A DNA stretch of 48,036 bases. Source: Bacillota bacterium (GTDB lineage: Bacteria; Bacillota; Negativicutes; Sporomusales; CTSoil-080). Both the position numbers and the translations under genes were made by a program. Under the pieces are notes generated by a model. The model was given only the letters and a program-made list of their open reading frames with translations, searched no databases and was not told the origin of the DNA. The stretch spans positions 1 to 48,036 of the forward strand of contig JAGGAD010000012.1 of the NCBI GenBank assembly GCA_017889625.1. Direction: 5' to 3'. Below, one piece after another: positions 1 to 48,036 of the stretch. Position 1 is the stretch's first letter. Every line of letters begins with the position of its first letter.

Positions 1-284
1 AAAGCTCCTACTCCGGGGACGTTAAACACTGGACGCATTAAAGGTTCTAATAGTACTCCGATAAAGTGTACTACGCCTAATCCCATCAGAATTTCTGATA
101 GAATAAAAAACGGTAATAGTGCCGGGAAAACGACATTCCACCACAGGGTTAAGCCGACGATGGCTGAATCGAAGGCTTCTTTTGGATACTCTACCATGGC
201 GATGGTTATAAAAACCGTGCCAAAGGCCATAAAATAAGTTAGCAAGCGATGACGATACCGTTTACCTTTACCCCAAAACGCCAT
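1..284 (-). CDS. ylbJ: Sporulation integral membrane protein YlbJ, N-terminal part
   Basis: The leftward frame opens with ATG at 282-284, preceded by an AGGAGG ribosome site at 291-296, and stays open to the window edge (94 codons). The protein starts with a short basic stretch, then a hydrophobic segment (FMAFGTVFITIAMV). It then has FPALLPFFILSEILMGLG, a segment typical of YlbJ, which belongs to the nucleoside-recognition (gate) domain membrane family. YlbJ is required for normal spore formation in Bacillus, where it is expressed in the mother cell; its transported substrate is unknown. Its presence is one of two sporulation markers here. The gene is divergent from the patatin gene, with about 100 bases between them. 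The C-terminal three quarters lie outside the window. Confidence 0.85.
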   Translation of the reverse strand, partial: MAFWGKGKRYRHRLLTYFMAFGTVFITIAMVEYPKEAFDSAIVGLTLWWNVVFPALLPFFILSEILMGLGVVHFIGVLLEPLMRPVFNVPGVGA

Positions 285-390
285 TGTTTTTCCTCCTTAT
301 TGCCAGGCGAGTCAATACATATATATTGGCGCTTGCGCGTGAATATACTCCACTGGGTAATTATGAAAAACATTATAAGAGGTGGGACTG

Positions 391-1155
391 TTGAAACGCA
401 AAATCGGATTGGCATTAGGTTCGGGGGGGCTTCGCGGGTTAGCGCATATTGGAGTACTGCGCGTTTTGGAACGGGAAAAAATACCGGTATCTTATATTGC
501 CGGATCTAGCATTGGCAGTTTGATTGGGGCACTTTATGCTGCGGGCATGGATAGTTCGACTATGTTTAAATTGGCGAAAAATCTAAAGCGCAGACACTGG
601 CTGGATTTTATTATTCCAAAACTAGGGTTAGTGGCGGGCGATCGTACCTTGGATATGTTGCGCCTGCTGACAAAATCAAAACAGTTCGGGGAACTGGACA
701 TTCCCTTAGCGGTTGTGGCCACTGATCTTAATCGGGGACAGGAAGTGATTTTGCGTGAGGGACCAGTTGCTGAAGCGGTTAGGGGGAGTATATCTGTTCC
801 CGGCGTATTTGTTCCTTACCCAATGCGAGATATGCTGCTGGTTGACGGAGCGGTGCTGAACCCAACACCTTGCGATGTTGTCCACGCTATGGGGGCGGAT
901 ATTGTTGTGGCGGTGGATCTCTTGCCGGAAGGCGGGGCTATTGGAGCGAGTAATATTTTTGATGTAATAATCCAGTCCATTGATATAATGGAACGGGAAC
1001 TGCTCAAAAACCGCTTGATGTGCTGTGACGTGATAGTTAAGCCTGATGTCGGGCATATTTCGCCCAGTTCGTTTGTGGCGGTGGATGAGTGCGTGACTTT
1101 AGGAGAAGCTGCATTAGAAATGATGCTTCCAGAAATCAATGCGCTGTTACAGTAG
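391..1155 (+). CDS. Patatin-like phospholipase (RssA/YlbK-type)
   Basis: The protein is about 254 residues and is a compact bacterial patatin domain. A glycine-rich oxyanion loop (LALGSGGLRGLAHIGVL) comes first. The nucleophile elbow GSSIG (Ser of G-x-S-x-G) follows, and the catalytic Asp lies in DGAVLNP near residue 155. The family hydrolyses acyl esters of lipids; the natural substrate is unknown. A TTG start at 391 is preferred because AGAGGTGGG lies just upstream. A GTG at 382 in the same frame has a poorer site. In Bacillus the related ylbK lies beside ylbJ, ylbL and ylbM, and the same neighbourhood is kept here. The 3' end overlaps the convergent tmcAL gene by 20 bases. A second patatin gene lies at 15992. 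Confidence 0.85.
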   Translation: MKRKIGLALGSGGLRGLAHIGVLRVLEREKIPVSYIAGSSIGSLIGALYAAGMDSSTMFKLAKNLKRRHWLDFIIPKLGLVAGDRTLDMLRLLTKSKQFGELDIPLAVVATDLNRGQEVILREGPVAEAVRGSISVPGVFVPYPMRDMLLVDGAVLNPTPCDVVHAMGADIVVAVDLLPEGGAIGASNIFDVIIQSIDIMERELLKNRLMCCDVIVKPDVGHISPSSFVAVDECVTLGEAALEMMLPEINALLQ

Positions 1156-2386
1156 AAAGAAATAGCGCAGGGTTTTGAAAATCCTGGCCACCCCGGCGAA
1201 AATTCTGGTTAGCGTGGCCCAATACATAAAGGTCAGTGGCGGTGGTGTCTAGGGCCAGCATGGATTCAAGTGACGTTAACTGGTGAAGATCACGTTTTTT
1301 GCTTGTTAAATAATGGGTGGTTTTTGTTATAACTGGTATGGCGGATGTTGTTTTTAGGTGATGTAATATTTCCCGGCCTTGTTCGTTAAAAGCCAGTACC
1401 CGGGCGTAAAGCGGGCCGGTCTGGTCATAGGACTGAAGCTTTGTTTTGGTAGTGCTGAGTAAAACATGGATAAGAAGCCGCTGCAGACGGGTTCGGGAAT
1501 AGCGTTTTGTTTTCAGATTAATTAATAGTTCTTCAATGTTTCCGACGCGTAAAGCGGCGGTTTTTAGTTTGTGTTCCAGACCCTCGCTGACATCGGGAAG
1601 CAGGGCCAGCCTTTGCAGTGATGCCTGTCTCAAAACTGCTAATACCATTTGGTCATAATTGTTAAAAGTTATGGGGGCATATCCGGCAGCGAACTTTGCG
1701 GTAATAATATTTTTACTTACCGCTGGCAGAGCTGATCCGGCCTGGTCGATATCAACGGGGAGGGCCTTGCGAATGGCAGTGGCACTGGCGATTGTGCCGT
1801 TGATATCAGTATCGTGATAGCCGGACATGTGACGCGAAATGGGCAAAGGTGTAAGGGCGGGAGCGTAGCTGTCTAGGGCCCGCAAGTATTCAACGGCGAG
1901 AATATTGTTTGGGGAAGCCACTACTTCGCGGGAGATGCCAAGAACTTTTTCTAGGGCTTGACCCCAGGCTGCGGCGTAGTTATAGCCAGCTTCCAGATGT
2001 TGATGGAGACTGGCGACTACCGCCGGGTTGTTTAAAGCATGGGCTATTGTGTAAAGAATAGAGATGTTGGCATGTTCAGCGCCAAAACAAACGTGGCTGA
2101 CTACTCCGAGCGCATTCAAAAGACGAATGCCGCCAGTTGCGAAATATTCGGCGCTGCGAACCGCGAAAGCTACTGGTAGTTCTATGACTAGATCGACACC
2201 GGCGGTGACGGCCATTTGGGCTCGAGTCCATTTGTCAAAAATTGCCGGTTCGCCGCGTTGCATAAAATTGCCGCTCATTATCGCGATGGAAAAATTGGTA
2301 TTAGATAGACGACGGGCTTCTTGGAGATGCCACTGGTGTCCGTTATGAAAGGGATTGTATTCTGCGATTATGCCGACAGCTTTCAT
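1136..2386 (-). CDS. tmcAL: tRNA(Met) cytidine acetate ligase TmcAL
   Basis: The protein (about 416 residues) starts MKAVGIIAEYNPFHNGHQWH, the nucleotidyltransferase signature with the HxGH-type motif used to bind ATP. Bacillus TmcAL (formerly YlbM) uses acetate and ATP to acetylate the wobble cytidine of elongator tRNA-Met, giving ac4C34, and is about 415 residues. The ATG at 2384-2386 is chosen because GGTGA lies just upstream and homologues begin at this Met; a start five codons earlier is possible. The gene is convergent with the patatin gene and divergent from acetate kinase. The acetate-forming enzyme next door is suggestive because TmcAL consumes acetate, but the link is inference. Confidence 0.9.
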   Translation of the reverse strand: MKAVGIIAEYNPFHNGHQWHLQEARRLSNTNFSIAIMSGNFMQRGEPAIFDKWTRAQMAVTAGVDLVIELPVAFAVRSAEYFATGGIRLLNALGVVSHVCFGAEHANISILYTIAHALNNPAVVASLHQHLEAGYNYAAAWGQALEKVLGISREVVASPNNILAVEYLRALDSYAPALTPLPISRHMSGYHDTDINGTIASATAIRKALPVDIDQAGSALPAVSKNIITAKFAAGYAPITFNNYDQMVLAVLRQASLQRLALLPDVSEGLEHKLKTAALRVGNIEELLINLKTKRYSRTRLQRLLIHVLLSTTKTKLQSYDQTGPLYARVLAFNEQGREILHHLKTTSAIPVITKTTHYLTSKKRDLHQLTSLESMLALDTTATDLYVLGHANQNFRRGGQDFQNPALFLSTVTAH

Positions 2387-2570
2387 TATTTCACCATCCA
2401 TTTATTGATTTATGAGGCGTTCGCTTATTTGGAACGTATTTCCTGCTTATTGTCAGAATAATAACAATACGAATTTTGGCAGGGAAATGAAAATTAGTGT
2501 CGAAAACAATTTCTGATAATATATGGCACGAGGCCATCCTATAAACTATATTAACTGGGGGAAATGATTA

Positions 2571-3767
2571 ATGAAAGTGCTAGTTGTAAATTGCGGTAGT
2601 TCATCGCTCAAGTATCAGTTATTTGACATGACTGATGAAACTGTTTTGGCAAAAGGTTTGGTAGAAAGAATTGGTATGGACGGATCAATTCTGACTCATA
2701 AGCCTACAGACAAGGATAAAGTGGAGCTTAAAGCAAATATTTCCGATCATAGCATTGCCATCAAGATGGTACTGGATGCTCTTGCGGATGCTAAACATGG
2801 TGTTATCCGTGATATGAAAGAAATTGGCGCGGTTGGACACCGGGTTGTACACGGCGGCGAAAAATTCTCTGATTCCGTGCTTATTACACCTGAAGTACTC
2901 AAAGGCATTGAAGAATGTTCAGAAATGGCTCCGCTGCATAATCCGCCTAATCTTTTGGGTGTTGCTGCATGCAATAAACTTATGCCAGGAACGCCGCAAG
3001 TGGCTGTTTTTGACACGGCTTTTCATCAAACTATGCCTAAACGTGCGTTCTTGTATGGTATCCCCTATGAAGCTTATGAAAAATATGGGATTCGCCGTTA
3101 TGGTTTCCACGGGACTTCACACAAATATGTGTCACAGCGGGCAGCGGCGCTTATGGGCCAGCCGCTAGAAGATTTGCGGATTGTTACTTGTCATTTAGGT
3201 AATGGCGCTAGTCTTGCCGCAATTAAAAATGGCAAATCTATTGACACCAGCATGGGCTTTACTCCATTGGAAGGCTTGGTAATGGGTACTCGCTCCGGCG
3301 CGCTTGATCCAGCAATAATTCCTTTTTTGATGAAAAAGGAAGGCTTTAGTGCTGACCAAATGGATAATTATCTTAATAAAAAATCTGGGGTGCTTGGTAT
3401 TTCCGGCGTATCCAGCGATTTCCGCGATATTGAAAACGCGGCTGGTGATGGTAATGAACGGGCCGGATTGGCTCTGCAGATATTCGTATATAAAGTACGT
3501 AAGTATATTGGCAGTTATGTAGCAGCTCTTGGCGGCGTTGATGCCATTGTGTTTACTGCTGGCCTTGGTGAAAATTCGCCGACTGAACGGGCTTCAATTT
3601 GTGAAGGCTTGGAATTCCTCGGAACTCGTATTGATCCTGCAAAAAATAATATTCGCGGTAAAGAACAGGAAATTAGTGTGGATGGGGCTAAGGTTAAAAT
3701 ATTTACTATTCCCACGAACGAAGAACTGGTTATTGCTCGCGACACAAAAACGATTGTTGGCGCATAA
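2571..3767 (+). CDS. ackA: Acetate kinase
   Basis: The enzyme interconverts acetyl phosphate plus ADP with acetate plus ATP, the substrate-level phosphorylation step of acetate fermentation in the cytosol. At 398 residues it has the normal family length. Visible motifs are the N-terminal phosphate-binding [21 protein letters not shown], the [10 protein letters not shown] segment, [13 protein letters not shown] (ASKHA-type signature with the catalytic His) and the GLGENS loop near the C-terminus. A GGGGGAA ribosome site lies about 8 bases before the ATG. No pta gene is adjacent. No convincing sigma-A promoter was found in the 180 bases upstream. A stem-loop at 3798-3833 probably ends the transcript. 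Confidence 0.97.
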
Positions 3768-3797
3768 TTAACTGATAAGCACTAATAGCTTGGATAT

Positions 3798-3833
3798 AAT
3801 CGGCAAGGTGCCTTGGACGGCGCTTTGCCGATT
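3798..3833 (+). terminator. Stem-loop after ackA
   Basis: AATCGGCAA (3798-3806) pairs with TTGCCGATT (3825-3833), and the stem continues inward for six more pairs with one G-U, giving about 15 pairs around the loop TTGGAC. No good T-run follows, so it is either a weak terminator or an mRNA-stabilising hairpin. Confidence 0.5.
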
Positions 3834-3883
3834 GCCTTGTAAAATAGTAATTTTTGGCTTGAGGTTGATTAAACTGTAGTTTC

Positions 3884-3912
3884 TTGACAAACTATACTGG
3901 TATCGCTATAAT
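3884..3912 (+). promoter_or_regulatory. Consensus sigma-A promoter for DUF177-rpmF
   Basis: TTGACA at 3884-3889 and TATAAT at 3907-3912 are separated by exactly 17 bases. Both hexamers match the consensus perfectly. The DUF177 gene starts 24 bases after the -10 box, so a short leader is expected. Confidence 0.85.
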
Positions 3913-3935
3913 TAATAAAGCTGGGGTGGAAAAAG

Positions 3936-4427
3936 ATGAAAATTAATATAGCGTTGCTAGACCAAGAAGCTGGTGCTTGTCAATCATTCCGGTTTGCATG
4001 CCCAATTGAAACTATAGACGAGCATAATACTGCCAGTTGGATTGAAGGCAATGTTGAAGTAGAAGGTAAGGTGTGCAATACTGGAGCGTGCTTGGCGTTA
4101 ACCGGAGAGATTCATGCCAAGGCTAATCGAGTATGTCACCGTTGTTTGAAAGAATTTTCCGCTGCTATCGTTACATCATTTTCTGAGAATTGGCAGCAGG
4201 CCGACGGCGATTCGGAAGTGATTCGTTATCAGGGTGATGAACTTGATATTAGCGAATTAGTTCGGGAAAGCTTAGTTTTGGCCGAACCACTGAAAAACTT
4301 GTGTTCGGAAATGTGCCGGGGACTTTGTCCTACCTGCGGTGCTGATTTGAACCATGCAAAATGCAATTGCGTCCGTGATGAAATTGATCCAAGACTCGCG
4401 GCGCTGCAAAAACTGCTTGAAAAATAA
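3936..4427 (+). CDS. DUF177 (YceD/YlbN-type) protein
   Basis: This 163-residue protein belongs to the DUF177 family, linked to 23S rRNA and ribosome maturation and almost always encoded just upstream of rpmF. Its C-terminal half carries the family's cysteines: CHRC around residue 68, then CRGLCPTCGAD and CNC near residues 129-147, which probably bind a metal. The ATG follows a GGGGTGG ribosome site. It is the first gene after the consensus promoter at 3884 and lies about 80 bases before rpmF, so the pair is probably co-transcribed. The exact biochemical role is not established. Confidence 0.9.
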   Translation: MKINIALLDQEAGACQSFRFACPIETIDEHNTASWIEGNVEVEGKVCNTGACLALTGEIHAKANRVCHRCLKEFSAAIVTSFSENWQQADGDSEVIRYQGDELDISELVRESLVLAEPLKNLCSEMCRGLCPTCGADLNHAKCNCVRDEIDPRLAALQKLLEK

Positions 4428-4509
4428 GCGGTATATAATTAGCTCCAGTTTACTGAAGTTAACGATGTCTGTGGCTGGTTAGGCCACATCACAAGGAGGT
4501 GTTAGTAGA

Positions 4510-4689
4510 ATGGCAGTTCCAAAGCGAAAAATGTCCAAGGCTCGCCGCGACAAACGTCGGGCAAACTGGAAATTGACTGCGCCAGGTTTTGTTGCGTGTC
4601 CTCAATGTCATGAGCCCAAGATGCCTCACCGTGTATGTCCTGAATGCGGGTGGTATAATGGTAAGGAAGTAGTGGCAGTAGCTGAATAG
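4510..4689 (+). CDS. rpmF: 50S ribosomal protein L32
   Basis: A 59-residue basic protein beginning [20 protein letters not shown], the L32 signature. A zinc ribbon of two CxxC pairs follows (CPQC and CPEC), so this is the Cys-containing form. It belongs to the large ribosomal subunit. The ribosome site AAGGAGGTG at 4495-4503 is very strong, as expected for a ribosomal protein. A strong terminator follows directly at 4703, separating the gene from fapR. Confidence 0.97.
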
Positions 4690-4702
4690 AGTGCCTCGAA
4701 GT

Positions 4703-4747
4703 GTGCAAGATAAGAGTTGTGAAACTTTTATCTTGCACTGTTTTTTT
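4703..4747 (+). terminator. Rho-independent terminator after rpmF
   Basis: A 16-pair stem (4703-4718 with 4723-4738, one G-U) closes a GTGA loop and is followed by TG and a run of seven T. It cleanly separates the DUF177-rpmF transcript from the fapR-plsX-fab transcript. Confidence 0.93.
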
Positions 4748-4764
4748 CTGGCAAAGTTTTTTTC

Positions 4765-4793
4765 TTGCAAATCTTTGCCACTCCATATATAAT
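4765..4793 (+). promoter_or_regulatory. Sigma-A promoter of the fapR-fab operon
   Basis: TTGCAA (4765-4770) and TATAAT (4788-4793) are separated by 17 bases. The expected start point is close to 4800, immediately before the FapR-like operator. It lies just after the rpmF terminator. Confidence 0.82.
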
Positions 4794-4800
4794 ACATAAT

Positions 4801-4816
4801 GGTAATAGGTATTATT
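4801..4816 (+). promoter_or_regulatory. Candidate FapR operator
   Basis: The core TAATAGGTATTA (4803-4814) is a near-palindrome that matches the FapR-box core TACTAGGTACTA, recalled from Bacillus, at 10 of 12 positions. It begins at the predicted transcription start of fapR. This is where a repressor released by malonyl-CoA would block initiation. The consensus was recalled, not computed. Confidence 0.6.
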
Positions 4817-4842
4817 ACTTACTATAAAATTGGGTGATTGTG

Positions 4843-5400
4843 TTGGCGCGTATACAGAAAAAGGTTAGGCAAGCGGCCCTGCAAGAACAGTTGAAATCCA
4901 GTCCGTTTTTTACAGATGATGCTCTGGCCGAGTTTCTTAAGGTTAGTGTGCAGACTGTACGGTTGGATAGACTTGAACTTGGTATTCCTGAACTTAGGGA
5001 AAGGACTCGGCTGATGGCTCAGGGCGCTCAGAATAAACTGAAGGCCATTGCTACCAGCGATGTCATTGGGGAATTGATCGATTTGGAACTTGGCCGATCA
5101 GGGATATCATTAATGAAGATAACCGAAGATATGGTTATGGAAAAAACCAAAGTTGCGCGAGCCCATCATATTTTCGCTCAGGCCAATTCTTTGGCGTTAG
5201 CTGTTCTTGATGCCCAAGCAGCGGTTACTGGTGTAGCCAATGTGAAATTTAAAATTCCTGTTCGTTTTGGCGAGAAATTAATTGCTAAAGCAGAAGTGGT
5301 AAAAAAAAGAGGCAATAAATATTTTGTTTGGGTAAAGACTAGAAATGATCAGCAGGAAATATTTAGGTCTAAGTTTATTATTGTATCGTTAGAACAATAA
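4843..5400 (+). CDS. fapR: Fatty acid and phospholipid biosynthesis repressor FapR
   Basis: FapR represses fatty acid and phospholipid genes and is released by malonyl-CoA. The N-terminal third is a DeoR-like winged helix (ALAEFLKVSVQTVRLDRLEL, residues ~28-47), followed by the linker helix RERTRLMAQGAQNKL. The C-terminal part is a hot-dog fold (about residues 85-185, with ANSLALAVLDAQAAVTGVAN) that binds the effector. A TTG at 4843 is chosen as start because GGGTGA precedes it at a proper distance; GTG at 4834 or 4840 lies too close to or inside that site. It heads the plsX-fab operon behind a promoter with a FapR-like box, so autoregulation is likely. Confidence 0.93.
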   Translation: MARIQKKVRQAALQEQLKSSPFFTDDALAEFLKVSVQTVRLDRLELGIPELRERTRLMAQGAQNKLKAIATSDVIGELIDLELGRSGISLMKITEDMVMEKTKVARAHHIFAQANSLALAVLDAQAAVTGVANVKFKIPVRFGEKLIAKAEVVKKRGNKYFVWVKTRNDQQEIFRSKFIIVSLEQ

Positions 5401-5411
5401 GGGGAGATATC

Positions 5412-6428
5412 ATGAAGGTCGCGATAGATGCCATGGGTGGGGATTATGCTCCGGAAGAAATCGTGGCAGGTGCAGTTGAAGGCGCGCGGGAATATGGTTG
5501 TGAAGTTGTTTTAGTAGGAGACGAAGCCAAAATTCTGCCGCTTTTACACAGATGCTCCGATTGGCAACAGTTGCCCATTAGCATTTACCATACCTGTCAG
5601 GTTATCGAAATGCATGAGCATCCAAGTGCTGCTGTACGTAAGAAAAAAGACGCCTCAATAGTTGTGGCAACCCGCTTGGTTAAAGAAGGAAAATGTGATG
5701 CGGTAGTTGCCGCAGGAAGCACCGGAGCGGCGGTTGCGGCGGCTTTGTTTGGTTTAGGCCGGATAAAAGGGGTTGAACGTCCGACAATTGCAACTCCAAT
5801 ACCTAATATATCGGGAACAACAGTCCTCTTGGATTCGGGGGCAAATGTCGATTCCAAACCTAAGCACTTAGTGCAAAGCGCCATAATGGGATCGATTTAC
5901 GCAGAGTATGTTCTTAACATTAAATCACCGCGAGTGGGACTTCTTAATATAGGCGAAGAGGAAACAAAAGGTAATGAGCAGGTGCTGCTAACATATCCTC
6001 TCTTGAAAGAACTGACTACGATTAATTTTATTGGTAACGCGGAAGGCCGTGATGTGCCAAAAGGAACGGTTGATGTGGTGGTTTGTGATGGCTTTATTGG
6101 GAATGTGGTGCTTAAGGCTGGAGAAGGTTTTGCTAGTACAATACTCGAACTTTTAGTTGATACTATTCAAAAGGCCGGAATTTTGGTAAAGCTAGGCGCA
6201 TGGCTGATTATGCCGGCGGTACGGGGCTTGAGAAAAAAAATTGATCCTCAAGAATATGGTGGGGCACCGCTCTTGGGGGTTAACGGCGTTTTTATAATTG
6301 CGCATGGCAGTTCAAAAGCCAAAGCGATAAAAAACTCGATGCGTGTTGCCAACGAGTTTTGCGAAAATAAAGTTCTCGAACATATTCATGAAAATATTGT
6401 GAAGGAGGGATACTTTGTAAATGAATAA
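5412..6428 (+). CDS. plsX: Phosphate acyltransferase PlsX
   Basis: PlsX converts acyl-ACP to acyl-phosphate, the first committed step of phosphatidate synthesis in bacteria that use PlsX/PlsY. The 338 residues match family length. The N-terminus IAVDAMGGD-type motif appears as VAIDAMGGDYAPEEIV, and GSTGAAVAAALFGLGRIKGVERPTIA and NIGEEETKGNE are also typical. The ATG follows GGGGAGAT eleven bases after fapR. The last eight bases overlap the fabH start, so the two are translationally coupled. Confidence 0.96.
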   Translation: MKVAIDAMGGDYAPEEIVAGAVEGAREYGCEVVLVGDEAKILPLLHRCSDWQQLPISIYHTCQVIEMHEHPSAAVRKKKDASIVVATRLVKEGKCDAVVAAGSTGAAVAAALFGLGRIKGVERPTIATPIPNISGTTVLLDSGANVDSKPKHLVQSAIMGSIYAEYVLNIKSPRVGLLNIGEEETKGNEQVLLTYPLLKELTTINFIGNAEGRDVPKGTVDVVVCDGFIGNVVLKAGEGFASTILELLVDTIQKAGILVKLGAWLIMPAVRGLRKKIDPQEYGGAPLLGVNGVFIIAHGSSKAKAIKNSMRVANEFCENKVLEHIHENIVKEGYFVNE

Positions 6429-7425
6429 TGAAAAATCGGTTGGAATTATTGGATTAGGAACTTATGTGCCGGAAAAAATCCTTACGAATAAAGATATGGA
6501 ACAGATTGTTGAAACAAGCCACGAGTGGATTGTTGAACGAACCGGTATTTGCGAACGCCGGATAGCTGAGCCTGAAATAGCTACGTCTGATATGGCTACT
6601 ATTGCGGCGCAGAAGGCCCTTGCTGAGGCTGGCATAAGTGCCGACGAACTTGATTTAATTATTGTCGGGACCGCTACTCCGGATATGCTGTTTCCGTCGA
6701 CTGCTTGTCTGGTACAGGCTAATTTGAAAGCTGTTAATGCAGCGGCCTTTGATTTGGCGGCTGGCTGTTCGGGGTTTGTCTATAGCTTAATAACCGGAAT
6801 GCAGTTTATTAAGTCGGGTTTATATAAAAAAGTTTTGGTAATTGGGGCTGAGACACTTAGTCGGATCCTTGATTGGACCGACCGCGGGACTTGCGTGTTG
6901 TTTGGCGATGGCGCTGGCGCAGCTGTTTTGGGTGAAACCGAAAATGGTTTTGGTATTTTGGGGGCTGATATCGGTGCTGACGGCACTGGCGGTGAGTTCC
7001 TAAAAATGCCTGGCGGCGGTTCTAGAAATCCAGCTTCAAAAGAGTCAATCGAAGGTAAAATGCACTATATACACATGGCTGGTAGTGAAGTGTTTAAATT
7101 CGCGGTAAAAGTAATGGGCGAATCAGCGTTGAAATCACTTCATGCGGCAGGTCTTGAGCCTGATGATGTAGATTTATTAATACCGCATCAGGCTAATATC
7201 AGAATCATTCAATCAGCAGCCAAACGTTTGAAATTATCGATGGACAAAGTAGCTGTTAATGTTGATAAATATGGCAATACGTCAGCGGCTTCAATACCGT
7301 TGGCACTTAGAGAGTCGATAGATGCCGGCAAAATCAAAGATGGTGACACCATAGTTTTAGTCGGCTTTGGCGCTGGCTTAACTTGGGCATCTTGTGTGCT
7401 AAAATGGGGTAAGGGAGTTAATTAG
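6421..7425 (+). CDS. fabH: Beta-ketoacyl-ACP synthase III (KASIII)
   Basis: FabH condenses acetyl-CoA or branched acyl-CoA with malonyl-ACP to start each fatty acid chain. The 334 residues carry the Cys-His-Asn triad: Cys in DLAAGCSGFVYSL (about residue 115), His in LIPHQANIRI (about 255) and Asn in DKYGNTSAAS (about 285). A strong ribosome site GAAGGAGGG lies inside the end of plsX. The downstream fabK start follows after one base. Confidence 0.96.
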   Translation: MNNEKSVGIIGLGTYVPEKILTNKDMEQIVETSHEWIVERTGICERRIAEPEIATSDMATIAAQKALAEAGISADELDLIIVGTATPDMLFPSTACLVQANLKAVNAAAFDLAAGCSGFVYSLITGMQFIKSGLYKKVLVIGAETLSRILDWTDRGTCVLFGDGAGAAVLGETENGFGILGADIGADGTGGEFLKMPGGGSRNPASKESIEGKMHYIHMAGSEVFKFAVKVMGESALKSLHAAGLEPDDVDLLIPHQANIRIIQSAAKRLKLSMDKVAVNVDKYGNTSAASIPLALRESIDAGKIKDGDTIVLVGFGAGLTWASCVLKWGKGVN

Positions 7426-7426
7426 G

Positions 7427-8371
7427 TTGTTAAATAGTCCGCTTTGTAAAATGTTAGATATTGAGTATCCTATATTCCAAGGAGGCATGGCGTGGGTAGC
7501 TACAGCTGAGTTAGCTGCAGCGGTATCTAATGCCGGAGGTTTAGGCCTAATCGGGGCGGGACATATGCCGCCTGAAGCATTAAGGGCTGAAATAAAAAAA
7601 GCAAAAGGATTGACTTCTAAACCATTTGGTGTCAATATAATGCTTATGTCTCCATTCGTAAAAGAGGTTATGGGCGTAGTTGTAGAAGAGCGGATTCCTG
7701 TTATTACTACTGGAGCTGGTAATCCGGCTGAGTATATTGGAGCGCTAAAAGAAATTGGTAGCAAGGTGATTCCTGTAGTTGCCTCGGTGGCCCTGGCTAA
7801 ACGTTTAGAACGAGTCGGTGTCGATGCAATAATCGCTGAAGGTATGGAGAGCGGTGGCCATGTCGGGGAAATTACGACTATGGCTCTGGTACCGCAAGTA
7901 GTTGATGCAGTAGATATTCCGGTTATTGCTGCCGGCGGTATTGGTGATTCGCGAGGTATTGTTGCAGCGTTCGCACTGGGAGCACAAGGCGTCCAGATTG
8001 GCACTAAATTTGTTGTTGCTAAGGAATGCATTGCTCATCCTAATTATAAAGAAGTTGTACTGAAGGCTAGAGATCGTTCGACAGTGGTTACTGGTGTAAC
8101 AACTGGTCATCCGGTTCGAATCCTTGAAAATAAATTGGCTCGCGATTATGTTAAAAAAGAACGTGAGGGCGCCTCGATTGAAGAACTTGAACAATTGGGA
8201 GCCGGGACTCTTAGGGCGGCTGTCCGTGAGGGCGAGGTTAAACTTGGCTCGGTTATGATGGGGCAGGTGGCTGGTATGATTAATGAGGCTAAAACGGTAG
8301 CTGAAATCATGGCTGAATTGGTCGAAGGTATTCCTGGAAACATTACAAGGTTAAATTCATGCATTGAATAA
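7427..8371 (+). CDS. fabK: Enoyl-ACP reductase II (FMN-dependent)
   Basis: FabK reduces trans-2-enoyl-ACP in the last step of each elongation cycle and replaces FabI in many Firmicutes. The 314-residue TIM barrel carries the FMN-binding and catalytic signatures IEYPIFQGGMAWVATAELA, ITTGAGNP, the EGMESGGHVGE loop with the family's catalytic His, and VIAAGGIGDSRG. It starts with TTG one base after the fabH stop, with GGAG just upstream. No fabI or fabL is seen in the window. A paralogue lies at 10463; this copy is assigned as FabK because of its closer match and its position next to fabH and fabD. Confidence 0.92.
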   Translation: MLNSPLCKMLDIEYPIFQGGMAWVATAELAAAVSNAGGLGLIGAGHMPPEALRAEIKKAKGLTSKPFGVNIMLMSPFVKEVMGVVVEERIPVITTGAGNPAEYIGALKEIGSKVIPVVASVALAKRLERVGVDAIIAEGMESGGHVGEITTMALVPQVVDAVDIPVIAAGGIGDSRGIVAAFALGAQGVQIGTKFVVAKECIAHPNYKEVVLKARDRSTVVTGVTTGHPVRILENKLARDYVKKEREGASIEELEQLGAGTLRAAVREGEVKLGSVMMGQVAGMINEAKTVAEIMAELVEGIPGNITRLNSCIE

Positions 8372-8419
8372 TTTTTCTTAAGCTAATTATAAATAGCGAT
8401 AGAAAGGGGATGCTTAGAT

Positions 8420-9364
8420 ATGTCGAAAACGGCATTTGTGTTTCCCGGACAGGGTTCTCAAACTGTTGGTATGGGTAAGGACTTATATGATAATTTTGCA
8501 GTAGCTAAAGCAGTTTTTGAAGAAGCCGATGAAGCACTCGGGTTTTCTATAACTGATATGTGTTTTAATGGTCCGGAAGAAGAGTTAATGAAGACTTACA
8601 ATACCCAGCCTGCCATCCTTACTGTAAGTGTGGCGTGTTATCGGGTGCTCAAGGAAGCTGGAATAGACGCTGATATTGTGGCAGGTCATAGTTTGGGTGA
8701 GTATTCAGCTCTTGTAGCAGCTGGCGCACTAAGTTTCAAAGAAGCTGTTGTTCTGGTACATAAACGAGGACAATTTATGCAGCAGGCTGTCCCCCTTGGT
8801 GAAGGTGGTATGGCAGCAATATTGGGAATGGATCGGGCGTCAATTATTGAGGTTTGCCGTTCAATTGAAGAGCAGGGCCGCGCAGTGCAGGCAGTTAACT
8901 TTAATTGCCCAGGGCAAGTTGTAATTGCCGGCAATACTGAAGGGGTTGCGACTGCGGCAGAAGCGCTGAAGAAGGCGGGAGCTAAAAGAGCGATTTCGCT
9001 TCCTGTTAGTGCACCGTTTCATAGTTCACTCATGAAACCGGCGGCTGAAAAGCTGGCGGTGGAACTTGCGAAGACTGCGGTTAATGATGCAGAAATTGCT
9101 GTTGTGGCAAACGTTACGGGGACTATTATTACTGAAGGCGATGCAATTCGTGAATCACTGGTACGGCAGGCTGCCAGTCCAGTTTTATGGGAAGATTGTG
9201 TGGCGCAGATGCTTGAATTTGGTGCAAACGTCTTTGTTGAAGTTGGTCCAGGAAAGGTTTTAACCGGCTTTACGAAGAAAATTGCTAAGGAAAGTACCAC
9301 ATTTAATGTAGAAAATGTAGCGTCATTGCAAAAAACCCTTGATTATTTCAAGGAGGTTCGCTAA
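8420..9364 (+). CDS. fabD: Malonyl-CoA-ACP transacylase
   Basis: FabD transfers malonyl groups from CoA to ACP. The 314-residue protein has the FVFPGQGSQTVGMGKDL start and the nucleophile elbow AGHSLGEYSALVAAG (Ser near residue 92). The catalytic His lies in VSAPFHSSLM (about 200). The AAAGGGG ribosome site precedes the ATG. It is followed immediately by fabG; a strong AAGGAGG inside its end serves that gene. Confidence 0.96.
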   Translation: MSKTAFVFPGQGSQTVGMGKDLYDNFAVAKAVFEEADEALGFSITDMCFNGPEEELMKTYNTQPAILTVSVACYRVLKEAGIDADIVAGHSLGEYSALVAAGALSFKEAVVLVHKRGQFMQQAVPLGEGGMAAILGMDRASIIEVCRSIEEQGRAVQAVNFNCPGQVVIAGNTEGVATAAEALKKAGAKRAISLPVSAPFHSSLMKPAAEKLAVELAKTAVNDAEIAVVANVTGTIITEGDAIRESLVRQAASPVLWEDCVAQMLEFGANVFVEVGPGKVLTGFTKKIAKESTTFNVENVASLQKTLDYFKEVR

Positions 9365-9365
9365 A

Positions 9366-10109
9366 ATGCTTTTAGATGACAAAGTGGCAATAATAACCGG
9401 AGCATCCCGGGGGATTGGTCGAGCGACAGCGTTGAAGCTGGCTGAAGCTGGGGCAAAAGTGGTTGTTAATTATTCTGGTAATCAGGCCGCAGCTGATGAA
9501 GTTGTTGCTATGATAAAAGAAAACGGCGGTCAGGCCACAGCTTTTCAAGCTGATGTTGCAAACCGGGAGTCTATTGATGCTTTAATAAAATATACTACGA
9601 GCACCTATGGTCGAATTGATATTTTAGTTAATAACGCTGGCATTACCCGCGATAATCTGTTAATGTTGATGAAGGAAGATGAGTGGGATGCCGTAATCGG
9701 GACAAATCTTAAGGGTGTGTATAACACAACTAAAGCTGTTTCTAGGATTATGTTGAAACAAAAGAGCGGTAAGATAATCAATATGGCTTCAGTAGTTGGT
9801 GTTATGGGTAACGCTGGTCAATCTAATTATGCGGCTGCTAAGGCTGGTGTTATTGGATTTACTAAGTCAATGGCCAAAGAACTGGCATCGCGGGGAATCA
9901 ATGTAAATGCCATCGCCCCGGGGTATATAGCCACTGATATGACGGGTAATCTTCCTGAACAAGTGAAGACTGAATTAGCCGCGCATATCCCCTTAAGCCG
10001 GTTAGGCGCACCTGAGGATGTAGCTAATGCTGTACTGTTTTTAGCATCTGACTCAGCAAAGTATATAACTGGCCAAGTGCTAAATGTTGATGGCGGAATG
10101 GTGATGTAA
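9366..10109 (+). CDS. fabG: 3-oxoacyl-ACP reductase
   Basis: NADPH-dependent short-chain dehydrogenase that reduces 3-oxoacyl-ACP. The 247 residues include the cofactor loop TGASRGIGRATA (about residues 12-23), NNAGITRDN (about 89), and the catalytic Ser with YAAAKAG (Tyr-x3-Lys, about 154-158). VLNVDGGMVM at the end is typical of FabG. The ATG at 9366 follows AAGGAGG (9350-9356) and lies one base after the fabD stop. An upstream in-frame start inside fabD is unlikely. Confidence 0.96.
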   Translation: MLLDDKVAIITGASRGIGRATALKLAEAGAKVVVNYSGNQAAADEVVAMIKENGGQATAFQADVANRESIDALIKYTTSTYGRIDILVNNAGITRDNLLMLMKEDEWDAVIGTNLKGVYNTTKAVSRIMLKQKSGKIINMASVVGVMGNAGQSNYAAAKAGVIGFTKSMAKELASRGINVNAIAPGYIATDMTGNLPEQVKTELAAHIPLSRLGAPEDVANAVLFLASDSAKYITGQVLNVDGGMVM

Positions 10110-10136
10110 GTTGGTTTTGGAAGGAGGTGAAATACT

Positions 10137-10373
10137 GTGACAACTTTTGACAAGGTAAAAGATATTGTTGTTGAACAATTAGGCGTTGATGAAGCTGATG
10201 TAGTTATAGACTCCACCTTTATCGATGACTTAGGTGCCGACTCTTTGGATATTGTTGAATTGATTATGGCTTTCGAAGAGGAATTCAACGTTGAGATTCC
10301 TGATGAAGCTGCTGAAAAGATTAAGACCGTGAAAGATGCTGTTGAGTACATAGACAAAGAGAAGCAAGGTTAA
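10137..10373 (+). CDS. acpP: Acyl carrier protein
   Basis: A 78-residue acidic helical protein that carries growing acyl chains on 4'-phosphopantetheine. The attachment Ser is residue 36 in [20 protein letters not shown], the canonical ACP helix-II motif. It uses a GTG start behind a very strong GGAAGGAGGTG site, consistent with high translation. A hairpin directly downstream (10389-10426) may let acpP mRNA exceed that of the following genes. Confidence 0.97.
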
Positions 10374-10388
10374 ACAGTACCTGTTGAA

Positions 10389-10426
10389 AAGAAAGTCCCG
10401 TGGACACCGTTTCGCGGGGCTTTCTT
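10389..10426 (+). terminator. Stem-loop between acpP and the second FabK-like gene
   Basis: Fourteen pairs (10389-10402 with 10413-10426, two G-U) close a ten-base loop. The 3' arm ends in TTTCTT but no long T-run follows, so partial termination or 3'-end protection of acpP mRNA is more likely than full termination. Confidence 0.6.
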
Positions 10427-10462
10427 AAAGGTAATGGTTCTACTGAATGGAGGAGTTGTTAC

Positions 10463-11413
10463 TTGAGGCTTCCTGAATTAAGGATTGGTCAACTAGTAGC
10501 CAAGGTGCCCATTATACAAGGTGGGATGGCGGTAAGGTTGTCGACTGCAAGGTTAGCTGCAGCTGTTGCTGAGCAAGGCGGTATAGGTTTGATTGCGGCT
10601 TCTGGGATGACATTTGATGAATTACGCCAGGAGATACGTTTGGCTCGCTCGTTAACAAAGGGTATTATTGGTATTAATATCATGGTTGCAGCTAGGCAAT
10701 TTGCGAATATTGTAAAAACTGCAATTGACGAAGGAATCGATCTTATAGTCCCGGGAGCTGGATTTTCTCGTGATGTTTTTGCTCTGGGCAAAGCATCTGG
10801 TACCCCGATCGTTCCAATTTCCTCATGGGTAAAAGGCGCTAAAATTGCTGAAACTTTAGGAGCTGCGGCGGTAATCGTCGAGGGAAAAGAGGCTGGCGGT
10901 CATCTTGGAACCGACCAACCGATGAGCACGATATTGCCTAAAATTAAAGCTGCGGTTAAGATTCCGGTAATTGCCGCAGGTGGAATAATAACCGGTAAGG
11001 ACATCGCTGAGGCTATAAAATTAGGAGCTGACGGTGTTCAAATGGGTACTAGGTTTGCGGCTAGTGAGGAATCGAATGCCGCTCCGGCCCTCAAGGAATT
11101 TTATCTTAAAGCTAAGCCTGAAGATGTTGTACATATTCAAAGTCCGGTAGGGCTTCCTGGCCAAGCGATAAAAAATCCTTTTGCTGCGAAAATTATTGAA
11201 GGTACTGTCGAGCCTCCTGTCTCGTGCGATGCTTGCCTAAAACACTGTTCGCGGAATTTCTGCATAATTAAGGCACTTATCAGAGCTCAGCAAGGAGATA
11301 TTGAAAACGGCCTTGTTTTCACTGGCGAGTACATTCATAAAATAGATGAAATTTTATCGGTGAAAGAAATATTTACGAGACTTCTCAGAGAAGTTGAGGA
11401 CATACAGATATAA
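10463..11413 (+). CDS. FabK/nitronate monooxygenase-family flavoprotein
   Basis: A TIM-barrel FMN oxidoreductase of about 316 residues, paralogous to FabK at 7427. Shared motifs are VPIIQGGMAVRLSTARLAAA, IVPGAGFS, VEGKEAGGHLG (catalytic His region) and VIAAGGIITGKDIAEAIKLG. Unlike FabK it carries a C-terminal cysteine cluster, CDACLKHCSRNFC (C-x2-C-x3-C-x4-C), seen in a clostridial subgroup annotated as nitronate monooxygenase. A TTG start at 10463 is set by GGAGGAG (10449-10455). It lies between acpP and fabF, suggesting a role in lipid metabolism or a second enoyl reductase, but the substrate cannot be read from sequence. Confidence 0.82.
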   Translation: MRLPELRIGQLVAKVPIIQGGMAVRLSTARLAAAVAEQGGIGLIAASGMTFDELRQEIRLARSLTKGIIGINIMVAARQFANIVKTAIDEGIDLIVPGAGFSRDVFALGKASGTPIVPISSWVKGAKIAETLGAAAVIVEGKEAGGHLGTDQPMSTILPKIKAAVKIPVIAAGGIITGKDIAEAIKLGADGVQMGTRFAASEESNAAPALKEFYLKAKPEDVVHIQSPVGLPGQAIKNPFAAKIIEGTVEPPVSCDACLKHCSRNFCIIKALIRAQQGDIENGLVFTGEYIHKIDEILSVKEIFTRLLREVEDIQI

Positions 11414-11428
11414 CGTGAGGTGAACTAA

Positions 11429-12670
11429 ATGAAAAAACGAGTTGTAATAACAGGTATGGGGGCTATTACCCCGGTTGGTATTGGCACTGAAGCAACTTGG
11501 AAGGCACTTTTGGCCGGAACTTCCGGTATTACGCGGATTACGCGATTCGACGCAAGTGAGTATACTTCCCAAATTGCGGGTGAAGTTAACGAGTTTGATC
11601 CTACGAAATATATGGACAAGAAGGAAGCCAGACGGACAGACCGATTTATTCAGTTTGCTATTGCCAGTACCCACATGGCTTTTGAGGATTCGGGTATTGA
11701 CCTTGAAACTGAGGATCGCAGCCGGATCGGAACCTTAATCGGCACTGGTATTGGCGGCATGGAAACTTTGCATGAACAGTATAAAACCTTGTTTGAAAAA
11801 GGACCTAGTCGTATAAGCCCGTTCTTCGTGCCGATGATGATTGGCAATATGGCTTCTGGCCTTACTTCGATAACTTTTGGTCTTCAAGGACCGTGCACGT
11901 GCGTCGTAACTGCTTGTGCTACTGGAACAAATTCGATTGGGGAAGCTTTTAAAACTATTCAGCGCGGTGACGCTGATGTAATGGTAGCAGGCGGAACTGA
12001 AGCCAGCATATCACAGGCTGCTTTGGCTGGTTTTGCTTCAATGAAAGCGTTGTCGACTAACAATGATCATCCAGAAAGAGCGTCGCGCCCGTTTGACCGT
12101 GATCGTGATGGGTTCGTGATGGGCGAAGGTTGCGGTGTTGTAATTCTTGAAAGTTTAGAACATGCTCTGGCACGAGGCGCTCGTATTTACGCCGAAGTAG
12201 GCGGCTATGGCGCTAATGCTGATGCTTATCATATGACTGCTCCAGCTCCTGAAGGAAAACAGGCTGCCAAATGTATGGAGTTAGCGATCAAAGATGCTGG
12301 GTTAGAACCGAAAGATGTTGATTATATCAATGCGCATGGCACCTCAACGCAGCTCAATGATAAAAATGAGACAATGGCAATTAAGTCGTTGTTTGGTGAA
12401 CATGCGAAAAAACTAGTGGTAAATTCGACTAAATCAATGACAGGCCATCTTTTGGGAGCTGCCGGCGGGCTTGAATGTATTGTTGCGACGCTGTCGGTGT
12501 ATCATGGTATGGTTCATCCTACTGTTAATTATGAAAACCCGGATGTTGATCTAGATCTTGATTATGTACCAGGAAAAGCGCGTAAACAAACTGTTAATGT
12601 AGCTATATCCAACTCACTGGGCTTTGGCGGTCATAACGCGACTATCCTTGTGAAAAAATATAACGACTAA
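11429..12670 (+). CDS. fabF: Beta-ketoacyl-ACP synthase II
   Basis: FabF extends acyl-ACP by condensation with malonyl-ACP. The 413 residues carry the KAS II triad: Cys in VTACATGTNSIGEAF (about 164), His in NAHGTSTQLND (about 304) and His in KSMTGHLLGAAGG (about 340). The start RVVITGMGAITPVG is characteristic. A GTGAGGTG ribosome site precedes the ATG. The stop codon overlaps the rnc start by one base (TAATG), coupling the two. Confidence 0.96.
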   Translation: MKKRVVITGMGAITPVGIGTEATWKALLAGTSGITRITRFDASEYTSQIAGEVNEFDPTKYMDKKEARRTDRFIQFAIASTHMAFEDSGIDLETEDRSRIGTLIGTGIGGMETLHEQYKTLFEKGPSRISPFFVPMMIGNMASGLTSITFGLQGPCTCVVTACATGTNSIGEAFKTIQRGDADVMVAGGTEASISQAALAGFASMKALSTNNDHPERASRPFDRDRDGFVMGEGCGVVILESLEHALARGARIYAEVGGYGANADAYHMTAPAPEGKQAAKCMELAIKDAGLEPKDVDYINAHGTSTQLNDKNETMAIKSLFGEHAKKLVVNSTKSMTGHLLGAAGGLECIVATLSVYHGMVHPTVNYENPDVDLDLDYVPGKARKQTVNVAISNSLGFGGHNATILVKKYND

Positions 12671-13374
12671 TGAATAGACAGTATGCTTCATCATTAGAGC
12701 TCTTGTGCCGTAAGTTGGGTGTGACCTTTAGTAATACAAAAATATTAAACCAGGCGTTGACTCATTCGTCCTATGCTAATGAGTGCAAATCTGGGCATAA
12801 GGTCCATAACGAACGTTTAGAATTTCTTGGCGATGCGGTACTGGATTTAATTGTTAGTGATTATCTCTATACTAAGTTTTCTGAGTCGCCGGAAGGGGAT
12901 CTAACGAAAGGCCGGGCTTCGGTGGTATGTGAATCGTCACTTGCAAAAGTGGCGGCTGAAATTGAGTTGGGAAAATATCTTCGTTTGGGTAAGGGTGAAG
13001 CTGCATCAGGGGGGAGAACCCGGACCTCGATATTGGCAGATGCGTTTGAAGCGGTCATTGGTGCTATCTATGTGGATTGTGGCTTGGAGAAAACCCGCCA
13101 GTTTGTTATTGCTAACTTGGAGCAGGAGTTAGCAACACTGGAATCTGGCGAATATATTAATGATTTTAAGACTTTGCTTCAGGAAGAAGTTCAAAAAAAC
13201 GGTGATGCCAAAATCACTTATCAAGTGATTGCTGAAAGCGGTCCGGATCATAATAAAATGTTTGAAGTTATTGTCCAAGTTAATACTGAAACCTGGGGCT
13301 CCGGGACTGGAAAGACAAAAAAAGAAGCCGAACAAAGTGCTGCTAAACAGGCTTTGAAAAATTTAAAAAAATAA
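12670..13374 (+). CDS. rnc: Ribonuclease III
   Basis: Double-strand-specific endoribonuclease that processes rRNA precursors and structured mRNAs. The 234 residues hold the RNase III signature NERLEFLGDAVLDLIVSDYL (about residues 45-64), the second acidic site ADAFEAVIGAIYVD (about 123), and a C-terminal double-stranded RNA-binding domain (from about 160; TKKEAEQSAAKQALKNL at the end). It is coupled to fabF by a one-base overlap. A long perfect hairpin follows the stop (13383-13421). Confidence 0.96.
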   Translation: MNRQYASSLELLCRKLGVTFSNTKILNQALTHSSYANECKSGHKVHNERLEFLGDAVLDLIVSDYLYTKFSESPEGDLTKGRASVVCESSLAKVAAEIELGKYLRLGKGEAASGGRTRTSILADAFEAVIGAIYVDCGLEKTRQFVIANLEQELATLESGEYINDFKTLLQEEVQKNGDAKITYQVIAESGPDHNKMFEVIVQVNTETWGSGTGKTKKEAEQSAAKQALKNLKK

Positions 13375-13382
13375 ATTGGTTG

Positions 13383-13421
13383 GATAATACAGGGGTGACC
13401 ATCGGTTGCCCCTGTATTATC
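13383..13421 (+). other. Long perfect hairpin after rnc
   Basis: GATAATACAGGGG (13383-13395) pairs with CCCCTGTATTATC (13409-13421), and five more pairs (two G-U) continue inward to a three-base ATC loop, giving an 18-pair uninterrupted stem. No T-run follows. It could be a terminator lacking its U-tract or a processing site for RNase III itself. Confidence 0.7.
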
Positions 13422-13437
13422 GATATATAGGATAAGG

Positions 13438-14499
13438 ATGCTTAATTTGAAACTTTATATAATACCGATGTTTATTCCTCATTACGGATGTCCAAATCAA
13501 TGTGTTTTTTGTGATCAGCGGGCTATTACGGGGGTTAGAAGGCCTGTAACAGCAAATGATGTTGCGGAGACTATTGAACGGCATTTGGCTGGTATTAACC
13601 GGCCTTATAGGATTGAAGTCGCTTTTTATGGCGGCAGTTTTACTGCTTTGCCACCGAAACTTCAAATGGAACTCTTGGCGCCAGCTAAGGCGGCTTTTGA
13701 TCACGGCAAGATCCAGGCCATCCGTCTTTCTACCAGGCCGGATAGCATTGATGATGAAACTGCTATTAGGCTTAAAAACCACAGTGTAGGTACGGTAGAA
13801 CTTGGCGCTCAGTCGATGGATGATAAAGTTCTGCTAGCGGCGAAACGCGGCCATAGTGCTGATGATGTAAAGGCTGCCAGAACGGTTTTAAGAAAATTTG
13901 CGATAAACTGCGGAATTCAATTAATGCCGGGGTTGCCGAATGAAGATTGGCTTAGTTTGATTAGAACCGGACGCCAAGTGGCACAGCTTCAGCCTGAGTT
14001 TGTACGTATTTATCCAACTGTGGTTATTCCCAATACGCCATTAGCGGCACTGTATCGTCAGAGAAAGTACGAGCCGCTGAATCTTCAGCAAGCAATAACG
14101 CGTTCGGCCTACTTAAAATTATTGTTTGAACAAAAAGGGATAACGGTAATCCGTACGGGGCTGCAGGCAACAGAAGGGTTATCAAAACCTGGCAATGTGT
14201 TAGCTGGCGCATACCATCCCGCATTTGGTGAAATGGTAGAAGCCTTTATTTATAATCTAATGGTTATTCGTATCCTAGAGGGCCTCGAGCTCAAAGCTTC
14301 AGAACGCCTTATAATTCATCATCATACTAAAGATACATCTAAACTACGGGGGATTTATAATAGTAATTTAAAAGTATGGCAACAAAATTATCCCGTAAAA
14401 GAATATTTTTTAATACCTGATGGGGTTCGGCAAGGCGAATTAGTTATCAAATATTGCGGTTTAACAATGATAATAAATAAATACATGCTGCTAACTTAA
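13438..14499 (+). CDS. Radical SAM protein of the Elp3/YhcC-like group
   Basis: A 353-residue radical SAM enzyme. The [4Fe-4S] motif C-x3-C-x2-C is seen in HYGCPNQCVFCDQRAITG at about residues 17-26. Further signatures are EVAFYGGSFTAL (SAM-binding GG), STRPDSID and VELGAQSMDDKVL. The family includes the Elp3 radical SAM domain, but no acetyltransferase domain is present; the protein ends soon after the barrel. Homologues often sit between rnc and smc in Firmicutes, and this position is kept on the rnc side, although no smc follows here. The substrate is unknown. A TTG three codons downstream is an alternative start. Confidence 0.85.
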   Translation: MLNLKLYIIPMFIPHYGCPNQCVFCDQRAITGVRRPVTANDVAETIERHLAGINRPYRIEVAFYGGSFTALPPKLQMELLAPAKAAFDHGKIQAIRLSTRPDSIDDETAIRLKNHSVGTVELGAQSMDDKVLLAAKRGHSADDVKAARTVLRKFAINCGIQLMPGLPNEDWLSLIRTGRQVAQLQPEFVRIYPTVVIPNTPLAALYRQRKYEPLNLQQAITRSAYLKLLFEQKGITVIRTGLQATEGLSKPGNVLAGAYHPAFGEMVEAFIYNLMVIRILEGLELKASERLIIHHHTKDTSKLRGIYNSNLKVWQQNYPVKEYFLIPDGVRQGELVIKYCGLTMIINKYMLLT

Positions 14500-14508
14500 A
14501 TTTACAAA

Positions 14509-14538
14509 GAAGGAATTTTTAGGAATAACGTAGAATAA
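14509..14538 (+). promoter_or_regulatory. SigH-type promoter for spoVS
   Basis: GAAGGAATT (14509-14517) matches the SigH -35 consensus RNAGGAWWW at every position. After 12 bases, GTAGAATAA (14530-14538) matches the -10 consensus RNNGAATWW at every position. spoVS begins 41 bases downstream. In Bacillus spoVS is known to be SigH-dependent. Confidence 0.8.
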
Positions 14539-14579
14539 GCTATTATCATAAGTCCTTTAGCAACGAAGGGGGTTAAAAA

Positions 14580-14840
14580 ATGGAAATACTTAAAGTATCC
14601 GCAGCTTCAAGTCCTAAATCTGTCGCAGGAGCTCTTTCTGCAGTTTTACGGGAAAAAGGTACAGCCGAGGTTCAGGCAGTCGGGGCGGGGGCGGTAAACC
14701 AGGCCATTAAGGCCATTGCTATTGCCCGCGGGTTTGTAGCGCCAAATGGTATTGATCTTGTGACAGTGCCGGCTTTCGCTGAGATAACTATTGATGGGGA
14801 AGAGCGAACAGCAATACGCTTTATTGTTGAACCTCGCTAA
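14580..14840 (+). CDS. spoVS: Stage V sporulation protein S
   Basis: An 86-residue protein starting MEILKVSAASSPKSVAGALS, nearly identical to the highly conserved SpoVS family (Alba-like fold; nucleic-acid binding has been proposed). In Bacillus it is needed for progress through stage V of sporulation and affects septation. GAAGGGGG lies about 10 bases before the ATG. A perfect SigH-type promoter lies upstream and a terminator at 14932 follows, so it is a single-gene transcript. Confidence 0.96.
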   Translation: MEILKVSAASSPKSVAGALSAVLREKGTAEVQAVGAGAVNQAIKAIAIARGFVAPNGIDLVTVPAFAEITIDGEERTAIRFIVEPR

Positions 14841-14906
14841 TACGGCAAGGAAGTTTTTGTCCGCAGTCCTTATAATATTGATTTATTTCACTGATAAATT
14901 TATAGT

Positions 14907-14926
14907 TTTTTCTTAATATTAAGAAA
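14907..14926. repeat. Perfect 20-base palindrome
   Basis: TTTTCTTAAT is followed directly by its reverse complement ATTAAGAAAA. It lies between spoVS and its terminator. It may be an AT-rich regulator site or part of a second weak hairpin; no protein can be assigned. Confidence 0.5.
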
Positions 14927-14931
14927 ACCGA

Positions 14932-14957
14932 CCCCGCATATGAATGCGGGGCTTTTT
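14932..14957 (+). terminator. Terminator after spoVS
   Basis: CCCCGCAT (14932-14939) pairs with ATGCGGGG (14944-14951) around a short loop, then C and five T. The rest of the 340-base gap to 15181 is AT-rich and shows only a weak promoter near 15120. Confidence 0.88.
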
Positions 14958-15119
14958 CTATGCAGAACTGAAATTTATTGGCAATTTGGAGGGTAGGCCC
15001 GGCGTTGCTAGTTTGGTTATTAATAATTTTGTAATAGAAAATAAATATGGTAAGCTAGTCTTAATATAATGATGCTAATGCAGGAATTCCAAAATTTTTC
15101 AGCGAATAAAAACATCATA

Positions 15120-15146
15120 TTGCAGAACGTAATGATAACATATAAT
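15120..15146 (+). promoter_or_regulatory. Weak candidate promoter for the methyltransferase
   Basis: TTGCAG (15120-15125) and a perfect TATAAT (15141-15146) are only 15 bases apart (16 if ATTGCA is used). The -10 box lies 35 bases before the gene. Confidence 0.4.
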
Positions 15147-15180
15147 AGTAATAATATATTCCGCTGGATGGGGTGTAAAA

Positions 15181-15897
15181 ATGACACGGGAAATAACCGA
15201 TGATACCAAAATTAGCTCAGTTGCCGGAACTGAACAAGAAGTACAGTTTATTGCTAGCGTCTTGAATTTAAAAAAAGGTGCTGACCTAATGGATTTATAC
15301 TGCGGCTATGGTCGGCATGCTACTGAATTGGCGAAAAAAGGATATAACGTAACAGGCGTAGATGCTACGCAGGCTTTTTTAGATATTGCCCAGCAGAAGG
15401 CGACAGATGAGAATATCGATATAACGTTGCGCCTGTGCGATATGCGTGAAATCGATTATCATTCTGAGTTTGACGCAATCATAAATATGTTTGCGGCTTT
15501 TGGCTATTTTAGTGATGAGGAAAATAGCCAAGTACTTAAACGGGTAAGCGATTCCTTAAAGCCAGGTGGGCTATTTCTTATTGACATGATTAACCGGGGG
15601 TGGATGATTCAAAATAATCTTAATCGATACTGGCGGCATCCGGACGGTGCGTGTGTGTTGTCGTATAAGATTGAATTAAAACGTGGTGTCGTTACGATGA
15701 ATCGAATATTAATTAATCAGGTTACCGGAGCGAAAACGGAGCATGAATTTGTCCTGCGGTCATATTCATTGGAAGAATTAGCCGCTATTCTCGATAAATG
15801 CGGTTTAAAGGTGATCGACACATACGGCGGTTTCGACTTTAGATGCTATGGCGCAGATTCGCCAAGAATGATTATTCTTGCCAAAAAAGAAAATTAA
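15181..15897 (+). CDS. Class I SAM-dependent methyltransferase
   Basis: A 238-residue Rossmann-fold methyltransferase. The SAM-binding motif I is LMDLYCGYGRHATELAKKGY (about residues 36-55). Motif II is VTGVDATQAFLDIA, and the post-motif segment LKRVSDSLKPGGLFLIDMIN is typical of the Methyltransf_25/11 group. The substrate cannot be deduced. GGATGGGGTG precedes the ATG. It is a single-gene unit with its own terminator at 15914. It lies at the start of the accessory region. Confidence 0.88.
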   Translation: MTREITDDTKISSVAGTEQEVQFIASVLNLKKGADLMDLYCGYGRHATELAKKGYNVTGVDATQAFLDIAQQKATDENIDITLRLCDMREIDYHSEFDAIINMFAAFGYFSDEENSQVLKRVSDSLKPGGLFLIDMINRGWMIQNNLNRYWRHPDGACVLSYKIELKRGVVTMNRILINQVTGAKTEHEFVLRSYSLEELAAILDKCGLKVIDTYGGFDFRCYGADSPRMIILAKKEN

Positions 15898-15913
15898 ATA
15901 TAAATTCAAAAAA

Positions 15914-15941
15914 CCGTCGCGCGCGAAGCGGCGGCTTTTTT
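15914..15941 (+). terminator. Terminator after the methyltransferase
   Basis: CCGTCGC (15914-15920) pairs with GCGGCGG (15928-15934) with one G-U, then C and a T-run of six. Confidence 0.85.
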
Positions 15942-15991
15942 GCGCACAGATAACCCCCTCCTTCATAGGATAGTAATAAGGAGGGTCTGCG

Positions 15992-16921
15992 GTGAAAGAA
16001 AAAGTTATTCGTATCGGCGGCAAAGAGATAAGTCGTAAAGGCAAAGTAGGCTTGGCACTTAGCGGCGGCGGGCTAAGAGGACTTGCTCATATCGGAGTAT
16101 TGAAAGTCTTGCTTGATAATAACATACCAATTGATATGATAGCAGGGACAAGCGCTGGTGCGATTATTGCGGCTATGTATGCCGCAGGCTATACTCCCGG
16201 CGCTATGCAAGCCATTGCGGAAAAAGTAGATTTAAGCAGCTTGATTGATTTGAGAGTAACTGTTGGTGATCTGGTAAAGCATGGGACTCATTGGCTGTTA
16301 GGCGGAAAATTTAAACTGTCAGTATTACCTAGCGGCCTGATAAAAGGAGATAAAATAGAAAAATATCTGGAGGATCTGCTGCAGTGGCGAACGGTACATG
16401 ATACTTGTATCCCCTTAGCAATTACGGCAGTAGATATAAATTCCGGTGATACCGTGTTTTTCACTACGCCATCAGTAGGGCGAAGTGGGATAAAAAATGC
16501 CAGGTTTTATCATAATTCCTTATTATCAGATGCAGTTCGGGCTAGCATCTCAATTCCAGGGATTTTTTTTCCTAAGAAATATCGGGGCATGACTCTGGTT
16601 GACGGAGCGGTTAAGAACAATTTACCTACTGATATATTGCGCTATATGGGAGCTGACGTAGTAATTGGTGTAGATCTGGGATATTCCGGACAGCCTAATC
16701 AAGATATTAAATCGGTAGGAGAAATACTGCTGCAATGTATCGATATTATGGGGAGGGAAGTGACTTTGTTAAAAGGTCAAGAGTATGCAGATATTGTCCT
16801 TCGCCCGATGACTAATGATATTGTATTTAAAGACGCCAGACAAATTGTGGTGTGCATTGGCCGCGGGGCAGAAATAACTTGGGAAAAAGTCAATGAAATA
16901 AAAAGCATTGTACCACGGTGA
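15992..16921 (+). CDS. Patatin-like phospholipase
   Basis: A 309-residue patatin with the oxyanion loop LALSGGGLRGLAHIGVLKVL, the nucleophile elbow GTSAG (about residue 53) and the catalytic Asp in DGAVKNNLPTDIL (about 209). It is larger than the copy at 391, having an inserted segment around residues 85-115 and a short basic N-terminal extension. A GTG start is set by AAGGAGGG thirteen bases upstream. It lies alone between the methyltransferase terminator and the truncated protease gene. The hydrolysed lipid is unknown. Confidence 0.88.
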   Translation: MKEKVIRIGGKEISRKGKVGLALSGGGLRGLAHIGVLKVLLDNNIPIDMIAGTSAGAIIAAMYAAGYTPGAMQAIAEKVDLSSLIDLRVTVGDLVKHGTHWLLGGKFKLSVLPSGLIKGDKIEKYLEDLLQWRTVHDTCIPLAITAVDINSGDTVFFTTPSVGRSGIKNARFYHNSLLSDAVRASISIPGIFFPKKYRGMTLVDGAVKNNLPTDILRYMGADVVIGVDLGYSGQPNQDIKSVGEILLQCIDIMGREVTLLKGQEYADIVLRPMTNDIVFKDARQIVVCIGRGAEITWEKVNEIKSIVPR

Positions 16922-17003
16922 AGTTATAGGTAGTCTAATAAAGGCATAGTATAAACCGGGGCTGTAAGTTAGATAAGCCATATGGCAAAAGGAGGTAATT
17001 GAA

Positions 17004-17384
17004 GTGGTAAGAAGACCGACGTTGGACGTATTTCGCGAATTGCGCAGTGCTGAAAATATAGTTGGCGTAGGAAAGGGGTATAAAATCGTTAGAGGAGAAA
17101 GTACCGATCAACAGGCTACGGTTGTTCTAGTAAAAAAGAAAGTGGCTAAAGACAAATTGAGAAATGAGTCAATAATTCCTAAAAAAATTGATGGCCGACT
17201 CACTGATGTTATTGAAGTTGGTGATTTACGCTTCTTTAATGAAGACCGGACGGGGCGTGCGCGGCCGGCTAAACCTGGCTTAAGTATTGGTCATTATAAA
17301 ATTTCCGCCGGAACCTTTGGTGCTGTCGTTCGCGATGCGAGCACTGGGCGTCCGCTTATTCTATCCAATAATCAAGCCGCCTAA
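17004..17384 (+). pseudogene. Trypsin-like serine protease, truncated at the catalytic-His motif
   Basis: The 126-residue frame begins behind a good AAGGAGG site and matches the N-terminal region of a clostridial trypsin-like family: NIVGVGKGYKIVRG, then LTDVIEVGDLRF, then PGLSIGHYKISAGTFGAVVRD and ILSNN. In intact members (recalled) the next residues are HVLAN, containing the catalytic His, followed by some 200 more residues. Here the frame reads NNQAA and stops, losing all three catalytic residues. The break lies exactly at the end of an 11-base repeat (17362-17372) that recurs at 21216, and an integrase gene begins 60 bases on. Insertion of a mobile element is the likely cause. The product, if made, is not a protease. 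Confidence 0.75.
17362..17372 (+). repeat. Candidate attachment core, copy 1
   Basis: TATCCAATAAT, encoding the SNN of the broken protease motif. An identical copy lies at 21216-21226. Each copy lies shortly beyond the 3' end of an integrase gene (72 and 50 bases). Confidence 0.45.
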
Positions 17385-17442
17385 ATAAAAAAGTCTAAGA
17401 ACCACGTGATTTACGACGGCTGATAATGGCTTGTAAATATTT

Positions 17443-17459
17443 TCTAATCTTTTTCTAAT
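17443..17459. repeat. Direct repeat over the stop of integrase 1
   Basis: TCTAAT-N5-TCTAAT (ATTAGA-N5-ATTAGA on the gene's strand) spans the stop codon. The same arrangement with the same spacing is found at integrase 2 (21275-21291). It may be a recombinase arm-binding site. Confidence 0.4.
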
Positions 17460-18583
17460 TGCTCTTTAAACAAGCTGTCGATTGCTTCCGCAGGACGGTG
17501 TTTCACTGATTGCCGTAAGTGGACATAGTAGTCGCTGGTAAAACTAGCATTGGCATGGCGGGTTGCTGCTGAGACCGACTTGTCATCTAAACCGCTTTCC
17601 CACAACAAGGTAGCGAAAGTATGGCGCATATCGTGGGGACGGATAACTGGTAACTTGGTTGTTTTGATGAGTTTTATAAACTCAGTATAAAGAAAATCAG
17701 GCAGGTGCGGCGAACCGTCCGGTTTTGCCCAGATAAAACCAAGGTCGTTATAATGCTGGCCAAGCTGCCGTTTGTTTTGATTTTGTGCGTCTTGCTCGGA
17801 TTTGAGCGCATTAACCACGATTTTAGGCAGAGAGATTTCAGATTTGCTGGCGGGAGTTTTGACTAGGCCAAGTTCGGCTTTCTTGGTTAAAGGATTTCGG
17901 TCAAAATTGTGGCAAATATTCGCGATTTCTCTCTCTAACGCAACATCTTGCCACCGTAGACCGCAAATTTCTCCCCGGCGTAAACCGCAAAGAAACCCTA
18001 ATAAACATGGTAAATAGAGGACGGTAGACTTAGCGGCCTTAAGCAATATTTCAACTTGCTGTGGTGAGTATACTGCGTTTTTCGGCTCGGATCTTTTTGG
18101 TAACCGGAGGTATTCACATGGATTATCAATAACCAGATGCCACTCTTTCGCTTTTTTCATTGCCCGTTTTAAAATAGCTATTTGTGTGCCAAGTGAGCTG
18201 GAACTTAGGCCTCTGGTTAACTCTGAATTCATATGTTCTTTGATTTGGAGCGGAGTAAGCGAGCGAAGTTCAATTTGGCCGATCTTTTTGCAAATGTTAT
18301 TAATTTGGGCAGTGTAAAGATAGATTGTGCGTGGGCGAAGTGCGGGCTTAATTTCAACTTCTAGCCATTTGGCAAGAAAATCCTTCACGGTTAATCTTGT
18401 ATCAACGACAATTTGACCGCGCGCCAGATCGGTTAAAAGCTCATGCTCAAGTTGGATGGCTTTTTTGCCGCTCTTGTCGTCGGCTACTGGACCGGATCGG
18501 TGCCACTTTTGCTTTTTTCTTCCCCAATTATCTCGATAATAAATAACTACATACCATGTCTTGCCTTTTTGGTGGATACTCAT
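17444..18583 (-). CDS. Tyrosine recombinase (phage-type integrase) 1
   Basis: A 379-residue integrase. An N-terminal AP2-like arm-binding domain (KGKTWYVVIYYRDNWGRKKQ) is followed by a SAM-like core-binding domain (about 65-150) and a C-terminal catalytic domain. The catalytic residues seen are Arg in CGLRRGEICGLRWQDV (about 208), His-x-x-Arg in RPHDMRHTFATLLWESGLD (about 322) and the Tyr in FTSDYYVHLR (about 352). All appear intact. It is a close paralogue of the protein at 21276. It reads leftward toward the truncated protease, so its 3' end faces the probable attachment site. No excisionase or replication genes were recognised beside it. Confidence 0.93.
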   Translation of the reverse strand: MSIHQKGKTWYVVIYYRDNWGRKKQKWHRSGPVADDKSGKKAIQLEHELLTDLARGQIVVDTRLTVKDFLAKWLEVEIKPALRPRTIYLYTAQINNICKKIGQIELRSLTPLQIKEHMNSELTRGLSSSSLGTQIAILKRAMKKAKEWHLVIDNPCEYLRLPKRSEPKNAVYSPQQVEILLKAAKSTVLYLPCLLGFLCGLRRGEICGLRWQDVALEREIANICHNFDRNPLTKKAELGLVKTPASKSEISLPKIVVNALKSEQDAQNQNKRQLGQHYNDLGFIWAKPDGSPHLPDFLYTEFIKLIKTTKLPVIRPHDMRHTFATLLWESGLDDKSVSAATRHANASFTSDYYVHLRQSVKHRPAEAIDSLFKEQLEKD

Positions 18584-18832
18584 AATATTCCCTCACTCAT
18601 CTAACGGATGCGGCACAGAGGTACGCTGATGACCATTTATAATACGCAATCTATGCGCTAAAAGTGTTTACTGGGAATAACGCTGGTGAACTATAAAAAA
18701 TAGGACTTTAGGCTTAGTAAATTTGGCCTAATTTGTGACTGAAGTCGCAAGGAGGAAGTCGATTTCTAGCGAATCACCTATTAATGAGAATTTTTTGGTA
18801 AGTAAGTATATAAAGAAAAGGAGATGGCTAAA

Positions 18833-18916
18833 GTGTTGGCAAATCTTTGGATGTTAGGAATAATCGGCATTATATTTAGTTGGGTAATGTTTGCCCTAAT
18901 TAGACCGGAAAAATAA
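18833..18916 (+). CDS. 27-residue membrane peptide (KdpF-like ending)
   Basis: GTG at 18833 follows AAAAGGAGATG at a suitable distance. The peptide has one hydrophobic helix (LGIIGIIFSWVMFALIRPEK at its end). The terminal FALIRPEK resembles KdpF, the small stabilising subunit of the Kdp potassium ATPase. No kdpABC genes are nearby, so it is either an orphan small membrane protein or a remnant. A bidirectional terminator follows at 18977. The 250 bases before it, back to integrase 1, show nothing else recognisable. Confidence 0.5.
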   Translation: MLANLWMLGIIGIIFSWVMFALIRPEK

Positions 18917-18976
18917 AAATTTGCTAACTGTCATTAGTAAAAAATATGCTAGGTAAAAATAATAACTTTAGACTAA

Positions 18977-19020
18977 AAAGAGACTGTGCTTGAAGTAACA
19001 ACCTCAAGTTCAGTCTCTTT
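18977..19020. terminator. Bidirectional terminator
   Basis: AAAGAGACTG (18977-18986) pairs with CAGTCTCTTT (19011-19020), with an inner five-pair stem. T-rich sequence follows on both strands. It serves the small peptide gene on the left and the leftward gene at 19058. Confidence 0.85.
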
Positions 19021-19057
19021 AGTTATGTTTTTTTAAAAACTTTTTTGATGTTGAATA

Positions 19058-19663
19058 TTACCAGGGATGATGAGGACCATGCGGACCGGGCCCTCCAGGA
19101 CCGGGGCCCGGATCAAGCCACAGGAATGGCCACCAGAAACCAGGATCAACAAAAATTACGGTACGATCATCATCGGGATATCCGTGATGATTACGCTGGC
19201 TAAATGTAAACTTGTGGCTGGCGGGATGCCAACTGTCGCCGCCAATAAATATTTGGTTTGGATCAATATCCTGTCCATCGATCGATAGGTTGAATGTTAC
19301 ATAGGTGCCGCCGTTAACGTGCAAGTCAATACCGGCTTCTTGGTTAAGGGCAGTAAGCTGAAAGGTTATTTTATCATTGTCATTATTAACGTTAGAATAG
19401 TCATCAGCGCCTGGCGCTTTACTGAAAATGTCGACAAAATCACCATCGGTTTTAATGCTGCCGGAAAAAACATGAGGCGTTCCAGTTGCTATGGCTCTTA
19501 TGTGCAACCCTTTTCGATCTTGCCATAAAAAGTATCCAGTAGTATTTTTGTCGATTAACTGTTCTGGTTTTCCGTCAAGACGAGGGGAATAAGCCGCAAA
19601 AGCATAACTGGTAAAACAAAATATGATTAGGAGAATAAATGTGATAATTCGTCCCTTTTTCAT
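19058..19663 (-). CDS. Secreted protein with Pro/Gly/His-rich tail
   Basis: A 201-residue protein with a clear signal peptide: a KKGR start, a hydrophobic core (IITFILLIIFCFTSYAFA) and a cleavage site near residue 24. The mature part is mostly beta-type with many Asp and Asn residues and no cysteine. The segment GYFLWQDRKGLHIRAIA and later ones suggest a beta-sandwich. The last 25 residues are dominated by Pro, Gly and His (DPGPGPGGPGPHGPHHPW), which could bind metal or associate with the wall. No family is recognised. An AGAAAGGTGAA ribosome site precedes the ATG, and the bidirectional terminator at 18977 ends the gene. Confidence 0.8.
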   Translation of the reverse strand: MKKGRIITFILLIIFCFTSYAFAAYSPRLDGKPEQLIDKNTTGYFLWQDRKGLHIRAIATGTPHVFSGSIKTDGDFVDIFSKAPGADDYSNVNNDNDKITFQLTALNQEAGIDLHVNGGTYVTFNLSIDGQDIDPNQIFIGGDSWHPASHKFTFSQRNHHGYPDDDRTVIFVDPGFWWPFLWLDPGPGPGGPGPHGPHHPW

Positions 19664-19773
19664 ACGTTCACCTTTCTTCTGTTATATTTTGCTAAAGCAA
19701 TTAGCATTTCTTATAATAATTATACAGGATGATTATTACAATTTTGTTACAAAACAATGAAGCTAGATAAATG

Positions 19774-19806
19774 ACAAACCGACTGACGCAAGGTAAGCCG
19801 GTTTGT
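19774..19806. terminator. Inverted repeat after yjfB
   Basis: ACAAACCG (19774-19781) pairs with CGGTTTGT (19799-19806) around a 17-base loop. No strong T-run follows, so terminator function is uncertain. Confidence 0.35.
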
Positions 19807-19821
19807 TATGAGAAATAGTTA

Positions 19822-20001
19822 TTAGATTTTAATATCGATAGCCTTGCCTAGATGAGCAGGGGATGCAACAGCCGGGAGTTGGTCAACTAGTGCTTTAATG
19901 CCGTTGGCATCAACATCCATTGCTTTCTTTAAAATTGCCATTGAAGCGGCGGTTTGAATACTGTTTTGACTATTGGCTACTGAATATGCCGCGATGTCCA
20001 T
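19822..20001 (-). CDS. yjfB: YjfB-family putative motility protein
   Basis: A 59-residue protein beginning MDIAAYSVANSQNSIQTAAS and continuing with a helix MAILKKAMDVDANGIKALVD. This is the pattern of the small YjfB family, linked to motility regulons in Bacillus and Clostridia. It has no signal peptide or membrane segment. AGGGAGGG lies five bases before the ATG on the leftward strand. It is short enough to be missed by automatic calling. The function is unknown; some homologues are co-regulated with flagellar genes. Confidence 0.82.
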   Translation of the reverse strand: MDIAAYSVANSQNSIQTAASMAILKKAMDVDANGIKALVDQLPAVASPAHLGKAIDIKI

Positions 20002-20134
20002 TTTATCCCTCCCTTTAACTATAAACCTATATTAGCACTTTGTGAAATTTTTGTATATAGGGCTGGAAGCCCTTGCTTTTAATTCATACTGTAAGCTTAT
20101 AGAGCGGTTAATAAGATGCTAGGAATAAGATTTA

Positions 20135-20163
20135 TTGACAAAAAGATAACTATCATTTAGTAT
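20135..20163 (+). promoter_or_regulatory. Sigma-A promoter for the dapB homologue
   Basis: TTGACA (20135-20140) and TAGTAT (20158-20163) are 17 bases apart, and the gene starts 33 bases downstream. Confidence 0.7.
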
Positions 20164-20196
20164 TAATTAACTGGAAAAAAATAGGTGGAAGAGGGA

Positions 20197-21009
20197 ATGA
20201 AAATTGCTCTTGTCGGACTAGGAAGAACGGGGAAAATTGTAGCGGAATATCTACTGCAAAAAGATGTTTTAAGTATTGTTTTATGCAAACAAAATAGTTT
20301 TAGTGCTAATAAAGATTTGGGTGACATCCTTGGTCGTAAGAACACAGGGATAATCGTTGAATCAAGTGATCACCTTGAAAGAAGATTGTTCGGTAAAAAC
20401 CCGGATGTACTTATCGACTTTTCGAGCAAAAGTTTTTTGCGAGATAATATTAATCTTTTAGCCCAATATGGTGTGAACGTCGTTACTGCAGTAACTGATT
20501 ATGAGCCTGCTGAAATTGAAAAAATTAAATCTATAGCAGAACAAGGCAATATTGGTGTTGTAATGGCTCCTAATATTACGTATGGAGTTAATATATTGAT
20601 GTTAATGGTGGAAATAGCTGCAGAGTTAATGAATGATTATGATTTTGAAATAATTGAAGAACATCATAAACATAAAAGGGATCAACCATCAGGAACTGCA
20701 AGGAAAATTGCAGATAAGATAAGCAATACTTTGCTTGTCTATAGAGAAATAGCTGCACATTCGGTTAGGGCGGGGGATATAATAGGCAAGCACAAAATAT
20801 TGATTTGTAATGAAATTGAAAAAATTGAAATTTCACACGAATCATTTTCTAGAGTGGCTTTTGCTCAGGGGGCTTATAAAGCCGCTCAATTTATATGCGG
20901 CAAACGGGGGTTTTATGAAATGCGCGATATTTTTGAAGAAGAACGGAACCAGAGACAGCAAAAAGTTAGTGCTTATAACTTGGAAACTATAGAGCTAGAT
21001 TTAGCATAA
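20197..21009 (+). CDS. dapB: 4-hydroxy-tetrahydrodipicolinate reductase (DapB) homologue
   Basis: DapB makes tetrahydrodipicolinate for lysine, diaminopimelate and, in spore formers, dipicolinate supply. The 270 residues match family length. The N-terminal cofactor loop is VGLGRTGK rather than the usual GRMG. The catalytic signature EEHHKHKRDQPSGTA (about residues 153-167) has the family's His and Lys, and HSVRAGDIIGKH is present. The ATG at 20197 follows GGAAGAGG; an upstream GTG is less likely. It is a single gene behind its own promoter, flanked by an integrase and yjfB and far from dapF-dapL at 35 kb. It may be a second, acquired copy or a specialised paralogue. Confidence 0.85.
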   Translation: MKIALVGLGRTGKIVAEYLLQKDVLSIVLCKQNSFSANKDLGDILGRKNTGIIVESSDHLERRLFGKNPDVLIDFSSKSFLRDNINLLAQYGVNVVTAVTDYEPAEIEKIKSIAEQGNIGVVMAPNITYGVNILMLMVEIAAELMNDYDFEIIEEHHKHKRDQPSGTARKIADKISNTLLVYREIAAHSVRAGDIIGKHKILICNEIEKIEISHESFSRVAFAQGAYKAAQFICGKRGFYEMRDIFEEERNQRQQKVSAYNLETIELDLA

Positions 21010-21054
21010 ATAAGTTGTAATAAATTAGCCCCTCTAGCGGTGGGAGAAGAAGCC

Positions 21055-21234
21055 TTAAATATAGGCTTGTCCAATAACTATTGGTTTTTCATCTAATGCT
21101 TTTTCTAACAATCTAACAACGCTTTGCTGGTTACTGCTGTTGAACGATATGGATAACCCAAACAGGCTGTGGCTTGGCGGCTTTAGTTGCTAGAAATTGT
21201 GGAAGCTTTTTATTATATCCAATAATAAAAATAA
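21055..21234 (-). pseudogene. Possible decayed gene fragment
   Basis: Two leftward frames together read like one protein: VIFIIGYNKKLPQFLA through PVWVIHIVQQ in one frame, then SVVRLLEKALDEKPIVIGQ to a stop at 21055 in the next. The junction near 21135 would be a one-base frameshift. No start codon or ribosome site is visible and no family is recognised, so this could be chance. Confidence 0.28.
21216..21226 (+). repeat. Candidate attachment core, copy 2
   Basis: TATCCAATAAT, identical to 17362-17372 and 50 bases beyond the stop codon of integrase 2. Confidence 0.4.
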
Positions 21235-21268
21235 CCCCCTACGCCTAGTAATGGCGCGGGGTTATTTT
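21228..21268. terminator. Terminator facing integrase 2
   Basis: AAAATAACCCC (21228-21238) pairs with GGGGTTATTTT (21258-21268), an 11-pair stem with A- and T-rich outer arms that work on both strands. On the left strand it ends integrase 2. Confidence 0.8.
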
Positions 21269-21274
21269 GTTTTG

Positions 21275-21291
21275 TCTAATGTTTGTCTAAT
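21275..21291. repeat. Direct repeat over the stop of integrase 2
   Basis: TCTAAT-N5-TCTAAT, with the same motif and spacing as at 17443-17459. It overlaps the last codons of the integrase gene. Confidence 0.4.
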
Positions 21292-22415
21292 GGTTTAGGG
21301 TAGCGGCGATTTATTGCTTCCGCTGCTTGGCTTTTCGTCTTTTCTCGCATATGGACATAGTAATCTGTGGTGAAACTAGCGCGAGCATGTCGAACCGCAG
21401 CCGATACGCTTTTATCATCTAACCCAGCTTCATATAACAGGGTTGCAAAAGTATGCCGCATATCGTGGGGACGAATTACAGGGAGATTATTAGTAATAAG
21501 CATATTCGTGAAATCGAGATATAATTGATCTGGTTGACGTGGCTCGCCAGTTGGCCATGCCCAAACGTGATCCTCATCTTGATAAGCTTTTCCGGCCAAC
21601 TGGCGGTCTTTATTTTGTTGCTCTTTTTCAGACGTGAGCGCAGCTACCGCAATATCCGGTAGCGATATTTTTGCCTTGCTTGCGGGTGTCTTAACTTTTT
21701 GCAGTTCTAATTTACCAGTTAGGGGATTTCGATTATAACTATGAACAATCGCTGCCTTCTTATTTTCTAGATCGACATCTTGCCAACGAAGACCGCATAT
21801 CTCGCCACGGCGTAGGCCGCAGAAAAAGCCCAGGATACAGGGGAGATAGAGATAGGTGCCGTTCATACACATTATTGCGGTATCGACCTGTTCAGGGGTG
21901 TATATCGCATTATTTGGTTCATCTACTTTAGGAAGATCCATATAATCACACGGGTTACTTGTGAGTAATCCCCATTGTACTGCTTTACGTAGTGCCAATT
22001 TAATTACAGTCATTTGAGCATGGATGGAACTTGGCTTTAATCCTCTTCTAAGCTCAGTATTAATATGCCCTTTAATTTTAATTGGGGTAATTTTGTCAAG
22101 GGATATGTCGCCTATATTATTTACAAGGCAATTCATCTTTTTTCGGTAATTGTATGTGGTTCTAGGTGCAAGCGTGGGCTCTATTTCGAGTTCTATCCAT
22201 TTGTCGATAAAGGTATTCAAGGTTGTCTTTTCTGTGATTTTTAGTACTCCGCGCTCGATGTCTACTAAAAGCTGTCGCTCGTATTGCTTAGCCTTTTTGC
22301 CATTTTTATCTTCTGATACTGGCCCGGATAGATACCATTTATATTTTGCTTTGTCAGTTTGGTCCCGATAGTATAGAACCACATACCAGCTCCCATGCTT
22401 TTGCTGAATGCTCAT
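21276..22415 (-). CDS. Tyrosine recombinase (phage-type integrase) 2
   Basis: A 379-residue paralogue of integrase 1, with the same start (MSIQQKHGSWYVVLYYRDQ) and domain order. Catalytic residues visible are Arg in CGLRRGEICGLRWQDV, His-x-x-Arg in RPHDMRHTFATLLYEAGLD and the Tyr in FTTDYYVHMR. The start at 22415 is chosen because it aligns with integrase 1 and has AAGGTGAT upstream; a start 20 codons earlier is open but unsupported. Same orientation and same downstream repeats as integrase 1, suggesting two related elements at one target. No other phage genes were recognised next to it. Confidence 0.92.
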   Translation of the reverse strand: MSIQQKHGSWYVVLYYRDQTDKAKYKWYLSGPVSEDKNGKKAKQYERQLLVDIERGVLKITEKTTLNTFIDKWIELEIEPTLAPRTTYNYRKKMNCLVNNIGDISLDKITPIKIKGHINTELRRGLKPSSIHAQMTVIKLALRKAVQWGLLTSNPCDYMDLPKVDEPNNAIYTPEQVDTAIMCMNGTYLYLPCILGFFCGLRRGEICGLRWQDVDLENKKAAIVHSYNRNPLTGKLELQKVKTPASKAKISLPDIAVAALTSEKEQQNKDRQLAGKAYQDEDHVWAWPTGEPRQPDQLYLDFTNMLITNNLPVIRPHDMRHTFATLLYEAGLDDKSVSAAVRHARASFTTDYYVHMREKTKSQAAEAINRRYPKPLDKH

Positions 22416-22507
22416 GTGAATTATCACCTTCTTGACGTATTTCTCAGCTTGCGCTTCCGGCGTTGATCGACTCATATATCAACCAATACGGGCGCGCAAC
22501 GGGATGA

Positions 22508-22600
22508 AGATATGATAATAAAGCGGCTCAGCGGTTGTTAAAAAAAATTAAAAAAATTTTAGGCGAAAATAAGCTGGAACAGATTAATGTCGGCAATTAA
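22508..22600 (+). pseudogene. Possible C-terminal gene remnant
   Basis: A short open stretch ending at 22600 reads KAAQRLLKKIKKILGEN and onward, helical and Lys-rich, with a stop just before it and no ribosome site. The remaining sequence from 22416 to 22713 holds nothing else clear apart from the strong ribosome site of the next gene. Confidence 0.2.
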
Positions 22601-22713
22601 CTGTTAGGGCAAAAGCTTATGCTATTCGAAGCCGATAGGGCCGCGAGACAAAAACACCTAAATTAAAACGTTTGCATATTATGTAATATAGGACGCAAGA
22701 AAGGAGGACGTAA

Positions 22714-23298
22714 ATGCCTGATCCGTATGATGAAATCTCCGAGTCTGGTTGTGTTGTGGCTGGCATAAGCGAAACAGCCTTGTATGTAAGTGACAACTTA
22801 CGGCTGCTTTGGGAACAACATGTTTATTGGACGAGGCTGGTTATATTAGGCATTATCTTTGACCTGCCTGATTTGGAACAAACCACCAGCCGGCTGCTTC
22901 GTAATGTACCTGACTTTGAGCGAGTGTTTAATCATTTTTATGGAAAGGAGGTTAGTGACGAATTTGGCCGTTTGTTGAAAGATCATTTGGTTATTGCCGC
23001 AGAACTTGTGAAGGAAGCTAAGGCCGGTAACAGTAAAGCGGCAGAGGCTGCGGAAAGAAGGTGGTATGGAAACGCCGATGAAATCGTCTGCTTTCTAAAC
23101 AGTATTAATTCCAATTGGACTATAGAACATGGCCGGGCAATGTGGCATGAACACTTAGCGTTAACAAAAGAAGAGGCTGTCGATACTCTTAAAAGAAATT
23201 ATAAAAAAAGCATCATCACCTTTAACAAGATTGAACAAGCCGCGTTAATGATGGCCGATGATTTTTCCCAAGGCATCATATTGCAATTTGATCTTTAA
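22714..23298 (+). CDS. Conserved helical protein with WEQHVxWTR motif
   Basis: A 194-residue protein matching a family of conserved hypothetical proteins in spore-forming Firmicutes (sometimes mislabelled acetylglutamate kinase). Recognisable family segments are LRLLWEQHVYWTRLVILG (about 28-45), LPDLEQTTSRLLRN, the FNHFYG turn, RWYGNADEIVCFLNSIN and EQAALMMADDFSQGII near the end. It appears all-helical, like a four-helix bundle. There is no signal peptide, cysteine cluster or nucleotide-binding loop. GAAAGGAGG precedes the ATG, and the hairpin at 23335 ends it. The function is unknown. Confidence 0.75.
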   Translation: MPDPYDEISESGCVVAGISETALYVSDNLRLLWEQHVYWTRLVILGIIFDLPDLEQTTSRLLRNVPDFERVFNHFYGKEVSDEFGRLLKDHLVIAAELVKEAKAGNSKAAEAAERRWYGNADEIVCFLNSINSNWTIEHGRAMWHEHLALTKEEAVDTLKRNYKKSIITFNKIEQAALMMADDFSQGIILQFDL

Positions 23299-23334
23299 TA
23301 TGGTTAATAATCGATACAATTTTAACTTAGCAAA

Positions 23335-23364
23335 TTAATCCCGTGCCGCTTGGCACGGGATTAA
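23335..23364. terminator. Perfect hairpin between convergent genes
   Basis: TTAATCCCGTGCC (23335-23347) pairs perfectly with GGCACGGGATTAA (23352-23364) around GCTT. It lies between the rightward gene ending at 23298 and the leftward gene ending at 23390, so it probably serves both. Confidence 0.75.
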
Positions 23365-23389
23365 TTATTAGCCTAAATGATTATTGCTG

Positions 23390-23590
23390 TTATTTCTGAT
23401 TGTTTCGTTTGAAAGCTATTACAACAAAGCCAATAACAAAGATAATACTTGCAACAATAACGTAGGCCATATCGATAGCCGTTTCTATAGCAAGCTGCCA
23501 ACAACTTAGTATGAGACTTCCGAATGGCAATGCGATCATACTTGCGAGTACTCCGAAAATAATCAGGGCTAAAAGTATTCTACCGCCCAT
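23390..23590 (-). CDS. Small two-helix membrane protein
   Basis: A 66-residue protein with two hydrophobic segments (residues about 4-29 and 40-59) and a basic end (FKRNNQK). GGGGGTGA lies nine bases before the ATG. No family is recognised. It is flanked by terminator-like hairpins on both sides (23335 and 23722), so it seems a single-gene unit. Confidence 0.5.
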   Translation of the reverse strand: MGGRILLALIIFGVLASMIALPFGSLILSCWQLAIETAIDMAYVIVASIIFVIGFVVIAFKRNNQK

Positions 23591-23721
23591 AATTCTAATT
23601 CACCCCCTATGCCGTAAGTCCGAGACTTACAATACATAATATGTTTACATAGCCACAATTGTGACAAGTGGGTGAGTATTACCGTGAATCTTGGTGTTGG
23701 TAGCCCCATAATGTAACCTAA

Positions 23722-23760
23722 ATATAAACCACCGCCAGAAAATCCGGCGGTGGTTTATAT
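23722..23760. terminator. Terminator-like hairpin after the 383-residue surface-like gene
   Basis: Fifteen perfect pairs (23722-23736 with 23746-23760) enclose a nine-base loop. It lies 38 bases after the leftward gene's stop, followed by TTTAGG on that strand. The gap from 23591 to 23797 holds nothing else clear. Confidence 0.7.
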
Positions 23761-23797
23761 TGTCTCAGTGGGAACCAAAGAGCATAAGTAGCAACAA

Positions 23798-24949
23798 TTA
23801 TTCTTCTTCCCAGCCAACGGTAAGGTAGACTGACGAGGTATTACTAGTTTCTACTGGATTAGCGGAAATGGTAATAATATCACCGGGATTCATTGTAAAC
23901 TGCATCGAGGATAGGTCGATTAATGTAGCATCTTCTTTTCCTAACATGAAGGAATACAGGCTAGTTCCGCTAGTAGAAAGCGCGGTCACAGTTGATGAAT
24001 CATACTTAACAACGCTGGAAGTAGCATCGACATCAGTAAAAGTGGCATTTGTCAAGATTGAATTTTTCAAGAAATTCAAACTTATTGGCGAACTGCTGCT
24101 CGTGGCTACTGAAAGGTTTTCCATAATACAGACCTTTCCATTGGTTACACCGGCGAAAGTGGTTGAATTTTGCAGGCTCAAAATCAGTTTTTCAGTAGTA
24201 AAATTAGTAACACTGGCAGAACGGTGGCCGTGAATTTCCAGCAGGTACTCGGATTCTGTTCCTTCGGTAAACGCGGCGGCGGAAGAAGTATAGAGAGATA
24301 CCGCAGTAGTAGCAGCTGTAGTGGTATTAGCTACCTGGGCGTTTAAGGGCAGGTTAACGTGATAGATGGCGGGGGCGGAAGAATTATTGCCATGCTGAAT
24401 GGTATGCACCAGAATCCATTTGCCGCCGATCGGGTCCTGAATATAAAAACTGATTAGTCCGACCCGGCTGGCGGAGAAGGTTATTTGATAGGCATTGAGT
24501 TTTGTTGGCGTTATTGTATCGGCAAAACCATCGCCGATGAGGGTTTGAGTCCAGCTAGTCTGCGCTGTCCAACTCAGGGAGCCGTCGGTGCGTTGCAGAA
24601 TGCCATACTCACTTCCGGTATAGCCGAAGAAAAAGCCGTTATAATCATCGCCGATGCCGATATACTGAGTGGTGCCAGCTACGCCTTCGGTAAAGGCGGC
24701 GGTAAACCGCACAACAACTCCCAGCCCGGGCAGGACTGCAAGGTTGCGCAGGGAGGTTATTTGCGCAAGGGAAGCGGTTGCGCCTGGAGCGGTCAAAAGT
24801 GCCATGCTATTTGTTTGGGCCACGGACCCGGAATTAGTTACTGATGTATTAACAATTGACGGATTGATATTATATTCGAATTTCCAGCCCAACAGTGGGG
24901 TGAGGATGGTGGAACGCACATCCCCCAGGACTGTAGTCGGAACGGTCAT
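23798..24949 (-). CDS. Beta-rich surface/fibre-like protein (383 aa)
   Basis: A 383-residue protein very rich in Thr, Ser, Ala and Val, with almost no Cys, no signal peptide and no membrane segment. The middle (about 95-180) reads YIGIGDDYNGFFFGYTGSEY, followed by short alternating hydrophobic strands, a pattern seen in viral fibre and spore-surface-type proteins. The last 40 residues (NPGDIITISANP, then SVYLTVGWEEE) resemble the end of the neighbouring 205-residue protein. It starts at an ATG behind GGAGGG. Its product may sit on spores, cells or phage-like particles. No known family is assigned, and it lies in a non-prophage context. Confidence 0.65.
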   Translation of the reverse strand: MTVPTTVLGDVRSTILTPLLGWKFEYNINPSIVNTSVTNSGSVAQTNSMALLTAPGATASLAQITSLRNLAVLPGLGVVVRFTAAFTEGVAGTTQYIGIGDDYNGFFFGYTGSEYGILQRTDGSLSWTAQTSWTQTLIGDGFADTITPTKLNAYQITFSASRVGLISFYIQDPIGGKWILVHTIQHGNNSSAPAIYHVNLPLNAQVANTTTAATTAVSLYTSSAAAFTEGTESEYLLEIHGHRSASVTNFTTEKLILSLQNSTTFAGVTNGKVCIMENLSVATSSSSPISLNFLKNSILTNATFTDVDATSSVVKYDSSTVTALSTSGTSLYSFMLGKEDATLIDLSSMQFTMNPGDIITISANPVETSNTSSVYLTVGWEEE

Positions 24950-24988
24950 AGTTTTCCCTCCGTAATAAAAAGTTTTACTTTATCATGG

Positions 24989-25606
24989 TTATTTTTCTAA
25001 CCAACTCAAATTGAGCGAGATTACGTTTGTTCCATTCGTGTTGTTGTAAGCCTGAATAGTGAAGCTCTTACCGGCGGGGACAACATAACCTCCGTTAAAA
25101 TCAAAGATAACGGGATTGCCGATACTTTCAACGCGTGTTGCACTGGCGGTGCCGGATACGGCGTTCGAGCTTAGGGCTACGTAGTAGGCGGTGCATGAAC
25201 TCGTAGTTGAGCTGCCTAAATTTGTATTTTGTGCGGTTGCTGCGATAGCTCCTGTTGTGGTTACTGAGGCATTTCTATAAATATCGATTCTGGTATAGTT
25301 GCTGGCGGAATTAGGTTTGCCGGAATTATAGGCGCTGCATTGCATTAAATACGCAGTCTTTCCTGAAGTTGTAGGATTAGACATGTTTAAGGCCATGAAG
25401 TTACTGGTTTGAATAATAGCCGCCGGTGTTGTTAAGGTATATAGTAACCCCTGCGAGGCGTAGTTTAAATTGGTCACATCCGCGGTGTATTCCGGCTGAG
25501 AGGCGGAAGATGCCGAAGTTGTATAAACCGGCTCTTGAGCGCTGGAGGAGATTTTGAAATTAGGCCTCAGTTCTTCGGGATTGATGGTGATATCCTCTTT
25601 TGACAC
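24989..25606 (-). CDS. Beta-rich surface/fibre-like protein (205 aa)
   Basis: A 205-residue protein with a GTG start behind AAGGTGA. It begins with an acidic leader (SKEDITINPEEL) followed by Ser/Thr/Ala-rich sequence with alternating hydrophobics suggesting a jelly-roll. The C-terminus (VVPAGKSFTIQAYN, then VISLNLSWLEK) matches the pattern at the end of the 383-residue neighbour: a PG turn, TI-x-A-x-N, then a strand ending in W-x-E. The two genes lie 39 bases apart on the same strand and are probably co-transcribed, this one first. No signal peptide. Function unknown. Confidence 0.65.
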   Translation of the reverse strand: MSKEDITINPEELRPNFKISSSAQEPVYTTSASSASQPEYTADVTNLNYASQGLLYTLTTPAAIIQTSNFMALNMSNPTTSGKTAYLMQCSAYNSGKPNSASNYTRIDIYRNASVTTTGAIAATAQNTNLGSSTTSSCTAYYVALSSNAVSGTASATRVESIGNPVIFDFNGGYVVPAGKSFTIQAYNNTNGTNVISLNLSWLEK

Positions 25607-25781
25607 TATTTCACCTTCTTTATAGAAAGATACTTGGCAAATTGTTAAGATACTATGTTATATATTATGAACCAACCAATAAAAAGTTCTTATTTCAAAA
25701 TTCAAGAGCGACGGCTGGTCCCACAACAATATGTCACCTAGATTGTGGTAAAATAATATTATTAGCGAGGAGGCGATTATA

Positions 25782-26363
25782 ATGCGATTGATACTTTGTG
25801 ATCGTAAAATAGAGTTGTGTAACCTTTGGACGGAGTTGTTTCGGGCGGAAACTGATGTGGAGATAGTCAATGCGTCGTTTGAAACGCTCAATGACTATGA
25901 TTGTATTGTCAGTCCGGCTAATTCTTTTGGTCTGATGGATGGCGGTTTTGATGCGGCATTGATTCGTTACTTTGGGGCTGGTTTGATGCATAATGTCCAG
26001 CAATATATTCTACGAGAATATGCTGGTGAGCAGCCGGTTGGAACTTCCTTCGTAATTGAAACCGGCCACTCCGAGCATAAATATCTGGCCCATACGCCAA
26101 CGATGCGGGTGCCGAAGGTTATCGCTAATACCGATGTCGTTTATAATTCGATGCGCGCGATGTTGTTAGCGGTGCAAAAATACCACGTGATAAAAACCGT
26201 ACTCTGCCCGGGGCTGGGCACTGCAACTGGAAAAGTCCCATTATCCCAGGCCGCTAGACAAATGTATTTAGCATATCAAAGCCTAAAAAATCCCCCGAAT
26301 GGACTTAACTGGTCGCTGGCCCAAAAGATTGAAGCTCAGGTAAAGGCGACATTAACTAGATGA
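25782..26363 (+). CDS. Macro-domain protein (ADP-ribose-binding type)
   Basis: A 193-residue single-domain protein. CIVSPANSFGLMDGGFDAAL (about residues 46-65) is the macro-domain loop that contacts the adenine and distal ribose, with GG in the position of the GGG/GGV signature. VLCPGLGTATGKVPLSQAARQMYLAY (about 146-171) is the second phosphate-binding loop. The form resembles stand-alone macro domains in phages and bacteria (a predicted ADP-ribose-1''-phosphate or ADP-ribosyl hydrolase). GAGGAGG lies before the ATG. It is divergent from the surface-like pair and convergent with the next gene at a shared terminator. No partner ADP-ribosyltransferase was found nearby. Confidence 0.85.
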   Translation: MRLILCDRKIELCNLWTELFRAETDVEIVNASFETLNDYDCIVSPANSFGLMDGGFDAALIRYFGAGLMHNVQQYILREYAGEQPVGTSFVIETGHSEHKYLAHTPTMRVPKVIANTDVVYNSMRAMLLAVQKYHVIKTVLCPGLGTATGKVPLSQAARQMYLAYQSLKNPPNGLNWSLAQKIEAQVKATLTR

Positions 26364-26401
26364 TGGGGGCGAAGGTTAAAAAGGTTTACAGACATAAAAA
26401 T

Positions 26402-26446
26402 AAGCCTATCGGCAAATCAATCATGTTGCTGATGGGCTTTTTATTA
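26402..26446. terminator. Bidirectional terminator between convergent genes
   Basis: AAGCCTATCGGCAA (26402-26415) pairs with TTGCTGATGGGCTT (26426-26439) through two wobble pairs. TTTTATT follows on the right strand and TTATTTTTATG on the left. Confidence 0.85.
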
Positions 26447-26449
26447 TTG

Positions 26450-26986
26450 CTAATGTTCGATTTTTGCAACCGTGGGAAGCCAACCTCGATGAATCATAAG
26501 TTGGACAAGTTTATAATTCCAGTCAAGACCATCATCAATTATGCGACGAAGAGAAAGGGCAATTTCAGGCTGATAGGTATTGAGTATAGCACTAAAGGTG
26601 GCCAGTTGGGATGCTTTAGCCATATTTATTAGGAGCATGGCAATTTCTTCATCGGATAGTCTGCCTTCAAAAGGAATGTCAAGATTGTCTTTCAATGGAT
26701 GTATTGAAAACCTTGTTTTGGGTAATTCACTATGGCCCTTTTCTAAGAAATCTTCACAAACCTTGACTGTCTTTTCGGAATGACTATCAATGGCGGCTGC
26801 TATTAGTGTTTTCAATTCATGGTCTTTTGCTTGGTTGTGGAGTACCGATAGGACAGCGACATTATGCCGGCCTTGGGTGACAATTCCATAAAGGGATCCA
26901 GCTTCGATATAGTTTATTGGTTCTTTGTCAACTATTGATTGAATGGCAGTGTGAACGACGCCGTTAACCTTGTCAATCATTGTCAT
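26450..26986 (-). CDS. Helical coat-like protein (DUF3231/CotF-like)
   Basis: A 178-residue all-helical protein starting MTMIDKVNGVVHTAIQSIVD. It contains YGIVTQGRHNVAVLSVLHNQAKDHELKTLI-type helices with bundle-like heptads and a conserved-looking end WLPTVAKIEH. The layout (two ferritin-like helix pairs) resembles DUF3231 and CotF-like proteins of spore formers, but the match is from memory and weak. AGGAGG precedes the start. A second in-frame Met two codons later is possible. Function unproven; a spore-coat or stress role is only a guess. Confidence 0.6.
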   Translation of the reverse strand: MTMIDKVNGVVHTAIQSIVDKEPINYIEAGSLYGIVTQGRHNVAVLSVLHNQAKDHELKTLIAAAIDSHSEKTVKVCEDFLEKGHSELPKTRFSIHPLKDNLDIPFEGRLSDEEIAMLLINMAKASQLATFSAILNTYQPEIALSLRRIIDDGLDWNYKLVQLMIHRGWLPTVAKIEH

Positions 26987-27150
26987 AACATATGCCTCCT
27001 ATGGTTATTTGTATCAGTATTCCCCAAAAAAATAGTAATACACAATTTTCAAAATGGCCCTTGAGATGATTAATTGAAGGATAGCGAAGTATTGTCGCAC
27101 CGTGTATAATGATGGAAGGACAACAATTGTAACTTTTCAGGAGGCATCTT

Positions 27151-27579
27151 ATGGATACGTGGTTAAAAAGTAAAGTGGAAGAAATGTTTAATAATAATCC
27201 CTTATCATCAAGGTTAGATATTAGTATATCGTTACTTGATAATGGCGAAGTAACAATGGTTATGCCGATAGTTAACGAGACACATACGAATTTTTATGGT
27301 TTTATTCACGGAGGATCTTTTTCGACGTTGGTAGATTCAGTAATGGGGGTAGCTTGTTTAACTGTGGGAAAATTAGTAGTTACAAGTGATATTAATATGA
27401 AATTCATTTCAAATTCAAAAACCACTCCAGCCGTTACTGGCGTTGGACGGGTTATTCATAATGGCAAGAATTTAATGGTCACTGAAGCTGAAATTAGAGA
27501 TGAAAATAAACGCCTGCTTGTTAAGGCTCAAGGCAGTTATTTTGTCCAAGGTTCTGTAAAAGAATCAATGCTGGCATAG
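27151..27579 (+). CDS. PaaI-family hot-dog thioesterase
   Basis: A 142-residue hot-dog protein. HTNFYGFIHGGSFSTLVDSVMGVAC (about residues 46-70) is the catalytic signature of the PaaI/4-hydroxybenzoyl-CoA thioesterase group. It contains the HGG turn and the acidic residue of the long helix. SDINMKFISNS and later strands complete the fold. These enzymes hydrolyse acyl-CoA or aryl-CoA thioesters; the substrate here is unknown. CAGGAGG precedes the ATG. TATAAT at 27105-27110 may be a -10 box, but no -35 is clear. Confidence 0.85.
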   Translation: MDTWLKSKVEEMFNNNPLSSRLDISISLLDNGEVTMVMPIVNETHTNFYGFIHGGSFSTLVDSVMGVACLTVGKLVVTSDINMKFISNSKTTPAVTGVGRVIHNGKNLMVTEAEIRDENKRLLVKAQGSYFVQGSVKESMLA

Positions 27580-27673
27580 GTTAGGTGATGGCCGATGTTT
27601 ATCCTGTAAATGCGAATTTGTTTTTGAAAGAAAAATATTGATAGTATCCGGCAACTCTTGACAATATAAGATA

Positions 27674-27682
27674 TGATATAAT
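27674..27682 (+). promoter_or_regulatory. Extended -10 promoter for the CorC-type gene
   Basis: TGATATAAT gives a perfect TGn-TATAAT extended -10. A TTGACA at 27658 is only 13 bases upstream, too close for normal pairing with this -10 box. The gene starts about 25 bases downstream. Confidence 0.5.
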
Positions 27683-27706
27683 GATTTAAGAACAAATTTT
27701 GGGAGT

Positions 27707-29023
27707 GTGAAATTTAAATTGGATGTCCCGGTGTCTATATGGTTAGAGCTTATTGTAATTATTGCGCTGATATTTGCTAATGGGATATTTGCGATGACTG
27801 AAATGGCTATTGTCTCATCGCGGAAGGTCAGACTTGAACAGCGGGCTGACGAAGGCGATAAAGGAGCTAAAGCGGCCTTAGAACTTGCAGAAGAGCCGAC
27901 GCCGCTTTTATCCACGATTCAAATTGGTATTACTTTGATTGGCATTATCACCGGTACTTTTGGTGGAGCAACATTATCAAAACCGATAGCAGAACAGATT
28001 AAAGTGATACCTTTTGTTGGCCCGCATGCTGAGGCAATTAGTTTGTTTGTCGTGATCTTAAGTATTACGTATTTTTCGCTTATTGTTGGTGAATTAGTGC
28101 CCAAAAGATTGGCGTTGAATAATCCTGAACGGGTAGCTTCGGTGTTAGCTAGGCCAATGCGGTTTTTTTCAAAAATTGCGGCGCCGATTGTTCGGTTTTT
28201 AAGTGCTTCAACAGACATTCTGTTGGGCTTACTCGGGATAAAACCATCGGAGGAACCGCCGGTAACTGAAGAAGAAATTAAGATATTAATCGGGCAAGGG
28301 ACTGAAGCAGGAACGTTTGAAAAAGCCGAACAAGAAATGATAGATCAGGTCTTCCGGTTAGGAGATTTGCGAGCATATGCCATAATGACGCCGCGAACCC
28401 AGTTGGTGTGGCTTGATAGTGAGGAACCGTTGGAGGTTAATTTGAATATTATTGCCGATAGTCATCATTCTAGGTTTCCGGTGGCTAAGGGCAATCTGGA
28501 TTGTTTTGAAGGAATTATTTATAGTAAGGACATAATTTCCAAAACAATGGCGGGTAAAGCGTATTCACTAAGCGATTGTGTTCAAACGCCATTGTTTATT
28601 CCTAAGACGATGAAAGTTCTGGAGATACTGGCATTGTTCCAGAAAAAGGGGACCCATGACGCGGTTGTCCTTGATGAGTTTGGCGGGGTAGTAGGGCTTG
28701 CTACTATTTATGACATTATGGAAGAGATTGTTGGTGATATACCGGAAGTAGACGAACCAAATGAGCCACAAATAGTTCAGCGTGATAACGGTTCCTGGTT
28801 GGTTGATGGCCTTTTATCGATAGATGATTTTAAGGACTTTTTTGATATGGATGAATTGCCGGGGGAAGAGGGCGAACATTATCAGACTGTTGGCGGACTA
28901 GTTACCTCGTATTTGGGTTATATTCCGGTAACGTCAGAAAGTTTTGAGACGAATGGTCTCCATATTGAAGTTGTTGACATGGATCGCTTTCGGGTAGACA
29001 AAGTGCTGGTTACACGCATGTGA
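27707..29023 (+). CDS. HlyC/CorC (CNNM-type) membrane protein with CBS pair
   Basis: A 438-residue protein of the UPF0053/CNNM family: an N-terminal DUF21 membrane domain with about four helices (starting IWLELIVIIALIFANGIFAMTE), then a CBS-pair region (about 205-330, with AYAIMTPRTQLVWLD and VVLDEFGGVVGLATIYDIMEEI). A C-terminal CorC_HlyC domain follows (about 350-430, DNGSWLVDGLLSIDDF). Bacterial members are linked to magnesium or cobalt homeostasis. The GTG start at 27707 is uncertain because the GGGAG site is very close; a TTG four codons later is possible. A perfect hairpin covers the stop codon. Confidence 0.9.
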   Translation: MKFKLDVPVSIWLELIVIIALIFANGIFAMTEMAIVSSRKVRLEQRADEGDKGAKAALELAEEPTPLLSTIQIGITLIGIITGTFGGATLSKPIAEQIKVIPFVGPHAEAISLFVVILSITYFSLIVGELVPKRLALNNPERVASVLARPMRFFSKIAAPIVRFLSASTDILLGLLGIKPSEEPPVTEEEIKILIGQGTEAGTFEKAEQEMIDQVFRLGDLRAYAIMTPRTQLVWLDSEEPLEVNLNIIADSHHSRFPVAKGNLDCFEGIIYSKDIISKTMAGKAYSLSDCVQTPLFIPKTMKVLEILALFQKKGTHDAVVLDEFGGVVGLATIYDIMEEIVGDIPEVDEPNEPQIVQRDNGSWLVDGLLSIDDFKDFFDMDELPGEEGEHYQTVGGLVTSYLGYIPVTSESFETNGLHIEVVDMDRFRVDKVLVTRM

Positions 29024-29037
29024 CCAGCACTTTGTCT
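28996..29037 (+). terminator. 19-pair hairpin spanning the corC stop codon
   Basis: AGACAAAGTGCTGGT (28996-29010) pairs with 29023-29037, and four more pairs inside (one G-U) leave the loop CGCA. The TGA stop (29021-29023) lies in the 3' arm. No T-run follows. A second hairpin with T-rich flank lies at 29122. Confidence 0.6.
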
Positions 29038-29121
29038 ATGTGAATCTTGTAGGTTTGTCTTACAATCAAGCGGCTATTAGCGCGAACCACCAAGTAGCTG
29101 AAGTTGGTAAAATTAGGAGGG

Positions 29122-29152
29122 AAAGGTGTCGTTAGATGGCGGCACCTTTATT
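29122..29152 (+). terminator. Terminator-like hairpin
   Basis: AAAGGTGTCG (29122-29131) pairs with CGGCACCTTT (29140-29149) with one G-U. AT-rich sequence follows. The rest of the gap 29024-29290 shows no convincing gene. Confidence 0.6.
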
Positions 29153-29290
29153 TAATAAAAAATTTAAAACTTTCGGGTTTGTTGCATAGCGGAAAACCAT
29201 GGATATTAAAAAGAAAGTCTATTAGGCGTTATATGCAAGAAACTGACTGAATAAATAGATGATTTAATTGGGGGTGTCCATTAAAGTATA

Positions 29291-30122
29291 TTAAATAATA
29301 GATGGCAGTAAAAAATCCTCTAGTGCCCTAAAATGGATGGAAAAAGTTGTCCCTTCAGTGGAAGAGTGTACTGTTATCTTTGCTTTATGCCTTTTGGCGA
29401 TGCTGTAGCAAATTGGTAATCCTAAGCCTAGTTGGTTCTTTTTTGTACTTAGGAAAGGAGTACCTATCTTGCTTAACACATTTTCGGGTATGCCTGGCCC
29501 AGTGTCATGAATAGCCAGGATTATTGTATCGTTATCCTGGTAGGTTTTAAATGTTAGGATTCAGCCAGCATCCATGGCTTCAAAACCATTTCGTGCTAGA
29601 TTGAGGATCAGTTGTCGTATTTCTTTATCGTCATAATGGATAAGCGGAATGTTCCCGATATTTGTTTGTATTTCACATTTTAAACGAAAAGCCTCAGTTT
29701 GTAATACTGGGAATAGAGAATATAGCGTTTCATTCAAATCCCAAGTTTTTGTTCAACTCGTTTATTTTTGGCAAGGTATAAAAACTCTATAATGACCTCA
29801 TTAGCTTGGTCCAGTTCCGCAATCATCATATCAAGTTGAGTGCGGTATTCAGCAAATAGTTCTTTACTTCGAAATATTTGCAAGTAGCCTCGTACCGTAG
29901 TTAATGGATTTCGTAGCTCATGTCCTATTTCGGCCGCCATTTTGCCTAAAAGCTCGAGCTGTTTATGTAGTGGCCATTCATCTTCATGCTTTCTGGGATT
30001 CTCGGTGATATTTTCATACATAGCTATAAAATGTCCCCTTTTTACTGACGATAGGCATATATTCTAAAACGTTGTTTTCATAATTAAAAATAGTTTTTTG
30101 GGAATTAGCTAACAAAATCGGC
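29291..30122 (-). pseudogene. PAS-histidine kinase of the sporulation-kinase type, decayed
   Basis: Reading leftward, a PAS remnant (VLEYMPIVSKKGTF, then FIAMYENITE after a frameshift near 30040) leads into a HisKA domain with the phospho-accepting His in EIGHELRNPLTTVRGYLQ. A second frameshift lies in the A-run near 29745. The next part carries the N-box (LILNLARNGFEAMDAG), then an in-frame TGA at 29561-29563. The last part has the G-boxes (HDTGPGIPENV and LGLGLPICYSIAKRH) and a normal end. Two frameshifts and one stop make a functional kinase unlikely. The domain wording resembles Bacillus-type sporulation sensor kinases. It lies directly behind a c-di-GMP riboswitch. Confidence 0.85.
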
Positions 30123-30156
30123 TAGCCCAGTATTTACAATACAAAATATTTGTCCA

Positions 30157-30202
30157 ATAAAAAACTGCCTGGTTGCTTACGATAAATAAGCAACCAGGCA
30201 GT
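30157..30202 (-). terminator. Riboswitch terminator
   Basis: On the leftward strand a perfect 16-pair stem (30187-30202 with 30164-30179) with a seven-base loop is followed by TTTTTTATT. Its 5' arm is the last part of the riboswitch aptamer, the classic arrangement in which folding of the aptamer and of the terminator exclude each other. Confidence 0.88.
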
Positions 30203-30275
30203 CGTAAACCTTTTTATTAGTCATTAGACCCACGGCTTTGCGTCCTCACCTTTCGATGAGTTTGCTAAATATTGA
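30188..30275 (-). promoter_or_regulatory. Cyclic di-GMP-I (GEMM) riboswitch aptamer
   Basis: On the leftward strand: GCAAACTCATCGAAAGG and TGAGGACGCAAAGCC form the conserved first helix, closed by a GAAA tetraloop (six pairs). GGGTCTAA is the tetraloop receptor side, and TTTACGACTGCCTGGTTGC is the conserved 3' part. These elements, in this order, are the GEMM-I consensus. The 3' part doubles as the terminator's 5' arm, so ligand binding should affect readthrough into the kinase pseudogene. Confidence 0.87.
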
Positions 30276-30281
30276 TATTTT

Positions 30282-30309
30282 AGTATAAACTTTGACATAA
30301 ACAGACAAA
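30282..30309 (-). promoter_or_regulatory. Promoter for the riboswitch transcript
   Basis: On the leftward strand, TTTGTC (30309-30304) and TATACT (30287-30282) are 16 bases apart. The expected start falls at about 30275, right at the aptamer's 5' edge. The remaining sequence up to 30502 shows nothing else. Confidence 0.55.
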
Positions 30310-30502
30310 TTCCTTCTATGCAAGTAATTGTTTGGATTTAGGATTTAATAAATGATAACATAACATCTATTTAGACTGGCAAAAAAATTAGTGACCATTT
30401 TGCCCCAAGTATTTATGCTTTTTATATTATACATAGAAATACCCTATAATGTAGACTTTTTTACGGTCTATCCTATAGGGTGCGTTTTAGAAATTAGTTT
30501 AT

Positions 30503-30527
30503 GGGGCGCTCAGTCTTGGTGCGCCCC
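30503..30527 (-). terminator. GC hairpin at the rqcH stop
   Basis: GGGGCGC (30503-30509) pairs with GCGCCCC (30521-30527) around an 11-base loop. It touches the stop codon of the leftward gene. No T-run follows on that strand, so termination is uncertain. Confidence 0.45.
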
Positions 30528-32293
30528 TATTTTCTCAGCAGATTTTGAACCGCTTTTTCATCGGGGGTAACGTAGAGCGTTTTCTGGTGATCATAGATTA
30601 CAAAGCCGGGTTTAGAGCCAGCGGGTTTATTGACGTGGCGGCGTTTGGTGTAATCTACAGGGACGTTGGCGGATTGGCGGGCCTTGCTGAAGTAGGCAGC
30701 CAGGCTTGCGGCTAGAGTAATGTTTTCGGGGGAAGGATCTAGAGTGCCGGTGCGTAAGATGACATGCGAGCCGGGAATGTCTTTGGTATGAAACCAAAGT
30801 TCATCAGGACGGGCGTGCTTAAAGGTTACCAAATCGTTTTGTCGGTTGTTTTTGCCGATTAAAATAGTTAAACCGTCTGGGGTTGTTGCTTCGAGAGGAG
30901 CACTAAGAGGGGCAGGCCGGTGTTTTCCTTTCGCTTTTTCTTTGACATAGGCGGCCTGAATAAGCTCTTGGCGAATTTCGCCGATTTCGGCTAAGGTTAC
31001 GGCTTGATGGAGGGTAACGAGAATACTATCGAGATAATCTAGTTCATTTCGGCATTCTTTGATTTGAACGGCTAGAGAATCTTGGGCCCGTTTGAGTTTA
31101 TTGTATTTTGTGTAGTAATGTTGAGCATTCTCCAGGGCTGAAAGTAGTGGATCAAGGGAAATGGTTACCTTGGTGGTGTCGGGGTCGGCTGCATATAGGT
31201 CGGGCAGAGTTGCGGTTGTTGAATGAGGTTCAATGGCGTAGATATTTGCCATGAGAATATCAGCTTGGCAACGTAAAATATCGGCTTCTTCGGCGGTAGT
31301 AAGTTCTTGGCTCAAAGTAGTAGCTTTTCGTTCCAAACGGGCTATTTCGCCGGTAACTAACTTAATAAGAAGGCTTTTTTCAGGAGCATCGTGGCGACCT
31401 TGGAAATAGGCGGCAAATTCAACGGCTTCACTCATTGTGTCAAAGGGGCGGGGTTCTTGGCCGGTAAGGTGTTCTAAGGAGAAGGCAGCCATGCCAAGGA
31501 TGCGGCTTTTGTCACTGGCGATAACGACCGTCGGTTGGTGTTCTCCCTGCCTTAACGGAGCGACAAGTTCAGAGATGGTTCCTTTAATGGTGGCAAGATC
31601 TGCTTGGTCTAACGTTCCAAGCGTGATATCGGCAGGCAGACCTGAACGCCATACTATTTCCCGGGCGGTTACGGGGCCAAGGCCGACAGTAACTTGGACT
31701 ATCGCTTTAGCGAGCGGGGTGCCTTCTGGCAGAATTTTCATCATGTCGGTTAGAAATTCAATTGGGGGTTCGGCTAAAATATTGACGCCGGACTGGGGTG
31801 GCGGGGGGAGAAAGTCTCGTCCCGGCAAGATTTGGCGGACACGACTCATATTTGCGCTGACCCGTCTGACAGAGTCGAGAATGATTCCGTCTTGGACCAG
31901 GATGATGTTGCTGTGTTTTCCCATAAGTTCAAACACTAACTCCTTAGTGATAATCATACCGCGTTCCCCACGAACGTCGATATAGATTGATACGGCCCGG
32001 TCTAGACCGTGTTGGCTTATCTTAGCAATACGGCCGTTTTCAAGGTGTTTCCTTAGTAACATAGTAAAAACCGGTGGACTGGGGGGATTCTCAGGGATTA
32101 TGGTAGCGAGATGCAGTCGCGGGTTTTCGGGATTGGCGGAAATAAGAAGCGGAATGGTTGCGGCGCCAATTTGGTGCAACCAGATGATAAGCGTATATTT
32201 GTCAGGTTGAAAGATTTTATCGACACGCCCGCCGGATAGCGTATTATCAAGTTCAGCTACTAATGGGGCGAGAGAAAGTCCGTCTAGATTCAT
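30527..32293 (-). CDS. rqcH: Rqc2 homologue RqcH (NFACT / FbpA family)
   Basis: RqcH binds stalled large ribosomal subunits and adds C-terminal alanine tails that mark the peptide for degradation. The 588-residue protein has the NFACT-N domain (MNLDGLSLAPLVAELDNTLSGGRVDKIFQ start; the Asp-Arg pair in LDRAVSIYIDVRGERG), then a helix-hairpin-helix-like and coiled-coil middle (about 270-440). A C-terminal NFACT-R domain follows (DLVTFKHARPDELWFHTKDIPGSHVILRTG). It is often annotated as fibronectin-binding protein. GGAGG precedes the ATG, and a sigma-A promoter at 32350-32321 drives it, divergent from the ATPase gene. Confidence 0.93.
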   Translation of the reverse strand: MNLDGLSLAPLVAELDNTLSGGRVDKIFQPDKYTLIIWLHQIGAATIPLLISANPENPRLHLATIIPENPPSPPVFTMLLRKHLENGRIAKISQHGLDRAVSIYIDVRGERGMIITKELVFELMGKHSNIILVQDGIILDSVRRVSANMSRVRQILPGRDFLPPPPQSGVNILAEPPIEFLTDMMKILPEGTPLAKAIVQVTVGLGPVTAREIVWRSGLPADITLGTLDQADLATIKGTISELVAPLRQGEHQPTVVIASDKSRILGMAAFSLEHLTGQEPRPFDTMSEAVEFAAYFQGRHDAPEKSLLIKLVTGEIARLERKATTLSQELTTAEEADILRCQADILMANIYAIEPHSTTATLPDLYAADPDTTKVTISLDPLLSALENAQHYYTKYNKLKRAQDSLAVQIKECRNELDYLDSILVTLHQAVTLAEIGEIRQELIQAAYVKEKAKGKHRPAPLSAPLEATTPDGLTILIGKNNRQNDLVTFKHARPDELWFHTKDIPGSHVILRTGTLDPSPENITLAASLAAYFSKARQSANVPVDYTKRRHVNKPAGSKPGFVIYDHQKTLYVTPDEKAVQNLLRK

Positions 32294-32320
32294 GGTGCCT
32301 CCAAGACAATTTTTGCCACA

Positions 32321-32350
32321 AGTATATCACTACTTGCCAGGTCTGGTCAA
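32321..32350 (-). promoter_or_regulatory. Sigma-A promoter of rqcH
   Basis: On the leftward strand, TTGACC (32350-32345) and TATACT (32326-32321) are 18 bases apart. The ATG lies 28 bases beyond. Confidence 0.75.
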
Positions 32351-32382
32351 ATAAGGTCTAATTGCTTCTGGAATGGAATAAC

Positions 32383-35178
32383 ATGGGTAAAGAGAACATG
32401 TTAGCGAGGTGGCCCGGTGTGGAGAAATGGTATGCTCGTACGGTAGAAGAAACATTAGACTTTTGGCGAACAGATGAGCATGATGGGTTAAGTACCGCTG
32501 ATGTAAAGATTAGGCTGGAACAATTTGGCTATAATGAAATGAGGGGAAAGGCTAAAGTCGCCTGGTGGAAGCGATTTTTGGCGCAGTTTCAAGATTTCAT
32601 GGTGGTGGTGCTCTTAGCCGCGACCTTGATTTCGGCATTTTTAGGCGAATATGTTGACGCGGTGACCATATTGGCAATTGTGATCATAAATGCTTTGTTA
32701 GGCTTCTTCCAGGAATATCGGGCGGAACGTTCGATGGAGGCTCTAAAAAAATTAACGGCTCCAACTGCCAGGGTGGTAAGAAACGGAGTTGTGCAGCATA
32801 TTCCGGCTCGGCAATTGGTGCCGGGGGATGTACTTATGCTGGAAGCCGGAGATATTATTGCCGCTGATGGGCGGCTTATTGGTGCGATTAACCTAGAAGT
32901 CGAGGAAGCGGCGTTAACCGGAGAAGCCTTGCCTGTACGAAAATTAGCGGAAAAAATATATTCGGAAGAAGTAACCTTGGGTGATCGCAAAAATATGATT
33001 TATTCCGGGACGGTTGTTACCAGGGGGCGTGGCAAAGCTACGGTGTGTAGTATTGGCATGCAGACCGAAGTGGGAAATATTTATGGCATGATTCAACAGG
33101 CAGAACCGGAAGATACCCCGCTTCAACGGAGGCTGGATAAGCTTGGCAAGTGGTTGGTCTGGGGGTGTTTAGGCATTTGCCTTATTGTCGTAATCACCGG
33201 AGTATCTAAAGGTGAGCCGATATTTCTCATGTGCATGGCGGGAATAAGTTTAGCAGTAGCCGCTATTCCTGAAGGGCTGCCGGCAATTGTAACCGTGGCT
33301 TTAGCCTTAGGGGTTCAACGAATGATAAAACACCATGCCATTGTCCGCAAACTTCCGGCTGTTGAAACCCTTGGTTGTACCACCGTTATTTGTTCGGATA
33401 AAACGGGGACGCTTACGCAAAACGAAATGACTGTGCGAAAAATATACACAAATAATAAATTATATGATGTTAGTGGTGCCGGTTACGAAATAAAAGGACA
33501 AATTTCCCTTAACAAGCAGGATTTTGATGCTAAAAGAGATAAATCATTAATGCAGTGCCTAGAAATATGCACTTTATGTAATAATAGCGTGTTAAAACAT
33601 AATGACGTTAATTTCACTGGACTATGGCGAAAAAAGTCAAGCCGGGTTTGGTCAGTGGAAGGAGATCCTACTGAAGGGGCTTTAGTTGTTGTTGCTGGTA
33701 AAACAGGAATTTGGAAAAGAGATCTGGAGAAAACCAAGCGCCGGTTAGCGGAAATACCTTTTGAAGCTCAACGGCGTCGCATGTCGGTGGCGTATGCTGA
33801 AACTGGTGGCAGAAATATCCTGTATACCAAGGGCGCATTAGACACTATCTTGGATTTGTGCCGCTATTATCATGACGGTACGCGGGAAATGCCGCTGACA
33901 CCAGCGATAATTGAAAGTATTCTAAAGGTCAATGACAGCCTCACTCAAGGCGCACTAAGAGTGTTGGCGATGGCTTACCGTCGGCTGGAACCAGCTGAGG
34001 TTGGCAATATTAATGAAGCGTGCGAACATGAACTAGTATTTGCCGGGCTCGTCGGGATGATTGATCCGCCACGGGAAGATGCGCGGCAGGCGATTAGCAT
34101 TTGTCATCAGGCCGGAATAAAAACGGTAATGATAACCGGTGACCACCGCAATACGGCGATGGCTATTGCCACTGAACTTAATATGTTTAAAGAAGGCGAA
34201 GATAAGGCTATAACCGGTATAGAACTAGATAAATTAAATGAAAAACAGCTAATCGATGCGGTTGACGAAATAAGTGTATATGCCAGGGTATCTCCGGCGC
34301 ATAAATTGCGTATTGTAAAGGCGCTTAAGGCAAAAGGACATATTGTGGCTATGACCGGTGATGGAGTAAACGATGCTCCGGCGGTTAAGGAAGCCGATAT
34401 TGGTGTAGCTATGGGGATGACTGGTACCGATGTAACCAGAGAAGCTTCGGCGATGACCCTGGCTGATGACAATTTTGCGACAATCGTGGCGGCGGTGGAA
34501 TCCGGACGCGGCATTTATGATAATATCCGTAAGTTTATCCGCTATCTTTTGGCTGGTAATACGGGTGAAGTGTTGACCATGTTTATTGCATCGCTAGCCG
34601 GGATGCCGATGCCACTATTGCCAGCGCAAATTCTGTGGGTTAATCTGGTTACCGATGGTTTTCCGGCAATGGCACTCGGTGTCGATCCCGGCGAAACTGG
34701 GGTTATGAATCGACCACCGCGTAATCCTGCAGAAAGCATATTTTCACGTGGATTAAGCCGCAAGATTGTTGCTAGGGGGTTCCAAATTGGCTTAAGCACG
34801 GTGCTGGTATTTGCTGCAGTATATTATGGCAAAGGTGATTTGCCGTTGGCCAGAACCATGGCGCTCACTACGTTGGTCTTCTGCCAATTGTTTCATGTCT
34901 ATGATTGCCGTTCGGAAACCAAGACTATTTTTGAAGCCGGGTTTATTGCTAATAAATATTTGGTAGCGGCTACGGTTGGTTCTGTAATAATGCAATTAGT
35001 GATTGTTTATGTGCCGTTTTTGCGCAACGTTTTTTCTACGACCATTTTAATGCCTAATGATTGGTTATTGATTCTGGCGGTTGCGGGCTGGACGACGATT
35101 ATCGGGGCTGTTAAACATTTTATTTTCAGGCGACGTCCGGCAGTACGTTCCGTACGGGCTGGGTATAATAGGCATTAA
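32383..35178 (+). CDS. P-type calcium-transporting ATPase (P2A group)
   Basis: An ATP-driven cation pump of about 931 residues. An N-terminal cation-ATPase domain leads to the actuator loop LTGEALPV and a membrane helix with the PEGLPAIVTVAL calcium-site motif. The phosphorylation site DKTGTLTQNEM follows (about 338), then a nucleotide-binding domain with KGAL and a hinge TGDGVNDAPAVKEADIGVAMG. Six C-terminal helices complete it. The ion-site wording (PEGLP, NLVTD) is that of SERCA-like P2A pumps, so Ca2+ export is likely. Start choice is unclear: TTG 32362, ATG 32383 and ATG 32398 are all in frame with weak ribosome sites. It is divergent from rqcH. Confidence 0.92.
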   Translation: MGKENMLARWPGVEKWYARTVEETLDFWRTDEHDGLSTADVKIRLEQFGYNEMRGKAKVAWWKRFLAQFQDFMVVVLLAATLISAFLGEYVDAVTILAIVIINALLGFFQEYRAERSMEALKKLTAPTARVVRNGVVQHIPARQLVPGDVLMLEAGDIIAADGRLIGAINLEVEEAALTGEALPVRKLAEKIYSEEVTLGDRKNMIYSGTVVTRGRGKATVCSIGMQTEVGNIYGMIQQAEPEDTPLQRRLDKLGKWLVWGCLGICLIVVITGVSKGEPIFLMCMAGISLAVAAIPEGLPAIVTVALALGVQRMIKHHAIVRKLPAVETLGCTTVICSDKTGTLTQNEMTVRKIYTNNKLYDVSGAGYEIKGQISLNKQDFDAKRDKSLMQCLEICTLCNNSVLKHNDVNFTGLWRKKSSRVWSVEGDPTEGALVVVAGKTGIWKRDLEKTKRRLAEIPFEAQRRRMSVAYAETGGRNILYTKGALDTILDLCRYYHDGTREMPLTPAIIESILKVNDSLTQGALRVLAMAYRRLEPAEVGNINEACEHELVFAGLVGMIDPPREDARQAISICHQAGIKTVMITGDHRNTAMAIATELNMFKEGEDKAITGIELDKLNEKQLIDAVDEISVYARVSPAHKLRIVKALKAKGHIVAMTGDGVNDAPAVKEADIGVAMGMTGTDVTREASAMTLADDNFATIVAAVESGRGIYDNIRKFIRYLLAGNTGEVLTMFIASLAGMPMPLLPAQILWVNLVTDGFPAMALGVDPGETGVMNRPPRNPAESIFSRGLSRKIVARGFQIGLSTVLVFAAVYYGKGDLPLARTMALTTLVFCQLFHVYDCRSETKTIFEAGFIANKYLVAATVGSVIMQLVIVYVPFLRNVFSTTILMPNDWLLILAVAGWTTIIGAVKHFIFRRRPAVRSVRAGYNRH

Positions 35179-35238
35179 GAATTATTATTTATCAGGACGT
35201 TTAAAGGTTAAGTGGCGTCTAACACGGAGGGATTGAAA

Positions 35239-36078
35239 ATGCAATTCAGTAAATGGAATGGTTTGGGCAATGACTTTGTAATTGTCAATGGTTTTAAAGA
35301 AAAAGTAGCTGATTTTAAGACGGCAGCAATTGAAGTTTGTGATCGTCACTTTGGCATTGGGGCTGATGGATTGGTTTTTGTTCTGCCATCAGAAACAGCA
35401 GATTTTAAAATGCGCATTTTTAATTCTGATGGCAGTGAAGCCGAAATGTGTGGCAATGTTACCAGGTGCGTAGCCAGGTATGTGTACGAAACCGGCATGA
35501 CGGACAAAACTAAGATTACGTTAGAGACTCTGGCTGGGCCGATAAAGCCTGAACTGGTTTTTGAGGGAAAACAGATAATTGGTGCCAGAGTCGATATGGG
35601 ACGACCTCGTCTAAAACGGGCTGAGATACCAATGACTGGAGTGGCGGATGAACAATTTGTCAATCAGCCGATACAGGTCGATGGAACCACTTATTACGGT
35701 ACGGCGGTGTCAATGGGCAATCCCCACTTTATCATTTTTGTTGATGATATTAATGCGGTAAATTTGTCGGCTGTTGGGCCTAAGCTAGAGATACATTCGG
35801 TATTTCCTCGCAAAACTAATGTAGAATTCGTCCAGGTACTAAAAAATAATGAACTTAGGATGCGAGTCTGGGAACGCGGCGCAGGAATTACGTTGGCTTG
35901 CGGTACTGGGGCTTGTGCAACTCTGACTGCGGCCGTCTTAAATAGTAAGACTGGACGAAAAGCTACTATCCATTTAGATGGTGGCGACTTATTAATTGAA
36001 TTGGCTGAAAATGAGCATATTTATATGTCTGGTCCGGCGACAGAAGTCTTCCGGGGTGAATACTTGCTAAAACTATAA
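35239..36078 (+). CDS. dapF: Diaminopimelate epimerase
   Basis: DapF converts LL- to meso-diaminopimelate for lysine and peptidoglycan. The 279 residues begin [18 protein letters not shown]. They show the two catalytic cysteines, in the motifs [12 protein letters not shown] (about 73) and [14 protein letters not shown] (about 217). The ATG at 35239 follows GGAGGG; an earlier in-frame start lacks such a site. The gene lies 34 bases before dapL, forming a dapF-dapL unit. Confidence 0.96.
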
Positions 36079-36112
36079 TAATATAAGGGTGAAGTTTGAA
36101 AGGAGTACTAAT

Positions 36113-37348
36113 ATGGCATTGATCAACGAAAATTACTTGAAGCTTCCGGGAAGCTATCTGTTCGCGGAAATAGCGAGAAGAGTCTCTGCATTTAAAGAAC
36201 AAAACCCGGCGGCGGATGTTATCCGCCTTGGTATTGGTGATGTTACTCAGCCGTTAGCTCCTGCCGTTATTAGTGCGCTGCACACAGCGGTGGATGAAAT
36301 GGCTAAAGCGGAGACATTCCGCGGTTACGGTCCGGAACAGGGATATGACTTTTTAATTAAGACGATCATTGAAAATGATTATGCTCCTTATGGCATTAAT
36401 TTAGCGGAAGATGAAATCTTTGTTAGTGATGGCTCTAAAAGTGATGTAGGCAACATACAGGAAATATTCGGTACCAATAATACTGTGGCAATTACCGATC
36501 CGGTATATCCGGTTTATCTTGATACCAATGTTATGGCTGGTCGCTCGGGAAAGCTAGACGCTGACGGCAAATTTTCCGGTATTGTATATCTTCCTTGTAC
36601 TGCCGAAAATGATTTTAAACCGGCATTGCCAACGACGAAAGTCGACCTTATTTATTTATGCTGTCCCAATAATCCTACTGGCACCGTGTTGCCAAAAAGT
36701 GAACTGAAAAAATGGGTTGACTATGCAAAAAATAATGGCGCAATCATCCTATTTGATTCTGCGTATGAAGCTTATATCCGCGAACCGGAAATCCCGCACA
36801 GCATTTATCAAATTGAAGGGGCTAAGGAAGTTGCGATTGAATTTAGATCGTTCTCTAAACTTGCCGGGTTTACTGGGACACGCTGTGCGTATACTGTTGT
36901 GCCTAAAACAGTTATGGCGTTTACTAAAGATGGAACTGCTCATCCATTAAATAAATTGTGGAACCGGCGGCAGACTACCAAATTCAACGGCGCTCCCTAT
37001 GTTATTCAACGCGGGGCGGAAGCGGTTTATTCTCCGGTCGGCAAAGAACAGGTTAAAACAACGGTAGACTATTATATGACTAATGCTAAGATTATTCGCG
37101 AAGGTCTACTGAGTATTGGTTTGGAAGTATACGGCGGTGTTAATGCCCCATACATTTGGTTAAAGACACCTAATGGTATGGATTCTTGGACATTCTTTGA
37201 TAAACTTTTGAATGAGGCAAATATTGTGGGTACGCCAGGAGCCGGGTTTGGTCCAGCCGGCGAAGGATATTTCCGGTTGACTGCATTTGGTAACCGGGAA
37301 AATACGGTGGAAGCAATCAACAGAATTAAGACTAAACTTAGCTTGTAA
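36113..37348 (+). CDS. dapL: LL-diaminopimelate aminotransferase
   Basis: DapL makes LL-diaminopimelate directly from tetrahydrodipicolinate and glutamate, bypassing the succinylase/acetylase branches. The 411-residue type I PLP enzyme starts [20 protein letters not shown], the family signature. It has [16 protein letters not shown] and the PLP Lys in [18 protein letters not shown] (about 245). The ATG at 36113 follows AAAGGAG. With dapF upstream and the distant dapB homologue at 20197, most of the late pathway is represented. A terminator lies at 37364. Confidence 0.96.
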
Positions 37349-37363
37349 GGATAACTGGGGATG

Positions 37364-37400
37364 GGGTTGGCCAAAAGAAAATTTGGTCAGCCCTATTGTT
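37364..37400 (+). terminator. Terminator after dapL
   Basis: GGGTTGGCCAAA (37364-37375) pairs with TTTGGTCAGCCC (37382-37393) including wobble pairs. TATTGTTTG follows. Confidence 0.75.
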
Positions 37401-37493
37401 TGTAAAATAAATTAGAAAAAATAGGAAAACCAATGAAGAAATCGATCCAGAACAGAATATATATCTCCTAGAGATTACTAGGGGGTGGCTGTT

Positions 37494-38078
37494 ATGCGAG
37501 TCGGTTTAATGGTTATACTTCTTATGACTTTTTTAATTAAGCCGGTAGGAGCGGTATTGCCAGTGACTGCTGAAACTATTGGGCTTGCGCAGGATTATGG
37601 CCGTCAAAATGCGGGGTTAGCCTTGGCGGATTTTCTTCGCGCCTGGACTGTGTATGAGGAAAATGCCGAGCGGTTAAATGATACAACGGATCAGGCTTGC
37701 TTTTATACTCCGTTCTTATTATTGGCTGCCGATGCTCGAGATAAGACCTTGGAAGGTGCTGCGGTCGGGGTTAGTGATGGCAAAAATGTTCTTGAACCTT
37801 ATAACTGCTATGTGGTGTTTAGCGCTAATTTGTTCGGGACAGAGCAAAGTTTGGCTGACGGGGCTGAAGCAATGCTTAGGCAAGGTTCTAAGACGGTAAA
37901 CGCTGTAGTGGTTTATAAAGTTTCACAGCCGGAACAAGTAGTAGATGGCGTGCTTTGTTCTAAACTATATATTTATTTTATGAAGAATGTGGTCGACTTA
38001 AAGAAACCCGCGGAACTGACAATTGTTAATGACCGTCATGAACGTAAGTTTTATTTTAATTTAGCGGGGTTTAAATGA
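37494..38078 (+). CDS. Secreted protein of unknown function
   Basis: A 194-residue protein with a signal peptide (MRVGLMVILLMTFLIKPVGA; cleavage near residue 20). The mature part is mixed alpha/beta, with segments such as ENAERLNDTTDQACFYTPFLLLAADAR and VVFSANLFGTEQSLADGAEAML. Two cysteines (near 63 and 99) could form a disulfide. No family is recognised. The ATG at 37494 is chosen because GGGGGTGG precedes it. It lies alone between the dapL terminator and the yicC operon. Confidence 0.7.
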   Translation: MRVGLMVILLMTFLIKPVGAVLPVTAETIGLAQDYGRQNAGLALADFLRAWTVYEENAERLNDTTDQACFYTPFLLLAADARDKTLEGAAVGVSDGKNVLEPYNCYVVFSANLFGTEQSLADGAEAMLRQGSKTVNAVVVYKVSQPEQVVDGVLCSKLYIYFMKNVVDLKKPAELTIVNDRHERKFYFNLAGFK

Positions 38079-38226
38079 TTATGGCTCGTTATGGCTCGTG
38101 TATTTCTTTTTATTAGGCGAAAAAAGGAATTAGGGGGCGCAAGCGAGAAGTATTTTATAAAAATTGGGATTAAATATCATTTTTTCCTGGAATAATAACC
38201 AGAGTTGTGGAAGGGGCAATAATGTA

Positions 38227-39111
38227 GTGCTAAAGAGTATGACGGGGTTTGGTCGAGGTGAATACTTAGATGCCGAACACCGCTTTATTGTTGAGATTAA
38301 AGCAGTAAATAATCGCTATAATGAAATTGTTATCCGCATGCCGAAAATGTTAGCTTCATTGGAAGATAAGATTCGTAGGATGGTCGCTAATGTTTTGGCA
38401 CGGGGACGGATTGATGTTTATATAACTGTTGATGATTTTGGTCAAAAGAAACGTACGGTAAGGGTTGACAAAGAGTTGGCAATGGCTTACCATAAAGCAA
38501 TGAAAGAACTAAGGGAATTGCTGGAACTGCCGGCAGCCGAGTCGGTTTCGCAAATTGCCAGATACCCTGATGTTTTAAAAGTTGAGGAAGTAGCGGATGA
38601 TATAGCTTTGGCTTGGCCTAAGCTGGAAGAAGCTATTAAGGCCGCGCTCAGTAAGCTGATGGATATGCGGTTGGTCGAAGGAACTAATATCCAAAAGGAC
38701 TTGCTGGGGCGGATTGATACCCTGACTACTCATATTAAGTTTATTGAAGAACGGGCTCCCCAAATTGCCGAGGAATACCAGGAAAAGCTCTTGGGCCGGA
38801 TGCGGGAAGCTTTGGCAGCTATTTCAGCTCAGCCGGATGAAGTAAGAGTGCTTCAGGAAGCGGCGCTTTATGCTGACAAGATTAATATTACTGAAGAACT
38901 GGTCCGGCTTAACAGCCATCTCATGCAGCTTAAAGAAACGTTGCTGTCGGATACCGCTGTAGGCCGTAAATTAGACTTTATTATTCAGGAAGTTAATCGA
39001 GAGACCAATACTATTGGCTCAAAAACCAATGATTATTCAGTGGCGACTATTGTTGTAGAAATTAAAAGTGAAATTGAAAAAATTAGAGAACAAATCCAAA
39101 ATATTGAGTAG
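38227..39111 (+). CDS. yicC: YicC/YloC-family endoribonuclease-like protein
   Basis: A 294-residue protein with the family start LKSMTGFGRGEYL and the C-terminal DUF1732 end (KLDFIIQEVNRETNTIGSKT). E. coli YicC and Bacillus YloC have RNase activity on small RNAs or mRNA. A GTG at 38227 gives the usual MLKSMTGFGRG start; a ribosome site GGAAGGGG lies upstream, somewhat far. It leads the yicC-remA-gmk-rpoZ-coaBC run, the standard Firmicutes order. Confidence 0.92.
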   Translation: MLKSMTGFGRGEYLDAEHRFIVEIKAVNNRYNEIVIRMPKMLASLEDKIRRMVANVLARGRIDVYITVDDFGQKKRTVRVDKELAMAYHKAMKELRELLELPAAESVSQIARYPDVLKVEEVADDIALAWPKLEEAIKAALSKLMDMRLVEGTNIQKDLLGRIDTLTTHIKFIEERAPQIAEEYQEKLLGRMREALAAISAQPDEVRVLQEAALYADKINITEELVRLNSHLMQLKETLLSDTAVGRKLDFIIQEVNRETNTIGSKTNDYSVATIVVEIKSEIEKIREQIQNIE

Positions 39112-39179
39112 CGTCAGAAAAACTATTGTTGGGGCGAGTGCGGCAATAGTCAATTTATATGCTAGGAGGAAAGCCACAT

Positions 39180-39449
39180 ATGGATATAAAACTTATTAAT
39201 ATTGGTTTTGGAAACATTGTTTCTGCCAATAGAATTATTGCTATTGTCAGTCCTGAATCGGCACCAATTAAGAGAATTATTCAGGAGGCTCGTGATCGGG
39301 GAATGCTGGTTGATGCCACCTATGGACGGAGAACCAGAGCCGTGGTTATCGCGGACAGCGATCATGTTATTTTGTCGGCGGTGCAGCCGGAAACAGTTGC
39401 TCACCGTCTGGTTAATAAGGATGCAGTAGTGGAGGATCCTGTCGAATAG
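39180..39449 (+). CDS. remA: Extracellular matrix regulator RemA (DUF370)
   Basis: An 89-residue protein matching Rem[21 protein letters not shown], then [22 protein letters not shown]. In Bacillus RemA is a DNA-binding activator of biofilm matrix and osmoprotection operons that forms rings. The ATG at 39180 follows AGGAGG at 39164-39169. Gene order before gmk is the usual one. Confidence 0.95.
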
Positions 39450-39469
39450 TTGAAAGGGGAACTGGAGTT

Positions 39470-40090
39470 ATGGCGCGGCCGGGCATACTGATCGTCCTTT
39501 CAGGTCCTTCCGGGACAGGAAAAGGGACGATATGTAAGGAACTATTAAACAATTATCCTAATATTAATTATTCAATATCAGCGACAACACGCTCCCCACG
39601 CGCCGGAGAAGTCAATGGGGTTAATTATTGGTTCGTTTCTCAAGCTGAATTCCAGGAAATGATTAAAAATGATGCACTATTGGAATGGGCGGAGGTTTAT
39701 GGAAATTACTATGGAACACCGCGCCGGTATGTAGAGGAGCTTTTGGCAAACGGGAAAGATATAGTTTTAGAGATTGATACACAGGGCGCAATGCAAGTGA
39801 AAAATAAATTCCCAGAAGGGGTGTTTATTTATATTGTACCGCCGTCGATTGATGAATTAGCTACGCGAATTAACAAGCGTGGTTCTGAAACTCCAGAGTC
39901 GATCAAAAGACGGTTGGGAAGTGTCCGCTATGAATTATCATCGGCGTATGATTACCATTATGTAGTAATCAATGACCGGGTGTCAGAGGCTACTGCTAAA
40001 ATAGAGGCAATTATTAGCGCCGAAAAAAGCCGAGTCGGGCGTAATGCTGATCGTATTGCCGCGATTAGCAAAAACGGCAGTATCGACTGA
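39470..40090 (+). CDS. gmk: Guanylate kinase
   Basis: Phosphorylates GMP to GDP. The 206 residues start with the P-loop LSGPSGTGKGTICKELL (about 9-25). The GMP-binding region TTRSPRAGEVNGVNYWFVS follows, with the EWAEVYGNYYGTP segment. GAAAGGGG precedes the ATG. It is followed by rpoZ after 18 bases. Confidence 0.97.
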   Translation: MARPGILIVLSGPSGTGKGTICKELLNNYPNINYSISATTRSPRAGEVNGVNYWFVSQAEFQEMIKNDALLEWAEVYGNYYGTPRRYVEELLANGKDIVLEIDTQGAMQVKNKFPEGVFIYIVPPSIDELATRINKRGSETPESIKRRLGSVRYELSSAYDYHYVVINDRVSEATAKIEAIISAEKSRVGRNADRIAAISKNGSID

Positions 40091-40108
40091 ACATAAAGGA
40101 GGACTTGT

Positions 40109-40315
40109 ATGGTTGATCCATCAATAGATCGTTTGGTGAAAAAGGTTGATAGTAAATATACTTTAGTGGTACTTGCCGCAAAACGGGCTCGTGAGATTCT
40201 GGATGGTGATCCGCCACTAGTTGAATGCAAATCGAAAAAACCAGTAACCGTAGCTTTGGAAGAAGTAGCTCAGGACCTAGTAGCCTATGAAAGAACCAAA
40301 GCTGGCATCAAATAG
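40109..40315 (+). CDS. rpoZ: RNA polymerase omega subunit
   Basis: A 68-residue protein whose [19 protein letters not shown] segment is the omega signature (family Y-x-L-V-x-x-A-x-x-R-A). Omega helps assemble the beta' subunit. AAAGGAGG precedes the ATG. It lies between gmk and coaBC as in most Firmicutes. Confidence 0.95.
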
Positions 40316-40329
40316 AGGAGACACTGGAT

Positions 40330-41532
40330 ATGCTTACCGGGAAAAAAGTCGTTGTTGGAGTATCCGGCGGAATTGCCGCCTACAAAGCGGTGGAGGTTGT
40401 CAGCCGTTTAAAAAAAGCGAAAGCTGAAGTCCGGGTCATAATGACCCGGTCAGCGACCGAGTTCGTCACTCCGCTGACCTTTCGGGAGATTAGCGGGAAT
40501 CCGGTTGCGAGTGATATGTGGCGTGAGCCGAAAACCTGGAATGTTGAACATATAGCCATGGCAAACTGGGCGGATTTGTTTCTGATTGTGCCGGCTACGG
40601 CAAACATTATTGGTAAAATGGCGTCAGGTATTGCTGATGATATGCTTTCCACCACTGTCATGGCTACCAAGTCGCCGGTTATGTTGGCGCCGGCGATGAA
40701 CACCAATATGTATACTAATCCGGTAGTAAGTGCTAACTTGTCGCGTTTAGCAGAACTGGGTTATTATATTATTCCGCCAGCAACAGGAATGCTAGCGTGC
40801 GGGGTAGAAGGTCCGGGGCGTTTGCCGGAACCGGAACTTATTGTCGCCGAGGCGGCGCAGTTGTTCACTGAACGCCAGACGCTGGCGGGAAAAAAAGTGC
40901 TGGTTACGGCTGCGGGAACGAGAGAGCCAATTGATCCTGTTCGGTACATTGGCAATCGCTCTAGCGGGAAAATGGGGTATTCATTAGCGGCGGCTGCTGC
41001 TAAACGGGGGGCAACCGTAGTTTTGGTCTCCGGACCGTCTGGTTTGAGTCAGCCGGAAAATGTGCTGCTGAAGAAAGTTGAAACTGCAGCCGAAATGCGC
41101 CAAGCGGTGCTTGCTGAATATGATGATGCTGATATTGTTATCAAGGCGGCAGCAGTAGCTGATTACCGTCCCAGCGTGGTCAGTGAGCAAAAAATCAAAA
41201 AAAATGATGGCACTATAACGCTGGTATTAGAAAAAACATCAGATATATTGGCGGAATTAGGACGAGAAAAAACTCATCAAATATTGATCGGCTTTGCCGC
41301 TGAGACCCAAGACTTATTGACTAACGCAACTGTCAAACTAACCAAAAAAAATCTTGATATGATTGTCGCTAATGATGTTACTGTGCCGGGAGCAGGCTTT
41401 GATGCCGACACTAATATTGTACGGGTGCTGTATCGTGATGGTCGGTCCGAAGAGTTGCCGCAAATGTCGAAAGAGAGTCTGGCTGGACACCTGCTGGACA
41501 AAATAACGGCCTTAATAACAAATAATGATTGA
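40330..41532 (+). CDS. coaBC: Bifunctional phosphopantothenoylcysteine decarboxylase/synthetase
   Basis: CoaBC performs two steps of coenzyme A synthesis: ligation of cysteine to 4'-phosphopantothenate and decarboxylation. The 400 residues contain the flavin decarboxylase (VGVSGGIAAYKAVEVVSRL start; NVEHIAMANWADLFLIVPATANIIGK; APAMNTNMY) and the CTP-dependent synthetase. The synthetase has VTAAGTREPIDPVRYIGNRS, then KAAAVADYRP and GFAAET. AGAGGAG precedes the ATG. A promoter for metK overlaps its end. Confidence 0.96.
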   Translation: MLTGKKVVVGVSGGIAAYKAVEVVSRLKKAKAEVRVIMTRSATEFVTPLTFREISGNPVASDMWREPKTWNVEHIAMANWADLFLIVPATANIIGKMASGIADDMLSTTVMATKSPVMLAPAMNTNMYTNPVVSANLSRLAELGYYIIPPATGMLACGVEGPGRLPEPELIVAEAAQLFTERQTLAGKKVLVTAAGTREPIDPVRYIGNRSSGKMGYSLAAAAAKRGATVVLVSGPSGLSQPENVLLKKVETAAEMRQAVLAEYDDADIVIKAAAVADYRPSVVSEQKIKKNDGTITLVLEKTSDILAELGREKTHQILIGFAAETQDLLTNATVKLTKKNLDMIVANDVTVPGAGFDADTNIVRVLYRDGRSEELPQMSKESLAGHLLDKITALITNND

Positions 41533-41557
41533 TTTTTTTTCCAGTATAAAGTAGAAT
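41529..41557 (+). promoter_or_regulatory. Sigma-A promoter for the metK leader
   Basis: TTGATT (41529-41534) and TAGAAT (41552-41557) are 17 bases apart. The start would fall about 20 bases before the riboswitch aptamer. Confidence 0.6.
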
Positions 41558-41583
41558 GTTAACGTTGAAATTACATAAAGTTA

Positions 41584-41724
41584 GCTCATCAAGAGTTGGT
41601 GGAGGGAATGGCCCGATGAAACCGCGGCAACCATCCGGCTTAGCTGGAAACGGTGCCAATTCCTGCGGGGGATGTCTCTCGCAAGATGGGAGCGGTTTAT
41701 GCCCTCCCTAGTGGGGTTTTTTTT
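41584..41724 (+). promoter_or_regulatory. SAM-I (S-box) riboswitch of metK
   Basis: The conserved S-box parts appear in order: CTCATCAAGAG, GGTGGAGGGAATGGCCCGAT, GAAACCGCGGCAACC, then GGTGCCAATTCCTGC and a closing GATGGGAG. A GGGAG/CTCCC hairpin (41688-41708) and an eight-T run at 41717-41724 form the terminator region. S-adenosylmethionine binding should lower metK transcription. The gap from here to 41828 holds only the leader and the AAAGGAGG ribosome site. Confidence 0.95.
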
Positions 41725-41827
41725 ATATCCAGCAGAAAGGTGATACTTTCTGAAGGGGATAGAGCTTAGTGTATGGTCTTTGGTAGGCTAAGCTTAGCGT
41801 AACCTTATTACTAAAGGAGGTAATGTT

Positions 41828-43015
41828 ATGGAAATGCGTAAATTATTTACGTCCGAATCGGTTACCGAAGGCCATCCGGATAAAATTGCTGATCAAATTT
41901 CGGACAGTGTACTTGACGCTATTATTGCCAAAGACCCAATGGCAAGGGTTGCTTGTGAAACTCTTGTTACTACCGGTCAAGTACATGTAGCTGGTGAAAT
42001 CAGCACAAAGTGCTATGTTGAAATTCCTAAGATCGTCCGCGAGACTATTAAAGAAATCGGATATACGCGCGCTAAGTTTGGTTTCGATGGCGAAACTTGC
42101 GGTGTTTTAATATCAATTGATGAACAGTCCCCGGATATTGCCATGGGGGTTGACAAGGCGCTGGAAGCGAAAAAAGGCGAGATGGACGAAATTGACGCCA
42201 TTGGCGCTGGCGACCAGGGCATGATGTTTGGCTATGCTACTAACGAAACACCAGAATATATGCCGTTGCCAATTTCGTTGGCCCATAAACTGGCAAAAAG
42301 GCTGTCTGACGTTCGGAAAGATGATACCCTTACATATCTTCGCCCTGATGGAAAAACTCAGGTAACGGTTGAATATGAGAATGATAAACCGATTCGGGTT
42401 GATGCCATTGTTATTTCAACCCAGCATGGCCCGGAAGTATCGCTGGCAGATATTGAAAGGGACATGCTTGAATATGTAATTAAACCTATTGTTCCGGCAG
42501 AACTTTTGGATGAAAAAACCAAATATTACATTAATCCTACTGGGCGGTTTGTAGTCGGCGGGCCGCAAGGTGATGCTGGATTGACCGGACGAAAAATTAT
42601 TGTTGATACCTATGGTGGTATGGCCCGGCATGGCGGTGGCGCTTTTTCGGGGAAAGATCCTACAAAAGTTGATCGTTCCGGAGCATATGCGGCTCGGTAT
42701 GTGGCGAAAAACATCGTAGCCGCTGGTCTTGCAGACAAATGCGAAATTCAGCTGGCCTATGCTATTGGTGTTGCTCAACCGGTTTCCGTGCTTGTAGAAA
42801 CCTTTGGAACTGCTAAAGTAGATGAGACGCTTATTGCTAAATTGGTAGTAGCCAATTTTGACCTGCGGCCGGCTGGTATCATAAAAATGCTTGATTTGAG
42901 AAAACCTATTTATCGTCAGACTGCAGCTTATGGTCACTTTGGTCGTACCGATGTTGACTTGCCGTGGGAACACACTGATAAAGCGGAAATTCTTCGTCGC
43001 GCGGCAAATATTTAA
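41828..43015 (+). CDS. metK: S-adenosylmethionine synthase
   Basis: Makes S-adenosylmethionine from methionine and ATP. The 395 residues start with [20 protein letters not shown], carry [12 protein letters not shown] (about 122) and the [16 protein letters not shown] loop (about 268). The ATG at 41828 is preceded by AAAGGAGG; a second in-frame ATG two codons later is possible. It lies behind a SAM-I riboswitch, so its product controls it. Confidence 0.97.
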
Positions 43016-43080
43016 TTAAAATTTTCCCAGGTGGTCATACTAACCCTGCGGAGTAAACTAGATAGAAGGGGTTGGTGCAC

Positions 43081-43218
43081 GTGGGCATGCGCTTTTGCTT
43101 TTCTCCGCTGGGCATGCGCCGAGTCCGGCGGTTTCAAAATGGTCGGCTGGATTATTATAACTGGGAAATGTTGAACTTTTATACTGATTCTGAATTTAGC
43201 AGGGATTATTTGTTCTAA
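43081..43218 (+). CDS. Possible 45-residue basic protein
   Basis: GTG at 43081 follows AGAAGGGG at a distance of nine bases. The peptide reads GMRFCFSPLGMRRVRRFQNG, then DYYNWEMLNFYTDSEF and RDYLF. It is rich in Arg and aromatic residues, unlike a chance reading of AT-rich spacer. A terminator follows 22 bases later, consistent with the gene end. No family is recognised; an ATG at 43087 is an alternative start. Confidence 0.4.
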   Translation: MGMRFCFSPLGMRRVRRFQNGRLDYYNWEMLNFYTDSEFSRDYLF

Positions 43219-43239
43219 AAACGAATATAAACTCAAGCG

Positions 43240-43268
43240 AAAGGGACTTTGCTAAGTCCCTTTTCTTT
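43240..43268 (+). terminator. Terminator before priA
   Basis: AAAGGGACTT (43240-43249) pairs with AAGTCCCTTT (43254-43263) around TGCT, followed by TCTTT. It ends metK and/or the small ORF before priA. Confidence 0.85.
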
Positions 43269-43291
43269 GTGTAGCGTGGTGGATATTTATT

Positions 43292-45697
43292 ATGCAACGT
43301 GTAGCGGAAGTTATTATTAATCTGCCGACAAAAAATATAACAAAACCATTTTCTTATTTGGTTCCGGATGAAATCGACGAACTAGCCCCCGGTTGGCGGG
43401 TGTTGGTTCCTTTTGGTAGCCGTAAAATTGAGGGGTTCGTTGCTAGTGTAGGGCAAGGCGATGGTTCGGGCTTAAAACCAATCTTAAGTGCCCTTGATGA
43501 AGAAACGTGGTTTACGCCGCATATGCTGGCGGTTGCAGAGTGGGTGAGTAATTTTTATATTTGCACAATCGCCGAAGCTATGCGACTGTTTATCCCTGGC
43601 AAAACAGGAATTAAATCTCGGGTAGTGTATCGGGCAATTGCCGAAAAAAGGGCTGAACTTGCTCAACGATCAAACATAGAGGGACAAATATATGAATACC
43701 TTGTAGTTAAAGGCCCGCAATCCTTGGCGAAACTTACTGGCCAGTTTGGGACAACTACAGCAAAAACGGTGCGGCGGCTTTGCGCCGGGGAATTATTGGC
43801 CCGTGATACTGTTGTTAGCCGTACTGCCAAGGCACAGTACCAGACTTACTGGTACCTAGTTGATCCTGCAGCGGCGGTTCAGATGATTAACAATAAATTA
43901 AAGAAAAAACCAGCTCAACAGCGAATGGTAGAAACTCTTCTTAATGAAAGCCGAATTACCGCTGATGACCTAAGACGGTTTAAAATCAGCCGGGATACGG
44001 TAAAAGCTTTGATGAAGAGCGGCATAATTAATGCTGGCCAGACGAGAGTGCTAAGAGACAGCTATCAGCAAATGCAAACGGGGACAGCGGACTTTCGGCT
44101 TGCTGGTACCCAGCGGGCTGTTCTGGACGAAATTATACCGGCGATAACCAAACGTGAAAGTAAATCTTATTTACTCCACGGAATTACCGGCAGCGGAAAA
44201 ACACAAGTTTATATCGAAGCCGCCACCGCGACTAGGCAGGATGGCCGGCAAGTAGTAGTACTTGTGCCAGAAATAGCTCTGACCGGACAGATTGTCGAGC
44301 GTTTTAAACAACGGTTCTGTAATGATGTCGTGGTTTTACATAGCAAATTATCAGCGGGCGAACGCTTTGACACTTGGCAGCGGTTGGCATCCGGTGAGGC
44401 AGGCATTGTTATTGGGGCGAGGTCGGCAGTATTTGCGCCGGTGGTTGATCCCGGTCTGTTTATCTTGGACGAAGAACATGAATTTACCTACAAACAAGAA
44501 GAATCGCCGCATTACCATGCGCGCGAAGTGGCCTTAAAACGGGCTGAACTTTCCGGGGCGCAAGTAATCCTCGGCAGTGCGACTCCGGCGGTGGAAACTT
44601 ATTATGATGCATTGCAAGGCAAACACAAACTATTAGCAATGCCGGAACGGGTTGATGGGGCATTTTTACCGGAAGTTACGGTTGTCGATATGCGGGATGA
44701 ACTAAAAGACGGCAAACGCAGTGTAATATCCCAGCCGCTTAAGGAACTATTGATCGCCACGCTTGAGCGCAAAGAACAAGCCATCATTCTCCTTAATCGC
44801 CGCGGCTATTCGACATTTGTCCTATGCCGGGAATGCGGCCATGTTATGAAATGCAGCCATTGTGAAGTGTCGCTGGTATATCACCATACCAGTAACGGAT
44901 CGGTACTTCGCTGTCACTATTGCCAGGCCCGGCAGCCGGTGCCTGATGTGTGTCCGGCGTGTCGTAGCCGGTATATCAAATATTTTGGCACTGGTACACA
45001 AAAAGTAGAAGAAGCACTGGCCGAAATATTGCCTGGCGCACGAATTGTTCGTATGGACCAAGATACCACCAGTGGGAGGACCGCTCATCAGCGAATATTA
45101 ACTGCGTTTGCGACCGGTGAATATGATATTTTGTTAGGTACCCAGATGGTGGCGAAAGGCCACGACATAAAAAACGTTACCGCGGTAGGCATCATTTCTG
45201 CCGATACCGCCCTCAACCTGCCAGACTTTCGGGCAGCGGAAAAAACATTTGCGCTTTTGACCCAGGCAGCCGGGAGGGCTGGCCGGGGGAATAAGCCGGG
45301 ACGGGTGGTTGTCCAGACCTATAATGCCGACCATTATGCGATTATCGCCGGGTCTAACCATGACTATGCCGCTTTTTATGCCCAAGAGATAGAACTTCGC
45401 CGTGAACTTGACTATCCGCCGTATAGCCGGATTGTAAAATTTACCGTTCAAGGAACCGATGAAATCAAGGCGCGTCGCTTGGCTGAAGATACTGCGGCTA
45501 AGCTGAGAACACTAAAACTAGACGGAACAGTTATTGGACCGTTTCCGGCACCGGTGGCCAAGATTAGTGAGATATACCGGATGCATATTTTGCTAAAAAC
45601 CACTGATATTGAAGCCGCCGTGGCGGCAGTACGAGCGGCGGAACTGGACCAAAAGGCGGGTATTGTTGTAGATGTTGACCCGTTGAATGTTTTATAA
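43292..45697 (+). CDS. priA: Primosomal helicase PriA
   Basis: PriA restarts stalled replication forks by loading the replicative helicase. The 801 residues begin with the 3'-end-binding domain (AEVIINLPTKNITKPFSYLVP). The Walker A GITGSGKTQVY is near 295, the DEEH box near 390, and a zinc-binding region has CRECGHVMKCSHC and CHYCQARQPVPDVCPACRS (about 513-555). Helicase motifs VI (QAAGRAGRG) are intact. The priA-def-fmt-DUF116-rsmB order is typical. The start is ATG at 43292 without a strong ribosome site. Confidence 0.96.
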   Translation: MQRVAEVIINLPTKNITKPFSYLVPDEIDELAPGWRVLVPFGSRKIEGFVASVGQGDGSGLKPILSALDEETWFTPHMLAVAEWVSNFYICTIAEAMRLFIPGKTGIKSRVVYRAIAEKRAELAQRSNIEGQIYEYLVVKGPQSLAKLTGQFGTTTAKTVRRLCAGELLARDTVVSRTAKAQYQTYWYLVDPAAAVQMINNKLKKKPAQQRMVETLLNESRITADDLRRFKISRDTVKALMKSGIINAGQTRVLRDSYQQMQTGTADFRLAGTQRAVLDEIIPAITKRESKSYLLHGITGSGKTQVYIEAATATRQDGRQVVVLVPEIALTGQIVERFKQRFCNDVVVLHSKLSAGERFDTWQRLASGEAGIVIGARSAVFAPVVDPGLFILDEEHEFTYKQEESPHYHAREVALKRAELSGAQVILGSATPAVETYYDALQGKHKLLAMPERVDGAFLPEVTVVDMRDELKDGKRSVISQPLKELLIATLERKEQAIILLNRRGYSTFVLCRECGHVMKCSHCEVSLVYHHTSNGSVLRCHYCQARQPVPDVCPACRSRYIKYFGTGTQKVEEALAEILPGARIVRMDQDTTSGRTAHQRILTAFATGEYDILLGTQMVAKGHDIKNVTAVGIISADTALNLPDFRAAEKTFALLTQAAGRAGRGNKPGRVVVQTYNADHYAIIAGSNHDYAAFYAQEIELRRELDYPPYSRIVKFTVQGTDEIKARRLAEDTAAKLRTLKLDGTVIGPFPAPVAKISEIYRMHILLKTTDIEAAVAAVRAAELDQKAGIVVDVDPLNVL

Positions 45698-45768
45698 GTA
45701 AAAACTAAAGCAACGGATGATTTTTTACGGTGCTTATGCTAGAATGGTGAATAAAGGGAGGATGTTTG

Positions 45769-46230
45769 ATGGCCGTGTTAGAGATTAGGAAAGCCGGAGA
45801 TAAAATACTTAAAGAAATAGCCGCGCCAGTGGCTAAAATTGATAAACGTATTAGGCGTCTGTTAGACGATATGGCGCAGACGATGTATGCTGCAGACGGG
45901 GTGGGACTTGCGGCACCGCAAGTTGGACTATCGCTCAGGATCGTAGTTATTGATGTAGGCGATGGGCTGGTTGAACTTATCAACCCGGTTATAACCGAAA
46001 CAAAAGGTTGTGTTAAAGCTCAAGAAGGTTGTCTGAGCATTCCCGGTGTGATGGGCGAAGTAGAGAGGTATGCCGAAGTTACAGTCGAAGCACTTGATCG
46101 TAATGGTAAAAAAATTCAGCTATTGGGAACAGATTTGTTGGCGCGAGCGTTTCAACACGAGATTGACCACTTGGAAGGCGTATTATTTATTGACCGGGCC
46201 ACAACTATTTCTACACAGGGGCAGCCGTGA
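45769..46230 (+). CDS. def: Peptide deformylase
   Basis: Removes the formyl group from new proteins. The 153 residues carry all three metal motifs: GVGLAAPQVG (about 45), EGCLSIPG (about 88) and QHEIDHLEG (about 132). ATG at 45769 is chosen because GGGAGG precedes it by seven bases. The stop overlaps the fmt start by one base, giving coupled expression of deformylase and formyltransferase. Confidence 0.97.
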   Translation: MAVLEIRKAGDKILKEIAAPVAKIDKRIRRLLDDMAQTMYAADGVGLAAPQVGLSLRIVVIDVGDGLVELINPVITETKGCVKAQEGCLSIPGVMGEVERYAEVTVEALDRNGKKIQLLGTDLLARAFQHEIDHLEGVLFIDRATTISTQGQP

Positions 46231-47171
46231 TGAATAAACTCAAAATAGTATATATGGGGACGCCGGATTTTGCGGTGCCTTGCTTGGACAAGCTAGTACA
46301 AGAAGCTCATGAAATTTTAGCTGTAGTTACTCAACCGGATCGTCCCAAAGGGCGGGGACGAAAACTTGCACCGTCGCCGGTGAAAGAAGCGGCGATTCGA
46401 CATGAATTGCCGGTATTACAACCGGAAAAAATAAAAACGCCGGAATTTGTGGCTGAGTTAAAAGCCCTTAACCCGGATATAATTATAGTAGTTGCGTTTG
46501 GTCAGATTTTATCCTCAGCCATTTTAGAATTGCCCAAACTGGGCTGCATTAACGTTCATGCCTCGCTGTTACCGGCATATCGCGGAGCCGCGCCTATTCA
46601 TTGGGCAGTCATCAATGGTGAACAAGTAACCGGGGTAACGACGATGTACATGGATGTCGGGCTGGATACCGGCGATATGATTTTGAAAGAAGAAATTCCG
46701 ATTTCTGCGGACCAAACTACAGGAGAACTTTATGAACAGTTAAATCTATTGGGTGCCGAATTGTTAGCCAAAACCATAGAACTAATAGCGACAGGTGAGG
46801 CTCCAAGGACAGTTCAAGATAACTCCCAGGCTAGTTATGCCAAACTGCTTACCAGGGAAACCGAAAGCATAAATTGGCAGGCTTCGGCCCAACAAGTACA
46901 TAACCTGGTACGGGGACTAAATCCTTGGCCGGGGGCTTATTGTCACCATGACGGCAAAAACCTTAAAGTATGGCGGACTCGGGTAGAATCCGCACAAACC
47001 GTGGCCGGTAAACCGGGACAGGTAGTTGTCGTTGGTGAGCACAGCTTTAAAGTAGCAACAGTTAAAGGCGTAGTCGAAATATTAGAAGTACAGCCGGAAA
47101 GCAAAAAACGTATGAGTGCAGGCGAGTATGTACGGGGGTATGGTCTGAATGTCGGGGAAATATTGGGCTAA
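46230..47171 (+). CDS. fmt: Methionyl-tRNA formyltransferase
   Basis: Formylates initiator Met-tRNA using 10-formyl-tetrahydrofolate. The 313 residues start KIVYMGTPDFAVPCLDKL and have the catalytic motif CINVHASLLPAYRGAAPIHW (about 106-125). A C-terminal tRNA-binding domain follows from about 205 (LTRETESINWQASAQQVHNLVRGLNPWPGAYC). The ATG at 46230 overlaps the def stop. The end overlaps the next gene by 23 bases. Confidence 0.97.
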   Translation: MNKLKIVYMGTPDFAVPCLDKLVQEAHEILAVVTQPDRPKGRGRKLAPSPVKEAAIRHELPVLQPEKIKTPEFVAELKALNPDIIIVVAFGQILSSAILELPKLGCINVHASLLPAYRGAAPIHWAVINGEQVTGVTTMYMDVGLDTGDMILKEEIPISADQTTGELYEQLNLLGAELLAKTIELIATGEAPRTVQDNSQASYAKLLTRETESINWQASAQQVHNLVRGLNPWPGAYCHHDGKNLKVWRTRVESAQTVAGKPGQVVVVGEHSFKVATVKGVVEILEVQPESKKRMSAGEYVRGYGLNVGEILG

Positions 47172-47943
47172 AGGCGAAGCGCTTATCGCAGCAGTGCCGC
47201 GTCCGCAAAAAAGACTGTTTTTAGCGCTTATTTTGGTAAGCATACTAATAGCTGGTCTGTCTGGTTATTGGATATGGAAAGTCAGCTTTTCTGGGCTGGC
47301 TGATATTAGTGAACATTTGCCGCTGGTGGTTGGTACGATACTGCTGATTGTATTAGTGATAACCGCTTTCGGCTTTTTAGGTATTGTCACGGCTCTGGTT
47401 GGTTTGCCTACTCCCCCGGTGTTTTTGGGGGTGGCGTGGTCGGCGATCAATCTCTTATTTCCCCTGGCAATAAGAATTGGGAAAGTTTTTGATATTGAAA
47501 AAGAACAAATAGAACGATCATTTATTGAAGTAAGCAATCATTTGGTCCGGCAAAAAGTAATGAAAGTAAAACCGGATCGATTGTTAATATTAACACCACA
47601 TTGCATTCAACAAGAAGCTTGTCCGCATAAGATCACTAGGGACGCTGCTAACTGCAAGCAGTGCGGTAAATGTCCGGTCGGAGATTTAGTAACCCTCGTG
47701 CGAGAGTATGGCGTTAACCTAGCGGTGGTTACCGGTGGTACCCTGGCTCGTAAAGTCGTGAAAACATTGCGGCCCCAAGCAGTATTGGCGATTGCCTGTG
47801 AACGGGATTTGACCAGTGGCATTCAGGATATATATCCGTTACCGGCGGTAGGAATCCTTAATGAACGACCGGAAGGACCATGTTGTAATACCACTGTCGA
47901 TATTGCTAAAGTTGAAAAAGCGATAAATGATTTTATCAAATAA
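47149..47943 (+). CDS. DUF116 family protein
   Basis: A 264-residue protein. Two membrane helices at the start (about 20-45 and 57-85) precede a cytosolic DUF116 domain. The domain carries a cysteine set: LTPHCIQQEACPHKI, then NCKQCGKCPVGDL (CxxCxxC, about 172-178), CERDL and CCNTT. This suggests iron-sulfur or zinc binding. The role is unknown. It overlaps fmt by 23 bases and precedes rsmB, as in many Clostridia and Negativicutes. Confidence 0.92.
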   Translation: MSGKYWAKGEALIAAVPRPQKRLFLALILVSILIAGLSGYWIWKVSFSGLADISEHLPLVVGTILLIVLVITAFGFLGIVTALVGLPTPPVFLGVAWSAINLLFPLAIRIGKVFDIEKEQIERSFIEVSNHLVRQKVMKVKPDRLLILTPHCIQQEACPHKITRDAANCKQCGKCPVGDLVTLVREYGVNLAVVTGGTLARKVVKTLRPQAVLAIACERDLTSGIQDIYPLPAVGILNERPEGPCCNTTVDIAKVEKAINDFIK

Positions 47944-47976
47944 TTATTTTGCGATGGATTAACTAGAGGTGGGTAA

Positions 47977-48036
47977 ATGGCGACAAACATCAATGCGCGG
48001 GAAGTCGCGTTAAAAATTATTGGCGAAGTGGACACC
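47977..48036 (+). CDS. rsmB: 16S rRNA m5C967 methyltransferase RsmB, N-terminus
   Basis: Twenty codons from ATG at 47977 reach the window edge: MATNINAREVALKIIGEVDT, the start of the NusB-like domain of RsmB (N-A-R-x-x-A-L-x-x-L/I). AGAGGTGGG precedes the ATG. The catalytic domain is outside. The assignment rests on this short stretch and on the fmt-DUF116-rsmB order. Confidence 0.75.
   Translation, partial: MATNINAREVALKIIGEVDT

Follow-up and report, generated by a model that had tools for sequence, protein, structure and literature searches.

A complete GEMM-I riboswitch leader stands ahead of a dead kinase gene of the PAS-HisKA-HATPase type in the 48,036-nt stretch of DNA analysed here (the window), from a Bacillota bacterium with spore-forming relatives, and both parts of this statement, which the original prediction had made, are secured by the match of the aptamer to its family and by the alignment of the kinase remnant. 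From its layout, we infer that the leader is a functional-looking ON-type riboswitch. We consider it fairly probable that riboswitch and kinase remnant came together through a rearrangement or deletion behind rqcH, in which case the pair would not descend from a riboswitch-kinase unit present in an ancestor.

A cmscan search of the window with the RF01051 model gave a match at 30276-30186(-) that covers model positions 1-87 and scores 66.2 bits, well above the gathering score of 35 (E=7e-11), so that the aptamer announced as complete is indeed full length in the Infernal check; a custom model gave 80 bits. For comparison, GEMM-I leaders and their downstream DNA were taken from 28 genomes of the host's order, at least 149 in number (140 plus 9 from the host genome). 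A47/A48 and the ligand-pairing C are present in the window aptamer, and its junction and receptor nucleotides are conserved: it keeps 39 of the 40 columns that are at least 90% conserved among the 149 aptamers listed. By itself, the aptamer stretch does not stand out from shuffled sequences in folding (z-score -0.9) and therefore the evidence for the aptamer is the covariance model, not energy.

The folding signal is found once the terminator is included (z-score -7.0 against shuffles). The 5′ arm of this terminator, GACTGCCTGGTTGC, is the aptamer's last (3′) strand, as had been predicted, and a strand common to terminator and aptamer is the feature by which ON-type transcriptional riboswitches are recognised. 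An overlap of this type occurs in 40 of the 149 GEMM-I leaders listed for the host's order, and the 43 leaders listed with an anchored overlapping stem carry compensatory changes (stem position 7 being A-T/T-A/G-C and position 2 C-G/T-A). In the absence of ligand, the aptamer-completing strand would pair into the terminator and transcription would end near 30157; in its presence, the strand would stay in the aptamer and RNA polymerase would read on, the target of this read-through being an orphan PAS-HisKA-HATPase kinase copy that is decayed and 5′-truncated. The promoter placed before the aptamer is suggestive at most: the TTGTCT/TATACT pair is present, but its spacing is sub-optimal and the candidate is absent from the consensus promoter scan.

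Table 1. Features of the leader, the kinase remnant and the flanking genes (window positions)
Feature	Position	Strand	Basis or detail
Full-length aptamer of a GEMM-I riboswitch (c-di-GMP-I, RF01051) with A at specificity position 20	30186..30276	-	covariance model
Intrinsic terminator followed by T-run; ON-type expression platform	30155..30203	-	18 pairs at 30203-30163
Possible promoter: TTGTCT 30308-30303, 15-nt spacer, TATACT 30287-30282	30282..30308	-	read from the sequence
Kinase remnant, 5′ part: last ~20 PAS residues, then HisKA, H-box HELRNPL	29734..30065	-	DNA alignment, domain match
Kinase remnant, 3′ part: HATPase_c, other frame after 1-nt deletion near 29737; TGA 29563-29561	29291..29740	-	
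rqcH (NFACT family), upstream, same strand as leader and remnant	30527..32293	-	
CNNM/CorC-type transporter gene, convergent with remnant	27707..29023	+	

What might the leader sense? Model position 11 of the window aptamer is A, where most GEMM-I aptamers have G, and it corresponds to Vc2 position 20 when mapped from the numbering of PMC6274999 (J1/2 A9-A14, P2 from C15, J2/3 A41). In the Vibrio aptamer, a G20A change enables cGAMP binding (PMC6274999, PMC7288161). The window aptamer thus lacks the G at position 20 of the c-di-GMP-selective GEMM-Ia type and has the A of the cGAMP-selective GEMM-Ib type, and therefore the c-di-GMP label that it had been given is uncertain. Of the 149 leaders listed for the host's order, about one in eight has A20, as counted with a pattern that misread a few; its carriers include L004, L009, L110, L190 and L221, though the host genome shows no Hypr GGDEF. 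The search of this genome for a cGAMP enzyme covered GGDEF domains only and gave 11 GGDEF matches; of the 10 that were readable, nine have the base-contacting Asp, one has Asn and none has the Ser/Thr of Hypr enzymes, so that support for cGAMP from this side was discarded. The simplest guess for the ligand is c-di-GMP, whose binding is putative. Another GEMM-I leader of the host genome precedes a GGDEF protein (L342 / L007, G000:C60) that has Asn for the base-contacting Asp (GHLVGN) together with GGDEL and is perhaps altered or inactive.

Read through its frames, the remnant matches HisKA (E=4e-12) and HATPase_c (E=3e-18). Its closest intact relative within the genome is a 391-aa PAS-HisKA-HATPase kinase (L011, contig C61), with 73% DNA identity over 725 bases, and the DNA alignment of the two bears out the two frameshifts and the in-frame stop of the original prediction: a 2-nt insertion near 30035 shifts the frame, as does the 1-nt deletion, and an in-frame 3-nt insertion and the TGA complete the list (Table 1). 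The PAS part of the predicted PAS-HisKA-ATPase frame did not stand. Homology to the paralogue starts only at 30065, at residue ~142 of 391 or about 140 codons in, and therefore the remnant has lost the kinase start and almost the whole PAS domain; Pfam detects PAS in the paralogue and gives no PAS match in the remnant. A search for the missing N-terminus across the genome returned the intact paralogue alone, plus a weak 29% match. The G2 box is altered as well (NQLGLGLP against GTGLGLS in relatives). Only about 90 bases separate the terminator from the start of kinase homology; no small gene was found to survive there on reading three frames, and the stretch between leader and kinase yielded no vestige of a different gene that the riboswitch might once have served. 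The sporulation (Kin-type) reading of the gene stands on the type of kinase only and is not supported, and a phosphorelay role is putative.

Decay has also left its mark on the pattern of substitutions. Summed over two segments, lineage-specific changes at codon positions 1/2/3 number 31/22/31 in the remnant, against 10/7/30 in L011 and 14/8/39 in L018, another intact kinase of its clade, and the 53 versus 31 changes of the remnant are close to the 2:1 expected without constraint. Among 116 residues invariant in four intact kinases, 26 are changed in the remnant, compared with 6-15 for each intact kinase left out in turn. Because only about 3.4% of random changes create a stop, a single stop is compatible with near-neutral drift. 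Thus, the loss of the kinase, which had been taken as recent, is not obviously so, and relaxed selection before the breaks is inseparable from decay after them. A 95-aa frame that is open across HisKA in the 5′ part (30021-29734) was considered as a surviving mini-protein and rejected: its changes (5/12/11 at the three codon positions) indicate no constraint, with 12 of 28 at position 2 compared with 0-1 in intact lineages. These results also bear on the idea of an intact kinase whose breaks are errors of assembly or sequencing, to which the draft state of the genome (113 contigs) lends some substance. We regard it as extremely improbable, since sequencing errors cannot produce the loss of ~140 codons, a changed G2 box, changes at 26 of 116 invariant residues and a neutral codon pattern.

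The RNA, in contrast to the gene, is nearly unchanged. Had the 40 highly conserved positions of the aptamer drifted at the remnant's rate, with lineage-specific changes at about 14% of sites, some five of them should differ; one does, by an A to T shared with L004 of the same genome. This change is matched on the opposite arm of the terminator, at a position that is mostly A-T, T-A or G-C across the 43 leaders listed with an anchored overlapping stem, in which other positions covary; the terminator stem is perfect at 14 of 14 anchored positions. Two explanations offer themselves, that the leader is still selected or that it arrived here later, and the data are compatible with both. An RNA kept intact while its gene decayed, together with the lack of a predicted minus-strand terminator between the remnant and the CNNM gene, into which read-through might therefore run antisense, would suit a leader that works without a protein, as a terminated stand-alone RNA of about 130 nt or through ligand-driven antisense read-through. 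We find such a role doubtful, as arrival after the decay of the kinase would also explain the preservation and the 95-aa HisKA frame is unconstrained. The fuller version, in which the leader outlived its gene and acts alone, as a terminated sRNA or a CNNM antisense RNA, possibly answering cGAMP as well as c-di-GMP through A20, seems to us quite improbable; if true, it would represent a rare natural gene-free cyclic-dinucleotide sensor.

Was the kinase ever the evolved target of this riboswitch? The original prediction saw in the pair a second-messenger input inherited from an ancestor, and the relatives of the kinase do not bear this out. The remnant groups with L011, L018/L247 and L248 (support 93/85), a clade whose intact members are the host paralogue on C61 and kinases of G002 and UBA5324, and is 57-60% identical to L018 and L011. 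No GEMM-I leader was found within 3 kb of these clade members or, across GTDB genomes, of any of the 80 nearest kinases, and degenerate riboswitches before L011 or L018 were sought and dismissed (none at E up to 0.5-1). Among the leaders listed for the host's order, GEMM-I targets are mostly chemoreceptors, GGDEF proteins and other signalling proteins. An intact riboswitch-kinase pair does nevertheless occur once in the host's order, outside the remnant's own clade: in G008 an intact GEMM-I (L144, G008:C1:891588-891675, -) lies directly before an intact 616-aa PAS-HisKA-HATPase ORF that starts 24 nt past the aptamer, the sole close GEMM-I-to-kinase case among the 149 leaders listed. This kinase is 48% identical to the remnant and is placed elsewhere in the kinase tree, in a part that is weakly resolved. 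Its leader has a separate downstream terminator in an OFF-type layout, which suggests an OFF switch with control opposite to that of the window leader. Two further leaders deserve mention: L162 precedes a distant kinase (22% identity), and in the host's family an ON-type GEMM-I (L108, G002:C150:5957-6044, -) lies between a histidine kinase gene and a gene for a 124-aa lone receiver domain.

The gene order around the leader points to another origin of the pair. In genomes of the same genus and the same family (G001 and G002), rqcH is followed by pyrR-rluD, which is not the case in the window, so the DNA behind rqcH has been rearranged here. Joining by rearrangement is therefore favoured, because the remnant's clade is without GEMM-I, the L144 kinase lies elsewhere in the tree and this DNA is rearranged; a remnant that begins only about 140 codons into the kinase, and that is near-neutral beside a near-unchanged aptamer, also speaks for it. 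Before the joining, the riboswitch would probably have been the leader of some other gene, and the piece joined to it would have been the 3′ two-thirds of a kinase paralogue, whose start and PAS domain were already gone or were lost afterwards. Against joining stand the absence of any trace of another former target gene between leader and kinase, the L144 pair, by which such units can evidently form in the host's order, and an unsampled ancestor that could have had the pair, the host's family comprising three genomes, one of them 65% complete. The converse reading is that the leader controlled the kinase in an ancestor, as a true unit, of which an internal deletion then took the start and PAS before the frameshifts and the stop arose. 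The intact leader and the remnant are indeed immediately adjacent on the same strand, L144 and the kinase / GEMM-I / receiver-domain order at L108 offer related arrangements, and a c-di-GMP riboswitch controls the kinase operon cmrRST in Clostridioides difficile (PMC6837544). Even so, we hold a relic of this kind to be rather unlikely, given that the nearest intact kinases have no riboswitch, that L144 combines a different part of the tree with an OFF-type layout, and that gene order is rearranged at the site of leader and remnant.

Some other elements of the region were noted. An imperfect palindrome at 30489-30424(-), ACCCTATAGGATAGAC...GTCTACATTATAGGGT, has an 80% identical copy at G000:C6:5375-5439 and may be a small repeat, mobile or palindromic, close to the rearrangement point. 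No plasmid matches were found. A perfect 15-bp inverted repeat, AGACAAAGTGCTGGT...ACCAGCACTTTGTCT (28996-29037), spans the CNNM stop codon, with no T-run flanking it at either end. Elsewhere in the window, a SAM (S-box) riboswitch at 41583-41692(+) (81 bits) precedes the ORF 41828-43015. Behind five GEMM-I aptamers (L004, L116, L003, L203 and L221) only very small ORFs of about 35-75 aa follow, some resembling single membrane-spanning peptides, and these are possibly overlooked c-di-GMP-controlled small proteins.

As matters stand, the locus neatly illustrates how a riboswitch can be preserved next to a gene in decay, and shows that a gene may lie beside a riboswitch without having evolved as its target; the L144 pair in G008, for its part, offers a direct way to test whether a cyclic dinucleotide controls an orphan kinase. 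How does this locus compare with known systems? The window leader resembles RF01051 members in its full-length covariance-model match, A47/A48 and the ligand-pairing C, and differs from them in having A for G at position 20 and a dead downstream gene. The remnant belongs to the same PAS-HisKA-HATPase sequence family as the orphan kinases L011, L018 and L144 of the host's order, which, unlike it, are intact, L144 alone being behind a GEMM-I. The closest parallel in layout is the cGAMP-responsive pilM GEMM-I of Geobacter metallireducens, a measured ON switch in which aptamer and terminator are mutually exclusive and the ligand-pairing C is absorbed into the terminator (PMC9262584). In the window leader, too, the terminator includes the aptamer 3′ strand with the ligand-pairing C, and thus ligand should permit read-through; the specificity position likewise carries the A that marks cGAMP-type (GEMM-Ib) aptamers. 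The differences are that the window leader precedes a pseudogene, that the search of the host genome turned up no Hypr GGDEF enzyme with Ser/Thr, and that the leader's ligand is putative. That a c-di-GMP riboswitch can govern a system with a kinase has precedent in C. difficile cmrRST, where a histidine kinase and two response regulators lie downstream of the riboswitch Cdi-2-2, by its name probably of another c-di-GMP class than GEMM-I (PMC6837544). The cmrRST system shares with the window a cyclic-dinucleotide riboswitch ahead of a kinase-containing system and the ON direction, and differs in being an unrelated operon that is intact and phase-variable. The pieces of the window locus, a GEMM-I leader and a dead kinase, are thus real but ordinary.
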